Shown piece after piece: positions 1 to 54,397 of a stretch of DNA of 54,397 nt. The position numbers were made by a program, and so were the translations under genes. The DNA lies in assembly GCA_031296075.1 (NCBI GenBank), contig JARLGK010000232.1, positions 1 to 54,397 on the forward strand, given 5' to 3'. Below the pieces are notes generated by a model. The model was not told the DNA's origin, did no database searches, and saw only the letters and a program-made list of their open reading frames with translations. The first letter of the stretch is position 1; every line of letters starts with the position of its first letter. Origin of the DNA: Candidatus Acidiferrales bacterium (GTDB lineage: Bacteria > Acidobacteriota > Terriglobia > Acidiferrales > UBA7541).

Positions 1-606
1 GCTCTCGCGGTCCTCATCCCGCTCGCGATTGCCCTCCTTCCGCGTGTCTTGCTGAAAATCTTCCGCGAATTCATCTTCGCGGCCGGCGGACTCAACTCGG
101 CTGGATTCCCTCCCGAATGGCGTGAACTCATCAACTCCCGTCAATTCCCTTGGATCTTTGTCGTCTTCGTATTGGCATGGCTTGAGGAATTCGTACTGCG
201 CGAATGCTTGCAGAAACGCCTGACCGAAAAGCTCGGTTTGAAGCGATCTCTGTTCCTGGTGGCTCTTCTATGGTGGGTCTTGCCAATCTATAACGGTTTC
301 GGACCGATCCCCGGTTTGAGAATCGGCGTGCCGGGGGTCTCCATGGTCGTCTCATTGCTCGTAACCATCGCGTACAATATTCCGCTCGGGTGGCTTTACG
401 CTCGGACACAATCCCTTTGGCCTGTCACGCTGATGCACGGCGCGATGCTCCTGTTTCGCGTTGGCGACTCCGCCTATAATTTCTATCTTTACCACCCCAT
501 GTTCTGCTGGATTGAATCAGCCTGCTGGATATTCGCCGGCTGGTACCTCTTCAAAAAATATCCGGTCGAGTACCGCTGGGACTCCGCCGCATCGGAATCC
601 CCCTAG
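1..606 (+). CDS. CPBP-family intramembrane metalloprotease, 5' end cut by the window
   Basis: The frame is open from base 1, so the gene begins upstream; the TTG at 49 is only the first internal start codon. Numbered from that TTG, an EExxxR motif (E46, E47, R51) lies at the end of a hydrophobic segment, and a later membrane segment carries a histidine in MHGAMLL. These match motifs 1 and 3 of the CPBP (CAAX protease and bacteriocin-processing) family, whose glutamates and histidines form a membrane-embedded active site. At least four hydrophobic segments are visible. The substrate cannot be guessed. The C-terminus, ending in a short charged tail, is complete. The family call is fairly sure. 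Confidence 0.72.
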   Translation, partial: ALAVLIPLAIALLPRVLLKIFREFIFAAGGLNSAGFPPEWRELINSRQFPWIFVVFVLAWLEEFVLRECLQKRLTEKLGLKRSLFLVALLWWVLPIYNGFGPIPGLRIGVPGVSMVVSLLVTIAYNIPLGWLYARTQSLWPVTLMHGAMLLFRVGDSAYNFYLYHPMFCWIESACWIFAGWYLFKKYPVEYRWDSAASESP

Positions 607-685
607 TCGCAGGGGCATCGCCTGACGAAAAAAGTCCACACAACTCCGCGCTTGCACTCCACGTTTTCTCCTTTAAGATGGGCGC

Positions 686-2584
686 GTGATAAGGACGCCC
701 AAATTCGGTGCGAGGCTGGTATCCGAGACGCGCCCGCGACGCGCGCGGCTCAGCGACTCCGCGACTCGGAGCTATGGGGGTATCTTGCTGCCCAAATTAC
801 CCGTCACAAGGTGTCCAACAAATTTCGAGTTAAGTCGTTCACAACAAAGGGCGACGCCCTCGGGGAGGTGTCACACTTTTCGAAACAGCGCTCTTCGAAC
901 TTTCTACTACTTCTTTCTATTTTCCTCCTTCGTCGCGCTCGCCGCTGCGGCCGCTTCGGCGCAAACTTCCGCAAAGCCGGTCATCGCGCCGGACATCGCC
1001 GCGCGCCTCGCGAAATTCAAGCCCGTCAAAATGCCCTTTGATTCCACGCACCTGACTGCGCGCGAAAAACAGATGGTCGCGAAACTCGTGGACGCCGCCG
1101 GCCTACTCGATTGCATCTTCTGGCACCAGAGCGATCCCGAAGGACTCAAACTCTATCTCTCGCTCGCGAACAGCACCAACTCGCGGGACAAAATGTTGCG
1201 CGAGCTATTGAAAATCAACGGCGGGCGCTTCGATCAAATCGACGACAACAAACCCTTTGTCGGCACCGATCCCGCGCCGCCTGGCCGCGGGTTTTTTCTC
1301 CCGCAAGAGACCCGGGCGAGCCTGGAACAGCACATAAGCAGCGGCAGGTTTGAAAAGTCCGCCGTCTATTCCCCCTACACGGTCGAGAAGATGTGCGCCA
1401 TCGGAACCGATAAGGAATATTGGGGCCCATGCTTCGATCCGTATCATGCGGCCTTCGGCGATTTTCTGAATCCGATGGCGGCGGACCTCCGCGAAGCCGC
1501 GGATCTCAGCGACGATCCCGCCTTCGCAAACTTCCTGCGCCTGCGCGCCGATGCCCTGCTCACTGACGACTACTACAAAAGCGATCTCGCCTGGATGGAC
1601 CTCGAGAATCCGAAATTCGACGTGGTCTTCGCGCCGTACGAGACCTATCTCGACGGGCTCCTCGGCGTGAAAACCTCCTATGGCGCGTCCGTCATGATTC
1701 GCAACGACGCCGAAAGCAAAAAGCTCGCCGTGTTTCAGAAGTACGTGCCCGATTTGCAGGAATCGCTTCCGCTCGCGCACGGAGATTTGCCTTCGGAACG
1801 CGGACAGCGCTCGCCGATGGAAGTTGTGGACGCGATCTATCGCTCAGGCGACCTGCTCCACGGCTACCAGGCCGTCGCGGACAATCTTCCCAACGATCCG
1901 CGCATCCATCAGGAAAAGGGCTCGAAGAAAATCTTCTGGAAGAACTTCATGGACGCGCGCGTGAATTACGTAATCCTGCCGCTGGCTGGGCGCCTGATGC
2001 CCGCGGATCAGGCGAAGATGGTCACCGGCGAAGGCACTCTCGATTTCGTAATCCTCCACGAAATCTCCCACGGACTCGGCCCCACTTACGTGCACGGAAC
2101 CAAGACCGACATTCGCGAAGCGATCGGCCCGCAATATTTGGGCCTCGAGGAATCGAAAGCCGACATCACCGGCATGACCTGCGTGAAGTGGCTCGTGGAT
2201 CACGGCGCGATTCCAAAGGAAAAGCTAAACGAAATCTACGCGTCGTTCCTCGGCGAAACTTTTCGCACCATTCGCTTCGGGATCGCCGAGGCGCACGGCG
2301 CCGGCGCCATGATGGAGATCAGCTACCTCACCGAACACGGCGCCATCCGCCGCGACGCATCCACCGGACTCTACGCCGCGGACTTCCAGAAAATGCCCGC
2401 GGCGATTGCGTCGCTGGCAAAGGAACTCCTCGAGCAGGAAGCCACCGGCGACCGTGCACGCACCGAGAACTGGTTCAAGAAATACGCGGTGATGCCGCCA
2501 GAGCTCGCCGCGGCGCTCGCGAAGGGCTCCGACATCCCCGTGGACGTGGACCCGGACTTCGATTTCCATCCACCGCTTCGCTAG
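686..2584 (+). CDS. Secreted M49-like (dipeptidyl-peptidase III type) zinc metallopeptidase
   Basis: A long protein with HEISH near residues 458-462 and an EESKAD motif about 30 residues further on. This pair resembles the zinc-binding HExxxH...EExxxAE/D arrangement of peptidase family M49, with the shorter HExxH spacing found in bacterial relatives. The domain runs from about residue 110 to the end. A secretion signal (hydrophobic stretch, then alanines, then SAQTS) lies near residues 72-95, so the 70 residues before it are probably not translated. No ATG, GTG or TTG stands just before that signal in this frame. A GTG at 868 after GGGGAG sits in the neighbouring frame, so the start or the sequence itself is in doubt. 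Family likely; start unknown. Confidence 0.68.
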   Translation: MIRTPKFGARLVSETRPRRARLSDSATRSYGGILLPKLPVTRCPTNFELSRSQQRATPSGRCHTFRNSALRTFYYFFLFSSFVALAAAAASAQTSAKPVIAPDIAARLAKFKPVKMPFDSTHLTAREKQMVAKLVDAAGLLDCIFWHQSDPEGLKLYLSLANSTNSRDKMLRELLKINGGRFDQIDDNKPFVGTDPAPPGRGFFLPQETRASLEQHISSGRFEKSAVYSPYTVEKMCAIGTDKEYWGPCFDPYHAAFGDFLNPMAADLREAADLSDDPAFANFLRLRADALLTDDYYKSDLAWMDLENPKFDVVFAPYETYLDGLLGVKTSYGASVMIRNDAESKKLAVFQKYVPDLQESLPLAHGDLPSERGQRSPMEVVDAIYRSGDLLHGYQAVADNLPNDPRIHQEKGSKKIFWKNFMDARVNYVILPLAGRLMPADQAKMVTGEGTLDFVILHEISHGLGPTYVHGTKTDIREAIGPQYLGLEESKADITGMTCVKWLVDHGAIPKEKLNEIYASFLGETFRTIRFGIAEAHGAGAMMEISYLTEHGAIRRDASTGLYAADFQKMPAAIASLAKELLEQEATGDRARTENWFKKYAVMPPELAAALAKGSDIPVDVDPDFDFHPPLR

Positions 2585-2601
2585 CCGGCGATTTTGTTTT
2601 A

Positions 2602-2844
2602 TTAGAGAACGGTTTGAATTTCGGCGTCGATGGAAACGTGCGTCTGCGGAAAGCCGTTGATGGCGTAATTCGCGCCAGCCGCGCATTGGAAGTGAATGAA
2701 CCGGCTGATGTGGTAGTCCTCGTCGAACTGGCCGAACGTGCGTTCTATTTCCTCGCGCGATTGCCCGAGCGACGCAAGCGCCGCCGCTTTTCCGTAACCG
2801 CCTGCGGCCTTCAGATACTTTTCCACGACCTCGCGCAGCGTCAT
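2602..2844 (-). CDS. Small conserved-looking hypothetical protein (80 aa)
   Basis: The peptide begins MTLREVVEKYLKAAGG, continues with an alpha-helical charged middle (SREEIERTFGQFDEDYHISRF) and ends in a short beta-like tail with the motif INGFPQTHVSIDAE. The frame could start six codons earlier at 2862. The ATG at 2844 is preferred because GGATGGAG lies directly upstream and the protein pattern starts there. It is convergent with the M49-like gene and divergent from the rimP operon. I do not recognise the family. Balanced composition and lack of low complexity suggest a real gene rather than a shadow. Confidence 0.5.
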   Translation of the reverse strand: MTLREVVEKYLKAAGGYGKAAALASLGQSREEIERTFGQFDEDYHISRFIHFQCAAGANYAINGFPQTHVSIDAEIQTVL

Positions 2845-2943
2845 CGCTCCATCCCGGCACATCCGGCTAGAACCAGCGGTATCGTACCAGATCGCCTGCC
2901 GTTTTAATCCGCCGACCGATTCGGGACCTTCCCGGAGACGGTC

Positions 2944-2973
2944 TTGCGTTTACGGGCCGTCGAAGCTTATACT
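2944..2973 (+). promoter_or_regulatory. Sigma-70-like promoter of the rimP-nusA-infB operon
   Basis: TTGCGT at 2944-2949 and TATACT at 2968-2973 are separated by 18 bases. This would start transcription near 2980, about 110 bases upstream of the rimP ATG and just before the leader hairpin at 3003. Inferred from consensus similarity only. Confidence 0.55.
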
Positions 2974-3002
2974 AAGCCGCTTCCAGATAGGTCGCACAAA
3001 CC

Positions 3003-3025
3003 AGTGGGCGCGAGCCCACTTTTTT
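3003..3025 (+). promoter_or_regulatory. GNRA-capped leader hairpin plus U-run ahead of rimP
   Basis: A perfect 7-bp stem (AGTGGGC with GCCCACT) closes a GCGA loop, a GNRA tetraloop, and runs straight into six T residues. It lies between the operon promoter and rimP, 68 bases before the ATG. It has the form of an intrinsic terminator or attenuator. I recall a similar GTGGGC/GCCCAC hairpin as the rimP leader motif of proteobacteria, but could not compare them here. Confidence 0.6.
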
Positions 3026-3092
3026 GTTGGCCGGGTGATGTGGAAAGGGCGCAGAGGTCTCTGGCGGGGATAAATGCCGCCCTTAGAAGAGC

Positions 3093-3578
3093 ATGGACCT
3101 CGATCGGATTCGAGAGGCGGCGGAGCGGGTGGCCCGTTCGATGGGCCTGGAGATCTTCGACGTCGAGTGGAAGGTGGGCAAGCAGCGCCTTCTGCGGGTC
3201 TATATTGACCGCCCGCCGGACGCGGCCAACCCCGGTTATCTGGGGAATGGCGCTGGTGTCAGTCACAGCGATTGCCAAAGCGTCAGCGAGCAGTTGAGCG
3301 TGATTTTGGATGTGGAAGACCTAGTACCGGGACCGAGCTACACGCTGGAAATCAGCTCGCCGGGCCTGGATCGGAAGCTGATCAGGCCGGGCGACTACCA
3401 GCGGTTCACGGGGCGGCTGGCAAATATTTGGCTGAACGAACCAGTAGAGAACCAGAAGTATTTTCAGGGCCGGCTGGCGGGATACGCGGACGGGATCGTG
3501 AAGCTGACGGTGCGCGATCGGGAAGTCGCCGTGCCGTACGCCGGGATTCGCAAAGCGAACCTGGTGGTGGAACTGTAA
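3093..3578 (+). CDS. rimP: Ribosome maturation factor RimP
   Basis: At 161 residues it has the usual length for RimP, which helps mature the 30S subunit. The N-terminal alpha/beta domain (about 1-85) contains MGLEIFDVEW and the family's LEISSPGLDRKL segment near residues 88-100; an Sm-like beta-barrel domain follows (about 100-161). A short glycine-rich insertion (PGYLGNGAGV) sits in the middle of the N-terminal domain where many RimPs have only a short turn. It is the first gene of the conserved rimP-nusA-infB-rbfA-truB operon, 25 bases ahead of nusA. Confidence 0.96.
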   Translation: MDLDRIREAAERVARSMGLEIFDVEWKVGKQRLLRVYIDRPPDAANPGYLGNGAGVSHSDCQSVSEQLSVILDVEDLVPGPSYTLEISSPGLDRKLIRPGDYQRFTGRLANIWLNEPVENQKYFQGRLAGYADGIVKLTVRDREVAVPYAGIRKANLVVEL

Positions 3579-3603
3579 TGGGTGGGAGTGAGGAGAAACA
3601 GGG

Positions 3604-5148
3604 ATGGCGAGTCTGCTGTACCAGACGATCGAGCAGATCAGCCGGGAGAAGCACATCGAACCGGAGATCATCGTTGCGGCCATTGAGGACGCGATGGTGG
3701 TGGCTGCGCGGAAATACTACCGCACCGAGGAAGATCTCCGTTCGAAGTTCAACGCGGAGAGCGGCCAGATAGACGTGTTTTCAGTTCATACGGTGGTGGA
3801 AGAAGTCGCGGACCCATTGCGCGAGATTTCGCTTGCGGACGCGCGTAAACAAAAGCCGGATATCGAAGTGGGCGGCGAAATCACGGCAGTGAAGCCGACC
3901 GACGTGCTGGGAAGAATCGCAGCGCAAACCGCCAAGCAGGTCATCCTGCAGAAGGTGCGCGAGGCGGAGCGCGACACGATCTATAACGAATTCCACACCC
4001 GCGTGGGCGAGCTGATCAACAGCGTGGTGAAGCGGATGGAAGGCCCGGACCTGATCGTGGACCTCGGGCGCACGGAAGCGCGGCTGCCGAAGCGCGAGCA
4101 ATCGCGGCTGGAGGCTTACAACGTGGGCGACCGCCTGCGCGTGACAATTCGCGCGGTCGAGCGTGCAGCCAAGGGGCCGCAAGTGATCGTGTCGCGCGCC
4201 GATCCCGCTCTGGTGCAGCGTCTATTCGAGATGGAAGTACCGGAAATTTACGACGGCACGGTGCAGATTCGCGCCGTAGCGCGCGAAGCGGGCGAGCGCA
4301 CGAAAATCGGCGTCGAAAGCCGCGACAAGGATGTGGATCCGGTCGGCGCTTGCGTGGGCATGAAGGGCATGCGCGTGCAATCCATCATCCGCGAACTGCG
4401 CGGAGAGAAGATCGACATCATTCCCTGGAGCGAAGAGACCATCACGTTCGCGCAGAAGGCCCTGAGCCCCGCGAAAGTAACGCGCGTGCAGATCATTGAC
4501 GCGGAGGAAAAGCGGCTCGAAGTGATCGTCGAGGATACGCAGCTTTCGCTCGCCATCGGCAAGAAAGGCCAGAACGTGCGGCTGGCGAGCAAGCTGATCG
4601 GCTGGAACGTAGATATCAAGAGCGAAGAGGAAAAGCGCCGCGAGATCGAAGCGCAAATGGCCGCTCTCACCGCTCCGGGCACTCCGCTGACGGAGCTCGC
4701 GGGAGTCGGGCCGAAGACGATCGAGAAGCTGGAAGCGGCGGGCATTACCTCTGTCGAGAAGCTGGCGGATATGACGCCGGAACAGCTTGTTGAAATTCCG
4801 GGCATCGGCGAGAAAATGGTGGAGAAGATTCACCAGTCTGTCGCGGCGTACTTCGAAGCGCTCGAATCGCAGGCGGTGGCTCCCGTCGAGCCGTCAACCG
4901 AAGACGAGGCTGCCGCGGAAAGCGTAGTGACCGAGGCCGCGGCGACGGAAGTTGTCGAGACTGCTACGGCCGGCGAAACAAGCGGAAGCGAGGCATCGTC
5001 GAGCGAGGCGTCGTCAAGCGAGGCGTTGTCAAGCGAAGTGGCGGCAAGTCCGGAAGAAACACCGGAAGATGAAGAAACAACTCCGGCGGACAAAGCAGCA
5101 GCGGCGACAGTGGACGAAAGCGCGGAGAAACTGGAAACGTCAGAGTAA
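3604..5148 (+). CDS. nusA: Transcription termination/antitermination factor NusA
   Basis: Domains in order: N-terminal RNA-polymerase-binding domain (about 1-125), S1 domain (about 135-200), two KH domains (about 205-345, including VGACVGMKGMRVQ and SLAIGKKGQNVRLA), then a helix-hairpin-helix pair (about 358-420, LAGVGPKTIEKLEAAG and IPGIGEKMVEKI). The last 90 residues are an acidic, Glu/Ser/Ala-rich tail with tandem SSEAS-type repeats. NusA modulates pausing, termination and rRNA antitermination. The HhH pair stands where proteobacterial NusA has acidic repeats. The start is preceded by AGGAGAAACAGGG. Confidence 0.96.
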   Translation: MASLLYQTIEQISREKHIEPEIIVAAIEDAMVVAARKYYRTEEDLRSKFNAESGQIDVFSVHTVVEEVADPLREISLADARKQKPDIEVGGEITAVKPTDVLGRIAAQTAKQVILQKVREAERDTIYNEFHTRVGELINSVVKRMEGPDLIVDLGRTEARLPKREQSRLEAYNVGDRLRVTIRAVERAAKGPQVIVSRADPALVQRLFEMEVPEIYDGTVQIRAVAREAGERTKIGVESRDKDVDPVGACVGMKGMRVQSIIRELRGEKIDIIPWSEETITFAQKALSPAKVTRVQIIDAEEKRLEVIVEDTQLSLAIGKKGQNVRLASKLIGWNVDIKSEEEKRREIEAQMAALTAPGTPLTELAGVGPKTIEKLEAAGITSVEKLADMTPEQLVEIPGIGEKMVEKIHQSVAAYFEALESQAVAPVEPSTEDEAAAESVVTEAAATEVVETATAGETSGSEASSSEASSSEALSSEVAASPEETPEDEETTPADKAAAATVDESAEKLETSE

Positions 5149-5205
5149 AGCGTGCCGCTCCAGGTTTCCGGCGCGGCGCGAGCAATTTTCGAAAGATAGA
5201 GGCTG

Positions 5206-8016
5206 ATGTCAGATTCCAAACAAGTCCGTTTGAACGAGCTGGCGCGGGAACTCGAGATCAAGGCCAAGGTGCTGATTGACTATCTGCCTGAGATCGGCGT
5301 CAAAGAAAAAAAGACACACTCAAGCTCGATTGATATCGAGCACGCCGAGCTAGCGCGGAAACATTTCCTCGGGCTGGCAGCGGCAGAGGTTGCCGCGGAA
5401 GCAGCCAAGGTTGCGGCGGCCAAAGCGAAAACCGCGCGACCCGTTGCCGCTCCCGCTGCGGTGCCCGCGAAACCTGCCGGGCCAGCGCCTGCACCTCTTC
5501 GTGCAACACCTGCATCTCCGGCTGCGCCGTTGCGAGCTCCCGTGGGACCAGCGGCGGCACCCGCAGCCGCTTCTCCGAGCGGTGTTCCGGCGCGTCCTGC
5601 TGCGGCTCCAACTGCGCCACCTCCGGCAACCGGGCATCCGCCTGCACATCCGACCGCACATCCAATCGCGGCGAGGCTCGGAGTTGCGCCTGCATCCACG
5701 GCTCCGAGACCATCTGCGCCTCCGGCATTACGACCAGCGGCGGCCAGCCCCACGGGTGCGCCCGGTGCGCCTCGTCCGGCAGGCCCGCCGCCAACAGGTC
5801 AAAGATTTCCGGCCCGTCCGGGCCAATCCGGCCCTTATCAAAATCGTCCCGGCGCTCCGCAAGGTATGCGTCCTGCGGCTGCTCCCGGTCAAGTTCGGCC
5901 GAGCGGTCCGCCGAGGCCCGGCGGTCCCCCATCGAGATTTCCGCAGCGACCCGGCGGACGTCCTGGCTCAACAGAACCAATCGGCAGCCAGCGGCCCGGC
6001 GCTACCGGTGGCGTTGCCAAAGCTGAGCCTGGAAAACCGCTGTATGCGCGCAAGCCTCCCGCCTCGCGCGGGCGGCCAACGATCGAAAAGCGGTATGCGG
6101 AAGGTGAGCGAAGGCTTCATCCGGTGCGCACGCGCGCCGGAGTGGGAGCGGGGCGCGCCGCGCACGTTGAGCCGGTTGCTCCGGTCCAGCGCGAACCGCG
6201 CGCGGTGACGGTCACCGAAGGAATCACGGTTCGCGAGCTCGCCGAAAAACTCGATATTCGTGCCAAGGAATTATTGAAGACGCTGCTCGATCGCGGCATT
6301 TTCGCCAGCATCAACCAGGCGCTCGACGTGCAAACGGCGACAAGCCTTGCCGAGTCGTTCAATGGAGTCGTACAGGTGGTCACGTACGAAGAGCAGCTCG
6401 TCGAGGAAGAAAAGATCGAGGAAGGGCGGACTGGAAATGCGCTGCCGCGCGCTCCCGTGGTGACCGTGATGGGCCACGTGGACCACGGCAAGACCAGCTT
6501 GCTCGACGCCATCCGCGAAACCGAAGTCGCCGCCGGAGAAGCGGGGGGAATCACGCAGCATATCGGCGCGTACCAGGTGCACGTGGGCGACCGCCGCATC
6601 GTCTTCATCGATACACCGGGCCACGAGGCGTTTACGCGCATGCGCGCGCGCGGCGCGAAAGTGACCGACATCGTCGTGCTGGTGGTGGGCGCGGACGACG
6701 GCGTGATGCCGCAAACCGAGGAAGCGATGGCGCACGCGAAGGCCGCGAATGTGCCGATCGTCGTAGCGATCAACAAGATTGACAAGCCGAACGCCGAGCC
6801 CGAAAAAGTCAAACGCCAGCTCGCCGACCGCGGCTTGATGCCCGAGGAATGGGGCGGCGACACGGTGATGGTCGAGGTTTCCGCGAAAGCCAAGAAGAAT
6901 CTTCCGAAGCTGCTCGAAATGATCCTGCTGGTGGCCGATCTGCGCGAGCTCAAGGCCGATCCCGCCGCTCCGGGAAGCGGCACGGTGCTCGAATCGCGCA
7001 TGGACAAAGGCCGTGGCCCGGTCGCCACGGTGCTGGTGCAGAACGGCACACTAAGCGTGGGCGACGTTTTCATCGTTGGCGCCGTGTACGGCAAAGTCCG
7101 CGCGATGTTCGACGATCGCGGACAGGCAATTCAGAAAGCTCAACCTTCGACGCCTGTGGAGGTGCTCGGTTTGCAGGGCGTGCCCGAAGCGGGTGATCAG
7201 TTCCAGGTGGCGGACGAAGCCAAGGCACGGCACATCGTCGAATACCGGCAGGCGAAACAGCGCGAGGCGGCGCTCGCCAAGACGGCTTCTTCCGGACGTC
7301 TGACGCTCGATCAATTGCACGAGCAGCTTCGCGCCGGCGAAGTGAAAGAGCTGGCGGTCGTGGTGAAGGCGGACGTGCAGGGCTCGGTCGAAGTGCTGAA
7401 TGAAATGCTACCGAAGCTTTCGAACGACCAGGTGAAGCTGAAGGTGATGCAGGCCAGCGTCGGCGCCGTTACGGAATCCGACGTTATCCTGGCCTCGGCA
7501 TCGAACGCGGTGATCATTGCGTTCAACGTGCGGCCGGAGCGCAAGGCGTCCGAACTCGCGCAGCGCGAGGGCGTGGAGATCCGCCTGCATACGATCATCT
7601 ACGAGCTGCTCGACGAGCTGCGCAAAGCCGTGGCCGGATTGCTCGCGCCGGTTATCAAGGAAGTTTTCCTGGGACGCGCCGAGGTCCGCAACACGTTCCG
7701 CGTGAAGGGCTCGGGCACGATCGCGGGGTGCTCGGTGCAGGACGGCATCATGAAGCGCGACGCGGAAGTGCGCGTGCTGCGCGACGGCGCGGTGATCTAT
7801 ACGGGGCGCGTCAGTTCGCTGCGACGGTTCAAGGAAGATGCCAACGAAGTGCGCGCGGGATTCGAGTGCGGCGTGGGAGTTTCGAACTTCAACGACGTGA
7901 AAGTGGGCGACATCCTCGAGTGCTTTAAGATCGAGAAGACCCCAGCTTTTGCGGGAGACGCCGTCCTAGCGCCCGACCGAGGCCGTCCGGAAGCCGCCGA
8001 AGCAAGGCGCAATTGA
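5206..8016 (+). CDS. infB: Translation initiation factor IF-2
   Basis: A 936-residue IF-2. An IF2N domain (1-50) is followed by a long Pro/Ala/Arg-rich linker (about 65-320) and a second IF2N domain (about 335-385). The GTPase domain carries GHVDHGKT (about 423-430), DTPGH (near 469) and NKID (near 522); beta-barrel domains and the fMet-tRNA-binding C-terminal domain follow. It delivers initiator tRNA to the 30S subunit. Only 57 bases separate nusA from infB, so the ylxR (DUF448) gene often found between them is absent here. The low-complexity linker generates long spurious open frames on both strands. Confidence 0.97.
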
Positions 8017-8062
8017 GGTCGTAACGGTCCGTTCTTCTCCGCAGGGATTCGATGGGGCGCCC

Positions 8063-8356
8063 ATGCCGATCGGCCTCCTCACTCTGGAAATTCACATACC
8101 CGATGCGCGGTCGCTGAAGGATAAGCGACAGGTGCTGCGCAGCCTGAAGGACCGGTTGCGCGCCCACTTCAACGTGGCTGTCGCCGAACTGGAACATCAG
8201 GAACTGTGGCAGCGGTCGCGCGTGGGAGTGGTGAGCATTTCAGGCGACGGGAAGCATCTGGAAGAATCGCTGCAGGCGATTGCCGAGGAATCCGAGCGCG
8301 TGCTGGGCCGCGATCTGGTGTCGCACGAAATTGAGTATTTCGAGGATGAACAATGA
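8063..8356 (+). CDS. ylxP: DUF503 / YlxP-like protein
   Basis: A 97-residue protein beginning MPIGLLTLEIHIPDARSLKD, with the family pattern SLKDKRQVLRSLKDRLR and NVAVAEL. It matches the DUF503 family (Bacillus YlxP), a small alpha/beta protein commonly coded between infB and rbfA. Its role is unproven; a link with ribosome assembly is assumed from gene context. Its TGA overlaps the rbfA ATG in an ATGA tetranucleotide, so the two are probably translationally coupled. Confidence 0.88.
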   Translation: MPIGLLTLEIHIPDARSLKDKRQVLRSLKDRLRAHFNVAVAELEHQELWQRSRVGVVSISGDGKHLEESLQAIAEESERVLGRDLVSHEIEYFEDEQ

Positions 8357-8715
8357 CGGTCGGGGGATTTCGGCCGGAACGGATTGCCGAAGAAATCCGG
8401 AACGAAGTGATGCTGATGCTCGCGGGAGAATTGAAGGATCCCCGCCTGGCGGTGCCGCTCATCGTCACCGAAGTGCGCGTGGCCCCGGGGATGCGCACGG
8501 TGCGCGTATTCGTGCAGTTTGAGGGCGACCAGGCGGAGCGCGCGGAAGCCCTCAAGGGATTGAAGGCGGCGTCGAAATTTGTCCGGCACGAACTGGTCGA
8601 GCGGCTACGACTGCGGCGCGCGCCGGAGGTGCTGTTTATCCCCGACGACTCGGAAGAGTACGGCCACCGCATTGACGAGCTGCTGCGAAAAGTGAGCCAT
8701 CCGGAGAAATCGTAG
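8353..8715 (+). CDS. rbfA: Ribosome-binding factor A
   Basis: 120 residues forming one KH-like domain. The N-terminal segment RPERIAEEIRNEVMLML is followed by DPRL, a beta strand with VTEVRV, and the AAKFVRHEL-like helix typical of RbfA. The protein binds the 16S rRNA 5' helix during cold adaptation and late 30S maturation. The gene overlaps ylxP by four bases. Its stop codon (TAG 8713-8715) lies inside the left arm of the structured element at 8710-8763. Confidence 0.94.
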   Translation: MTVGGFRPERIAEEIRNEVMLMLAGELKDPRLAVPLIVTEVRVAPGMRTVRVFVQFEGDQAERAEALKGLKAASKFVRHELVERLRLRRAPEVLFIPDDSEEYGHRIDELLRKVSHPEKS

Positions 8716-8763
8716 CGGGGCGCGCAGCCCTTGCAATCGGCCGGCTCGAATCCGGCGCTACGA
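8710..8763 (+). repeat. tRNA-shaped inverted-repeat element between rbfA and truB
   Basis: TCGTAGC (8710-8716) pairs perfectly with GCTACGA (8757-8763). Directly inside the right arm is a 5-bp stem (GCCGG 8740-8744, CCGGC 8752-8756) with the 7-base loop CTCGAAT, as in a tRNA T-arm. A 4-bp hairpin (GGGC 8718-8721, GCCC 8727-8730) follows the left arm. Total length is only 54 bases, so it is not a functional tRNA. It is either a tRNA-derived remnant or a dispersed two-hairpin repeat. It ends seven bases before the chosen truB start. Confidence 0.7.
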
Positions 8764-8769
8764 AACGAA

Positions 8770-9744
8770 ATGCCAAGAACCCCAAAACCTGCGTCCATTG
8801 ACGGAATTCTTGTCGTTGACAAGCCTCGCGGGAAAACCTCGCACGACGTGGTGGAAACCGTGCGCCGCCTGGTCGGCTTTCGCCAGATCGGCCATCTGGG
8901 CACGCTCGATCCGCTGGCGACGGGCGTGCTGGTGCTGGCGCTCGGCCGGGCCACGCGCCTCGCGCGCTTTTACGGCGCACGCCGAAAACGCTACACGTGC
9001 TCGGTGCGGTTTGGATTCGCGACGGACACGTACGACGCCGACGGCGACGCGCTATCAGAGGACGCGGCGCCGGCGCTCGATGCCGCTGCGATTCAAGCGC
9101 TCGCCGACCGATTCGTCGGGAAAATTCAGCAGATGCCACCTTCGTTTTCAGCGAAAAAAATTCACGGGCGTCCCGCGCACGAGCTCGCGCGAAAACACAA
9201 GCCGGTGAAGCTCGATCCCGTCGAAGTGGAAGTTTTTGAGTTCAAGCTGACGGGCGTGGAAGGCTCCTGCGCGCGATTCAGCGTGGAATGCGGGTCGGGC
9301 ACGTACATTCGCTCGCTCGCGCACGATTTGGGAAAGCTGCAAGGAACCGGCGCGCACCTCGCCGAGATCGTCCGGACGGCGGTGGGGGAATTTACGCTCG
9401 ACCATGCCGTCACGCTCGCGGAGCTGGCCGAGGACGCGAAGACGGGAAAGCTCGATGCGCGCGTGATTCGCCTGGAAAACATGCTGCCGGAATTGCCGCG
9501 CGCCACGGTGCTGCCGATTGTCGAGAAGCGTGTGCGGCACGGCGCGAAATTCAATCTTCCCCTCGCGCAAATTCAGCCGGGCCACGTAATCGCCGCGCAG
9601 GGCGCGCCCGCGAAGCTTGATTCCGGCGAATGGCAGCCGTCGCGGCTGCGCGTCTTCAATCAGCAGGGCCACTTGATCGCGATCGCGGAGCCGGTTGTGC
9701 CTCGCACGTACCAGCCTGTGGTCGTCCTCGAAGCCACGCCGTAG
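8770..9744 (+). CDS. truB: tRNA pseudouridine-55 synthase TruB
   Basis: Makes the universal pseudouridine at position 55 of tRNAs. The sequence shows GILVVDKPRGKTSHDVV at the start, then GHLGTLDPLATGVLVLALG, which contains the catalytic aspartate, YTCSVRFG and a C-terminal PUA-like domain. The open frame extends back to a TTG at 8731, but that codon lies within the structured element. The ATG at 8770 gives 324 residues, close to family length, and begins where homology is expected. It is the last gene of the rimP operon and converges on the secretin gene 30 bases away. Confidence 0.94.
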   Translation: MPRTPKPASIDGILVVDKPRGKTSHDVVETVRRLVGFRQIGHLGTLDPLATGVLVLALGRATRLARFYGARRKRYTCSVRFGFATDTYDADGDALSEDAAPALDAAAIQALADRFVGKIQQMPPSFSAKKIHGRPAHELARKHKPVKLDPVEVEVFEFKLTGVEGSCARFSVECGSGTYIRSLAHDLGKLQGTGAHLAEIVRTAVGEFTLDHAVTLAELAEDAKTGKLDARVIRLENMLPELPRATVLPIVEKRVRHGAKFNLPLAQIQPGHVIAAQGAPAKLDSGEWQPSRLRVFNQQGHLIAIAEPVVPRTYQPVVVLEATP

Positions 9745-9774
9745 TCAAAATCAATTGGAATTCGACGCGTTCAA

Positions 9775-12700
9775 CTATTGTTCGGGCGGACGCTGAGGCG
9801 CGGGCGGAGGCGTGGGTCCCGGCGCGGGAGCCTGCAGTCCCGGCGGCGGATTGAAAACCGGCGAAGGTTCGCCACCGCCGCCAGGACCTTCGAGCGATCC
9901 CTGCCCGGCGTACACAACATGGTCCTGGCGTGGCGCGAGCCGAACCAGCCGCGGCGTAACCAGGATCAGCAGCTCGGAATCCTGCTTCGTGGTGTCCTGA
10001 TTCTGATCGAACAGGCCGAGAACCGGAACATCGGCGACTCCCGGCGTGCCGATGATGGCATTCGACAGCTGCACTTGACGGAACCCGGCGACCACGGCGG
10101 TCTCGTTCTGTTTCAGGCGCACTTTCTGTTCGACGGACTGGTTGCTGATCACCGGAATTTGATTAAAACTCTGCGCGGTCAGGCTGCTGATGTCGAAAGA
10201 AAGATCAAGCGTCACTTCGTCGTTTCCGTGAATGCGCGGCGTGGCTTTCACTTTGAGCCCGATGTCGAGATATTGGGCGCCGGGGAACTGCGCGCCGGCC
10301 GAGCCGATCCCCGAGGGGAAAAGGCTGCTGGAGTTCAGAATCACGGTCGCTTCGGCGGCTCCGCTGTCCGCGGTGGCGGCGTCCGGCCTGCCGTCTCCGT
10401 TGAAATCAGCCGAGACGATGGAGACGGGCGCCGTGCCAACCGGTATTTCGGGAATGAGCGTTGTGAACACGCCTTTGCCCTCGTTGAAAAGAACCGTCAC
10501 CGCGTTGTCGGTGGTGTCCGCGATCGTGAGATCGGGGAAGCCGTCCAGATTGTAGTCCGCCACGGCGAGCGACGCGGGTCCGGCTCCCGCAGCGTAGTTC
10601 GCCTGGAAGGTGAACGTGCCGTCTCCAGTGTTCACCTGGCTCGCATTTGCGTTTCCGAAATAGATCGAAACGCTGTTGCCCGTTACCGTCGTGGAGGGCG
10701 CGCCGCTGTTGGCTACCGCGAGATCGGTCACGCCGTCCTGGTTGAAGTCTCCCGTAACCACAAAAGCCGGAGTATTTCCCGCCGGATAAGGCGACTTGGC
10801 CGCCTGTATGAACGTGCCATCGCCTTGGCCGAGAAACACCTGCACTTGGCCGGCATCCCCGATGACGGTGGACTGCTCCGTCACGATGAGATCCGTGTGG
10901 GGGCTGTTCGTGAAATGCCCCGTGGCGAGCGCGGTCGGATTGAATCCGGCCGCGAGCGAGATCGACGTGGGCGTCTTGAACGTGCCATCGCCATTGCCCT
11001 GAAAGATCGAAACCGTGTGGTCACCTTGGTTAGCGACCGCAAGATCCGGGAATCCGGTGTTGGCAATATCGTGGAAATTGGCGGTGACGACGGAGACGGG
11101 CCCGTTACCGGTTGGCACGTCGGTGCCGGCGACAAACGTGCCAGTTGCAGCGCCCGTGCTATCCGATTGTCCCAGGAGAATCGAAACCGTGTTCGAAATC
11201 TTGTCGGCGACGGCCAGATCGATGTTCCCGTTAAACTTGGTGTTGAATGCGCCCGTGGCGATCCATACAGGATCGACGCCGGCGCCCAGTTGGTAAACCG
11301 TCTGTGTTTGGAATGTGCCGTCGCCGTTCCCGAGCAGAACTGAGACGGTGTTGGCCGCCGAGTTGGTGACGATGAGGTCATTGCTGAAGCTGCTGCCCCG
11401 CAAGACGGCGGTGGCCACGAAGGACGGCGAATTCCCGGCCGGATAATTCGCGAGCGGATTGTTGATCGTGCCGCCGGGCGTGGGCGTGCCGTTCAGGAGA
11501 CTGGGAGCAAAAGTGGAAAGCGAAACGGGGATGCGGTCGCCAACAAAAAAAGTGGCCGGCTGGCCGTCCTGCGCGCGGAGCAGGACGCGCCGCCCGTGAC
11601 GCACGAGCGAGAGCATTTGGGCGAAGTTGGCGGCGGTGCCCGGCATAGTCGCGAAAAAAGTCGTCAAGCCTCCGCCAAAGGCGATCACGTTGGGAGTCGA
11701 AGTCCCCAATACCTGCTCGATCACGTTGATCAGGCCCTCTGCGGACGCCGCCGCCTCCTGAATTTGTTGTGAGCTGACCGTAAACACCCGGGATGATTGC
11801 GGCGGAGTGATGCCCAGCTGCCGGGCGTTATTGCGATCCACCTCCAGAATTTCGATTTCGAGAATCAGCTCGCCGGTAGGCCGCTCGAGATCGTCGATCA
11901 AATCCGTGGCGAGCGCCACGGCGTGCGGAGAGGCGCGCAGCGTGAGGGTGCGGCTGCGCACGTCGAGCTCCGAACGCGTGATGCCCGCGATATCGCGCAC
12001 CAGGCGCGTGATTTCCGTCATCTGCTCGGGCGTTTCAGACGCAGGCAGCAAAACGGTGCGCACCACGGATGCTTCGTAGTCCTTGCGCTTCTGCTGGGTG
12101 TTGTCCGCCACGAAAAACAGCCGCGGCGAAAGTGGCCGCCAGAAGGTTCCGGTCATGTCGCCGAGCAGCCGCGCGGCCGTCGGAAAATCCACGTCGTTGA
12201 TCTGAAATCGAATCTGCCGCACGTGCAAATCCACATCGAAAGCGGCTTCCACTCCGAACTGGCGCCCCAGTTCTGTGTATGCGCCCTGCGTGTCCCCGCG
12301 ATAGTCGAAATTTCGATGACCGTCTTGATATTCCAGCCGCGGCTCCGCAGCGAGTTCCACGTGAGCCGGCTTTCGCGGCTGGCCCGGTTCGATCGCGGCT
12401 AACTCCGCCAGTCGCTCGCGCACCACCGCGTTCGCCGGGTCCGTGAAGCTCGCGCTCAGCAGCTCTTTGCGCGCGGCGTCCAACCGACCGGAAATCGCGT
12501 CGCGCTCCGCGGCGTCGATTTTGGATCGCACCAGACGGCTCTTGGCAATTTCGCGGTGAATGGCATATTGGCGGTTGTCGGGCGCCCAGTTGGCGGCATC
12601 GGTGTAGGCAGTGTAGGCCGTGTCCCAGTCCAACTGACGCTCGGCACGGGTTCCCTGCTCGTAGGCGGTTTTGGCCTTCTTGGCATCGGGCTTCACGGCC

Positions 12701-12849
12701 TCCGGCTCGGAAAGCTGAGACGGTCCCTGCGAGCTTGCAGCTGGCGCGAGAAGAGTGAGGATCACCAGCGGTACGAGAATGATTCTCGCCCAGGCGTGGG
12801 CTGCGCGCGAGACACGGGGGCCGCCCGTCGAATGAGTTCTAGCCGCCAT
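9775..12849 (-). CDS. Secretin (GspD/PilQ-like) with an inserted seven-repeat FG-GAP/VCBS propeller
   Basis: About 1024 residues. N-terminal hydrophobic signal segment (about 12-32, ending ASSQG), a TPR-like helical region (about 45-150), a secretin N/STN-type domain (about 195-330), and the first part of the secretin pore domain up to VGDRIPVSL near residue 436. Residues about 460-850 then hold seven repeats with the pattern PxxxxTxDFNxDGxxDLAVAN...VSVLLGNGDGTF. The pore domain resumes at YLDIGLKVKATPRI and ends with the classical LLILVTPRLV; a Pro/Gly-rich tail follows. The secretin forms outer-membrane channels for type II secretion, type IV pili or similar machines. The reading frame continues about 1.1 kb upstream antisense to the iron permease; the ATG at 12849 just before the signal segment is taken as the start. 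No other secretion gene is nearby. Confidence 0.88.
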   Translation of the reverse strand: MAARTHSTGGPRVSRAAHAWARIILVPLVILTLLAPAASSQGPSQLSEPEAVKPDAKKAKTAYEQGTRAERQLDWDTAYTAYTDAANWAPDNRQYAIHREIAKSRLVRSKIDAAERDAISGRLDAARKELLSASFTDPANAVVRERLAELAAIEPGQPRKPAHVELAAEPRLEYQDGHRNFDYRGDTQGAYTELGRQFGVEAAFDVDLHVRQIRFQINDVDFPTAARLLGDMTGTFWRPLSPRLFFVADNTQQKRKDYEASVVRTVLLPASETPEQMTEITRLVRDIAGITRSELDVRSRTLTLRASPHAVALATDLIDDLERPTGELILEIEILEVDRNNARQLGITPPQSSRVFTVSSQQIQEAAASAEGLINVIEQVLGTSTPNVIAFGGGLTTFFATMPGTAANFAQMLSLVRHGRRVLLRAQDGQPATFFVGDRIPVSLSTFAPSLLNGTPTPGGTINNPLANYPAGNSPSFVATAVLRGSSFSNDLIVTNSAANTVSVLLGNGDGTFQTQTVYQLGAGVDPVWIATGAFNTKFNGNIDLAVADKISNTVSILLGQSDSTGAATGTFVAGTDVPTGNGPVSVVTANFHDIANTGFPDLAVANQGDHTVSIFQGNGDGTFKTPTSISLAAGFNPTALATGHFTNSPHTDLIVTEQSTVIGDAGQVQVFLGQGDGTFIQAAKSPYPAGNTPAFVVTGDFNQDGVTDLAVANSGAPSTTVTGNSVSIYFGNANASQVNTGDGTFTFQANYAAGAGPASLAVADYNLDGFPDLTIADTTDNAVTVLFNEGKGVFTTLIPEIPVGTAPVSIVSADFNGDGRPDAATADSGAAEATVILNSSSLFPSGIGSAGAQFPGAQYLDIGLKVKATPRIHGNDEVTLDLSFDISSLTAQSFNQIPVISNQSVEQKVRLKQNETAVVAGFRQVQLSNAIIGTPGVADVPVLGLFDQNQDTTKQDSELLILVTPRLVRLAPRQDHVVYAGQGSLEGPGGGGEPSPVFNPPPGLQAPAPGPTPPPAPQRPPEQ

Positions 12850-12908
12850 GGTTTGTAGGATGCATATTGTACAGGGATTGTGGCGCGGGTACGGGGGCCT
12901 CAATCTGC

Positions 12909-12967
12909 TTGATTTTACACGGCTAGCAATATAAACTTCAATCGTAGTTGATAATGGTTTACAACTA
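12909..12967 (+). promoter_or_regulatory. Promoter with Fur-like operator of the iron-uptake operon
   Basis: TTGATT (12909-12914) and TAAACT (12932-12937) are 17 bases apart. Just downstream, TGATAATGGTTTACA (12949-12963) matches the 7-1-7 Fur consensus at 11 of 14 arm positions, with a perfect left arm. It lies inside a larger dyad, TAGTTG (12945-12950) and CAACTA (12962-12967). The site ends 8 bases before the FTR1 ATG, where bound repressor would block transcription. Iron control is inferred from the site plus the gene it precedes. Confidence 0.6.
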
Positions 12968-12975
12968 GGATATTC

Positions 12976-14238
12976 ATGCTTTCCGCTCTTTTGGTCGCCC
13001 TCCGGGAAGGCGTCGAAGCCGCGCTGGTCGTCGGCATCGTACTCGTCTATCTGAATCGCAGCGGGCGGCGCGCCCTGAAAGTGTACGCCTGGGCCGGCGT
13101 TCTGCTGGCCTGCGCGGCAAGCGTTGCCGCTGCCCTCCTCCTGCAACATTGGGCCATCAGCGAGGATGGCTTCGAGGGCCTGCTGATGTTGCTGGCCTCG
13201 GTCCTCGTGGTGACCATGATCATCTGGATGAACCGCGTAGCGCGCACCCTGCGAAAGGACATCGAACGGCGCGTCGAGTCCTACGCCCAGCAATCCACCC
13301 GGGCGGCCGGATGGGGCGTAGGAGCGTTCGTATTCTTCATGGTGGTGCGTGAGGGAGCGGAGCTGGTCCTGATCCTGCGGGCTGTGGAACTTTCGAGCGC
13401 GGGCGTGCAGGTGTGGATCGGGACGATGCTCGGCATCGCGATTGCGGTCGGCGTCGGATTCTTTTTCTTTCAGGGAACGCTGCGGATTCCGCTGCACCGG
13501 TTTTTCACGGCGACGAGCGTGATTCTGATGGTGGTCGCGTTCCAACTGGCGCTCACGGGCGTGCACGAGCTGAGCGAGGCCACGTGGATATGGTCGAGCA
13601 AGACGGAAATGGCGTGGGTCGGCCCGATCGTGCGCAACGAGGTCTTTTTTTTCGCCGTGATTCTCGGTGCGGCCACGCTGGTGGTGCTGCGCGAATGGTT
13701 CGGGGCCCGGCGGCCGGCGGAAGATTCCTCGGTGAATCCCGCCGAGCGTCGCATGCGCGAATGGGAATTCCGCCGGCAGCGGCGATGGAGCTTCGCGGCG
13801 GCCATTCTGTGCGCGCTGGTGATCGTTTCGCTCGCCGCCGAGTTCGCTTATAGCCGCGCCATGGCCGCGCCGACTCCGGCAAAGACTCTGGAGGCGCAAA
13901 ACAATCAGGTCCGCATTCCGCTTTCCGAGCTCACGGACCAAAGTTTGCATTTCTATACCGCGGACGTGAATGGCACCGTGGTCCGCTTCCTAGTAATCCA
14001 CAAAACGAACGGCGATTACACCGCGGCGCTCGATGCCTGCCAGATTTGCGGCCGAGCGGGCTACCGTCAGGAAGGCCAGAATGTCATCTGCCGGAACTGC
14101 GGCGCGTCCATCTACGTTCCTTCGATCGGCGACCACGGCGGTTGCAATCCCATTCCCGTGAAATCCAGCGTCGTCGGGGGAGAGGTAATCGTCGATCTCT
14201 CGGCGCTGGCTGACGCCGCCGCGACGATCCGCTCCTGA
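12976..14238 (+). CDS. FTR1-type iron permease fused to a DUF2318 iron-sulfur-membrane-like domain
   Basis: The first 280 residues are a seven-helix FTR1/EfeU-type permease with the two REGxE iron motifs (REGVE at 10-14 and REGAE near 125-129). After a further membrane helix (about 272-292), residues 300-420 form a DUF2318 domain with cysteine pairs CQIC (about 355-358) and CRNC (about 372-375) and a later GGC. In the Campylobacter p19 locus these are two separate genes (Cj1658 and Cj1660, from memory). The fusion suggests that the periplasmic cysteine domain hands iron to, or keeps it in the right state for, the permease. First gene of the operon; one base separates it from the next start. 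Confidence 0.87.
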   Translation: MLSALLVALREGVEAALVVGIVLVYLNRSGRRALKVYAWAGVLLACAASVAAALLLQHWAISEDGFEGLLMLLASVLVVTMIIWMNRVARTLRKDIERRVESYAQQSTRAAGWGVGAFVFFMVVREGAELVLILRAVELSSAGVQVWIGTMLGIAIAVGVGFFFFQGTLRIPLHRFFTATSVILMVVAFQLALTGVHELSEATWIWSSKTEMAWVGPIVRNEVFFFAVILGAATLVVLREWFGARRPAEDSSVNPAERRMREWEFRRQRRWSFAAAILCALVIVSLAAEFAYSRAMAAPTPAKTLEAQNNQVRIPLSELTDQSLHFYTADVNGTVVRFLVIHKTNGDYTAALDACQICGRAGYRQEGQNVICRNCGASIYVPSIGDHGGCNPIPVKSSVVGGEVIVDLSALADAAATIRS

Positions 14239-14239
14239 A

Positions 14240-15526
14240 ATGTTCGCAAGAATCGTAGGCCAATCGTTTGCTCGTAACCCGCGCCGCAAGCTGCTGACCA
14301 TGGCGGCCCTCGTGCTGGGCATCACTGTGGCTACTGCGACGCTTACAGTTGCCTTGGAAGTCGGCGACCGCATGGCGCGGGAATTTCGCAGCCTCGGCGC
14401 CAACCTTCTGGTCACTCCCGAATCGGACACGCTGCCGCTCGAAATCGGCGGCGTGGATTACCGCCCGGTGGACGAGGGCGCCTATCTGCAGGAAGCCGAC
14501 CTCGGCAAGCTCAAGACGATTTTCTGGCGGCACAATATTCTCGGATTCACGCCGTTTCTCGACGTGCCTGCATATGTCTCGGCCACCGGGGGCGCGACCA
14601 CGCTTATTGGCACGTGGTACGACCATGAAGTTGCCGTGCCGGATGGAACAACTTTCAAGACCGGCGTGAGCGCCACTCACCCGTGGTGGAAGATTCAGGG
14701 CCGCTGGTTCAGCGATGCCGCGAACGAATGCGTTGTCGGAGCGAGTCTGGCGGCGAAATACCCCGGCGCTATCGCGATCGGCAAGACCATCTATGTTGCG
14801 CAGACCGAGAAATCGAGCGACATCCGTCCGCTCGTCGTGACCGGAATTGTCTCGACCGGAGATGCGGAAGACAACGCGATATTAGTCCCGCTCTCCGTGG
14901 CGCAAGGCATCTCCAATCATCCAGGCCAATTTCGCCAACTGTTCGTGAGCGCCCTCACAAAACCCGCTGACGCTTTCGCCGAACGCGATCCGAAATCGCT
15001 GACGCCAACGGAGTACGACCGCTGGTTCTGCTCGCCTTACATTTCCTCGATCAGCTACCAGATCAAACAGGTCATTCCGGGCGTCGACGTTCGCGCGATT
15101 CGCCGCGTGGCTGAAACCGAGGGGCGCATCCTCTCGCGCGTGAGCACGCTTCTTTGGATTGTCACGCTCGCGGCGCTCATCGCGGCGGGCCTGGCCGTAG
15201 CCGCCACGTCCGCGGCTGCCGTCCTCGAGCGGCGTGTCGAGATCGGCGTCATGAAAGCGATTGGCGCCACAAACACTTCGGTCACCGCGTTGTTTTTGAC
15301 GGAGCACCTGACGCTCGCTCTGATTGGGGGAGCGATCGGATTCTTTCTAGGCGCGGGCCTCGCACGCTTTTTGGGCGCGAGCGTTTTCGGCACGCCAGCA
15401 TCTCCCCGGTTCATCCTTTTGCCAGTCGTTCTCGGGCTTGCAATCCTGGTGGCCCTCATTGGCGGCTTGATTCCCTTGCGGCGGGCGGCGCGTTTCGATC
15501 CCGCGCCGATCCTGCGAGGCGAGTAA
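14240..15526 (+). CDS. ABC transporter permease, FtsX/MacB type (first of pair)
   Basis: 428 residues: an N-terminal membrane helix (about 18-40) after a basic NPRRKLLT segment, a large extracytoplasmic domain (about 45-300), then three C-terminal helices of an FtsX domain, including RRVEIGVMKAIGATNTSV, the coupling region for the ATPase. MacB/LolCE-type permeases do mechanotransmission rather than classical import. Downstream of FTR1-DUF2318 it corresponds to the Cj1661-type permease of p19-like iron systems. Its TAA overlaps the next ATG by one base. Confidence 0.87.
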   Translation: MFARIVGQSFARNPRRKLLTMAALVLGITVATATLTVALEVGDRMAREFRSLGANLLVTPESDTLPLEIGGVDYRPVDEGAYLQEADLGKLKTIFWRHNILGFTPFLDVPAYVSATGGATTLIGTWYDHEVAVPDGTTFKTGVSATHPWWKIQGRWFSDAANECVVGASLAAKYPGAIAIGKTIYVAQTEKSSDIRPLVVTGIVSTGDAEDNAILVPLSVAQGISNHPGQFRQLFVSALTKPADAFAERDPKSLTPTEYDRWFCSPYISSISYQIKQVIPGVDVRAIRRVAETEGRILSRVSTLLWIVTLAALIAAGLAVAATSAAAVLERRVEIGVMKAIGATNTSVTALFLTEHLTLALIGGAIGFFLGAGLARFLGASVFGTPASPRFILLPVVLGLAILVALIGGLIPLRRAARFDPAPILRGE

Positions 15527-16683
15527 TGTTCCCCCGCCTTCTTTGGAAGCTGCTCCGAAGCAATCGCGGCCGCCTGGCCGTGGCGCTCGTGGCCGTGATC
15601 AGCGGGGCCACGGTGATTTCGGCCCTCCTGAATGTTCAGTTCGATATCTCACGCAAACTGACGCAGGAATTTCAGATGCTTGGGCCTAATCTGGTGATCG
15701 CTCCGCCAGGCAGAATGCAAACGCAGAACGCAGGAGCAGCTTCGGCACCGCTGATGGACGAGGCCACCGTCGCCGGCCAGATTGCCCGGACGCGGACGCC
15801 TGCTCTGATTAGTGCCGCGCCATATCTTTACATCGTCGCGCGGGTGGCCGACACACCCGTCGTCGTGGCGGGGACGCAACTCGGGGAAGCGGAAATCCTG
15901 AATCCTACATGGAAGCAGGAGACAGGTTTTCCACGGTATCTGCCCGCCACCCGCGCGCGTCCCCTGGACGCATGCATTGTGGGCCGAAACGTGGCGCGGC
16001 AATTGAAGCTCGCGCCCGGCGGCCCGTTGGAACTGAAATACCTCAACCGCACCGCCGCGATGACGGTATGGTCGATCCTCGATTCAGGCGGAGCGGAGGA
16101 TAATCAGATTTTCGCCGATTTGACCGTCGTGCAGACACTCGCGGGAATGAAGGGGCAGATCCAAGTTGAACAATTGCGGGTGAATGGCACGTCTTCAGCG
16201 ATCTCCGCATATGCCGCCAGCCTGTCTAAATCCCTGCCCGGTTACGATGTGCGCCCCGTCCGCGCGGTAAGCGAAGCCGAAGGCAATCTGCTGAACCGCA
16301 CTCGCCTGTTGATTTTATCGATGATCCTGCTGATCCTGGTGCTCACCGCGCTGTGCGTGCTTGCCACCATGGCTGCGCTCGCGATGGAGCGGCGCGCCGA
16401 CGTTGGCCTGATGAAGGCGCTCGGCGGAACGATCTCGCGCATTGTAGGATTGTTCCTCGCCGAAGTAGGCGTGCTCGGCGCAGTCGGCGGGTTGATCGGG
16501 TGCGTCGCGGGCTTGGCACTCGCGCAATGGATGGGACGCCAAGTCTTCGGGACGCCCATCACGCCGCGCTGGGAAATTTTCCCGCTGACGATTGCGATGA
16601 TGGTCGTCGTGTCCATGGCAGGCGCTCTACCCCTGCGAACCCTTGGAAAAATAAAGCCGGCTGTAATTCTGCGAGGAGAATAG
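15526..16683 (+). CDS. ABC transporter permease, FtsX/MacB type (second of pair)
   Basis: 385 residues with the same plan as its neighbour: N-terminal helix (about 15-36), extracytoplasmic domain with LGPNLVIAPPG, and three C-terminal helices with MERRADVGLMKALGGT as the ATPase-contacting loop. The open frame reaches back to 15154 inside the previous gene; the ATG at 15526, overlapping that gene's stop as TAATG, is chosen because the MFPRLLWKLLRSN start is typical. The two paralogues probably form a heterodimer served by the single ATPase that follows. Confidence 0.88.
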   Translation: MFPRLLWKLLRSNRGRLAVALVAVISGATVISALLNVQFDISRKLTQEFQMLGPNLVIAPPGRMQTQNAGAASAPLMDEATVAGQIARTRTPALISAAPYLYIVARVADTPVVVAGTQLGEAEILNPTWKQETGFPRYLPATRARPLDACIVGRNVARQLKLAPGGPLELKYLNRTAAMTVWSILDSGGAEDNQIFADLTVVQTLAGMKGQIQVEQLRVNGTSSAISAYAASLSKSLPGYDVRPVRAVSEAEGNLLNRTRLLILSMILLILVLTALCVLATMAALAMERRADVGLMKALGGTISRIVGLFLAEVGVLGAVGGLIGCVAGLALAQWMGRQVFGTPITPRWEIFPLTIAMMVVVSMAGALPLRTLGKIKPAVILRGE

Positions 16684-17354
16684 TGGCGCCGCTAGTACAA
16701 ATTGAGAACCTGCGAAAAGAGTTCGCCAACGTGCGCGCGCTCGATGGCGTGTCGTTCGTCGTGCAGGCAGGCGAATGGATCGCCATCATGGGCCCCTCAG
16801 GGTCGGGCAAAACAACACTGATCAATATTCTAGGCGGGCTCGACACGCCGACCTCCGGCCGGGCGATTGTGGATGGCACGGACGTCGCGCGGCTTGATGA
16901 AAACGGCCTGGCGCGCTTTCGCGCCGAGAAGATCGGCTTCGTCTTCCAGCAGTTCCATCTGGTCCCGTATCTCACCGCGCTCGAAAACGTGATGCTCGCG
17001 CAATATTTTCACAGCACCACGGATGAGGGCGAAGCCCGCGAGGCGCTCGGGCGTGTTGGCCTCACCGATCGCGTCGAGCATCTGCCGGGGCAGCTTTCCG
17101 GTGGCGAACAGCAGCGCGTGGCCGTCGCCCGCGCGCTGATCAATCATCCGAAGCTGATTCTGGCCGACGAGCCCACGGGCAATCTCGACGAAGCGAATGA
17201 GGGGATCGTGCTGAAGCTTTTGCGCGAGCTGCACGCCGAGGGGCACACCATCCTGATGGTCACGCACGCAGCCTCGATCGGCCAATTGGCCGACCGGCGC
17301 ATCGACCTCGCGCACGGCCGCTTGGCCACCGAACACGCCGCTCGAAGGGTCTAG
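16683..17354 (+). CDS. ABC transporter ATPase, MacB/LolD type, of the iron operon
   Basis: 223 residues with Walker A GPSGSGKTT (about 39-47), Q-loop FVFQQFHLVP, signature LSGGEQQRVAVARAL, Walker B LILADEPTGNLD and the H-loop MVTHAAS. The LADEPTGNLD form is typical of the LolD/MacB/FtsE class. The GTG at 16683 overlaps the TAG of the permease by one base and follows a GAGGAGA ribosome binding site; the longer open frame from 16353 is rejected. Last gene of the FTR1 operon; its end overlaps the convergent EVE gene by four bases. Confidence 0.92.
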   Translation: MAPLVQIENLRKEFANVRALDGVSFVVQAGEWIAIMGPSGSGKTTLINILGGLDTPTSGRAIVDGTDVARLDENGLARFRAEKIGFVFQQFHLVPYLTALENVMLAQYFHSTTDEGEAREALGRVGLTDRVEHLPGQLSGGEQQRVAVARALINHPKLILADEPTGNLDEANEGIVLKLLRELHAEGHTILMVTHAASIGQLADRRIDLAHGRLATEHAARRV

Positions 17355-17737
17355 CCGCCGGTCAGAAATTTGTGCTGGGCGCTCGTGAGCGGCACGACGG
17401 AGAGCCTCCCAATTCGAACCAACGGTGAATCAACGAAGAGTTTGTTTGCTTTGATTTCCGCGAGCGTGACCGTCTTCGCAAGCAGCTTCCCCGCCTTGAT
17501 TTTAACGCGAGGATTTTTGGGATCCGAGGCATCCACGGATTCGACCGTGGCGGTGCCCACCGCGCTTCTGCGCTCTCCGGTCTCGTAGATAATCAACCGC
17601 GCGCCCGGCGTCATCTCCCGAAGATTTTTCACCGCACTGGGATTGGAGACGCCGTCCCAAATCGTGATGCGGTCGCGTTGAAGATCGGCAAACGAGTATT
17701 CCGAAGGTTCGGTTTTGAGCAGATATGCCTCAGACAT
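17351..17737 (-). CDS. EVE domain protein
   Basis: 128 residues beginning MSEAYLLKTEPSEYSF, followed by IWDGVSNPSAVKNLR, the signature of the EVE (PUA-like) fold of the Thy28 family. EVE domains read modified bases, chiefly modified cytosines, and stand-alone copies in bacteria are linked to RNA or DNA modification. The whole protein is one domain. It is convergent with the ABC operon and divergent from the DUF971 gene. No restriction genes are adjacent, so no defence role can be argued from context. Confidence 0.88.
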   Translation of the reverse strand: MSEAYLLKTEPSEYSFADLQRDRITIWDGVSNPSAVKNLREMTPGARLIIYETGERRSAVGTATVESVDASDPKNPRVKIKAGKLLAKTVTLAEIKANKLFVDSPLVRIGRLSVVPLTSAQHKFLTGG

Positions 17738-17824
17738 GGCATCCTCGCATTGAAAATGTGGCGCGGTGCTATTCTACATGCGACCATCGCATTCCCCAGC
17801 GAAAGTAGAGCCCGGCGAGCGATC

Positions 17825-17833
17825 TGCTAGAAT
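17825..17833 (+). promoter_or_regulatory. Extended -10 box directly upstream of the DUF971 gene
   Basis: TGCTAGAAT gives a TG-extended -10 element. It ends only nine bases before the ATG at 17843, so transcription would start about two or three bases before the start codon, giving a leaderless or nearly leaderless message. Consensus-based inference. Confidence 0.35.
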
Positions 17834-17842
17834 GATGGAGAA

Positions 17843-18229
17843 ATGCCTCTACCGATTGATGCGCGCAAGAAACCGACCGACGTAAAAGTGTACGTGACTA
17901 CGGGCGAGGGCGTCGCCGTCACCTGGTCGGACGGGCACGCCAGCCGCTACACATTCCCGTACCTGCGCGACCACTGTCCCTGCGCGACCTGCAACGACGA
18001 GCGCGAAAAGAAAGCCCATGAGCCGCCGGGCGCTGCGAATCCTCTGCCGATGTTCAAGCCGCGCGTGACGGCCAAGTCGGCAACCTCGGTTGGCAACTAC
18101 GCGATACAGATCCAGTTTTCCGACGGGCACGCGACCGGAATCTATAGCTTTGGTGTTCTCCGTGAGATGTGCCCCTGCGAAGCCTGTTCCACGGAGTTTC
18201 GCTCGGCCGCAAAAGAAACGACCGCGTAA
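17843..18229 (+). CDS. DUF971 (GBBH-like N-terminal domain) protein
   Basis: 128 residues. The segment VAVTWSDGHASRYTFPYLRDHCPCATC is the hallmark of the small zinc-binding domain also found at the N-terminus of gamma-butyrobetaine hydroxylases. A second half repeats the theme with FSDGHATGIY and LREMCPCEAC. In many bacteria such genes sit beside the Fe-S carrier Mrp/ApbC, but not here. No enzymatic residues of the hydroxylase are present, so it is not an oxygenase. GGAG at 17837-17840 could act as ribosome binding site. Confidence 0.85.
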   Translation: MPLPIDARKKPTDVKVYVTTGEGVAVTWSDGHASRYTFPYLRDHCPCATCNDEREKKAHEPPGAANPLPMFKPRVTAKSATSVGNYAIQIQFSDGHATGIYSFGVLREMCPCEACSTEFRSAAKETTA

Positions 18230-18281
18230 GTATTCCTCCGCGATTCAAACAGCCGATACAAGCAATACAAGAAAGCGATGA

Positions 18282-18521
18282 CAGTGGTTCATCCTGGCGA
18301 CGATGCTGCTTTCCTACGCGGCCTCCTAGCTCTACGTCGAAAGTTGCAGCATGTTTGTGCGCGGCGGTGTCTATCGTGTGATCAAGGAAGCAATGGGCGG
18401 GGCGCTCGCAAAATTCTCGGTGTCCCCGCTGATGTTCGACTACATCCTGCAGAGCGCCGCCATTTTCGAACGGCTGTGCGAACACCTGAATGAAATCAAG
18501 AGCCGCCGCCAGAATTCTTAG
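18282..18521 (+). pseudogene. Remnant of an APC-family amino-acid permease
   Basis: In frame with the ATG at 18351 the peptide reads LYVESCSMFVRGG then VYRVIKEAMGGALAKFSV and SPLMFDYIL, which I recognise as the first membrane region of an APC superfamily permease. Upstream in the same frame, WFILATMLLSYAAS matches a preceding membrane helix but is separated by a stop (TAG 18327-18329); another stop lies at 18279-18281. After YIL the frame continues only with FERLCEHLNEIKSRR and stops at 18521, like a permease C-terminus joined after a large internal deletion. Intact relatives have about 600 residues or more. No function is expected. Confidence 0.65.
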
Positions 18522-18538
18522 AATGCAATTTCAAAGAA

Positions 18539-18976
18539 CTAACTAGCGCGCACTTCGGAAGTGCAGTTCGGGCAGCGCGTGGCCTTCAGGGGAATCGCTG
18601 AAACACAGTAAGGACATTCCTTCGTCGTGGGAGCCGCGGCCGGTTCGGGCTTGTTCCAGCGGTTCACTTGGCGGACCAGCAGAAAAATCACCAGCGCCAC
18701 GATCAAGAAATCGAGAACCGTGTTCAGGAAGACGCCGTAGTTGATCGTCGCCGCGCCCGCTGCCTTGGCCTGCGCCAGCGTTGCATACGATGTCCCCGAA
18801 ATATTCAGAAAGAGACTCGAAAAATCGACTTTGCCCAGCAGAAGGCCGATCGGCGGCATGATCACGTCGCTGACGAACGACGTGATGATCCGGCCGAAGG
18901 CGGCGCCGATGATGATGCCTACTGCCATGTCGAGCACGTTGCCGCGCATCGCAAACGCTTTGAATTCTTTCAGCAT
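18539..18976 (-). CDS. mscL: Large-conductance mechanosensitive channel MscL with C-terminal zinc ribbon
   Basis: The first 110 residues are a normal Msc[25 protein letters not shown], the first pore helix, then a periplasmic loop, a second helix (about 82-102) and the amphipathic RQVNRW segment. The channel opens under membrane tension to release solutes during osmotic downshock. A C-terminal extension holds two cysteine pairs, CPYC and CPNC, around IPLKATR: a rubredoxin-like zinc ribbon seen in some MscL homologues. A GGAGG-type site (CTCC on the plus strand near 18985) precedes the ATG. The gene opposes the permease remnant. Confidence 0.95.
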
Positions 18977-19129
18977 GATCGCCCTCCTGGAATCCTGCGA
19001 ATTAGCAGACCGCTGTCGCTGGGAGCAAACTCTCTACAACGCCCGGCTAAACTGACCTGATCCTGCCGCGCACGAGGTTAGCCAGAACCGGCTGTGCTGG
19101 CAAGGATGAAGGAGAAATCGTCAGCCAGC

Positions 19130-19489
19130 TCACGGCCGGCGCGCCAAGAGCACGCCACCAGCAAGCCCTCTAACCACCAGTACGGCCCCAGCGATTCCCA
19201 GCAAGAGCCCGGCATGCCGCAGCGGTAGGAAGCGAACCCCGAGCACCAGCAGGCCGACCAGCACTAGCGAGCCCGCGCGGATTCGAGTCTGCAGACGCTC
19301 CGCCTCGAGCCCAGGCCGCAACACGGCGCGAACACCCCAATAAATCAGCACCACGCCAAGAATCACCAGCGCCACGGGACGCCCCGGAAGCCCGATGGGC
19401 CTTGTGAGCGCGAGCAGAATCAGCAGCGCGCCGAGCAGCAGGACGATGAATTCGCTCAACAGTCGGAAAAGGGTCGCGGGGCTCGGCAT
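19130..19489 (-). CDS. Small hypothetical membrane protein, about four helices
   Basis: A 119-residue protein starting MPSPATLFRLLSEFIV, with hydrophobic stretches near residues 10-30, 35-53, 72-88 and 92-110 and positive charges between them. The open frame extends to 19540, but the added residues are proline-rich and lie in the promoter region of trxB, so the ATG at 19489 is preferred. No family is recognised. It is divergent from trxB; the 80 bases upstream of its ATG would be shared regulatory DNA. Confidence 0.55.
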   Translation of the reverse strand: MPSPATLFRLLSEFIVLLLGALLILLALTRPIGLPGRPVALVILGVVLIYWGVRAVLRPGLEAERLQTRIRAGSLVLVGLLVLGVRFLPLRHAGLLLGIAGAVLVVRGLAGGVLLARRP

Positions 19490-19565
19490 GGATGTGTCCG
19501 GATCGGGTGGAATTATCGCGCGGGTGACCGGCGCGCGCAAGGCGATGGCAGCCCGAGGGCGGGAT

Positions 19566-19574
19566 TGCTATAAT
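19566..19574 (+). promoter_or_regulatory. Extended -10 promoter element of trxB
   Basis: TGCTATAAT combines a perfect TATAAT hexamer with the TG extension. It lies 63 bases upstream of the TTG start of trxB. A weak TGGCAG at about 19546 is the only -35 candidate, in keeping with an extended -10 promoter. Confidence 0.55.
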
Positions 19575-19637
19575 AGTTTGGTTTGGGCGCTGAATCGAAT
19601 TGCCGCCTGCAGGAATCCAATCGCACGGGAGAATCAA

Positions 19638-20561
19638 TTGCACAAAGTGATCATTATCGGCAGCGGATGCGCAGGATTGACTGCGGCGATTTACGCGGCG
19701 CGCGCCGATTTGCAACCGCTCGTGCTGGATGGCTACGAGCCGGGCGGCCAGCTCGCTTTAACCACGGAAGTCGAAAACTTCCCCGGTTTTCCCGAGGGCA
19801 TTCTGGGGCCCGAGCTGATTGAAAGGACGCGCAAGCAGGCGCAGCGGTTCGGCACCGAGTTTCACGCGGGAGCCGTGGCGTCGGTGGATTTGAGCAAGCG
19901 GCCGTTCAAGATCACCGCAGGAAAAGAAACCTACGAGACCCAGACGCTGATTGTTGCCGCAGGGGCGTCGGCCCGGATGCTGGGCATCGAATCCGAGCGG
20001 AATTTGCTGGGCCACGGCGTTTCTACCTGCGCGACTTGCGACGGAGCCTTCTTCCGCAACCGGGACATTATCGTGGTCGGCGGAGGCGATACGGCCATGG
20101 AAGAAGCGACCTTCCTCACGAAATTCGCCAAGAAAGTCATGCTGGTGCACCGGCGAAGCGAATTCCGCGCGTCGAAGATTATGCTGGACCGGGCCCACGC
20201 CAACGAAAAGATCGAGTTCATGACGCCGTATGCGATCGAAGAAGTGCACGACGTGTCGAAGAAGTCGGTCGAGCTGGTCACGCTGAAGAATACCCAGACC
20301 GGCGAGCGACGCACCGTGGCCACCGAAGGCCTGTTCATTGCCATCGGCCACGATCCGAACACGAAAGTCTTCAAGGGCCACCTCAATATGGACGACAACG
20401 GCTACCTCATCACCCACGATGGCCCCAAGACCAACGTCGCGGGCGTTTTCGCAGCGGGCGATGTTCAGGACCATCACTACCGCCAGGCGATTACAGCGGC
20501 TGGGTCCGGATGCATGGCGGCAATCGAAGCGGAAAGGTTTTTGGCGGCCGAGAAAGCCTGA
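19638..20561 (+). CDS. trxB: Thioredoxin-disulfide reductase
   Basis: 307 residues, the standard low-molecular-weight TrxB. It has an FAD-binding motif (IIIGSGCAGLTAAIYAARA, with Cys where Pro is usual in GSGPAG), the redox pair C131-A-T-C134 in STCATCDGAFF, the NADPH motif VVGGGDTAMEEA and the C-terminal FAD motif GVFAAGDVQD. It passes electrons from NADPH to thioredoxin in the cytoplasm. The start is TTG at 19638: GGGAGA lies five bases upstream and the FAD strand begins three residues later. Longer frames from 19395 cross the promoter and are rejected. Confidence 0.95.
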   Translation: MHKVIIIGSGCAGLTAAIYAARADLQPLVLDGYEPGGQLALTTEVENFPGFPEGILGPELIERTRKQAQRFGTEFHAGAVASVDLSKRPFKITAGKETYETQTLIVAAGASARMLGIESERNLLGHGVSTCATCDGAFFRNRDIIVVGGGDTAMEEATFLTKFAKKVMLVHRRSEFRASKIMLDRAHANEKIEFMTPYAIEEVHDVSKKSVELVTLKNTQTGERRTVATEGLFIAIGHDPNTKVFKGHLNMDDNGYLITHDGPKTNVAGVFAAGDVQDHHYRQAITAAGSGCMAAIEAERFLAAEKA

Positions 20562-20633
20562 TTGGTCGTCGGCAAAATGCCTGAGACGCCGGTTGGAAGA
20601 GCGGAGTTTCAATCCCTGAGGCGCCGTTAACCT

Positions 20634-21277
20634 ATGCCCCGTTTCGCGCTTCATGTCCGACGACTCCGGATGGCGGCGCTGCCGCCGTCCTTGTTTCCTC
20701 CGCCTCCAGCCTGCCGGGCGCTCAGCAAACCGCCCCTCAAAAGGCATTCCTTCAACGGCTCGTCGCCGCCGCGGTCGAACGAACCTCGCATCACGTACGC
20801 TACGACAACTCGTACGTTCGGATCCCCTACCCGGGCGGAGATGTTCCGGCCGGCACCGGAGTCTGCACGGATGAAATTATTCGTTCCTACCGGGCCGTCG
20901 GAATCGACCTGCAGAAGGAAGTTCACGAGGACATCGTTGGGAACTGGGGCGCTTACCCTCACGACAGGCGGTGGCGACAGGCCCATCCTGATTCCAATAT
21001 AGATCACCGCCGGGTTCCAAATCTGGCGGTGTTTTTCAGCCGCAAGGGAGAAACGCTCCCAATTACCTACGGCTCCGACGATTACTCTCCGGGTGATCTG
21101 GTTACGTGGGACCTCGGTGGAGGGGTACCTCACATCGGAATCGTAGTCGATCGCAAGTCACCGCAGAGCGAGCGCTATTGGGTTGTCCACAACATCGGCG
21201 AGGGCCCTCAAATGGAGGACGTGCTGTTCCGCTGGAAGATTACGGGGCACTACCGGTATTTCGGGCCGGCGCGATAG
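20634..21277 (+). CDS. DUF1287 family protein; N-terminus in a different frame
   Basis: From 20759 to 21277 one frame encodes a full DUF1287 domain: LVAAAVERTSHHVRYDNSYV, YPGGDVP.GTGVCTDEIIRSYR, DLQKEVHED, DSNIDHRRVPNL, then YSPGDLVTWDLGGGVPHIGIV and VHNIGEGP. The cysteine in TGVCTDEI and histidine in PHIGIV resemble an NlpC/P60-like catalytic pair. A signal-like stretch (AAAVLVSSASSLPGAQQ) lies just upstream in this frame, but no start codon does. An ATG at 20634 opens a neighbouring frame (MPRFALHVRRLRM). A one-base shift near 20672 would join them. It is either a frameshifted gene, a sequence error or an unusual start. Confidence 0.62.
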
Positions 21278-21288
21278 AGGAAGACTTG

Positions 21289-21888
21289 TCAATTGCCGGC
21301 CGGCAACGGCGCACCCGAACGATTCTCTGAATTCCCGGTCAGCAAGATTAAGCGGATGGCCTGCACGAACACATCTTTCGATTTTTGTCCCACGAAGTAC
21401 CGCGCCAGATGGCCGTCTCGCCCGTAGAAATCCGTTTGCGGCATCGTGCCGCGCCAGTCCGGGTTCACGCCCTGATAGAAAGCATCCGCGTCGATTCCCG
21501 GCCTTTGGCGATAATTGGGGAATCCCGGGCGGGCCTTGTCGAGGAACTGGCGAACGAGACCCAGGTCGGCGTCCTCATCCAGGCTCACTCCCACCACAGC
21601 CAGTCCCTGCGGGCCGTATTCCTTGGAAAGTGCGACGATCATGGGGTATTCCTCGCGGCAGGGCTCGCACCAGGTGGCCCAGAAAGTCACCAGCAGCCCT
21701 TTGCCGTGATATTTCGCCACCAGATCTTTGTAGCCAGCGAGATCGACAAGTTGCGGATCCCCTGCAGCCGTTTCCGCGGGCGGAGAGGGCTTGGCCGCAG
21801 CGACCGGTGGCCGGGCAAAGCTCAATGCAGCTAGTGCGACGAACCCAAGCGTCGTAACCGAGAGCAGCCATCGCCATGGCATGCGCAT
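21289..21888 (-). CDS. TlpA/ResA-like exported thiol-disulfide oxidoreductase
   Basis: 199 residues. An N-terminal signal anchor (MRMPWRWLLSVTTLGFVAL) is followed by a thioredoxin fold with the active site WATWCEPC near residues 71-78 and the cis-proline segment GTMPQTDFYG. It would act outside the inner membrane, reducing or isomerising disulfides, for example in cytochrome c maturation; the partner is not shown here. The open frame extends to 22089, but the ATG at 21888 follows GGGTGGAG and starts the signal sequence. It is convergent with the DUF1287 gene. Confidence 0.85.
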   Translation of the reverse strand: MRMPWRWLLSVTTLGFVALAALSFARPPVAAAKPSPPAETAAGDPQLVDLAGYKDLVAKYHGKGLLVTFWATWCEPCREEYPMIVALSKEYGPQGLAVVGVSLDEDADLGLVRQFLDKARPGFPNYRQRPGIDADAFYQGVNPDWRGTMPQTDFYGRDGHLARYFVGQKSKDVFVQAIRLILLTGNSENRSGAPLPAGN

Positions 21889-22042
21889 GATCTCCACCCC
21901 TAACGTTATTCTAGCGGTTCCCGCGCAAGGGCGGCAACAGAGGTGGCGCATACCAGTAACGGGCACGCGTGGCGATTCTCGCGCCTGGCCCGCGCGGTGT
22001 CGATTTGTCCTGGCCGGGAGCCATGTCGCGCTTCTAAATTTC

Positions 22043-22075
22043 AGGATACAAAAACTTGTTTCATGGTTGTATCCT
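22043..22075 (+). promoter_or_regulatory. Long dyad upstream of the ferredoxin gene
   Basis: AGGATACAA (22043-22051) and TTGTATCCT (22067-22075) form a perfect 9-bp inverted repeat with a 15-base spacer. It ends 54 bases before the fdxA ATG, in the promoter region. Symmetry and spacing suit a dimeric repressor or activator; the regulator is unknown. The loop is too long and lacks a T-run, so it is not a terminator. Confidence 0.5.
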
Positions 22076-22129
22076 TGTACGCAGCGCAAGCGTCACTCTT
22101 AGACAGCGCACATTTCAGGAGAAAGCTAG

Positions 22130-22393
22130 ATGGCTTACGTAATTGCCGAACCGTGCATCGGAACCAAAGACTCCGCCTGCGTGGATGTTTGCCCGGTGGA
22201 CTGCATCCATCCGCGCAAGGACGAGGCCGAGTTTGAAGCCGCCACGCAGCTCTACATCAACCCCGACGAATGCATCGATTGCGGCGCGTGCGTTCCGGTT
22301 TGCCCGGTGACGGCGATTTTTGCGCTGGAAGATCTTCCGGAGAAGTGGACCGCCTACACGAAGATCAACGCCGATTACTACAAGAAGGCGTAG
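22130..22393 (+). CDS. fdxA: Seven-iron ferredoxin FdxA
   Basis: 87 residues. The first cluster motif is C9-x7-C17-x3-C21-P, with a further cysteine in PVDC; the second is [12 protein letters not shown]. This is the pattern of bacterial 7Fe ferredoxins, with one [3Fe-4S] and one [4Fe-4S] cluster. It is a soluble low-potential electron carrier. The start is preceded by AGGAGAAAGCTAG. It stands alone, with its own dyad-marked promoter region and its own strong terminator. Confidence 0.93.
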
Positions 22394-22461
22394 AAACATC
22401 TTCGTTCCCGCGCCAGCGCGCGCGAGACGAATTCTAGAAGAACGCGGGAGCAAGCAATGGC

Positions 22462-22497
22462 CGCGGCGGAGTCTCTCATCCGCCGCGTTTCTTTTTT
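22462..22497 (+). terminator. Intrinsic terminator after fdxA
   Basis: CGCGGCGGA (22462-22470) pairs perfectly with TCCGCCGCG (22479-22487) around an 8-base loop, followed by a T-rich run TTTCTTTTTT (22488-22497). It lies 69 bases after the fdxA stop and just before the end of the convergent DUF309 gene. Confidence 0.85.
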
Positions 22498-22505
22498 CGA
22501 CTGAT

Positions 22506-22859
22506 TCACGCGATCCGGCGGATTCTGGGCAGTTTCATCGCGCCCGCGTCCGTAGCCGCGCCTGGCTTCCCGGCCCACCGTTCTGCGTCCGCTCGAAGAG
22601 CCGCGAGCGCCAGCCCGCGGTGATCGTCCGGAAAGCGTCTCAGCTTGGCGAGTCCCGCGGCGAGCAGCGACTGCGTGCCGCGCGGATTTCCCCGGCCGTG
22701 GTGATGAAACGCCGCCGCGAGCTGAATCAGCCCTTGCAGGAATGTCTTCTCCGGCTCGGGTTCGACGAGCCATAGTTCTTCCCATGCCTCATGCGCCTCG
22801 AAGAACCTGCGCGCATTGAAAAGCGCGATTCCGCGCCGAAATTGTTTGCTTTCTTTCAT
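22506..22859 (-). CDS. DUF309 family protein
   Basis: 117 residues. The core FRRGIALFNARRFFEAHEAWEELW is the DUF309 signature (FNxxxFFEAHEVWE), followed by GLIQLAAAFHHHGRGNPRG. The family is a small all-helical fold with conserved His, Glu and Trp residues and no established function. The frame continues back to 22934, but the extra residues lack the family pattern, so the ATG at 22859 is preferred; the distance to the divergent B3/B4 gene is then 127 bases. Confidence 0.82.
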   Translation of the reverse strand: MKESKQFRRGIALFNARRFFEAHEAWEELWLVEPEPEKTFLQGLIQLAAAFHHHGRGNPRGTQSLLAAGLAKLRRFPDDHRGLALAALRADAERWAGKPGAATDAGAMKLPRIRRIA

Positions 22860-22986
22860 CGCACGCTCAGCCGATTCCCGATAGAATTTCCCGGCAGTCG
22901 ATCCGCGATCATAGCAGCCCGTGCACGACCGCACGACGATTCAAATCGTTTACCAACATTTGATCTATCTTGATCTGTGGCTCACC

Positions 22987-23637
22987 ATGGAAATCGAGAT
23001 CCAATTGCCGGATATGAAGCTGGGCGCTGTCGAAGCAGATGCTCTGCGGGTCGCGCCCGCCGATGAAACCCTCGCGCGCCTCATGGACGAAATCTGCGAT
23101 CGAAAACGCCGCGAGTTCACGGTCGAAAGCCTCGCCGAAGCCGAGCCGACGCGTGCGGTCCGCGCCATGTTTCGCGCCTGGGACATCGATCCGTCGAAAT
23201 ACCGGCCGTCGTCCGAGGCGCTTCTGCGCCGCGTCGTACAGGGCAAAGGCCTCTATCGCGTCTCAAACGTGGTTGACATCGGCAACGTCGGCTCGATCGA
23301 GACGGGCTGGCCGTTTGGATGTCACGACCGGGCGCGGATTCGCCCGCCAATCCTGCTCCGCCATGGATCAACCGGCGAGCGCTACGAGGGCATCGGCAAG
23401 CGCACCTGGCACCTCGAAGGAAGGCCCGTCCTAGCCGACGCCGAGGGCCCCTTCGGGAGCCCCATCAGTGATTCGACGCGCAGCATGATCACCGAGCCCA
23501 CGCGCGATGTCCTCATCGTCATTTACGCGCCTTCCGGCGCGCCGGATGCGTCCATAGAGTTGGCCATGAAGCGGCTCAGCGAGCGGCTCGCGCAGTTTGG
23601 CGGCGCCGGCGCGACGCGCGCCGCCATTCATGCATAG
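22987..23637 (+). CDS. Free-standing B3/B4 (tRNA-editing-like) domain protein
   Basis: 216 residues. The segment NVVDIGNVGSIETGWPFGCHD, followed by ILLRHGSTGERYEGIG and DSTRSMITEPTRDVLIVIYAP, matches the B3/B4 domain of phenylalanyl-tRNA synthetase beta chains, the editing site for mischarged Tyr-tRNA. Stand-alone copies are known, but their substrate is not established. There is no synthetase core. The ATG at 22987 (MEIEIQLPDMKLG) is preferred over 22921, whose added residues are hydrophobic and lie upstream of the domain. Confidence 0.8.
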   Translation: MEIEIQLPDMKLGAVEADALRVAPADETLARLMDEICDRKRREFTVESLAEAEPTRAVRAMFRAWDIDPSKYRPSSEALLRRVVQGKGLYRVSNVVDIGNVGSIETGWPFGCHDRARIRPPILLRHGSTGERYEGIGKRTWHLEGRPVLADAEGPFGSPISDSTRSMITEPTRDVLIVIYAPSGAPDASIELAMKRLSERLAQFGGAGATRAAIHA

Positions 23638-23722
23638 CCTTTTATTGGCCGATGAATCCAAAGTCTGAGTAATCGATTCACCAGAATCAGGTTATCCTGT
23701 AAGGCGTTCCCGAGGCCCGCCG

Positions 23723-25831
23723 GTGCGGAAATTCGAGCTCGTTCTCCTGATTCACGCCCATCAACCGGTCGGAAATTTCGACGACGTACTCGAACGCGCC
23801 TACAAAAATTCCTACCTGCCTTTCGTCGAAGTGCTCTCGCGCCATCCGTCCATCCGCATGGGCCTCCACTATTCAGGGTCGCTTCTCGAATGGATCGAGC
23901 GCGCGCACCCGGAATATTTCGATCGTCTCCGCGCACTCGTCTCGAGCGGTCAGGTGGAAATCGTCGGTGGCGGATTCTACGAGCCAATTCTGCTGACCAT
24001 CCCGCCCGACGATCGCCTCGAACAAATCGCGCGGCTGGCCGCCTACGTTGATAAACATTTCAAGGTGCGCCCGCGGGGCGCATGGCTTGCCGAGCGCGTC
24101 TGGGAGCCACAAGCTCCCTCATCCCTGGCGTCCGCCGGCGTCGAATACACGCTGGTGGACGACAACCATTTTCTCGGCGCCGGCTTCCAGCTTGAGGAGC
24201 TCCTCGGCTACTACACCTGCGAAGATTTGGGCCACACGGTCAAGGTTCTTCCCGGGCTGAAGTCCCTGCGATACCTAATTCCCTTTCGCGACGTAGGCGA
24301 GACCACCGAGTTTCTCCGCGACGCCGCGAGCAGGCATCCGGGCGGCTTCGCGGCCATGGGCGACGATCTCGAAAAATTCGGCGTCTGGCCGGAGACCAAT
24401 AAGCATTGCTATCGCGACGGATGGCTCGATCGTTTCTTCACCGCGCTGGAAAAATGCGGCGAATGGCTTGCCACCTCCACTCCCTCGGACGCGGTTGCTT
24501 CGCACCCGCCGCTCGGCCGCGCGGACCTGCCCGCCGCGTCCTACACCGAGATGATGGAGTGGTCGCTGCCCACGCCTGCGCGCGAGCGCTATCACAGCCT
24601 CCTCGACCAGTTTTCGGCCCGCGCGGACGTGATGCCTTTCCTGCGCGGGGGAATCTGGCGCAGTTTTTTCACGAAGTATTCCGAAGCGAACCTGCTCCAC
24701 AAGAAAATGCTGCACGTCTCGCACAAGATCCGACGGCTCGCGCGCAGCCGCCGGTTCGACCGCGCTTTTAAAAAGGCGCGCCAGGAAGCTACCACGCTGC
24801 TTTTGCGCGGGCAGTGTAACGACCCCTACTGGCACGGAGTTTTTGGCGGACTCTACTCGCCCCACCTGCGCACCGCCGTGTGGCGCTCGCTCGCGCAGGC
24901 CGAGACCATCGCCGACGGGCTCGCGCACCACAAGCGGCCCTTCGCTCACGCGGCCGCGCTCGATTTCAATGCCGATGGCCGCGACGAAATCTATCTCACT
25001 TCCGACCGCTACGCCGCGCTCATCGTTCCCGATGATGGGGGCACGATTGCCGCTCTCGATTTTCGCCTGTCGAATGTGACGCTGATCAACTCGCTTCAGC
25101 GCCGCCCTGAGACCTATCACGCCAAGCTGCGAAATCTTTCCGCGCAGCGCGTCCAGGGCGCGCAATCCATTCACGAGCAGACGCGCGCCAAGGAGGAGGG
25201 CCTTGAGCGCTGGTTGAACTACGACCGCTGGCCGCGAAATTCCTTCCGGCTGTTGCTCTTCGGCCAGGGGAAAACTCACGAGGACTACGCCGCCATTCGA
25301 TTGGAGGAACACGCCGCCCTGGCGGGAGGACCATATCGTGTCAGCCAGTCATCCTCGACCGGCGTATCGCTGTCTTCCGAAGACAATTCCGATTGGCTTG
25401 CGGAAAAAAGCATTTCCTTTGTTTCGACGCCGGAGGGATTCGACGTCACCTGCGACGTATTGTTGCGCCGCAAAGCACCAGGCGCCGCCTCGGTGAACGT
25501 CGCGATCGAGGTTGTCGTGAATTTCCTCGCGCCCTCGGAATCCAATCGCTTTTTTGAACTGGATGGCCGGCGATTCCCGTTGCGATGGTCCGCCGCCGTC
25601 CCAGCCGCCGTTTTGCGCGTGGTGGACGAGTGGCAGCAAGCCGCTGTGGCCTTGCAAGCGGACGCCGCACGGCATCTATGGGTCGCTCCGATCGAAACTG
25701 TTTCCGAATCAGAGGACGGCTTCGAGCGAATCTATCAAGGATCGCAAATCGCTGCCGTGTGGCCGGTGGAATTGGCGGCCGGTGCGGAATGGAAGGGTCA
25801 GCTCATGCTGCGCGTCTCGCGTCTCAGCTGA
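23723..25831 (+). CDS. GH57 4-alpha-glucanotransferase / alpha-amylase with DUF1925 and DUF1926
   Basis: 702 residues. The GH57 catalytic barrel (about 1-290) begins ELVLLIHAHQPVGNF and contains the nucleophile E124 in WLAERVWEP and the acid/base D214 in MGDDLEKFG, at almost the same positions as in the Thermococcus litoralis 4-alpha-glucanotransferase. DUF1925 (about 300-390) and the beta-sandwich DUF1926 (about 410-700) follow. It lacks a signal peptide, so it probably remodels glycogen or maltodextrin in the cytoplasm. The start is GTG at 23723, with only a weak ribosome binding site. No other glycogen gene lies in the window. Confidence 0.93.
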   Translation: MRKFELVLLIHAHQPVGNFDDVLERAYKNSYLPFVEVLSRHPSIRMGLHYSGSLLEWIERAHPEYFDRLRALVSSGQVEIVGGGFYEPILLTIPPDDRLEQIARLAAYVDKHFKVRPRGAWLAERVWEPQAPSSLASAGVEYTLVDDNHFLGAGFQLEELLGYYTCEDLGHTVKVLPGLKSLRYLIPFRDVGETTEFLRDAASRHPGGFAAMGDDLEKFGVWPETNKHCYRDGWLDRFFTALEKCGEWLATSTPSDAVASHPPLGRADLPAASYTEMMEWSLPTPARERYHSLLDQFSARADVMPFLRGGIWRSFFTKYSEANLLHKKMLHVSHKIRRLARSRRFDRAFKKARQEATTLLLRGQCNDPYWHGVFGGLYSPHLRTAVWRSLAQAETIADGLAHHKRPFAHAAALDFNADGRDEIYLTSDRYAALIVPDDGGTIAALDFRLSNVTLINSLQRRPETYHAKLRNLSAQRVQGAQSIHEQTRAKEEGLERWLNYDRWPRNSFRLLLFGQGKTHEDYAAIRLEEHAALAGGPYRVSQSSSTGVSLSSEDNSDWLAEKSISFVSTPEGFDVTCDVLLRRKAPGAASVNVAIEVVVNFLAPSESNRFFELDGRRFPLRWSAAVPAAVLRVVDEWQQAAVALQADAARHLWVAPIETVSESEDGFERIYQGSQIAAVWPVELAAGAEWKGQLMLRVSRLS

Positions 25832-25917
25832 CTCGAGGCCGCGAATTTCCCGTGGTTGCTCCGCCGCGCGCCGTCCTGTTAGAGTTCCAAAAGGAGAATT
25901 GATCCGGGAGGAATCGT

Positions 25918-26091
25918 ATGGCTGTTTCAAAGGAACTGCTCGACATCCTGGTTTGCCCGGAGTGCAAGACACCGGTCACGCCCACGCCCGACCAGCAAGA
26001 CCTGAAGTGTGCCACGTGCAAGCGCGTCTATCCCGTTCGCGGCGACATTCCTATCATGATTGTGAGCGACGCTCGAATCGAAGCGGAGTGA
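25918..26091 (+). CDS. Trm112/YcaR-like small zinc-ribbon protein (57 aa)
   Basis: A short gene starting MAVSKELLDILVCPECKTPV, with a second pair CATC and ending YPVRGDIPIMI. This is the Trm112-like family (YcaR/UPF0434): a zinc-ribbon protein of about 60 residues that activates methyltransferases in eukaryotes and archaea; the bacterial role is less clear. GGGAGG lies six bases before the ATG, a near-ideal ribosome binding site. It follows the GH57 gene by 86 bases and may be cotranscribed. Confidence 0.88.
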   Translation: MAVSKELLDILVCPECKTPVTPTPDQQDLKCATCKRVYPVRGDIPIMIVSDARIEAE

Positions 26092-26145
26092 TGCGCTCGC
26101 CCTGTTCCATTAGCCTCGACTGAAGCGGAAGTCGCCAGGCGTCTT

Positions 26146-26613
26146 CTACGGCTCGCCGTACTGCGGCGGCGGAAACTGCACCAATCGGTCCTTGAATTGA
26201 ACCCAGAGACGGACTTGCTTCGATTTACTTTGCCGCAGCGCATCGTCCTTTTCAGGGAACGGCTGGTAAGGACTCACATCCACGATAATCACCACGCCCG
26301 ATGATCCGTTCGGCGGCCGATACGTGCCCGTGACGTTGAAACTTTTCACCGGACCGTAGTAGCCATTCGTCCCCCAATCGCCTTCAAAATCCTTGAGTGA
26401 GTAGGAAGGCGAAGGGCTCCACATGTTGTAAGCCTGTTGCATGTTTCCGGCCACCACGGCATTCAGAAAGTGGTATACAGCCGTCTTTTCGCTGTGGTAA
26501 CGCAGCAGCCACCAAAGGCCGCCCCATCCGAGCAGGATAAATACAAGCGCGGTGATGATGTAGCGTCGGAGCTTTGACGACGGATGCTCTTCGGTCGCGT
26601 CCAAAAGGCCCAC
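26146..26613 (-). CDS. Membrane-anchored hypothetical protein at the end of the ABC operon
   Basis: 155 residues: a cytoplasmic N-terminus, one strong membrane helix (about 17-37, ALVFILLGWGGLWWLL), and an outer domain beginning EKTAVYHFLNAVVAGNMQQAYNMW, which resembles NTF2-like or Coa1-like small domains anchored by one helix. Several Trp, Tyr and Pro residues follow. No firm family assignment. It lies 15 bases after the ABC permease on the same strand and is probably cotranscribed with the efflux genes. Confidence 0.65.
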   Translation of the reverse strand: MGLLDATEEHPSSKLRRYIITALVFILLGWGGLWWLLRYHSEKTAVYHFLNAVVAGNMQQAYNMWSPSPSYSLKDFEGDWGTNGYYGPVKSFNVTGTYRPPNGSSGVVIIVDVSPYQPFPEKDDALRQSKSKQVRLWVQFKDRLVQFPPPQYGEP

Positions 26614-26628
26614 GTGGACTCCTTGAAA

Positions 26629-27747
26629 TTACAGTTGGCGCTTGAAAAGTGCGAGGCTGCCCGTGATCATCAGCGCCGAGAAACCGCTCAAAATTAGCAC
26701 GTCCATGTAAATCCCTTCAATGCCCGTGTTTTTGAGGGTCAGATTCCGCAGCGCGTGAACGGTGTAAGTAAATGGATCGATTACCGAGATCCAGCGAAGC
26801 CAGGGAGGAAACGCCTCCGTGGGATAGACGGCGCCTGACGGAAAAAACAGCAGCATGTTGAGCACGCCGAAAATCGCGCGAGGCACCAGCGGATCGTCAA
26901 TCCGCACCATGACCAGAAACATCAGGCTGATCATCGAAAGCGATGCGACCAGTATGACGATCATCAAATAAAATAGGCGCACCGGTTCCCACAGGCCTGA
27001 AATTCCCGCGATCAACCCGCCGATGATCGTCAGGCACATTCCTGCCATGAACGCCTTCAGCGTTCCCGCCCCGATCAGCCCTGCGACGAGCTCCGTCTTC
27101 TTGATGGGCGTCAGCAGATATCCCTCGTGCAGCCCGCGCGTCTTGTCGTCAATATACGTAATGCCGCCGCCGATCATGGCCGTGATGAAAATTCCCATGG
27201 CGGTCGAACCGGCCAGCAGGTACTTGATGTACTCGATGTAGGGATAAATCTCGACCACATTGAGCTCCACCGCGCCGTCGAGCCGCGATGTCACGTCGGG
27301 CGTGTTCAACTGCGTGGTCATCTCCTGCACTCGCTCCAGAAGCGAGTTCGAAATGAACTGGTCGGAGTTGTCTTCCGTGAACACCAGCCGCGGGCGGTCG
27401 TGCTGGTAGTAGCGGCGCGAAAAATCGTGCGGGATATCCACCACCGCCTTTACAAAGCCCGCGTGCAGGTCGTCCACCGCGCGAGGGAACGAATTGTATT
27501 CGACCACTCGAAACGTCTGTGGGCCGGCCGTAATTCCGTCGAACATCTCCTCGATTCGCCGCGATTGCACGGAATGATCTTCGTCCACAAACGCGAGGTC
27601 CGCGTTCTTGATCTGTCCGCCGAAGGCATAACCCAGCACGACCAACTGCACCAGCGGAAATAGCAGCGAGCTGAGCATCAGCGCGGGGCTGCGGAAGAAC
27701 TTCCGCATGTCCCGTTCGATCAAGGCCGAAACTCGATAGAGCTTCAT
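26629..27747 (-). CDS. ABC-2 type transporter permease (YhhJ-like)
   Basis: 372 residues. The N-terminal helix follows a basic RALIERDMRKFFRSP-type segment; a large extracytoplasmic part (about 45-185) precedes five further helices, with DKTRGLHEGYLLTPI in the ABC-2 core and FFPSGAVYPTEAFPPWLRW near the end. This is the ABC2_membrane_3 form of drug or polysaccharide exporters that work with an ATPase and an HlyD protein, both encoded just upstream. It starts 21 bases after the ATPase gene. Confidence 0.9.
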   Translation of the reverse strand: MKLYRVSALIERDMRKFFRSPALMLSSLLFPLVQLVVLGYAFGGQIKNADLAFVDEDHSVQSRRIEEMFDGITAGPQTFRVVEYNSFPRAVDDLHAGFVKAVVDIPHDFSRRYYQHDRPRLVFTEDNSDQFISNSLLERVQEMTTQLNTPDVTSRLDGAVELNVVEIYPYIEYIKYLLAGSTAMGIFITAMIGGGITYIDDKTRGLHEGYLLTPIKKTELVAGLIGAGTLKAFMAGMCLTIIGGLIAGISGLWEPVRLFYLMIVILVASLSMISLMFLVMVRIDDPLVPRAIFGVLNMLLFFPSGAVYPTEAFPPWLRWISVIDPFTYTVHALRNLTLKNTGIEGIYMDVLILSGFSALMITGSLALFKRQL

Positions 27748-27768
27748 TGCCGGCGCTCCCCTAGGCGT

Positions 27769-28761
27769 TCAGCGCGAAAACGGGCTCGGCTCATACGTCG
27801 CCTTCTGCGGCGCATCGCGCAGCGCGTTGCCCGTATAGTGCAGGAAAACATCGTCGAGCGTCGTGCTCTGCACCAACACCCTCTTTACCGTCACTTTCCG
27901 TGCCCGTGCCAGGTCCATCAGCGCGGCCACAGTCGCCGGGCCGTCGCTTGAGGTGATGTGCATCAATTCGTCGCGCGCGGTTACGCCCGTGGCGTGTGCC
28001 AGGCCGCGAAGTTGCTCGGTCCAGTCGGGTGGCTCGCCTTCAAATTCCGCCTCGACGATTTCCGCTCCGGGCACGTTGTCCTTCAGCCGCGTGGGCGTAT
28101 CGAGCGCGGCGAGTTTGCCGTGGTCCACGATCGCGATCCGGTCGCAGAGCTTGTCCGCCTCATCCATGTAGTGCGTCGTGAGCAGAATGGTCAGCTCCGA
28201 CCGGTCGCGCAGCGACCGGATCATTTCCCAGACGTGCGCCCGCGAGACGGGATCCAGGCCCGTCGTCGGTTCGTCGAGAAACATGATCTTCGGCGAATGG
28301 ACCAGCCCGCGCGCGATTTCCAGGCGCCGGCGCATGCCGCCCGAAAACGTGCGCACCAACGAATCGCGGAATTTCAACAGCTCGACCGATTCGAGCAAGC
28401 CATCAATCAACGCGTCTCGCTTATCGGAAGGCACGCCATAAAGCTTTGCGTGGATGGCCATGTTCTCTTTCGCAGTCAACTCCGGATCGGAAGTGAACGC
28501 CTGGGGAATCACGCCGAGCGTGTTGCGGACGCCGTCCGCGTCCTTGCGGATGTCGTGGCCGCCAATCCGGGCCGTGCCGGACGTTACCGCAAGCAGCGTG
28601 GTCATCATGCGGATCAGCGTCGTCTTACCCGCCCCGTTCGGCCCCAACAGGCCGAAGATCTCCTGATGCGCGACGTTGAAGCTCACGTCGTCAACGGCGA
28701 CGAAGTCGCCGAATTTCTTGGTCAGGTGGTCCACTTCAATCGCATTAGTCACCGTTTCCAT
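27769..28761 (-). CDS. ABC transporter ATPase, drug-exporter (DrrA/CcmA-like) type
   Basis: 330 residues. Walker A GPNGAGKTT (about 39-47), Q-loop in VIPQAFTSDPELTAKEN, signature FSGGMRRRLEIARGL, Walker B IMFLDEPTTGLDP and H-loop LLTTHYMDEADKL. A C-terminal regulatory region of about 90 residues, ending in VLVQSTTLDDVFLHYTG, is typical of multidrug ATPases. The frame runs back to 28914 through an inverted repeat; the ATG at 28761 (METVTNAIEVDHL) is the natural domain start. It precedes its permease by 21 bases, but lies 336 bases from the HlyD gene. Confidence 0.92.
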   Translation of the reverse strand: METVTNAIEVDHLTKKFGDFVAVDDVSFNVAHQEIFGLLGPNGAGKTTLIRMMTTLLAVTSGTARIGGHDIRKDADGVRNTLGVIPQAFTSDPELTAKENMAIHAKLYGVPSDKRDALIDGLLESVELLKFRDSLVRTFSGGMRRRLEIARGLVHSPKIMFLDEPTTGLDPVSRAHVWEMIRSLRDRSELTILLTTHYMDEADKLCDRIAIVDHGKLAALDTPTRLKDNVPGAEIVEAEFEGEPPDWTEQLRGLAHATGVTARDELMHITSSDGPATVAALMDLARARKVTVKRVLVQSTTLDDVFLHYTGNALRDAPQKATYEPSPFSR

Positions 28762-28797
28762 GTTCAAGGTTTCTTCGCCTTCGCCGGTTTCATGTAG

Positions 28798-28858
28798 CTC
28801 AGGCCCGCCCTGACGAAGGAACGGGGCGTTCCGACAGTTTGTGTCGGGATGGCCTGAG
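28798..28858. repeat. Two-hairpin inverted-repeat element (copy 1 of the cluster)
   Basis: CTCAGGCC (28798-28805) pairs perfectly with GGCCTGAG (28851-28858). Inside are two hairpins: CGCCC (28806-28810) with GGGCG (28824-28828), and CCGACA (28831-28836) with TGTCGG (28842-28847) around a GTTTG loop. It lies in the untranslated gap between the HlyD and ABC ATPase genes. No T-run follows on either side. Confidence 0.65.
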
Positions 28859-28885
28859 GCGTTTCGGCCCGCCGTGCTCTTATAG

Positions 28886-28909
28886 GGGCATCCGCCGCGG
28901 CGGATGCCC
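28886..28909. repeat. Perfect 24-bp palindrome
   Basis: GGGCATCCGCCG (28886-28897) is followed with no spacer by its exact reverse complement (28898-28909). It lies between the two two-hairpin elements in the HlyD-ATPase gap. It could be a protein-binding site or a REP-like unit; no T-run adjoins it. Confidence 0.65.
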
Positions 28910-28958
28910 GGCACAATTTCTTGACGCTACGCTGCCCATCTAACTCGTCCTAGGCATT

Positions 28959-29006
28959 GTAGGTCGCACCTTCAAGTGCGACAAAAAAGTCGCGCGTAGC
29001 GCCTAC
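28959..29006. repeat. Two-hairpin inverted-repeat element (copy 2 of the cluster)
   Basis: GTAGG (28959-28963) pairs with CCTAC (29002-29006). Inside, GTCGCAC (28963-28969) pairs with GTGCGAC (28976-28982) around CTTCAA; six A residues follow, and then GCGC-GTA-GCGC (28992-29002). The GTAG...CTAC ends and the two-hairpin plan recall the element at 8710-8763. On the minus strand the A-run becomes T6 after the GCGC hairpin, so it could also act as a weak terminator or attenuator between hlyD and the ABC genes. Confidence 0.65.
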
Positions 29007-29096
29007 CTCTGCGCCGCTTCACCCGCAGCAAGTCGTCGAGCTTTCCTCCGCGCCGCAACCGCCCCGCGCGATAGACAAACATCGCGTCGCCGCCCT

Positions 29097-30170
29097 TCAC
29101 AGCCGCGCGAACCAGTTCCTTTTCGCCGGCGGGGGCAACAACACCGTCGCCGTCATGCCCGTAAACAACCTCCGGCCCTCGTTCGGCAGGGACACTTTGA
29201 TCGCGAATGTCTTGATATCGCGCTTCGTCCGGCTGACGTCGCGTTGCGTCGCGAAATCGTTCTCCACGCCTTTGAAGAAAACCTGCCCCTGCAGAATGTC
29301 TCCGGAAGGAAGCCGCACGCGCATCGTCTGGTTGAAGCTCACCGAATCGATGTAGCTTTCTTCCACGTCGGCGCGCACCCACAGGTGGTCGACATCCACC
29401 ACCACCACGATCGGCGAGCCCTCCGCCACCACCTCGCCCTGCTTGGCCACGCGAACCGAAACGATGCCGTCGATCGGCGCGTAAATTCTTGTGTATCCGA
29501 GCTGCGTCGCGGTCTGGGCAGCGGAGGCGCGCGCTTGTTCCAGTTGCGCGATCGTCGTCGCGATGTCGCTGCCGCGCACGTCCACCTGCTTGCGATTGGC
29601 CTGCGCCACGCCGAGGGCTGCTTCTTGCACGTTCACGGAGTCCTCGAGCGATTTCACGTTCGCGAGCGACGCCTTCAGCGTGGCGTCGGCATGATCGCGG
29701 TCCTGCGCCGATTCCACTCCGCCTTCGAATAGCTTCTGCGACCGGTCGTAATCCGTTTGGTCGCGCCACAGATTCGCGCGCGCCTGGTCGAGCTGCGCGT
29801 GTGTAGACGTGAGCATCGCCACAGCCTGCTTCACCGACGCGCCCGTCTGATCGTCCGTCATCGAATAGTTGTGGTTTGCCGCGTGGACCTGTGATTGCAA
29901 GCTCGCGACATTCGCGTTCGCAGCGGCCAGGCCCGCCTCAAGCTCCTTCGGGTCCAGCTCGGCGATCAATTCGCCCTTTTTAACCTCGCTACCTTCGTCC
30001 ACCGTAAGATTGATAATCCGACCGGTGATCTGGGGGCTCACGATCACTTCGTTTCCGTCCACGATCCCCGTGAGCGGAATCACCTTGCCCCAGGGCGTCG
30101 AAAACAAATAGAACGCGAGCGCGATCAGAAAAACCACTCCGATAATCACGAACGTCCCGCGGCTTTTCAT
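29097..30170 (-). CDS. HlyD-family membrane fusion protein (YhiI/EmrA-like)
   Basis: 357 residues: one N-terminal membrane helix (about 8-28), a biotinyl-lipoyl half-motif (VSPQITGRIINLTVDEGSEVKKG), a long coiled-coil hairpin (about 80-205), the second lipoyl half (TRIYAPIDGIVSVRVAKQGE) and a beta-barrel ending in GMTATVLLPP. It bridges an inner-membrane exporter to an outer-membrane channel; the ABC genes downstream are the likely partners. The ATG at 30170 overlaps the tetR stop as ATGA, indicating translational coupling. The longer frame to 30440 is a shadow of tetR. Confidence 0.92.
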   Translation of the reverse strand: MKSRGTFVIIGVVFLIALAFYLFSTPWGKVIPLTGIVDGNEVIVSPQITGRIINLTVDEGSEVKKGELIAELDPKELEAGLAAANANVASLQSQVHAANHNYSMTDDQTGASVKQAVAMLTSTHAQLDQARANLWRDQTDYDRSQKLFEGGVESAQDRDHADATLKASLANVKSLEDSVNVQEAALGVAQANRKQVDVRGSDIATTIAQLEQARASAAQTATQLGYTRIYAPIDGIVSVRVAKQGEVVAEGSPIVVVVDVDHLWVRADVEESYIDSVSFNQTMRVRLPSGDILQGQVFFKGVENDFATQRDVSRTKRDIKTFAIKVSLPNEGRRLFTGMTATVLLPPPAKRNWFARL

Positions 30171-30805
30171 CGCGCTTTCGCTCCTTGGCGAACCACCGCG
30201 TGCTCCAGAAAATCGAGCAGCGCTCGTTTCCGCGCCGCAACGGCTGGATTGGTCAGCAGGTTGCGTCCCACCACTTCGCTTAGGATCGTCGCCGCTGCAA
30301 AATACGAAGTCGTCATTCCCATCGTGATCAGAGCCGTTTGCTCCGGGTCCACGTCTCGGAATTCGCGCGTTGCAATTCCCTCTTCCACCGCCCGCGCCAG
30401 CCCCTGAATCAGCGGGCGAAAATATTCCTTCGCCATCCAATCGAAATTGTTGCGCGACTCCATCGCTTCGCGCTGCACCAGGCGCGGGTAGTTCGGGTGC
30501 GTGGCCAGAAAATCGAAGTACCCGCTGACGTATCCGAAAAACTTTTGCCTGGCCAAGAGCTTCTTCGAAGGTGGCGCGAGCACTCCGCTTTTCAGCTGGC
30601 GCAGCAGATTTTCCAGGACCGCGCGATGCAGGCGGCGCTTGTTCCCGAAATAGTAGTAAAGCATCGCCTTGTTCGCGTGCGCCGCCTCGGCAATTTCCTC
30701 CGTGCGCGCACCTTCCAGGCCCTGCGCTGCAAATTGCCGCTCGGCCGCGGCCAGAATGCGCCGCGCCGTCGCCGGATCTTCCACTCTTCTACGTCCGCGA
30801 GCCAT
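30167..30805 (-). CDS. TetR/AcrR-family transcriptional repressor
   Basis: 212 residues. The N-terminal helix-turn-helix (about 10-58) reads ATARRILAAAERQFAAQGLEG then TEEIAEAAHANKAMLYYYFGNK, the standard TetR_N pattern. The C-terminal ligand domain contains FDFLATHPNYPRLVQREAME, common in regulators of HlyD/ABC-2 efflux units. It starts seven bases after the aldo/keto reductase stop and overlaps hlyD, so it is part of the operon it probably controls through the palindrome at 31827-31842. The ligand is unknown. Confidence 0.93.
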   Translation of the reverse strand: MARGRRRVEDPATARRILAAAERQFAAQGLEGARTEEIAEAAHANKAMLYYYFGNKRRLHRAVLENLLRQLKSGVLAPPSKKLLARQKFFGYVSGYFDFLATHPNYPRLVQREAMESRNNFDWMAKEYFRPLIQGLARAVEEGIATREFRDVDPEQTALITMGMTTSYFAAATILSEVVGRNLLTNPAVAARKRALLDFLEHAVVRQGAKAR

Positions 30806-30812
30806 GTTTGTT

Positions 30813-31796
<984 letters not shown>

Positions 31797-31826
31797 GCAC
31801 CCCTCCTCAGCGAAACTGTATTCTTC

Positions 31827-31867
31827 AACTAACTAGTTAGTTTATTCAGGCCTTGGCTGCGTGTCAA
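31827..31867 (-). promoter_or_regulatory. Strong promoter with 16-bp palindromic operator (TetR-type)
   Basis: On the minus strand, TTGACA (31862-31867) is 17 bases from TAAACT (31839-31844). The perfect palindrome AACTAACTAGTTAGTT (31827-31842) overlaps the -10 box and the expected transcription start. It lies 31 bases before the reductase ATG. The position is typical of TetR repression, and the tetR gene is second in this same operon, so autoregulation is the natural reading. Confidence 0.75.
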
Positions 31868-32380
31868 GCGGGTTTCACTATGCTGCCCCGATTACGGGGC
31901 GACGCCCCGCGCGCCGCAGGACGCTCAGCCACACGAAACGTACGCGCTGGTCTCCTGCACCTTTCTTGAACGAACGTACAGTAGACGTAATCCCGCCGGC
32001 CTGCCACGCTGGTAGCGACGAGAAAGATCCTCGTCCGCTCTCCTGGCGAGAGCCGAAAGCTCTTTGAAAACTGAATATGCGACCCTAGTTTGCGCGGTGA
32101 AGGTGTAGGCCTTCCAGGCCCACAGAAGAACTGTTCGGCGAGATCGCATCCATTCAGGCCCGGCTCCCCGCGAGCGCCGTAGGCGCGACACATTCGCGAT
32201 GGACCCAGCCCGGGCTGCGGCACGGGCCTCTGACGCGTCAATCGCTCAGACAAAGTGACACACCATGCAAAGTAATTTCGGGCGTAACTCGCTGAAAACA
32301 AACGAAGACGATACCAACAAAGTGACACACTTTTTCGAGGGCCTCTTGCATCCGGCGACGCCATTCAGGGAAGCCGAACC
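31868..32380. other. Gene-free structured intergenic stretch
   Basis: No credible gene on either strand; the frames here have no family pattern. Contents: competing hairpins at 31886-31908 (CCCCG/CGGGG and GGGGC/GCCCC share a strand); GACGAG/CTCGTC at 32017-32035; GCTCTC/GAGAGC at 32037-32053 competing with AGAGC/GCTCT at 32049-32063; GCTCTTTGAAAACTGAATA at 32059-32077, similar to rRNA-operon boxA/spacer sequence; and ACAAAGTGACACAC twice (32250-32263 and 32317-32330). It may hold an RNA or decayed mobile DNA. Confidence 0.5.
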
Positions 32381-33517
32381 TTAGGATTCCAGCGCGCCGC
32401 CAGAGCCCGCGGGAAGTTCGATCGAATATTTCGTGCGCGCCTTCTCCCGGTGCAGCTCGAACGCCAGCTCGATCAGGCGGTCAATCAGCTTGGGATACGG
32501 CAGCCCGGACGCTTCCCACATCTTCGGATACATGCTGATGGAGGTGAAGCCGGGGATGGTGTTCAGCTCGTTGACGAAAATCTTTCCGGTGCGATTTTCG
32601 AGGAAGAAATCGCAGCGCGCCATGCCCGTGCCATCAATCGCGCGAAAGGCTCGTACCGCGTAATCCTGAAAAGTGGCTACCTGCTTCTTCTTCAGCGGCG
32701 CGGGAATCAGCAGGCGAGTTCCCTGTTCCAGATACTTCGCCGTGTAATCGTAAAACTCGCGATGAGGCAAGATTTCGCCGGGAATGGACGCGCGAATATC
32801 ATCGTTGCCAAGGACAGAGACCTCGATCTCGCGCGCGGTGACGGCCCTCTCGACAACAATTTTCAGGGCGAATTCCGAAGCCGTATCGATCGCGGCGCCC
32901 AATTCATGCGCGGCTTTCACGCGCGTCATTCCCACGGATGATCCAAGTGTCGCGGGCTTCACGAAGACCGGAAAACGAAATTTCTTCTTGATCGCGCGCA
33001 GGACTTTCACCCGCTCGCGCTCCCATTCCGAGCGGCGAAAAGCGAGGAATGGCACGATCGGCAGCCCTGCTTCGGCAAACAATCGCTTCTGGACGTCCTT
33101 GTCCATGCCGACCGCGGAAGCAAGAACCCCTGCGCCGACATAGGGTAGTCCGGCCAGTTCGAGCAGCCCCTGCACCGTGCCGTCTTCGCCGAACGTGCCG
33201 TGCAGCACGGGAAACATCACATCCACGGTGACGCTCGGGTGTCCCGCGCTTGGCGAAAGCGGGACGAGCGACGCGGCGGTTGGGTCCGGCGGCAGCGAAA
33301 CACGTTCGCCCGATTTCAGAACTTCGGGAAGCAGCTTCTGCGCGCCGACGCCGACCAGCCAGCGGCCATCCTTCGTGATGCCGATCGGCACGGCTTCATA
33401 TTTTTCTGGATCGAGCGCCCGGATGACCGACGCCGCCGAAGCGAGCGAGACTTCATGTTCGCCCGAACGCCCGCCAAAGAGCACGCCCACACGCAACTTC
33501 TTCTGAGTGGTCATCAC
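32381..33517 (-). CDS. ddl: D-alanine--D-alanine ligase
   Basis: 378 residues. The N-terminal domain contains [19 protein letters not shown] and [16 protein letters not shown]; the ATP-grasp domain contains [27 protein letters not shown] and [18 protein letters not shown]. It makes the D-Ala-D-Ala dipeptide of peptidoglycan in the cytoplasm. FYDYTAKY and the SVG loop match ordinary Ddl enzymes rather than D-Ala-D-Lac ligases. The ATG at 33517 overlaps the arginase stop, and this is the last gene of its leftward operon. Confidence 0.95.
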
Positions 33518-34425
33518 AGAATCTTTTTCCCCAGACCGGAAAGAACCAGCTCCACGCCGAGGAGGGCGGTCGTATTGTGGAGGTCAATCACCGGGTTGAT
33601 CTCGACAAGCTCAAACGACACCATCGCGCGGCTATCCGCGATCATCTCCAGCGCCAGGTGCGCCTCGCGATACGTGACGCCGCCGCGTACCGGCGTGCCC
33701 ACGCCCGGCGCATCCGACGGATCCACGAAATCCATATCGAGGCTGACGGCGATTCCCGCCGTGTCGTCTCCGGCAAACCGCAAGGCTTCGGCCATCACTT
33801 CTCGCATGCCGCGCTCGTCGATATCTCGCATGGTAAAGACGTGCACGCCCGATTCCTTTGCAAAGCGCCGCTCCTTCGAATCGAGGTCGCGAATGCCGAC
33901 GAGAGCCACATTGCGCGGCTCGACCATCGGCTTGATTCCAGCGAGTTCCGTGAGTTCCGGCGGGCCGTAACCCATGATCGCAGCAAGCGGCATTCCGTGA
34001 ATGTTTCCCGAGGGCGACGACTCCGGCGTGTTCATATCGCCGTGAGCGTCGAGCCAGATGACGCCGATGCGCTTGCCAATCTTGTTGAAATGGGCGGCGG
34101 CTCCGGCAACCGTGCCAACGGCGATCGAATGGTCGCCACCGAGAACGAGCGGAATCATGTCCTCATCGATCGTCTTGCGGACCGTTTCTGCAAGGCCTTT
34201 GCAGGTTTGCGAAATCTCGTCGAGATATCTCGCCTTTTTTTCGCCATAGGGCTGTTCTTCGGCCTGCGGCACGGACACGTTGCCGACGTCTTCAACCTGA
34301 CGGCCGAGCTGCTTCAGTCGCGATTGCAAGCCCGCGACGCGAAGCGCCGAAGGCCCCATGTCCACGCCGCGGCGGCTGGCGCCCAGGTCCATCGGCACAC
34401 CGATGATCCGTATCTTGTCCGGCAT
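33514..34425 (-). CDS. rocF: Arginase (ureohydrolase family)
   Basis: 303 residues with all manganese-binding motifs: GGDHS, DAHGD, and SLDMDFVDP. The opening MPDKIRIIGVPMDLGASRRG and GPSALR match Bacillus-type arginases, hexamers that split arginine to ornithine and urea. Formiminoglutamase or agmatinase specificity cannot be fully excluded, but the GVDMGPSALR start favours arginase. The ATG at 34425 is preferred to a GTG at 34479 abutting the asnS stop. It overlaps ddl by four bases; no urease or ornithine gene lies nearby. Confidence 0.92.
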   Translation of the reverse strand: MPDKIRIIGVPMDLGASRRGVDMGPSALRVAGLQSRLKQLGRQVEDVGNVSVPQAEEQPYGEKKARYLDEISQTCKGLAETVRKTIDEDMIPLVLGGDHSIAVGTVAGAAAHFNKIGKRIGVIWLDAHGDMNTPESSPSGNIHGMPLAAIMGYGPPELTELAGIKPMVEPRNVALVGIRDLDSKERRFAKESGVHVFTMRDIDERGMREVMAEALRFAGDDTAGIAVSLDMDFVDPSDAPGVGTPVRGGVTYREAHLALEMIADSRAMVSFELVEINPVIDLHNTTALLGVELVLSGLGKKIL

Positions 34426-34479
34426 TTGGCTGATTCTTTTCGCGACCCCGGAAGGACCCCGAGGGTTCCCCAAGCCCAC

Positions 34480-35826
34480 TTAAGGATAGACGCGATAGAG
34501 CATGCGTGGGAAGGGGATGACTTCGCGGATGTGCTCGGTTCCGCAAACCCATGCGACGGTGCGTTCCAGGCCGAGACCGAAGCCCGCGTGGGGCACGCTG
34601 CCGTAGCGACGCAGGTCCAGATACCACTGAAACGCCTCTTCCGGCAGGTTGGCTTCGCGGATGCGCCGGAGAAGCGTCTCGTAGCTCGATTGGCGCTCGC
34701 CGCCGCCGATGATCTCGCCGCCGCCTTCGGGAGCGATCATGTCGAAGCTGAGCGCGAGGTTGGGCCGCACCGGGTCGGTGGCCATGTAGAAGGCTTTCAT
34801 GGCCGATGGATAGCGGTGGATGACGACCGGCTTTTCGAATTCCTTTGAGAGCAAGGTTTCCTCATCGCCGCCGAAATCGTCGCCCCACTTCGCGGGGTTG
34901 CCAGCCTTCTGCAGGACTTTCACCGCTTCGTCATAGCTGATGCGTGGAAATGGCGGAACGATCTTCGCAAGCCTGGCCACATCGCGGCCGAGCGTGGCAA
35001 GCTCCCGCGCGCGATTCTGCACCACTGACTGCACGATCGCGCTGACGAGCCCCTCGGCCAACTCGATCATGTCGTCGAGGTGCGCATAGGCCGCCTCCGG
35101 TTCGAGCATCCAGAACTCGGTCAGGTGCCGCCGCGTCTTCGATTTTTCGGCGCGAAACGTGGGCCCGAATGTATAGACCTTGCCGAGCGCGGCGGCGGTG
35201 GCCTCGACATAGAGCTGGCCGGATTGCGTGAGGTAAGCTTTTTGGTCGTCAATGTAGTTCACTTCGAAAAGGGTGGTGGTGCCTTCGCAAGCCGCGGGCG
35301 TGAAGATGGGCGCGTCGGTGAGCGTATAGCCCTGGCCATCCATGAAATTGCGCGCGGCGCGAACCGCCTCCGCGCGGATTCGCAGGATCGAAGCCTGGCG
35401 CGGCGTGCGTATCCAGAGATGGCGCTGGTCGAGCAGAAAATCCACGCCGTGCTCTTTGAGCTGAATCGGGTAGGGATTCGATTCCGGCACCCGCTGGACC
35501 ACTTCGACAACGCTAATGTGAATTTCGCAGCCGCCGGGGGCGCGCGGCTCGGCCTGGATCTTGCCCGTGGCGATGACGCTGGATTCCTGCGTGAGTCCTT
35601 TGAGCGCGGCGAACGCCTCCGGATTTTCCTTCAGCGAGACGACGCCCTGCATCACTCCGGTGCCATCGCGAAAAATCGGGAAAAGGAGTTTGCCCGATTC
35701 GCGCATGTTGTAAAGCCAACCGCGAATCGTGACCACGCCCCCGACGTGTTCGGCCGCATGCTCGATGGCGACGATGGGGATGGGCGCTTGTGCTTGCTGG
35801 CTCATGGAGTCATTGAAGGTAGGCAT
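34480..35826 (-). CDS. asnS: Asparagine--tRNA ligase
   Basis: 448 residues, a class IIb synthetase. The N-terminal OB-fold anticodon domain (about 20-125, [18 protein letters not shown]) is followed by a catalytic core with motif 2 ([20 protein letters not shown]) and motif 3 ([15 protein letters not shown]). The FWMLEPE segment and absence of an aspartyl-type insertion support Asn specificity. It begins in an overlap (TGATG) with the stop of the upstream TIM-barrel gene and is followed by arginase. Confidence 0.96.
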
Positions 35827-36695
35827 CAGGTGCGGGCCGGCCCGGTCCGGGCGGAATTGGCGCCTTTCTCATCGAGATGTTTTTCAAGTTTGTCGAACAC
35901 CGTGCGAATTTGGTCAAGCGATGGCGAACCCGGAGCAGTTTCCTTCAACTCAAGCACGAGGGGAAGCGGCTCAGGAGTACCCGCGAATTCGCCGAGGACG
36001 GCGTCCCAATCGATGGTGCCTTCCCAGGGAAGCAGGTGCTCGTCCTTCTCGCCGTGATTGTCATGGGCGTGCACGGTGACAACGCGGTCGCGCATCAGCT
36101 GGAAGCCGGCGTCAACGCCACCTTCCATGTGGGCGTGGCCGATGTCGAAGCAGAAGCCCAGATTGTGCAGATGGGTGTCCTTGATGAATTGAGCGAGCGA
36201 CGCGGGAGATCCGAGCTCGTTAGCAGTATTCTCGAGAGCGATGGTGACGCTGCGGTGTTTGGCGAAGATGGCCAGGATTTCGAGCGAATTGAAGGCCGCG
36301 TCAAGCTTGCGCGGTTCCGCCGCCTGATGGCCGGTGGCCAGCTGCTGCGCAAAAAAACGGAATGGAATCGTTTCCGCCACTTCGAGGGCGCGCTTGATTT
36401 CATCCACGGCATCCTGCCGGCGTATGCGTTCCGGATCGGCGATAGAAATGGCGACGCCGCTGCCCCGCCCCGGAGCGGTGTCGCGCTCCGAAGGAGCGTG
36501 GAGCGCGTGAAGCGTCAAACCGTAATCGCCGAGCGATCCGGCGAGTTCGCGCACGGACTGCACCGCGGCGTAGTTGAAATGAAACGTCCCGCAGAATATC
36601 TCGACGCTCGCGATTCCCGCACGCGCGATTTCCGCCAGCAGCGCCGGGGTCAGCGGCTGGTTCCGATACATGTACGTGGAAAGAATGCGCTGCAT
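35826..36695 (-). CDS. Sugar phosphate isomerase/epimerase-like TIM-barrel protein
   Basis: 289 residues of the xylose-isomerase-like / AP-endonuclease-2 fold. Visible metal-site and barrel motifs are [20 protein letters not shown] (Glu ligand), [15 protein letters not shown] (Asp and His) and [22 protein letters not shown]. The GHAH...HAHDN...H pattern is typical of the family. The substrate is unknown; it could be a sugar epimerase, an inositol-type dehydratase or hydroxypyruvate isomerase. It overlaps asnS by one base and lies 111 bases after the mqnD-like gene. Confidence 0.85.
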
Positions 36696-36806
36696 TCCGC
36701 CCCCAGTGCGGCATTCGTGCGAGATGATCTATGGTCAATGGAAACCGCTCCGGCGTCAATAGTTGGCGGGCCGTGCGGCTTTGCGGGCAGAATTGCGCCC
36801 GGCGTA

Positions 36807-37688
36807 TCAGGCAGCTTCTGAGAGGAAATCGACTTTGAAAGACGGCGCGACGAGGCCGGCAGCGGCTCCGCGAGCGAGCAATTCGCGGACGGCACGGCGT
36901 CCCTCTTCGCCGTAGTCGAGAGTCCAGCGGTTCACGTACATGCCGATAAATTTGTCGGCGAGCACGGGGTCCATGTCACGGGCGAACTGCAGGGCGTATT
37001 CGACCGCCGCTTCGCGATGTTCGAGAGCGTAGCTGACGCTCTCGCGAATGATGCGCGCCACCTGGCGGCCGAGGTCTGGACCGAGACTGCGGCGAACGGC
37101 GTTGGCGCCCAGCGGGAGCGGCAGGCCGGTCGATTCCTGCCACCACTGCCCGAGATCGACGACCTTGTGGAGTCCGACTTGCGAAAAAAGAAGCTGGCCT
37201 TCGTGGATCAGCAAGCCCGCCTCGACTTCCTTCGCCTGGACCGCCTGCATGATCTTGTCGAACGGCATGGTCACGACTTCGACATTCGGTTCGAACAATT
37301 TGAGAGCGAGGTACGAGGTCGTGCGCGTTCCGGCTACGGCAATCTTCTTTCCGGCCAGCTCATTTTTCTTGATCTGGTGCGAAGCAACCACGATCGGCCC
37401 GTAGCCTTCGCCGAAACTCGCGCCGCAATCGAGCAAGACGTACTTGTCGGCAACGAACGTATAGCCGTAAAAGCTCACGGCCGTTACGTCGTAGGTTTCC
37501 TTGAGCGCGGCGTAATTCAGGGATTCGATATCCGAGAGAATATGGGTGAATTTGACGCCCGGCAGGCGCACCTTCCCCGTCGCCAGGGCATAAAACATGA
37601 AGGCGTCGTCGCTATCGGGCGAATGCGCGAGTTTCAGGGAGACCGTCTCCTGTGCCGTGGCTGGTGTGGACATTTTCTTAACCATCCT
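36807..37688 (-). CDS. mqnD: MqnA/MqnD family protein, probably 1,4-dihydroxy-6-naphthoate synthase
   Basis: 293 residues with the periplasmic-binding-protein-like fold used by menaquinone enzymes. HSPDSDDAFMFYALATGKV, DIESLNYAALKETYDVTAVSFYGY and GEGYGPIVVAS align with the MqnD pattern. MqnD acts in the futalosine route to menaquinone, cleaving cyclic dehypoxanthine futalosine. MqnA shares the fold, so the exact step is less sure. The ATG at 37688 follows GGAG; the frame extends to 37721. No other mqn gene is in the window. Confidence 0.78.
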   Translation of the reverse strand, partial: RMVKKMSTPATAQETVSLKLAHSPDSDDAFMFYALATGKVRLPGVKFTHILSDIESLNYAALKETYDVTAVSFYGYTFVADKYVLLDCGASFGEGYGPIVVASHQIKKNELAGKKIAVAGTRTTSYLALKLFEPNVEVVTMPFDKIMQAVQAKEVEAGLLIHEGQLLFSQVGLHKVVDLGQWWQESTGLPLPLGANAVRRSLGPDLGRQVARIIRESVSYALEHREAAVEYALQFARDMDPVLADKFIGMYVNRWTLDYGEEGRRAVRELLARGAAAGLVAPSFKVDFLSEAA

Positions 37689-37898
37689 GGCGCTCCGAGG
37701 AAGCTCATCCCGCCGCTGCATTTCGGGGACACCTGACCCGCAAGCCGTTGTTTCTGGTCCGGTGCCCGTGAAAAAAAGCTGCGTTCCGTGTGAGCGTTTT
37801 CCCGCGTGAGTGCCGTCTGAAAACGACCAAGGATACCACAGCGCGTTGCCGCAGGTACAGGTCTGGCCCGGTCGCGGACCTCGAGAAAGTCGGTGTGG

Positions 37899-38588
37899 CT
37901 AGTCGGCTTTTGCAAGAACGAGCGGCAACAGGAATTCCTGAATGCCCTGGTTCTGCTGGGGAGTGAGGCTTTCGAAATGCATGCCCATGCAATCTTCTCC
38001 GGAAATGCGGAGAACGCGCGCGGCCAAGGACACGGGCGGGCCGGAATTCACGTGAATTTTCACTTGCGCGACAGTGCCCATGGGCAGCACGTCGGACGCT
38101 TGCACGAACATGCCGCCGACGCTTATGTCGAGTGTCTTGCCGGTCAGTTGGGTGCTTCCCGATTCGATGGAAACCTTGCAGCTGACCTTGATGCGGCGGA
38201 AGCGGCGTCGCTCGCTCTCGATGGAGTCCTTGGTGGCGCGGAGCAGGCGCAAAATGTCGTGCTTTGCGATCGGCTTAAAGAGGAAGAAGTTGGCCCCGGC
38301 GGCAAAGGCGCGCGCGAGCAGCGCCCTGTCGTCCTCGCCCGTGATTACCAGGATGGGAGTGGAGGTATTCAAGCCGCCCGAACGTATTTTCTTGGTGAGT
38401 TCGATGCCGTCGGGCTTCGGCATGTGCACGTCCAGAAACACGGCGTCGAATTTTTCCCGGGCGAGGCAGGTGACAGCCTGTCCGCTGTGGGTCAGAGCCA
38501 GGGAGTCGATGTCCACCGAGCGCAGGACTTCCTGAATCAGCTCGCAGGTCGCTGCGTCATCGTCCACCACAAGAACCCGGCTTGGCAT
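37899..38588 (-). CDS. Response regulator with REC and PilZ domains
   Basis: 229 residues. REC domain (1-120) with the acidic pair VVDDD, phosphoacceptor D53 in FLDVHMP and conserved lysine in FKPIAK. A PilZ domain follows (about 126-222), with RRFRRIKV as the RxxxR c-di-GMP motif and DISVGGMF as the (D/N)xSxxG motif. Both c-di-GMP motifs look intact. It likely couples phosphorylation to c-di-GMP output. It lies 52 bases after the single-domain receiver gene, in the same direction as the hybrid kinase. Confidence 0.92.
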   Translation of the reverse strand: MPSRVLVVDDDAATCELIQEVLRSVDIDSLALTHSGQAVTCLAREKFDAVFLDVHMPKPDGIELTKKIRSGGLNTSTPILVITGEDDRALLARAFAAGANFFLFKPIAKHDILRLLRATKDSIESERRRFRRIKVSCKVSIESGSTQLTGKTLDISVGGMFVQASDVLPMGTVAQVKIHVNSGPPVSLAARVLRISGEDCMGMHFESLTPQQNQGIQEFLLPLVLAKAD

Positions 38589-38640
38589 GCTCGTCTCCCG
38601 GCAGGCGAATACTCGATTGGATCGATCCGGTTGCCGGCGC

Positions 38641-39033
38641 TCAGCGGCGGGGCTGCGCCTTCGCGGGTACGGTGAGCCAGCGATCGAGTTGTTCGCGGAG
38701 CAATTGAAAATCGATGGGTTTTGAAACGCATGCGCTGCACCCGGCGCGCATCACACGCTCATGATCGGTCGTCATGGCGTGGGCCGTTACGGCAATCACG
38801 GGGATGGCGCGCAATTTCGGATCGCGGCGGATCCATGTGGCCAGCTCCAAGCCATCCTGTGCGCCCAATTGCACGTCGAGCAAGATCGTATCGGGCAGAT
38901 CGCCTTTAAAAGCTGCAAACGCTTCGTCGAGAGTCGTGGCGGTTTGCACTTTGAAGCGTTCCGATTCGAGCCAGTCCACGAGAAGCTCGAGGTTCGCGGC
39001 GTTGTCTTCCACTACCAGAATTCGATGGCTCAT
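38641..39033 (-). CDS. Single-domain response regulator (DivK-like)
   Basis: 130 residues and only a receiver domain: acidic pair ED at 10, phosphoacceptor D53 in ILLDVQLG, and K in ACVSKPIDF. VTAHAMTTDHERVMRAGC is typical of DivK/CheY-type receivers used in phosphorelays. The ATG at 39033 overlaps the stop of the kinase gene (ATGA), so it is translated with it and is probably phosphorylated by or through that kinase. The longer open frame back to 39606 is a shadow of the kinase gene. Confidence 0.92.
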   Translation of the reverse strand: MSHRILVVEDNAANLELLVDWLESERFKVQTATTLDEAFAAFKGDLPDTILLDVQLGAQDGLELATWIRRDPKLRAIPVIAVTAHAMTTDHERVMRAGCSACVSKPIDFQLLREQLDRWLTVPAKAQPRR

Positions 39034-41954
39034 GATTTCTCCACTAGCGCCGGAGGCACCGCTTTCTTCAATTGCCTGAATAACATCTCCTGCCATCGGT
39101 CCTTCTTTTGAAGAAGCGCGGCGCTGTTGGCCCGGAGATATTCTTTCTCCTCGAGCGTCAGCTCCTTGTTCGTCAAAACGAACACCGGCATGTCGGCTGT
39201 CGAGGGATTTCCCCTCCACTGGGCGAGCAACTCGAAGCCGCTTACGTCCGGGAGACTCAAATCCAGAATCACGAGCTCGGGGACCGATTTTGCCACCTTG
39301 GCGCGAGCCGTTGCTCCATCCGCGGCAATGTCCACCAGATATCCGCGGTGCATCAAGGATTCGGCAACGAACTCCCGAGTGGGAGGATGATCTTCCACAA
39401 CCAGCACGGATTGCAGGCCCGTGTGTCCTGAGCGGCTCAGGCAGCGGTCCACGGAAGCCAGAAGCACGAGCTTTTCGACCGGCTTCACGATGTATTCGTC
39501 CGCGCCCAGCAGGGCGCCGGTGGATGGCTGATCGACGATGGTCACCACGATCACGGGAATGTGGGCGGTGCGACGGTCGCTCTTGAGAGCCGTCAGCACC
39601 TGCCACCCGTTGATCGGCCTCATAACGATGTCCATGGTTACGGCGGCGGGCTGCAGCTCGATAGCCATTTCCACGGCGCGCTCCGGCTCGCGGCAGACCG
39701 TGACCAGATAGCCGGCGGAGAGCAGCTGTGTTTCAAGCAGCATTGCGGCGGCCCGATCGTCCTCGACCACGAGAATCTTGGCGACGGCGCCGTCTTCGGA
39801 CTTGTGTTCGATCTCTGGTTCTTCCCGCGGCTCGACGGAAGCGACAAAAGGCAAGGTGAAGTGGAAGCAGCTGCCGGAACCGGGATGGCTCTCCAGGCCC
39901 AGATGTCCACCATGCAGCTCAACCAACCGCTGGGTGATGGACAGTCCCAGGCCCGTGCCTTCCGGGCCTTTCGCGTTCTGCCCCAAACGGTAGAATGCCT
40001 CAAATATGCGCTTTTGCTCTCCCGGAGGAATGCCGGGACCGGAATCGCGCACTTCCATCCGCACGAGATCGCCGACTCTGTTTGCCGCCAGCTCGATCTT
40101 CCCGCCTTCGGGCGTGAATTTGACAGCGTTCCCGAGCAAGTTCATCAGGATCTGCTTCAACCGCATGCCGTCCGCCCGAACGCTCAGTTCCGGCGTCGCA
40201 TGCTTAATGACGACGTGCTTCTTCTTGCTGATCAGGGGATGCAAGGTGTCGCACGCCTCGGCGAAAGCCTGGTCGACGCGCACATTTTCCAGCGCCAATT
40301 GCAGGCGCCCCGCTTCGATCCGGGACAAATCGAGAATATCGTTGATCAGCCGGAGAAGGTGCTTCCCTCCGGTGACAATGTGATTCAGGTAGCGGTGCTG
40401 CTTTTCATTCAGCGGCCCGTAGCGGTCCTCGCGGAGCAGGTCGGAGAAACCGAGCACGGCATTCAGCGGAGTCCGCAGCTCGTGGCTCATCGTGGAAAGG
40501 AACTGGTCTTTGAACCTGTTCGAACGCTCGGCATCGTTCTTGGCAACCACCAGCGCTTCCCGGGTCCGCTTGAGTTCGGTGATATCCCGAGCCGTCGCGT
40601 AAATCAGTCGATCTTTCAAGGAAGGGCTGGCATTCCACATGAGCCAGCGATAGGAGCCGTCCTTGCACAGGTAACGATTCTCAAATCGGATGGCATCGAG
40701 TCCTTCGGCCTGCCGCCCGGCCTCCAGCGCGGTTCGCTCGCGGTCCTCCGGATGGATGAATTCGGTGTAGGGTCTCGAGAGCAGTGCATTCGTGGACCAT
40801 CCAAGCACCTTTTCCCACGCGGGATTGACGCGTTTGAAGTATCCATCGATGCCCGCGATGCAGAGGAGGTCGATGGAGAGCATGAAATAGTTGTCCAGCT
40901 CTTCGCGAGACCGTTTGGCTTCGGTGATCTGCTTGCCGAGCTCTTGATTCAACTCTTGATTTGCAGCCAGAAGGCGCGCCTCGCGTCGCACGAGCAGCGC
41001 CGCGAATGCGGTGGTCAGGAGATAGATGAGCAGGAGGTAGATACTCACCGAACGAAACTGGCTCTTCAAACGCACGGCGGGAGCCAAGGCCTGGCTTGCG
41101 GGGCGTTGGTACAGGGCCGCCCAACCTAGCCGCGGAATCGGCGCGAAGCCGACGAAGCGATCCTGGCCGTCAATCCTGACTCGATCGCTGCCCTCCGCGT
41201 TCGATAACGCGCGGCCAACCAAACCAGATAAGGAGATGCTCACGGGTTCGCTCTGCGACTGAATCTCAGGAGACGCGGCGGCAACGCCGTGCTGGTCTAC
41301 AATTACAAATCCTTCCCACCCGCCCTTTTCAATCGAATTGAACTTAGCAGCTAAGTCGGCCAGGCTGTAAGTGGCCATAAGGATTCCCACGGGGTTACCG
41401 TGCTCGTCGCGAATAGGAACGGCCACGGCTACGACCAGAGGCCGCGAGCCCGCGGCCGTGCGGTAGACCTCCGAAACGTATGGCTGCCAACCCGCAGTGA
41501 CCCCGCGATACCAGTCCCGGTTGGCAAAATTCTGGCCCACAATCGGGTCGGATGGCACGATTGCTCGAAGCGTGCCGTTCGTCTCATAGACACTCGCAAA
41601 CAGGAACGCAGGCTCGAACCTACGAGCCTCCTGAAGTTGGAGATCGATAGAAGGAAGATTACGGCGGGCCCAATCGTCGCGCAGCGAGGAGCGGTCAGCA
41701 ATGGAAGTGAGAATGGTTTCGGCTGAGGTGAGGTCCTTATCCACGATCGCCGCGAGGGTGCGGGCTCTGACGAGGTCGCCCTGCAATTCCCTCTTTTCGA
41801 TTTCCTTCGCTGACTGCAGGTACATCCAGTAAGTCCCGCCCATTAGCGGCAGGATGAAGAGGAAAAGCAGCAATGCCAGGAGCCACGCCCCCCTCCCTGC
41901 GCGTGGATCGATCTTACCGGGAAGCGGCATTTTGCCACCCTGAACAACGGACAT
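39030..41954 (-). CDS. Hybrid histidine kinase: dCache, PAS, HisKA, HATPase and two receivers
   Basis: 974 residues. Membrane helices near 20-42 and 305-325 frame an extracytoplasmic dCache-like sensor (GTLRAIVPSDPIVGQNFANR, NRDWYRG). A PAS domain lies near 355-470, the phosphorylated His in STMSHELRTPLNA near 489, the N-box MNLLGNAVKFTPEGG near 608 and GPGIP/GTGLGLS after it. Two receiver domains follow, beginning near 728 (KILVVEDDRAAAM) and 851 (SVLVVEDHPPTRE). In the first, the acceptor site reads TMDIVM; in the second, ILDLSLPD. AAGGAG five bases upstream fixes the start at ATG 41954 rather than the TTG before it. Confidence 0.94.
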   Translation of the reverse strand: MSVVQGGKMPLPGKIDPRAGRGAWLLALLLFLFILPLMGGTYWMYLQSAKEIEKRELQGDLVRARTLAAIVDKDLTSAETILTSIADRSSLRDDWARRNLPSIDLQLQEARRFEPAFLFASVYETNGTLRAIVPSDPIVGQNFANRDWYRGVTAGWQPYVSEVYRTAAGSRPLVVAVAVPIRDEHGNPVGILMATYSLADLAAKFNSIEKGGWEGFVIVDQHGVAAASPEIQSQSEPVSISLSGLVGRALSNAEGSDRVRIDGQDRFVGFAPIPRLGWAALYQRPASQALAPAVRLKSQFRSVSIYLLLIYLLTTAFAALLVRREARLLAANQELNQELGKQITEAKRSREELDNYFMLSIDLLCIAGIDGYFKRVNPAWEKVLGWSTNALLSRPYTEFIHPEDRERTALEAGRQAEGLDAIRFENRYLCKDGSYRWLMWNASPSLKDRLIYATARDITELKRTREALVVAKNDAERSNRFKDQFLSTMSHELRTPLNAVLGFSDLLREDRYGPLNEKQHRYLNHIVTGGKHLLRLINDILDLSRIEAGRLQLALENVRVDQAFAEACDTLHPLISKKKHVVIKHATPELSVRADGMRLKQILMNLLGNAVKFTPEGGKIELAANRVGDLVRMEVRDSGPGIPPGEQKRIFEAFYRLGQNAKGPEGTGLGLSITQRLVELHGGHLGLESHPGSGSCFHFTLPFVASVEPREEPEIEHKSEDGAVAKILVVEDDRAAAMLLETQLLSAGYLVTVCREPERAVEMAIELQPAAVTMDIVMRPINGWQVLTALKSDRRTAHIPVIVVTIVDQPSTGALLGADEYIVKPVEKLVLLASVDRCLSRSGHTGLQSVLVVEDHPPTREFVAESLMHRGYLVDIAADGATARAKVAKSVPELVILDLSLPDVSGFELLAQWRGNPSTADMPVFVLTNKELTLEEKEYLRANSAALLQKKDRWQEMLFRQLKKAVPPALVEKS

Positions 41955-42236
41955 CAAATCTCCTTCGAGAGGACGCTCGCTCGCCCCACTTTGCCTTTGC
42001 GCGAGCGGACGGCATTATTGGAACCCATCGACGGGCCGAACCTATCTATTCTAGCGACCTGGGCGGATGCCCGACTTCTTTGTGAACGGAGATGACACGA
42101 TCAGTAAATACTCTCTGGACTCTCGTGAGCGACTTCAGCGGTCGCCTCTCGCATTCCTGGCTCGCAGAATCGCTTGGCTCGGTGGGCTGTGGCGCGATGC
42201 GACGCAAGTCCGGTAGAATGCCGCAGGAGATAACCG

Positions 42237-43409
42237 ATGCCTTCATTTCCCGGAGTTGATTTCCTAGATTTCGATTCCCTGCTGAGCGACGAAGAAAAGC
42301 TGGCCAGGAAAACGGTTCGGCAGTTTGTGGACGAACAGGTGCTGCCAATCATCGCCCAGCACGACCGCGAGGGAACCTTTCCGCTGCAGCTCGTGCCCGA
42401 GATGGCGAAGTTGGGGCTTTTCGGCGCGAACCTGAAGGGCTACGGCTGCGCGGAAATGTCCAACGTGGAATACGGTGTGGTCACGCAGGAGCTGGAACGC
42501 GGCGACTCCGGGCTTCGCAGTTTCGCCTCCGTGCAGTCCGGGCTGGTGATGTACCCCATTCACGCGTTCGGCTCGGACGCGCAGAAGGAAAAATGGCTGC
42601 CGCTGCTGCAACAAGGGAAAGCGATCGGTTGCTTCGGTCTCACCGAGCCGCAATTCGGCTCCAATCCCGGCGGGATGCTGACCCGCGCGGTGAAAAAGGG
42701 CGACAGCTACGTCCTCAACGGCGAAAAGATGTGGATCACGAACGGCTCGATCGCGGACGTCGCAGTCATCTGGGCGAAATGCGAAGACGGCAAGATTCGC
42801 GGCTTCCTGGTGGAGAAGGGCACGACCGGTTTCAAAGCGTGGACCATTCATGGAAAGCAATCACTGCGCGCCTCGGTGACCTCTGGGCTGGCGATGAGCG
42901 ACTGCAAGATTCCGGCCGCAAACGTGCTGCCCGGAGTCGAGGGCCTGCGAGGACCGCTATCGTGCCTTGACCAGGCGCGGTACGGCATCGGCTGGGGCGC
43001 TATCGGCGCCGCCATGGCTTGCTACGACACCGCGCTCGGTTACGCCAAGCAGCGGAAACAATTCAACGACCGCCCGATCGCTTCGCACCAGCTGGTGCAG
43101 GAAAAACTGGTCTGGATGATCACGGAAATCACCAAGGCGCAATTCCTCGCCTTGCAAGTGGGACGCCTGAAGGACCGGGGGCGCGTGCATCCGTCGCACA
43201 TTTCCATGCTGAAAATGAACAATGTGTGGATGGCGCGCGAAGTGGCGCGCATGGCGCGGGAAATCCTCGGCGCCAATGGGATCGTGGACGACTACGGCAT
43301 CATGCGCCATATGAACAACCTCGAGTCGGTGTACACCTACGAGGGTACTCATGATATCCACAAGCTGGTCATCGGCGAACGCATCACGGGCATTGCCGCA
43401 TACGTCTGA
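42237..43409 (+). CDS. gcdH: Glutaryl-CoA dehydrogenase-like acyl-CoA dehydrogenase
   Basis: 390 residues. GCAEMSNVEYGVVTQELERG, FGLTEPQFGSNPGGM and the C-terminal ESVYTYEGTHDIHKLVIG are characteristic of glutaryl-CoA dehydrogenases; the catalytic base is the glutamate of YEGTHD near residue 370. The FAD enzyme oxidises and decarboxylates glutaryl-CoA to crotonyl-CoA in lysine and tryptophan breakdown. A non-decarboxylating relative cannot be excluded. AGGAGATAACCG precedes the ATG. The 282 bases between this gene and the divergent kinase hold no gene I can support; a TAGAAT at about 42211 is a possible -10. Confidence 0.9.
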   Translation: MPSFPGVDFLDFDSLLSDEEKLARKTVRQFVDEQVLPIIAQHDREGTFPLQLVPEMAKLGLFGANLKGYGCAEMSNVEYGVVTQELERGDSGLRSFASVQSGLVMYPIHAFGSDAQKEKWLPLLQQGKAIGCFGLTEPQFGSNPGGMLTRAVKKGDSYVLNGEKMWITNGSIADVAVIWAKCEDGKIRGFLVEKGTTGFKAWTIHGKQSLRASVTSGLAMSDCKIPAANVLPGVEGLRGPLSCLDQARYGIGWGAIGAAMACYDTALGYAKQRKQFNDRPIASHQLVQEKLVWMITEITKAQFLALQVGRLKDRGRVHPSHISMLKMNNVWMAREVARMAREILGANGIVDDYGIMRHMNNLESVYTYEGTHDIHKLVIGERITGIAAYV

Positions 43410-43520
43410 TCCGCGCAATCCCCGGCTGAAAAATCGACTGGGCTGCGTAAGAATTAGGATTATCATGACACCGGGTGGCGGTCCTTTTCCGGCAGAATCC
43501 TGAATCTTCAAGGAGTGATC

Positions 43521-44507
43521 GTGGAGATAGAACTAAGCCTGGAATTCTTGCGCGTTGTGGAGCGGGCGGCCATCGCGTCGGCTCACACCATGGGCCTGGG
43601 TGACCGTCACGGTTCCGATCAGGCCGCCGTCCAAGCGATGCGCTCTGAAATGGACACGGTCGGCATGGACGCGACCATCGTGATCGGCGAAGGCGAGCGC
43701 GATGAAGCCCCGATGCTCTACATCGGGGAAAAGGTCGGCGCGGCGGGACACGAAAAGAGCCGCAAATACCCCCAGATTGATATCGCCGTGGACCCCCTCG
43801 AGGGCACGAATCTTTGCGCCACGGGCGAGCCGAATGCCATCGTGGTACTGGCCGCGAGCGATCGCGGCGGGCTCCTGCACGCGCCCGACCTATACATGGA
43901 GAAGCTCATCGTCGGCCCGGCATGCAAGGGCGCGGTCGAGCTGGACGCCCCGGTGAAGCACAATCTCGCCGCGATCGCGAAGAGGCTGGACCGCGAGATC
44001 GAGGACCTGGTGATCATCGTCCTCGATCGCCCGAGACACGAGAAGCTGATTGCGGATATCCGTGCGACCGGCGCGCGCATCCGACTGATTTCCGACGGCG
44101 ACCTTTCGGCCGGCATCACCGCCGCGGTTTCAAATATGGGCGTTCACGCGGTGATGGGTACCGGAGGCGCTCCGGAGGGGGTGCTGACGGCTGCGGCGCT
44201 GCGATGCTTGAATGGCCAGATTCTCGGCCGCCTGGTTGCGTCCAAGCCGGAACACCACGAACGCCTCGCGCAAATGGGTATCAAGGATGCGAAGCGGATT
44301 TACGACACGCAAGACCTGGCGCCCGGGAAAAACATCATTTTTGCCTGTACGGGAGTGACCGGCGGTAATCTGCTCCGCGGCGTGCGGTTCTTCGGCGATG
44401 GGACGCGTACCCAGTCGCTGATCATGACCCACGACCACCGGCAGGTGCGGTTTATCGATTCCGTCCATCTCGAAAAGGGAGCGGACGTGAAGGTGCAGTT
44501 CTACTAG
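43521..44507 (+). CDS. glpX: Fructose-1,6-bisphosphatase class II
   Basis: 328 residues. [17 protein letters not shown] and [12 protein letters not shown] are the metal-binding signatures of the lithium-sensitive phosphatase superfamily, and [18 protein letters not shown] is typical of GlpX. It hydrolyses fructose 1,6-bisphosphate in gluconeogenesis. The open frame begins with a GTG at 43515, but that codon lies within the AAGGAG ribosome binding site; GTG at 43521 has the right five-base spacing and is chosen. A strong terminator follows its stop. Confidence 0.93.
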
Positions 44508-44520
44508 CAAGCAACCCAAT

Positions 44521-44565
44521 CGGTCGGACGCGCGACTCGCACGCGTCCGACCGGTTTTGATTTTG
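44521..44565 (+). terminator. Strong intrinsic terminator after glpX
   Basis: CGGTCGGACGCG (44521-44532) pairs perfectly over 12 bp with CGCGTCCGACCG (44542-44553) around a nine-base loop, then GTTTTGATTTT. It begins 13 bases after the glpX stop. The convergent XRE regulator gene ends at 44583, so it may serve both directions weakly. Confidence 0.88.
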
Positions 44566-44582
44566 ACGTTGCCGCTACCGTT

Positions 44583-45236
44583 CTAGCGGTGAATGGCGGT
44601 CGCGACGTGTCCGCCCTGAACCTGCCGGCGCGGCACTTGGGGCATCCGTTCCGCGGGCTGAGGAGCTAGCGGGCGCACGATATGATTCGTGCTGACGTGC
44701 TCGCTGATCGCCTGCAGCCTTTTCAGAATGCCCTGCCACTGAGTCCAATCAAGCTGCCGCAAAAACGGACGAAGCCCTTGAATGAACGGGTCCTCGAGAA
44801 CCGTTTCGCCGTTTGTCTCCGGCACGAAGAAGCGATTCAGGCCAACACCCAAAGCTTCGGCAATCTTCTCGAGCGTGCCGAGGCTGGGAGTCATCTGCCC
44901 GCTTTCGATCCGGGACAAATACGAGCGGGAAACGCGAGAGCGTGCTTGTAGCTGGCTCTGCGTCATTCCGCGCGATTCTCGCAACTGCCGGATGCGCTGG
45001 CCGATGTTCTCGACAGTCTCGCGATTCGGCCAGTTCTCAAACAGTTGACGGTCATCCCCTGGCAAGTCTTGTGGCGACGGCGTCGGGATGACGAACGTCA
45101 CCTTCGGGGGCAGTAAACGCAAACACCGACGGCAATTGCCCGTCCGCGTGCGGTACTGCACCAACCCGCATACTTGACAGCGGATGACTTCTCGATCCAT
45201 GTCCATGCTGGTTGCTATGCTATCTTTTTCCGCCAC
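44583..45236 (-). CDS. XRE-family regulator with N-terminal zinc ribbon
   Basis: 217 residues. C20-x2-C23 and C35-x2-C38 form a small zinc ribbon (RCQVCGLVQ, NCRRCLR). A Cro/C1-type helix-turn-helix lies near residues 78-135: RIRQLRESRGMTQSQLQARS and SRSYLSRIESGQMTPSLGTLEKIA. The C-terminal part is helical and then proline-rich. GTG at 45236 is accepted because GAGGAG lies five bases upstream. The target is unknown; its own divergent promoter region faces the LolA-like gene. Confidence 0.87.
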   Translation of the reverse strand: MAEKDSIATSMDMDREVIRCQVCGLVQYRTRTGNCRRCLRLLPPKVTFVIPTPSPQDLPGDDRQLFENWPNRETVENIGQRIRQLRESRGMTQSQLQARSRVSRSYLSRIESGQMTPSLGTLEKIAEALGVGLNRFFVPETNGETVLEDPFIQGLRPFLRQLDWTQWQGILKRLQAISEHVSTNHIVRPLAPQPAERMPQVPRRQVQGGHVATAIHR

Positions 45237-45566
45237 CGGTCTCCTCGCAGACTATTCCCGGCGATGCGAAAGGGGAGGAACGACTACCTCAGGGGGAAGG
45301 CAGAAACGGCGCGCAGTGCATTCTCCATAGAGTGCCATTTCTTGTCAAGCCTTTTCTCCCTGCTCCCACGATCTAATTTTAACCCCGCCGCACAGAGCAT
45401 TACAAATCAAACGGATGCCGCCGGGCGGGCGCGCCTCGAAGCTCGCCCGGCGAGCCATAGACACCGTCTGTCCACTGCCAAACGTCGCGTGCGGACACAT
45501 TTGCGCTCCTTTTCACTGTGCTATCATGGTTCGCACGCTATCGAACGTTTGATTTTTGGGGGGCAA
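45237..45566. other. 330-base divergent intergenic region
   Basis: No credible gene. It separates the XRE regulator from the LolA-like gene and must hold both promoters. The only recognisable element is TGCTATCAT at 45519-45527, an extended -10 box pointing toward the LolA-like gene, with a possible TTTGCG -35 at about 45500. The TTG start of that gene is preceded by six G residues at 45558-45563. Confidence 0.4.
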
Positions 45567-46274
45567 TTGTTCATCGGAAAAAGCCGGGGAGCCACGATCG
45601 CCCTATGCGCCATGATTTGGTTGGCCTCCGGCCTTTTTGCGGTGCAGGCGCAGAATCGCACTGCATGGACCCTCGACGGCGTCCTCCGGCAGATGGACGC
45701 CGAGGCCAAGGACTTCCACAGCCTTTCCGCCGACATCGAGCGCACCAAAGTCACCGTCGTGGTGAATGATCACTCGACCGAAGCAGGGAGCATTCAGGTC
45801 CGGGGCGATAAGATGCTGCTGGAGTTCAAGGCGCCCAACGCGCGCACGATTCTAAGGACAGGCGACAACCTGTACATCTATACGCCGGGCCTGAACCGCG
45901 TCGAGGAATACAATCTGGGCAAGAACCGCGCGCTAGTGGACCAGTTTCTGCTTTTGGGATTCGGCACCGAAAGCAAGGATCTGCAGAAGGGCTATCTGGT
46001 CGCGCTGCTAAAGGAGGATAAGCTCGACGACAAGAAGACAATCGAGCTGGAATTGACTCCGAAATCGGACGCTGTGCGAAACCAAATCGCCAAGATCCAG
46101 ATTTGGCTGGATGAATCCAGCTGGCTGCCCGTGCAGCAGGAGTTCTACGAGGCCGGATCGGGCGACTATTCCATCGTTCACTACTCAAAGGTCGTGCGGA
46201 ACCCGGGATTGCCGGATTCAAAGTTCAAACCGCATTGGCCCAAAGGCACGGAAAGAATCAAACCGCAGGGCTGA
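45567..46274 (+). CDS. LolA-like outer-membrane lipoprotein carrier/sorting protein
   Basis: 235 residues. A signal peptide (FIGKSRGATIALCAMIWLAS, cleaved near VQAQ) is followed by a LolA/LolB-like fold: LRQMDAEAKDFHSLSADIERTKV, KMLLEFKAPNARTILRTGDNLYIYTPGLN and IQIWLDESSWLPVQQEFYEAG. It would bind lipid or lipoprotein acyl chains in the periplasm; specific LolA function is not proven. The chosen start, TTG 45567, gives a normal signal peptide and follows GGGGGG. The open frame from 45174 overlaps the regulator and is rejected. Confidence 0.82.
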   Translation: MFIGKSRGATIALCAMIWLASGLFAVQAQNRTAWTLDGVLRQMDAEAKDFHSLSADIERTKVTVVVNDHSTEAGSIQVRGDKMLLEFKAPNARTILRTGDNLYIYTPGLNRVEEYNLGKNRALVDQFLLLGFGTESKDLQKGYLVALLKEDKLDDKKTIELELTPKSDAVRNQIAKIQIWLDESSWLPVQQEFYEAGSGDYSIVHYSKVVRNPGLPDSKFKPHWPKGTERIKPQG

Positions 46275-46325
46275 ACCATCCTGGGCCGGACCGGAAAAGG
46301 ACAAACCCCGCTTCGATCTTTGCTG

Positions 46326-47474
46326 CTACGGCCGCGCCGCCTTCCCTTCCCTCTCAAGCAATTCGCGTTTGCGTTGGATGCCCCAGCGATATCCCGCCAG
46401 ATTGCCGTCTTGCCGGACCACGCGATGGCAGGGCACCACGACGGACACTGGATTTGTGGCGCAGGCGCGCGCGACTGCGCGAACCGCGGCCGGGCGTCCG
46501 ATGGCACGCGCGACCTCCGTGTAAGTCTTCGTGGCTCCGTGCGGAATCTTTCGGAGTTCTTCCCAGACGCGCCGCTGGAATGCCGTGGCCTGCACATCGG
46601 TCGGCAAATCGAGGTGCGGTTCCTGTCCTCGCAGATGAGCGAGGATATGTCCGACCCATTCACCGAGTTTTCCACGGCCCTTGGCGCCTTGTCCCGGGGC
46701 GTCTGGGATAAGACCCGCGCCGGGGTATTCCTTCCGCAGCGCCGCGCGAAGGGCGCCATCGGATTCGCCCAAATAGAGCGCGCTGATTCCGCGGTTTGTT
46801 GCGCCGACGAGCAGCCGGCCGAGCGGCGAACCCACAATCGCGTAGTGAATTTTCATTCCGGTGCCGCCCCGGCCATACGCGGCGGGCGTCATGCCGAGGT
46901 GCGACGGTGCCCGTTCATATAGCCGGCTCGACGAGCCAAATCCTGCCTCATACAATGCGGTGGTCACGTTATCTCCTCTTTTCAGTCGCGACTTCAGCCG
47001 GCGCATTCGCTGCGCATCGGCGTATTGCCGCGGAGTGATGCCCATCGCGCTGCGAAATGCGCGATCGAGCTGATGGGGGCTCATGCCCACGGGCGTGCTG
47101 AGCGCCGCGAGCGTTAGTTGGGCGTCGCTGCGAACGTCCATGCCGGGGTCGGCCAGGATACGCGCCTCGATTTCGCGGCAGATGCGCGCGACGGTCTCGA
47201 TCCTCGCGTCCCGCATCGGAAACGCGCGCGGGTGACAGCGCCTGCACTCCCGAAATCCCTTCTGCTCGGCAGCTTCCGGAAGCGGAAAGAAGACGACCTG
47301 CTCGCGCCGGGGCTTGCGCGAGGGGCACGACGGCCGGCAGTAAATCCCGGTCGAGCGCACGGCGTAAACGAATGCGCCGTCCGCGCTGCGGTCGCGGGCC
47401 TGCACGGCCTGCCAGCGCGAACCGCCATCGTGGCGACCCGTTCCCTGCCGTGCTCGACCTGGATTTCGAAGCAT
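46326..47474 (-). CDS. ada: Ada: methylated-DNA sensing activator and O6-methylguanine methyltransferase
   Basis: 382 residues with all three Ada modules. The N-terminal zinc domain carries C46, C50, C77 and C80 (GIYCRPSC, ECRRC). An AraC-type helix-turn-helix follows (about 95-200, ending SSSRLYERAPSHLGMTPAAY), then the methyltransferase domain with the acceptor cysteine in VVPCHRVVR near residue 349 and KTYTEVARAIGRP. It repairs alkylated DNA and, once methylated, activates repair genes. No alkB or alkA is next to it. Confidence 0.94.
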   Translation of the reverse strand: MLRNPGRARQGTGRHDGGSRWQAVQARDRSADGAFVYAVRSTGIYCRPSCPSRKPRREQVVFFPLPEAAEQKGFRECRRCHPRAFPMRDARIETVARICREIEARILADPGMDVRSDAQLTLAALSTPVGMSPHQLDRAFRSAMGITPRQYADAQRMRRLKSRLKRGDNVTTALYEAGFGSSSRLYERAPSHLGMTPAAYGRGGTGMKIHYAIVGSPLGRLLVGATNRGISALYLGESDGALRAALRKEYPGAGLIPDAPGQGAKGRGKLGEWVGHILAHLRGQEPHLDLPTDVQATAFQRRVWEELRKIPHGATKTYTEVARAIGRPAAVRAVARACATNPVSVVVPCHRVVRQDGNLAGYRWGIQRKRELLEREGKAARP

Positions 47475-47662
47475 CTCTTACCCGCGCCCCGTGAACTGCC
47501 TTGACGCGATCAAGTTAACCGAACCAAAAGCTGCGAACTATCCGAATCTTGCGGTCAAATCCGGTCGGCCCGCGATCGAGGTCTCGGAAACCCGCGTATC
47601 GCCGGCCCTCGCAGGCGCTACACAGAGGGTTACATCATACGGCACTTTTTCTCGATGCCTGG

Positions 47663-47691
47663 TTGACGGTTCAATGGACGTCCCGCATATT
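47663..47691 (+). promoter_or_regulatory. Candidate promoter of the PilZ gene
   Basis: TTGACG (47663-47668) and CATATT (47686-47691) are 17 bases apart, about 50 bases before the ATG chosen for the PilZ-domain gene. It supports that start over the longer frame from 47491. Consensus similarity only. Confidence 0.4.
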
Positions 47692-47742
47692 CGGACAACC
47701 TGTCGAGGGGGTCATCTGTCGGCAGGTCTTGGGGGAAGTGTC

Positions 47743-48237
47743 ATGGGAGCTGTTCCGGAACGCGACGATCGCGCCGCAGTTTCTCCGCTTCGTGAAGTTG
47801 AATCCCGCACAGAATCCGTCACAGCGATATCAGGAAAGCCAGGACCGCGACGCTTCGCGCGAGTCCCGACGCACACGATTGGCGTGGCGTCCGAGCGCCG
47901 GCGCTATCCGCGGGCTTCGCTATCGCTGCCGCTGCGCCTGACGCGAATCGGCGAGGCTGCCGAGCCGGTTCCTGTCACGCTGGTCACGCGAAACATCAGT
48001 TCGAGCGGCGTATGTTTCCTCGCGCCCCGCCAGATCGAGCCCGGCACGGCGATTGAGCTCGAAGTGGCGCTGGTTGACCGCGCGCCCGGCTTCGGCCGAG
48101 TGCAGATGTGCACCGCTGCTCACGTGGTGCGCGCGGAAGACACGGATACGCCCGGCTGGCGAGCTTACGCCGCAAGCTTCGACGATTTCGCTTTGCAGCG
48201 CGACGACGTGCTGCCCATGCGCTACAAGGTTGGGTAG
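47743..48237 (+). CDS. PilZ domain protein
   Basis: 164 residues from the ATG at 47743. After a basic N-terminal stretch, the PilZ domain (about 50-160) starts ERRRYPRASLSLPLRL, giving the RxxxR motif, and contains RNISSSGVCFLAP as the (D/N)xSxxG motif. It would bind c-di-GMP; no output domain is attached. The frame is open back to 47491, but that part shows no domain and includes the promoter-like site at 47663. A GGGGGAA ribosome binding site precedes 47743. Confidence 0.8.
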   Translation: MGAVPERDDRAAVSPLREVESRTESVTAISGKPGPRRFARVPTHTIGVASERRRYPRASLSLPLRLTRIGEAAEPVPVTLVTRNISSSGVCFLAPRQIEPGTAIELEVALVDRAPGFGRVQMCTAAHVVRAEDTDTPGWRAYAASFDDFALQRDDVLPMRYKVG

Positions 48238-48327
48238 CTCGCTTCCCATACTTCGCCACTGATTTTTCGCGCAGCTCCGGCCTGCGCTACACGGGTCCGC
48301 GCGTTCTTCTGATACGATTCCCTTTCG

Positions 48328-48978
48328 ATGGATCAACCACAATTCCGGGCGCGCGTCGTGCTGTTCGATTGGGACGGCACGCTGCTCGATTCCTACGCGG
48401 CCGACCAGCGAGCGTACCTGGCCATGTTTCGCGCCCTGGGAATCGAATGGGGAGTCCGCGAAATTGACCGGCACTATTCTCCCGATTGGTACCACGTCTA
48501 TCGCGCCGCGCGAATTCCGCGCACGGAGTGGGCGCGTGCCGACCGGCTGTGGCGAACGGCTTACCGCGCGGAGCGCCCGGCGCTGTTGCCCGGCGCGCGA
48601 ACCGTGCTGCGCACGCTCATTAGACGCTTTCGCCTGGGCCTGGTGACCAGCGGAAGCCGCGGGCGCGTGCGAAAGCAGCTCCGCGAATTCGAGTTCACGA
48701 AACGTTTTTCCGCGCGCGTTTACAGCGAAGACTCGCTCCGCAAGAAGCCTCACCCCGCGCCGCTCCAGATGGCGTTGCGGATTCTGCGCGCTGCGCCTGA
48801 GGAGTGCGTGTATGTGGGCGATTCGGCGCAGGATATTGAAATGGCGCGCCGCGCGGGAGTGCGAGCCATCGGAGTGCTCGGCCCGTTCCCTACCGCAGAG
48901 CGGATTCGCGCCGCGGAGCCGGATCTCCTGCTGCGCTCGATCCGTGAGCTGCCCCGGTATTTGCGCCGCGCCGATTAA
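48328..48978 (+). CDS. HAD-superfamily phosphatase (phosphoglycolate phosphatase-like)
   Basis: 216 residues with the four HAD motifs: I, VVLFDWDGTLLDS (D14 nucleophile, D16 acid/base); II, GLVTSGSRG; III, SLRKKPHPAPLQ; IV, CVYVGDSAQDIEMA. An alpha-helical C1 cap lies between motifs I and II. The family includes phosphoglycolate phosphatase, pyrophosphatase PpaX and beta-phosphoglucomutase; the substrate cannot be fixed. Motif I begins DWDGT rather than DLDGT. Its end overlaps the next, convergent gene by four bases. Confidence 0.9.
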   Translation: MDQPQFRARVVLFDWDGTLLDSYAADQRAYLAMFRALGIEWGVREIDRHYSPDWYHVYRAARIPRTEWARADRLWRTAYRAERPALLPGARTVLRTLIRRFRLGLVTSGSRGRVRKQLREFEFTKRFSARVYSEDSLRKKPHPAPLQMALRILRAAPEECVYVGDSAQDIEMARRAGVRAIGVLGPFPTAERIRAAEPDLLLRSIRELPRYLRRAD

Positions 48979-49850
48979 TTGCGCGGCGGGGCGGCCGTCG
49001 ACGGCGGCGCTGGCGCTTGCGTCGGAGCGGCTCCGCCCGATGCGTTCGGCTTGAAATCGGTCGAGCGGATCACCAGTCGCAACTGGAATTCCTCTTCGCC
49101 GGCGGCGCCAAAATAGTCATCCGAGGTCGTGTACGTCGGCAGCCAATACTTGTCCTGAAAATTCTCCCGGTACGTCTCGAACAGGCTGAAGGGCAGCTTC
49201 GTGCCCTCGTCGATCAGCTCCGTCACAAACTTTCCGTACGTCTCGACGATGGCGAGGTCGTGATCGTCCACGAACACGACGCCCTGAAACAGGCGCTGCG
49301 TGCGGCTGAACTGTTTCGGCTTCACTTGAAAAACATAGGTGTTGAGCTCGTCGAGCTTCTGCTGGCCGGCGTAGAGAAAATCGTAATTCGCGATCTGGTC
49401 GGACGTGAGAAAGAAAGTCGGCAGCGTCGTGATCGTGCGCACGTCCTCGAACGAATAGTGCGTCAGCTTGAGCGTCGATTCAGCGGGCTTCACGATGCGC
49501 CAGAATCGCTGCCCATCGGGCCGGGTGTACTCCTCGCCGGTCACCGTGAATTTCCCGCCGGGATTGCTCATCTCCTCGATGCGAATTGTCTGCACGAAAT
49601 CGTAGGTTTCGTAAATTTTCCTGGCCGCGTCCTCATTCGCCGCGAATCTGCGGATGATCTCTTGTTGCGGTATGGGCGGCGGCCCGGGATGCGGTACCGA
49701 AGGGACGCGCCTCACTTCGAACTTCGGCGGGGGCCCCAGCGGGCCCTGATTGTCTTGCGCGCACACTGGAAGCGCGGCGCTTGCCACGAAAATCGCGAGC
49801 AGTGCCGCTGAAAGTGTGAGCTGCCACGTGGATGAGGTCATTCCAGGCAT
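48975..49850 (-). CDS. Secreted LolA/LolB-like hypothetical protein
   Basis: 291 residues from the ATG at 49850 (a second ATG at 49841 is possible). A signal peptide ends near ALPVCAQ, then a Pro-rich stretch and a beta-rich domain: YETYDFVQTIRIEEM, FTVTGEEYTRPDGQRFWRIV, YVFQVKPKQFSRTQRLFQGVVFVD and LPFSLFETYRENFQDKYWLPTY. This pattern resembles the MucB/RseB/LolA fold of outer-membrane lipoprotein-sorting proteins. The C-terminus is a low-complexity Pro/Ala tail. The earlier start at 49928 would place a 26-residue extension before the signal. Confidence 0.72.
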   Translation of the reverse strand: MPGMTSSTWQLTLSAALLAIFVASAALPVCAQDNQGPLGPPPKFEVRRVPSVPHPGPPPIPQQEIIRRFAANEDAARKIYETYDFVQTIRIEEMSNPGGKFTVTGEEYTRPDGQRFWRIVKPAESTLKLTHYSFEDVRTITTLPTFFLTSDQIANYDFLYAGQQKLDELNTYVFQVKPKQFSRTQRLFQGVVFVDDHDLAIVETYGKFVTELIDEGTKLPFSLFETYRENFQDKYWLPTYTTSDDYFGAAGEEEFQLRLVIRSTDFKPNASGGAAPTQAPAPPSTAAPPRN

Positions 49851-50005
49851 TAGATGCGCGATCCGCCCTTTCCGTTGAGGCCGGACGGACGCGACGCACG
49901 CGAAAAATATCACACCTTCCGCGCACACCGGCTGAAAAAGACAGGCTCGCGGCGGCCGGTGCTCTGTTAAAATCGCGCGTTTGCAGTTCCGGGGCTGAAT
50001 CCGTC

Positions 50006-50299
50006 GTGCACGAAGAACGGAACGCGAAGCGCTACTACGTCAGCGGAATGGTGCAGGGTGTCGGCTACCGCTACTTCGCCGAGCGCGCCGCCATGCACCT
50101 GAAAGTGATGGGATACGTTCGGAATCTTCGCGACGGCCGCGTCGAAGTGTACGCTATCGCGCCGGCGGAGACGCTGGCGGCGCTGCGGAGGGACCTCGAA
50201 CGCGGTCCGTATGGGGCCACCGTCACGAGCGTGACCGAGGAAGAAGCGGTGGTCGAGCCGAGATTTGCCGATGAGTTTTCGATCGAGTACGACGCCTGA
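50006..50299 (+). CDS. Acylphosphatase
   Basis: 97 residues. RYYVSGMVQGVGYRYF holds the catalytic R22 in the phosphate-binding loop and YVRNLRDGRVEVYA holds N40; both invariant residues are present. It hydrolyses acyl phosphates such as carbamoyl phosphate or acetyl phosphate. The GTG at 50006 is the closest start before the domain; the open frame from 49832 crosses the promoter region of the divergent gene. A possible -10 (TTAAAAT near 49967) supports this. It is followed by apt 18 bases later and is probably cotranscribed with it. Confidence 0.9.
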   Translation: MHEERNAKRYYVSGMVQGVGYRYFAERAAMHLKVMGYVRNLRDGRVEVYAIAPAETLAALRRDLERGPYGATVTSVTEEEAVVEPRFADEFSIEYDA

Positions 50300-50317
50300 C
50301 GCCGGGAAGAGGAGACG

Positions 50318-50839
50318 ATGGACGACCTGAAGAAAATGATCCGCGAAATTCCGGATTATCCGAAGCCGGGGATCTTGTTTTACGACCTGACGACATTGTT
50401 GCAGGACGGAAAGGGATTCCACTCACTAGTGGACAAGCTCTGCGAGCACTACGGCGGGCAACCCGTGGACGTGGTCGCCGGAATCGAAGCGCGCGGGTTC
50501 ATCTTCGCTCCGGCGCTCGCCTACCGCCTGGGCGCGGGATTTGTTCCGGTGCGCAAGCCGAAAAAGTTGCCGTGGAAAACCGCGTCGGTCACCTATCAGC
50601 TCGAATACGGCAGCGACCAGCTCGAAATCCATCAGGACGCGGTCAAAAAGGGCCAGCGCGTCCTCCTGTGCGACGACTTGCTCGCCACCGGAGGCACTGC
50701 GGCGGCTGCAATCAACCTGGTGCGCCAGCTCGGCGGCGACATTGTCGGCGCCGCATTCGCCGTGGAATTGAATTTTCTGCACGGACGTTCGAAGCTGCCC
50801 GGCGTGGATGTGTTTTCCCTGCTGAAGTACGACAGCTAG
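50318..50839 (+). CDS. apt: Adenine phosphoribosyltransferase
   Basis: 173 residues, standard Apt size. The PRPP-binding motif [14 protein letters not shown] lies at 115-128; [20 protein letters not shown] and [19 protein letters not shown] are typical of Apt, as is VRKPKKLPW. It salvages adenine to AMP with PRPP. GGGAAGAGGAG precedes the ATG. It converges on rlmB across an AT- and purine-rich inverted repeat. Confidence 0.95.
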
Positions 50840-50921
50840 CAGAAAAGGAAGTTGGAAGAGAGAAAATGGAAAGTGCGGGACCATTCTAGGTTCCCACATT
50901 CACTTTTCCATTTTCCGTTTT
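50840..50921. repeat. Purine-rich imperfect inverted repeat between convergent genes
   Basis: After the apt stop, the plus strand is almost pure purine (AGAAAAGG, GAGAGAAAATGGAAAGTG) to about 50876. After a short GC-containing loop it turns pyrimidine-rich (CACTTTTCCATTTTCC and on to TTCTG). GAAAATGGAAAGTG and CACTTTTCCATTTTC pair with one bulge. The T-runs on both strands make it a likely bidirectional terminator for apt and rlmB. Confidence 0.55.
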
Positions 50922-51659
50922 CTATTTTCTGCCTTCTGAATTGTGGCGCTGGCGGACGGCTTCGAATAGCATGACGCCCGCGGCGACGGACACGTTGAGC
51001 GAGCGCACCGGGCCAGACGTCGGAATCGAGACGAGGAAGTCGCAGCGCTTGCGTGTCAGCTCGTGCAGGCCTTCGCCTTCGCTGCCCAGCACGATTCCGA
51101 CGGATGCCTTCAAATCCACTTCCGTGTAGGTTTTTTCGGCGCGCTCGTCGAGCCCCACCAGCCAGTAGCCCGCTTCCTTGATTTCCTCCATCGCGCGCAC
51201 CAGATTCTTCACGCGCGCGACGGGCAAGTGCGCCAGCGCGCCCGCCGACGCCCTCTCGACCGTGTCACTCAAGCCGGCGGCGCGCCGCTCCGGAATGATC
51301 ACGCCCTGCGCACCCGCGGCGAGCGACGTGCGCACAATCGCGCCCAGGTTGTGCGGGTCCTCGATGCCATCGAGCAGCACGAGCAGGCCCTGCCCGCCCT
51401 TCGCGGCGAGCAAATCCTCCAGCTCGACGGCGGGTTTCGCCGCACCGAGCGCGGCGACGCCCTGATGCTCGCGCGTTCCGGTGGCGCGGTCCACCTGCTG
51501 CCGATCCTCGAAGCGCACCGGGACGCCGCGCGATTTCGCGAGCTGCACCACTGCCTCGACGCGCTCGCCGTGTCGCCCTTTTGCAATCAGGATGCGATCG
51601 AGCGGCCGTCCCGCCGCGAGCGCCTCTTCGACTGCATGAAATCCCGTGATCCAGTTCAT
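50922..51659 (-). CDS. rlmB: 23S rRNA 2'-O-methyltransferase RlmB (SpoU/TrmH family)
   Basis: 245 residues. The N-terminal substrate-binding domain (about 1-75, ITGFHAVEEALAAG) is followed by the SPOUT knot domain with motif 1 DGIEDPHNLGAIVRT, motif 2 IVLGSEGEGL and motif 3 IPTSGPVRSLNVSVAAGVML. It methylates a guanosine in 23S rRNA (Gm2251 in E. coli); TrmH-type tRNA specificity is less likely given the N-terminal domain. The position after ispD-ispF-gltX-like matches yacO/rlmB in Bacillus. Confidence 0.92.
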   Translation of the reverse strand: MNWITGFHAVEEALAAGRPLDRILIAKGRHGERVEAVVQLAKSRGVPVRFEDRQQVDRATGTREHQGVAALGAAKPAVELEDLLAAKGGQGLLVLLDGIEDPHNLGAIVRTSLAAGAQGVIIPERRAAGLSDTVERASAGALAHLPVARVKNLVRAMEEIKEAGYWLVGLDERAEKTYTEVDLKASVGIVLGSEGEGLHELTRKRCDFLVSIPTSGPVRSLNVSVAAGVMLFEAVRQRHNSEGRK

Positions 51660-51719
51660 TTGTCTTTGTTTTCTCTATTTTTCTTAATTGGCTCTGTGTC
51701 TCGGTGCCTCTGCGGCCAA

Positions 51720-52280
51720 TCAGTCGAGAGCGGCGCAGAATTCGAGCATGCGTTGCCGCGCGGCCTTCACCGGCACAACGAACGGCAGCCTCGCAGCCGC
51801 GTCTAGCAGCAAAATCACGCGATCGAGCTCCCCATCGCCCGCGCGACCCGCGAGCGCCACGCGAATCGGATGAAACATCGCGCGGCTGCGATACGGCACG
51901 GCCAACTTCATCCCCTCGACAATCTCCTTAAACCGATCGGAATCCACGTCGCCGCCTTCGAGGATCCGGTTGGCTAGCTCGCGGATCACGTCGCGCGCCC
52001 CTTCGCGCGCGAGGACAGCCTGGTTCGCAGCGTCCTGTAAGATCGCAACCGCGTCGTAGCTGAAAATCAGCCCGAGCAATTCCGCAAGCGCATCGCGATC
52101 CGCCGCGTGCGGACCAAGAAGCTCGGCCGCGCGCGCAAGCCATGCCTGCAACGCAGCGCCGGCTTCCTCGGCGTGAGTGGCATCGAGCCAACCCCGCTCG
52201 CGCAGAATCGCGGCGATGTCCGCGCCCGCAAACGAATTCGCAAGCGCAAGCGGCGATTCGGCGGAGGCGTCGTGCGTCAT
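51720..52280 (-). CDS. Stand-alone protein resembling the C-terminal domain of glutamyl-tRNA synthetase
   Basis: 186 residues, all helical. YRSRAMFHPIRVALAGRAGDGELDRVILLL resembles the end of GltX (the family reads close to LFMPLRVALTG...GPEL), and the preceding helices fit its anticodon-binding domain. The HIGH and KMSKS catalytic motifs are absent, so it cannot charge tRNA. It lies between ispF and rlmB, where Bacillus and others carry full gltX. It is probably a reduced or duplicated relic with a binding role, or an unrelated helical protein. The ATG at 52280 is chosen; the 35 residues to 52385 are low complexity and overlap ispF. Confidence 0.62.
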   Translation of the reverse strand: MTHDASAESPLALANSFAGADIAAILRERGWLDATHAEEAGAALQAWLARAAELLGPHAADRDALAELLGLIFSYDAVAILQDAANQAVLAREGARDVIRELANRILEGGDVDSDRFKEIVEGMKLAVPYRSRAMFHPIRVALAGRAGDGELDRVILLLDAAARLPFVVPVKAARQRMLEFCAALD

Positions 52281-52320
52281 GACGAAGAATTCTAGCGCAG
52301 TTGCGAGCGGGGGCGCGCGG

Positions 52321-52797
52321 TTAGTGCTGCCGAACCGTGGCGATGGCGTGGGCGGCGATCGCCTCGCCGCGGCCGACGGCGTCAACGCCTTCGTTGGTCT
52401 TGGCCTTCAAATTGATCTGGTCGGTGGCGAGGCCGAGCGCCTTGCCGAGCGCCGCGCGCATGGCCGGAAAATGCGGGCCGAGCTTGGGACGCTCGCAGAT
52501 CACGATCGCGTCCACATGAACGACGCGGAGTCGCCGGTCGGCAAGCATCTTGGCCACGTGCTCGAGAAAAATCAGGCTCGACGCGCCCTTCCACTTCGGG
52601 TCGCTGTCGAGAAAGTGCGTGCCGATGTCGCCCAGGCTCGCGGCGCCGAGGATCGCATCGCACAGCGCGTGCGCGAGCACGTCGCCATCGGAATGCCCCT
52701 GCGAGCCCTTATCGAACGGAACTTCGACGCCGCCAATCATGAGCTTGCGCCCTTCGACCAGCCGGTGAAGATCGTACCCGATTCCGGAGTACTCCAT
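52321..52797 (-). CDS. ispF: 2-C-methyl-D-erythritol 2,4-cyclodiphosphate synthase
   Basis: 158 residues, full length. Metal ligands D9 and H11 in GIGYDLHRL and H43 in GDVLAHALCDAILG; GHSDGD and the C-terminal INLKAKTNEGVDAVGRGEAIAAHA are family signatures. It is the fifth step of the MEP isoprenoid pathway. Its ATG overlaps the ispD stop (TAATG), so the two enzymes of the same pathway are coupled. Confidence 0.96.
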   Translation of the reverse strand: MEYSGIGYDLHRLVEGRKLMIGGVEVPFDKGSQGHSDGDVLAHALCDAILGAASLGDIGTHFLDSDPKWKGASSLIFLEHVAKMLADRRLRVVHVDAIVICERPKLGPHFPAMRAALGKALGLATDQINLKAKTNEGVDAVGRGEAIAAHAIATVRQH

Positions 52798-53519
52798 TAT
52801 GCCTTCACCGTGCGGCGCTCCTGCTCGAGGTAGAAGCGCGCGAGATCCATGTCCGAGGGGCGCGTGATTTTTATGTTCCGCTCCGAGCCAACCACGACAA
52901 ACACGTCGTGGCCGAAGCGTTCGACGAGCGCGGCTTCATCCGACGCGGTGAAGTCATCCTGCTGAGCCTTGCGGAAGGCGTCGCGCAGAAGCGCGTAGGA
53001 AAATGCCTGCGGTGTTTGCGCCAGCACGATCCGCTCGCGCGGAATTGTCGCCGAAATCAGCGCGACGTCCTCCGGCAGGCTCGCGCGCTTCACTTCCTTC
53101 ACCGTGTCAATCGCGGGCAGGCCGAGGATGGCGGCGCCACGCGCGCGCGCTTCGGCAATCACGCGCTCGATCTGTTCGCGCGTGACAAACGGTCGCACCG
53201 CATCGTGCACCAGAACAATTTCGGTGGATGGATCAACCTGCGCGAGCGCGTTCGCGACGGATTGCTGGCGCGTGTCGCCGCCGTGGACCACGCGCGCGGG
53301 GCGGCCAAGCGCCGCTTTCGTGACTTTGTCCTGCAGCGACATGACGTCATCGGCGCGCGTCGAGATAAAGAAATCGGTGATGGCGGGGCACGCGGCCAGG
53401 CGCCGCAGCGTGAAAATGATCAGCGGCAGACCGTCGAGCTCAAGGAACTGCTTCGGCTGCTCGGCGCCCATGCGGGTGCCGAGGCCTGCGGCGGGAACGA
53501 TGGCAGCAATGCGGCTCAT
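52797..53519 (-). CDS. ispD: 2-C-methyl-D-erythritol 4-phosphate cytidylyltransferase
   Basis: 240 residues. The CTP-binding loop IVPAAGLGTRMGAEQPKQF opens the protein; VLVHDAVRPFVT, LPAIDTVKEV and LAQTPQAFSYALL, then FTASDEAALVERFG, follow in family order. It is the third step of the MEP pathway. ATG 53519 is preferred to the TTG at 53537 because the nucleotide-binding strand begins two residues later. It lies downstream of the PIN/TRAM gene and overlaps ispF. Confidence 0.95.
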   Translation of the reverse strand: MSRIAAIVPAAGLGTRMGAEQPKQFLELDGLPLIIFTLRRLAACPAITDFFISTRADDVMSLQDKVTKAALGRPARVVHGGDTRQQSVANALAQVDPSTEIVLVHDAVRPFVTREQIERVIAEARARGAAILGLPAIDTVKEVKRASLPEDVALISATIPRERIVLAQTPQAFSYALLRDAFRKAQQDDFTASDEAALVERFGHDVFVVVGSERNIKITRPSDMDLARFYLEQERRTVKA

Positions 53520-53585
53520 GGAAAGGTTAGAAGTCAATCTCAGCCGAGGCGCGCGCGGCGAGGCAAAGGCGCGATGGTTTGGACA

Positions 53586-54397
53586 TCACGAGCGCCCGGA
53601 CTCGGGATAGAGCGGGCGCGGCGGACGATCGCCGCCGGGGACGGCGCCTTCGGCCGCACGACCTGCCGCCGAGCCCTCCGCCGGAGCGGCGGGAACGGCG
53701 CGCGGAGTCTGCTCGCCGCGCTCGTCGTAACGCCCGAAGATCATTTTGCCGGCGGTGGTCTGGTGAACGGACGTAACGCTGATGTCCACCGTCTTGTTGA
53801 TCATCTTGCGCGCGCCGTCAGCAACCACCATCGTGCCATCGTCGAGGTACGCAACGCCCTGGTTGTATTCCTTCCCTTCGCGCAGGATGAACACGCGCAT
53901 GATCTCGCCGGGCAACACCACGGGCTTCAGCGCGTTCGCCAGCAGGTTCACGTTCATGATTTCAATTCCCTGCAGCGTGGCCACCTTGTTCAGGTTGAAA
54001 TCGTTGGTTACCACTTTTGCGTCGTAACGCCGGGCCAGTTCGATCAATTTCATATCCACGTCGGGGATATGCGGAAAATCGTCGTCGGCGATCTGCACGT
54101 CCAGGTGCGGCATTTTCTGGATGCGCTGCAGCACTTCCAATCCGCGGCGGCCTCGCTGGCGCTTCAGCGGGTCGGCCGAATCGGCCACCAGTTGCAGCTC
54201 CCGCAGGACGAAGTGCGGAATGATCACCGTGCCGTCCAGAAACAGCGCTTCGGCTATGTCTCCAACGCGGCCGTCAATAATGACGCTGGTATCGAGCACT
54301 TTGAAGGAATGCTTCGTATTTCGCTCGCTCCCGAAAACGCCGCCGAAGGCCTGCAGGTTGAGCATGTCGCCCTTGTTTGCGCCCAGCACCATGCCGA
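53586..54397 (-). CDS. PIN-TRAM domain protein (YacL-like), 5' end beyond the window
   Basis: The open frame reaches the window edge, so the N-terminus, probably the usual YacL membrane helices, is missing. KVLDTSVIIDGRVGDIAEALFL starts the PIN nuclease-like domain with its catalytic Asp; LIELARRYDAKVVTNDFNLNKVA carries the later acidic site. A TRAM domain follows (LPGEIMRVFILREGKEYNQGVAYLDDGTMVV), giving RNA binding. A Pro/Arg-rich tail ends the protein. Bacillus yacL stands at the same place, directly before ispD. Function is unknown; RNA processing is suspected. Confidence 0.9.
   Translation of the reverse strand, partial: GMVLGANKGDMLNLQAFGGVFGSERNTKHSFKVLDTSVIIDGRVGDIAEALFLDGTVIIPHFVLRELQLVADSADPLKRQRGRRGLEVLQRIQKMPHLDVQIADDDFPHIPDVDMKLIELARRYDAKVVTNDFNLNKVATLQGIEIMNVNLLANALKPVVLPGEIMRVFILREGKEYNQGVAYLDDGTMVVADGARKMINKTVDISVTSVHQTTAGKMIFGRYDERGEQTPRAVPAAPAEGSAAGRAAEGAVPGGDRPPRPLYPESGRS

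What the first reader, a model, noticed from the sequence alone, without database searches (positions are those of the whole stretch)
9775..12849. A secretin whose outer-membrane pore domain is split by a complete seven-repeat FG-GAP/VCBS propeller
One continuous frame runs from an N-terminal secretin half ending VGDRIPVSL (near residue 436) through seven FG-GAP/VCBS-type repeats (about 460-850) and back into the second half (YLDIGLKVKATPRI to LLILVTPRLV). Seven is the blade number of integrin-type propellers. In ordinary GspD/PilQ proteins this junction is a short loop of the pore domain. If that loop faces outward, each channel subunit would display a propeller, giving a crown of 12-15 calcium- or ligand-binding heads on the channel mouth. 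That would suggest a receptor or adhesin function combined with a secretion pore. I do not know of a described system with this layout.
Basis: partly seen in the sequence, partly recalled or inferred. Interest (0 to 1): 0.8.

Follow-up and report, generated by a model that had tools for sequence, protein, structure and literature searches.

The report
Secretin with propeller in its gate
A bacterial outer-membrane channel protein carries a complete seven-bladed, integrin-like propeller inside the very loop that normally seals the pore, and relatives carry other folds at the same spot, suggesting that the gate of this channel has become a mount for recognition domains.

Summary

The insert lies between the two conserved hinge glycines (G437, G864) of Gate 1, the loop that closes the pore in solved secretins (VcGspD G453, VcPilQ G439).

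It is no artefact. A junction-spanning match occurs in 78 of 89 family genomes, 12 of 13 genera; 30 of 30 aligned copies have seven repeats; propeller dN/dS is 0.05-0.32. Insert-less orthologues sit at the same locus.

Gate 1 is also used elsewhere. Of 21 secretins examined in another family (not a random sample), one has its own FG-GAP propeller there, one has four Ig domains, four an unassigned ~450-residue insert and one a 250-residue insert.

Best explanation (0.5): an orphan secretin whose gate carries propellers; too bulky for the lumen, they probably form a tethered extracellular crown linked to the gate. Surface exposure, ligand and gating are inferred. I found no description in print. 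New variant of a known kind.

The parts
9775..12849 (-). whole gene, 1024 aa plus stop
   Evidence: open frame; junction-spanning match in 78 of 89 family genomes
12727..12849 (-). signal peptide region, residues 1-41, no lipobox cysteine (by eye)
12400..12687 (-). TPR-like helical domain, residues 55-150
   Evidence: helices at pLDDT 80-93 in residues 51-110, lower after; NCBIfam Amuc_1098/TraC N-terminal matches; Pfam TPR in relatives L086, L002
12100..12318 (-). STN/N0-like domain, residues 178-250
   Evidence: by alignment to the paralogue, which has a weak STN match (E 0.023, below cut-off)
11875..12087 (-). Secretin_N-like domain, residues 255-325
   Evidence: below threshold here (E 0.048); above it in insert-less orthologue L077 (E 2.4e-8)
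11542..11868 (-). secretin domain, pre-gate half, residues 328-436
   Evidence: homology to paralogue and insert-less orthologues
11539..11541 (-). Gate 1 hinge glycine G437 (= VcGspD G453)
   Evidence: conserved in 30 of 30
11458..11538 (-). gate-loop linker 1, residues 438-464
   Evidence: variable after P441, low pLDDT
10312..11457 (-). seven-bladed FG-GAP beta-propeller inserted in Gate 1, residues 465-846
10261..10311 (-). gate-loop linker 2, residues 847-863
10258..10260 (-). second Gate 1 hinge glycine G864 (= VcGspD G481)
   Evidence: conserved in 30 of 30
9940..10257 (-). secretin domain, post-gate half, residues 865-970
   Evidence: PF00263 E 2.8e-23 on the piece from residue 851 on
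9778..9939 (-). C-terminal proline-rich tail
8731..9744 (+). truB, convergent neighbour, conserved
12976..14238 (+). FTR1-FtrD iron permease, divergent neighbour

Best explanation
It is an orphan secretin of the outer membrane in which the tip of the pore-sealing Gate 1 loop carries a closed seven-bladed FG-GAP propeller on two linkers of roughly 17-27 residues, with both hinge glycines kept. In the assembled ring, 12-15 propellers cannot pack in the lumen, so the gate arms most likely point outwards and the propellers form a tethered crown over the channel mouth. The crown recognises a polymer, surface or substrate, and because each propeller is joined to both arms of a gate, binding or displacement is coupled to gate opening. 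Shown: sequence, gate position by alignment, conservation, seven repeats, orthology. Predicted: the propeller fold. Inferred: ring assembly, surface exposure, binding, gate coupling.
For: Both hinge glycines and P441 are conserved in 30 of 30 aligned orthologues. The site aligns to VcGspD G453-G481, the Gate 1 loop that is modelled or proposed to flip up and out on opening (passages of PMC8563730, PMC7545093). Seven repeats in 30 of 30. Propeller under purifying selection, dN/dS 0.05-0.32 in 8 pairs, with distances tracking the core (Mantel r 0.80, 0 of 9999 permutations as high). Twelve to fifteen propellers would need a column of 121-152 A at 100% packing in an 80 A lumen. In another family Gate 1 carries a second FG-GAP propeller (L104), four Ig domains (L135, Ig_3 E 3.4e-30) or an insert with a weak FliD match (L146), fold types usually found outside the cell (general knowledge). 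Thermus PilQ has an extracellular crown, and mutations that disrupt it abolish DNA uptake, though that crown is not made by PilQ (passages of PMC5745081).
Against: No topology or localisation data. In closed secretins Gate 1 points into the lumen. The secretin part of the model is of low confidence (490 of 1024 residues under pLDDT 50), so the route of the linkers is unknown. The gene is not next to pilus or type II genes, so channel function itself is unproven. The steric estimate uses the dimensions of other secretins. The Ca motif is not conserved in every blade. Of the seven f7 inserts, the four related ~450-residue ones have no assigned fold and the FliD match of a fifth is far below its cut-off.
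Confidence: 0.5

Rival explanations
1. Surface-display anchor: the secretin ring has stopped working as a regulated channel and serves only as a multimeric outer-membrane anchor that presents propellers for adhesion.
For: No pil/gsp genes among the neighbours tested. Nine genomes examined have three (seven genomes) or four (two) secretins over the cut-off; seven of nine have two two-domain GspF/PilC-type proteins, the other two (G018, G037) have two plus a pair of single-domain ones, so secretins outnumber platforms if that pair counts as one system.
Against: Both gate hinges are conserved in all 30 copies and both secretin halves and the N-domains align with insert-less relatives; insert-less orthologues sit at the same locus.
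Confidence: 0.2
2. Lumenal or periplasmic substrate receptor or plug: the propellers stay inside, bind cargo below the gate or cork the channel.
For: Gate 1 points into the pore in closed secretins (PMC8563730 passages); linkers could reach either way.
Against: Volume of 12-15 propellers exceeds an 80 A lumen unless stacked over more than about 120 A; lineages with Ig or FliD-like inserts at the site fit an outside position better.
Confidence: 0.22
3. Neutral passenger: the gate tip tolerates domain insertions and the propeller has no function of its own.
For: The site has taken several unrelated inserts in relatives and is insert-less in genus g10.
Against: Seven repeats kept in 30 of 30 and dN/dS 0.05-0.32.
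Confidence: 0.07
4. Assembly or fusion artefact.
For: Window genome is a draft in 241 contigs.
Against: The same junction in 78 of 89 family genomes.
Confidence: 0.01

Closest known systems
Type II/IV secretins GspD and PilQ (solved: 5wq8, 6w6m and others)
   Same: Post-gate secretin domain and hinge glycines; TPR/N-domain plan as in the own-genome paralogue
   Different: Gate 1 hinge glycines are 28 (VcGspD) to 30 (pIV) residues apart there, 427 here; scores far below the GspD and PilQ curated cut-offs; no gsp/pil operon among the neighbours tested
Thermus thermophilus PilQ crown (PMC5745081, passages)
   Same: A ring of extracellular heads over a secretin
   Different: That crown is reported as not part of PilQ; here the propeller is encoded in the secretin itself and in the gate, and its place outside is inferred
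Vibrio-type GspD cap (PMC6532946, passages)
   Same: Extra element that would cover the channel mouth
   Different: A beta-hairpin described at the outermost region, not a folded domain in Gate 1
Integrin alpha beta-propeller
   Different: No other integrin part; other seven-bladed propellers score within 1 Z unit (tied)
PilY1-type adhesins (recalled; listing only)
   Same: Propeller combined with a type IV pilus machine
   Different: PilY1 is a separate tip protein, not a pore

Membership tests
Secretin (PF00263) | Secretin domain after the gate | tested here: met
   E 1e-24 whole, 2.8e-23 on the piece alone
Secretin (PF00263) | Secretin domain before the gate | tested here: met
   By homology only: paralogue over residues 56-468, E 8.4e-37; insert-less orthologues L077 and L086 continuous in PF00263. 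Pfam on the window's own N piece gave no Secretin match
Secretin (PF00263) | Gate 1 hinge glycines | tested here: met
   G437 and G864, 30 of 30
Secretin (PF00263) | N-domain (Secretin_N) | tested here: inconclusive
   14.3 bits against cut-off 28.2 here; 34.5 bits in orthologue L077
Secretin (PF00263) | Outer-membrane ring of 12-15 or more subunits | not testable with these tools
   needs biochemistry or cryo-EM
GspD of type II secretion (TIGR02517) | Equivalog score | tested here: not met
   76.3 bits against 351.35
PilQ (TIGR02515) | Subfamily score | tested here: not met
   68.6 bits against 284.35
GspD/PilQ | Gene in a gsp or pil operon | tested here: not met
   neighbours tested are translation genes and an iron permease/ABC set
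FG-GAP seven-bladed propeller | Seven FG-GAP repeats | tested here: met
   30 of 30 orthologues (28 with seven matches, 2 with seven plus a partial first one)
FG-GAP seven-bladed propeller | Closed propeller fold | tested here: met
   prediction only:
FG-GAP seven-bladed propeller | Ca-binding DxNxDGxxD loops | tested here: inconclusive
   3 of 7 blades in the window; 12-21 of 30 orthologues per blade with a slightly relaxed pattern

The most novel reading that the evidence does not exclude
Gate 1 of this secretin lineage is a modular receptor mount: evolution swaps propellers, Ig arrays and other recognition folds into the pore gate itself, giving ligand-gated outer-membrane channels in which up to 15 heads on the surface open or close the channel when they bind.
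Probability: 0.3. Interest if true: 0.9.

Novelty: new variant of a known kind. Interest (0 to 1): 0.73.

Why it matters
What opens a secretin gate is, to my knowledge, still debated. A whole family of bacteria with a large folded domain fixed in Gate 1, and relatives with other folds at the same place, gives natural experiments on gate mechanics and on how a pore-sealing loop can carry a folded domain. If the heads are outside, it would be a new layout that joins a recognition crown and a giant channel in one polypeptide, and a possible scaffold for multivalent display.

Tried and rejected
Artefact: rejected by family-wide conservation. Viral origin: three viral-contig scans found no relative; a further query (A2) was returned as not conserved enough to search. 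The 20 genome-contig loci match only by their propellers, not by the secretin part. Insert as a general habit of long secretins in the phylum: seven fetched secretins with long frames from other lineages (L106-L110, L113, L114) show no large gap at the gate by BLAST coordinates, although in L106 the N-side match stops early. A single clean gain in f1 is not settled: on the core tree the label needs 2 changes, with insert-less G028 nested at 93/88; the AU test does not reject one clade of propeller bearers (p 0.198). TAL-effector hits of the L138 insert were taken as compositional. Foldseek's first rows by E-value for the model are BBSome and LGI1 propellers as well as integrins; taken as the shared propeller fold. 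The second structure prediction was not used. Literature searches found no described secretin with a propeller in it; only the held open-access library was searched and only listings were read. One search served to find structure papers; of four (PMC6532946, PMC8563730, PMC7545093, PMC5745081) I read passages found by terms. In one search three of 41 loci (L063, L069, L093) lacked the 3' part. The alignment of 30 left out four f1 loci that are fragmentary or frame-broken (L069, L091, L092, L093), and the trees also left out L063 (contig end). In one search a few partial matches reach into the propeller part of the query (such as G316, residues 45-232 at 25% identity) and were not examined. In one search ten matches besides G667 begin before residue 31 of the query; two (G796, G779) were fetched, the other eight have frames of 516-622 aa and were not. 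Of frames of 700 aa or more, at least one (G630) was not fetched.

Full report

Where the insert sits. Aligned to insert-less relatives, the insert lies between VG437DRIP and DIG864LKV. A profile of seven insert-less secretins aligns with V. cholerae GspD (5wq8); counting on that row puts the glycines at 453 and 481. Passages of PMC7545093 name G453 of VcGspD as putative gate hinge and G439 as its VcPilQ equivalent; passages of PMC8563730 say that two conserved glycines bound Gate 1, which extends to the pore centre when closed and, in their model of opening, pivots up and out. So the propeller is in Gate 1. Counting both glycines, hinge to hinge is 428 residues here, 385-439 in the 29 other aligned orthologues, and 40-42 in six insert-less relatives and the paralogue. 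Both hinges are conserved in 30 of 30; the linkers are among the least conserved parts.

Conservation. A 236-residue query across the propeller-secretin junction gave a match spanning it in 78 of 89 family genomes (one, G012, cut by its contig end just after the junction) and in 12 of 13 genera (listing, counted). The eleven others: G028 and G098 (genus g10) are insert-less; G002 has the gene split over two contigs; G017, G026 and G071 gave no match, G073, G076, G103 and G112 only a match to the secretin end of the query, probably the paralogue, and G099 a short contig fragment that cannot be placed. Of 396 genomes drawn from the phylum only the window's own showed a full junction match among the rows listed (the list was cut). 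All 30 aligned copies have seven repeats; two of them show the partial first unit as an eighth match. In eight pairs dN/dS of the propeller is 0.05-0.32, above that of the core in seven; five of the eight propeller dS exceed 1, so the ratios are rough. Core and propeller distances correlate (Mantel r 0.80).

Locus. In 33 of the 38 loci that hold the 3' part, truB lies within 400 bases of the secretin match in opposite orientation; an FTR1 permease lies within 800 bases of the N-side match, divergent, in 26 of 41 (counted). Insert-less orthologues of two other families of the order share truB (four of five) or FTR1 (two of five), so the gene is old and the insert younger. On the core tree the propeller label needs two changes; the insert-less G028 nests inside the family at 93/88, and with G098 added at 91/89, but one clade is not rejected (p 0.198): one gain and one loss, or one gain after g10 split off. 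The nine genomes tested have three or four secretins over the cut-off; seven of nine have two two-domain GspF/PilC-type proteins, G018 and G037 have an extra single-domain pair. This secretin has no platform gene among the neighbours tested.

Gate 1 elsewhere. A class-wide search (399 genomes, E up to 1e-25) gave one spanning match outside the family: G667 of family f7. Its 1108-residue frame has seven FG-GAP repeats in Gate 1, and its core pairs with insert-less G646 of f7 at 100/100, away from f1. This looks like a second acquisition, but it is one draft genome whose congeners G579 and G723 are insert-less. In a search of 121 genomes of f7, 119 matched and only G667 over the whole junction query. 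I then examined 21 f7 secretins, chosen mainly for long frames plus the top matches, so not at random: 7 have 250-459 residues between the flanking matches, 14 have 2-13. G777 has four Ig domains (Ig_3 E 3.4e-30); G796, G771, G794 and G673 share an insert of about 450 residues without a Pfam match above cut-off (G796: Cep192_D6, E 2.9e-4, below cut-off); G557 has 250 residues with a weak FliD match (E 2.4e-5, far below cut-off). On the f7 tree the insert types, 'none' included, need four changes in all, and G777 lies among the ~450-residue bearers (94/90), as if one insert had been exchanged for another.

Mechanism. With 110 Da and 1.21 A3/Da per residue assumed, one propeller is about 51,000 A3; 12-15 of them would fill an 80 A wide lumen over 121-152 A at full packing, while the hinges on an 80 A circle are 17-21 A apart (the 8 nm is from PMC7545093). 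They cannot all sit in the gate plane. Open gates are modelled to flip outwards, and fold types that I know mainly from outside the cell recur at the site, so I favour a tethered outer crown whose binding is coupled to the gate (0.5). A mere display anchor (0.2) and an inner receptor or plug (0.22) remain. Thermus PilQ has an outer crown of 13 spikes reported not to be PilQ; mutations that disrupt it abolish DNA uptake (passages of PMC5745081). A survey of 197 proteobacterial T4aP secretins reports AMIN, N0, N3 and secretin domains (passages of PMC7545093); its authors dropped six sequences that opened large gaps.

Novelty. Seven literature searches found no such protein. It is a secretin by domain, not GspD or PilQ by curated cut-off. 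I call it a new variant of a known kind; the recurrent use of Gate 1 as a mount is the most unusual part.

Noticed in passing
L104:3295-6618 (G667): A second seven-repeat FG-GAP propeller in Gate 1 of a secretin from another family of the class, with an insert-less sister lineage.
   Followed up: yes
L135:3757-5010: Four tandem Ig domains inserted in Gate 1 of the G777 secretin.
   Followed up: partly
L133, L134, L137, L138: Related Gate 1 inserts of about 450 residues, by eye about four beta-type units, no Pfam family above cut-off.
   Followed up: partly
L146:4081-4941: 250-residue Gate 1 insert in G557 with a weak FliD match.
   Followed up: partly
L002:1399-3705: Own-genome paralogue is an ordinary secretin with a C-terminal cohesin domain and, by eye, a lipobox.
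   Followed up: partly
window 12976-17354 (+): FTR1-FtrD fused iron permease followed by two FtsX-type permease frames (one with MacB_PCD) and an ABC ATPase; the FTR1 gene is divergent from the secretin and close to it in 26 of 41 loci.
   Followed up: partly
window 3093-9744 (+): rimP-nusA-infB-rbfA-truB translation gene block; infB and truB were tested in relatives and anchor the locus.
   Followed up: partly
window 23723-25831 (+): GH57 family alpha-amylase/4-alpha-glucanotransferase.
   Followed up: no
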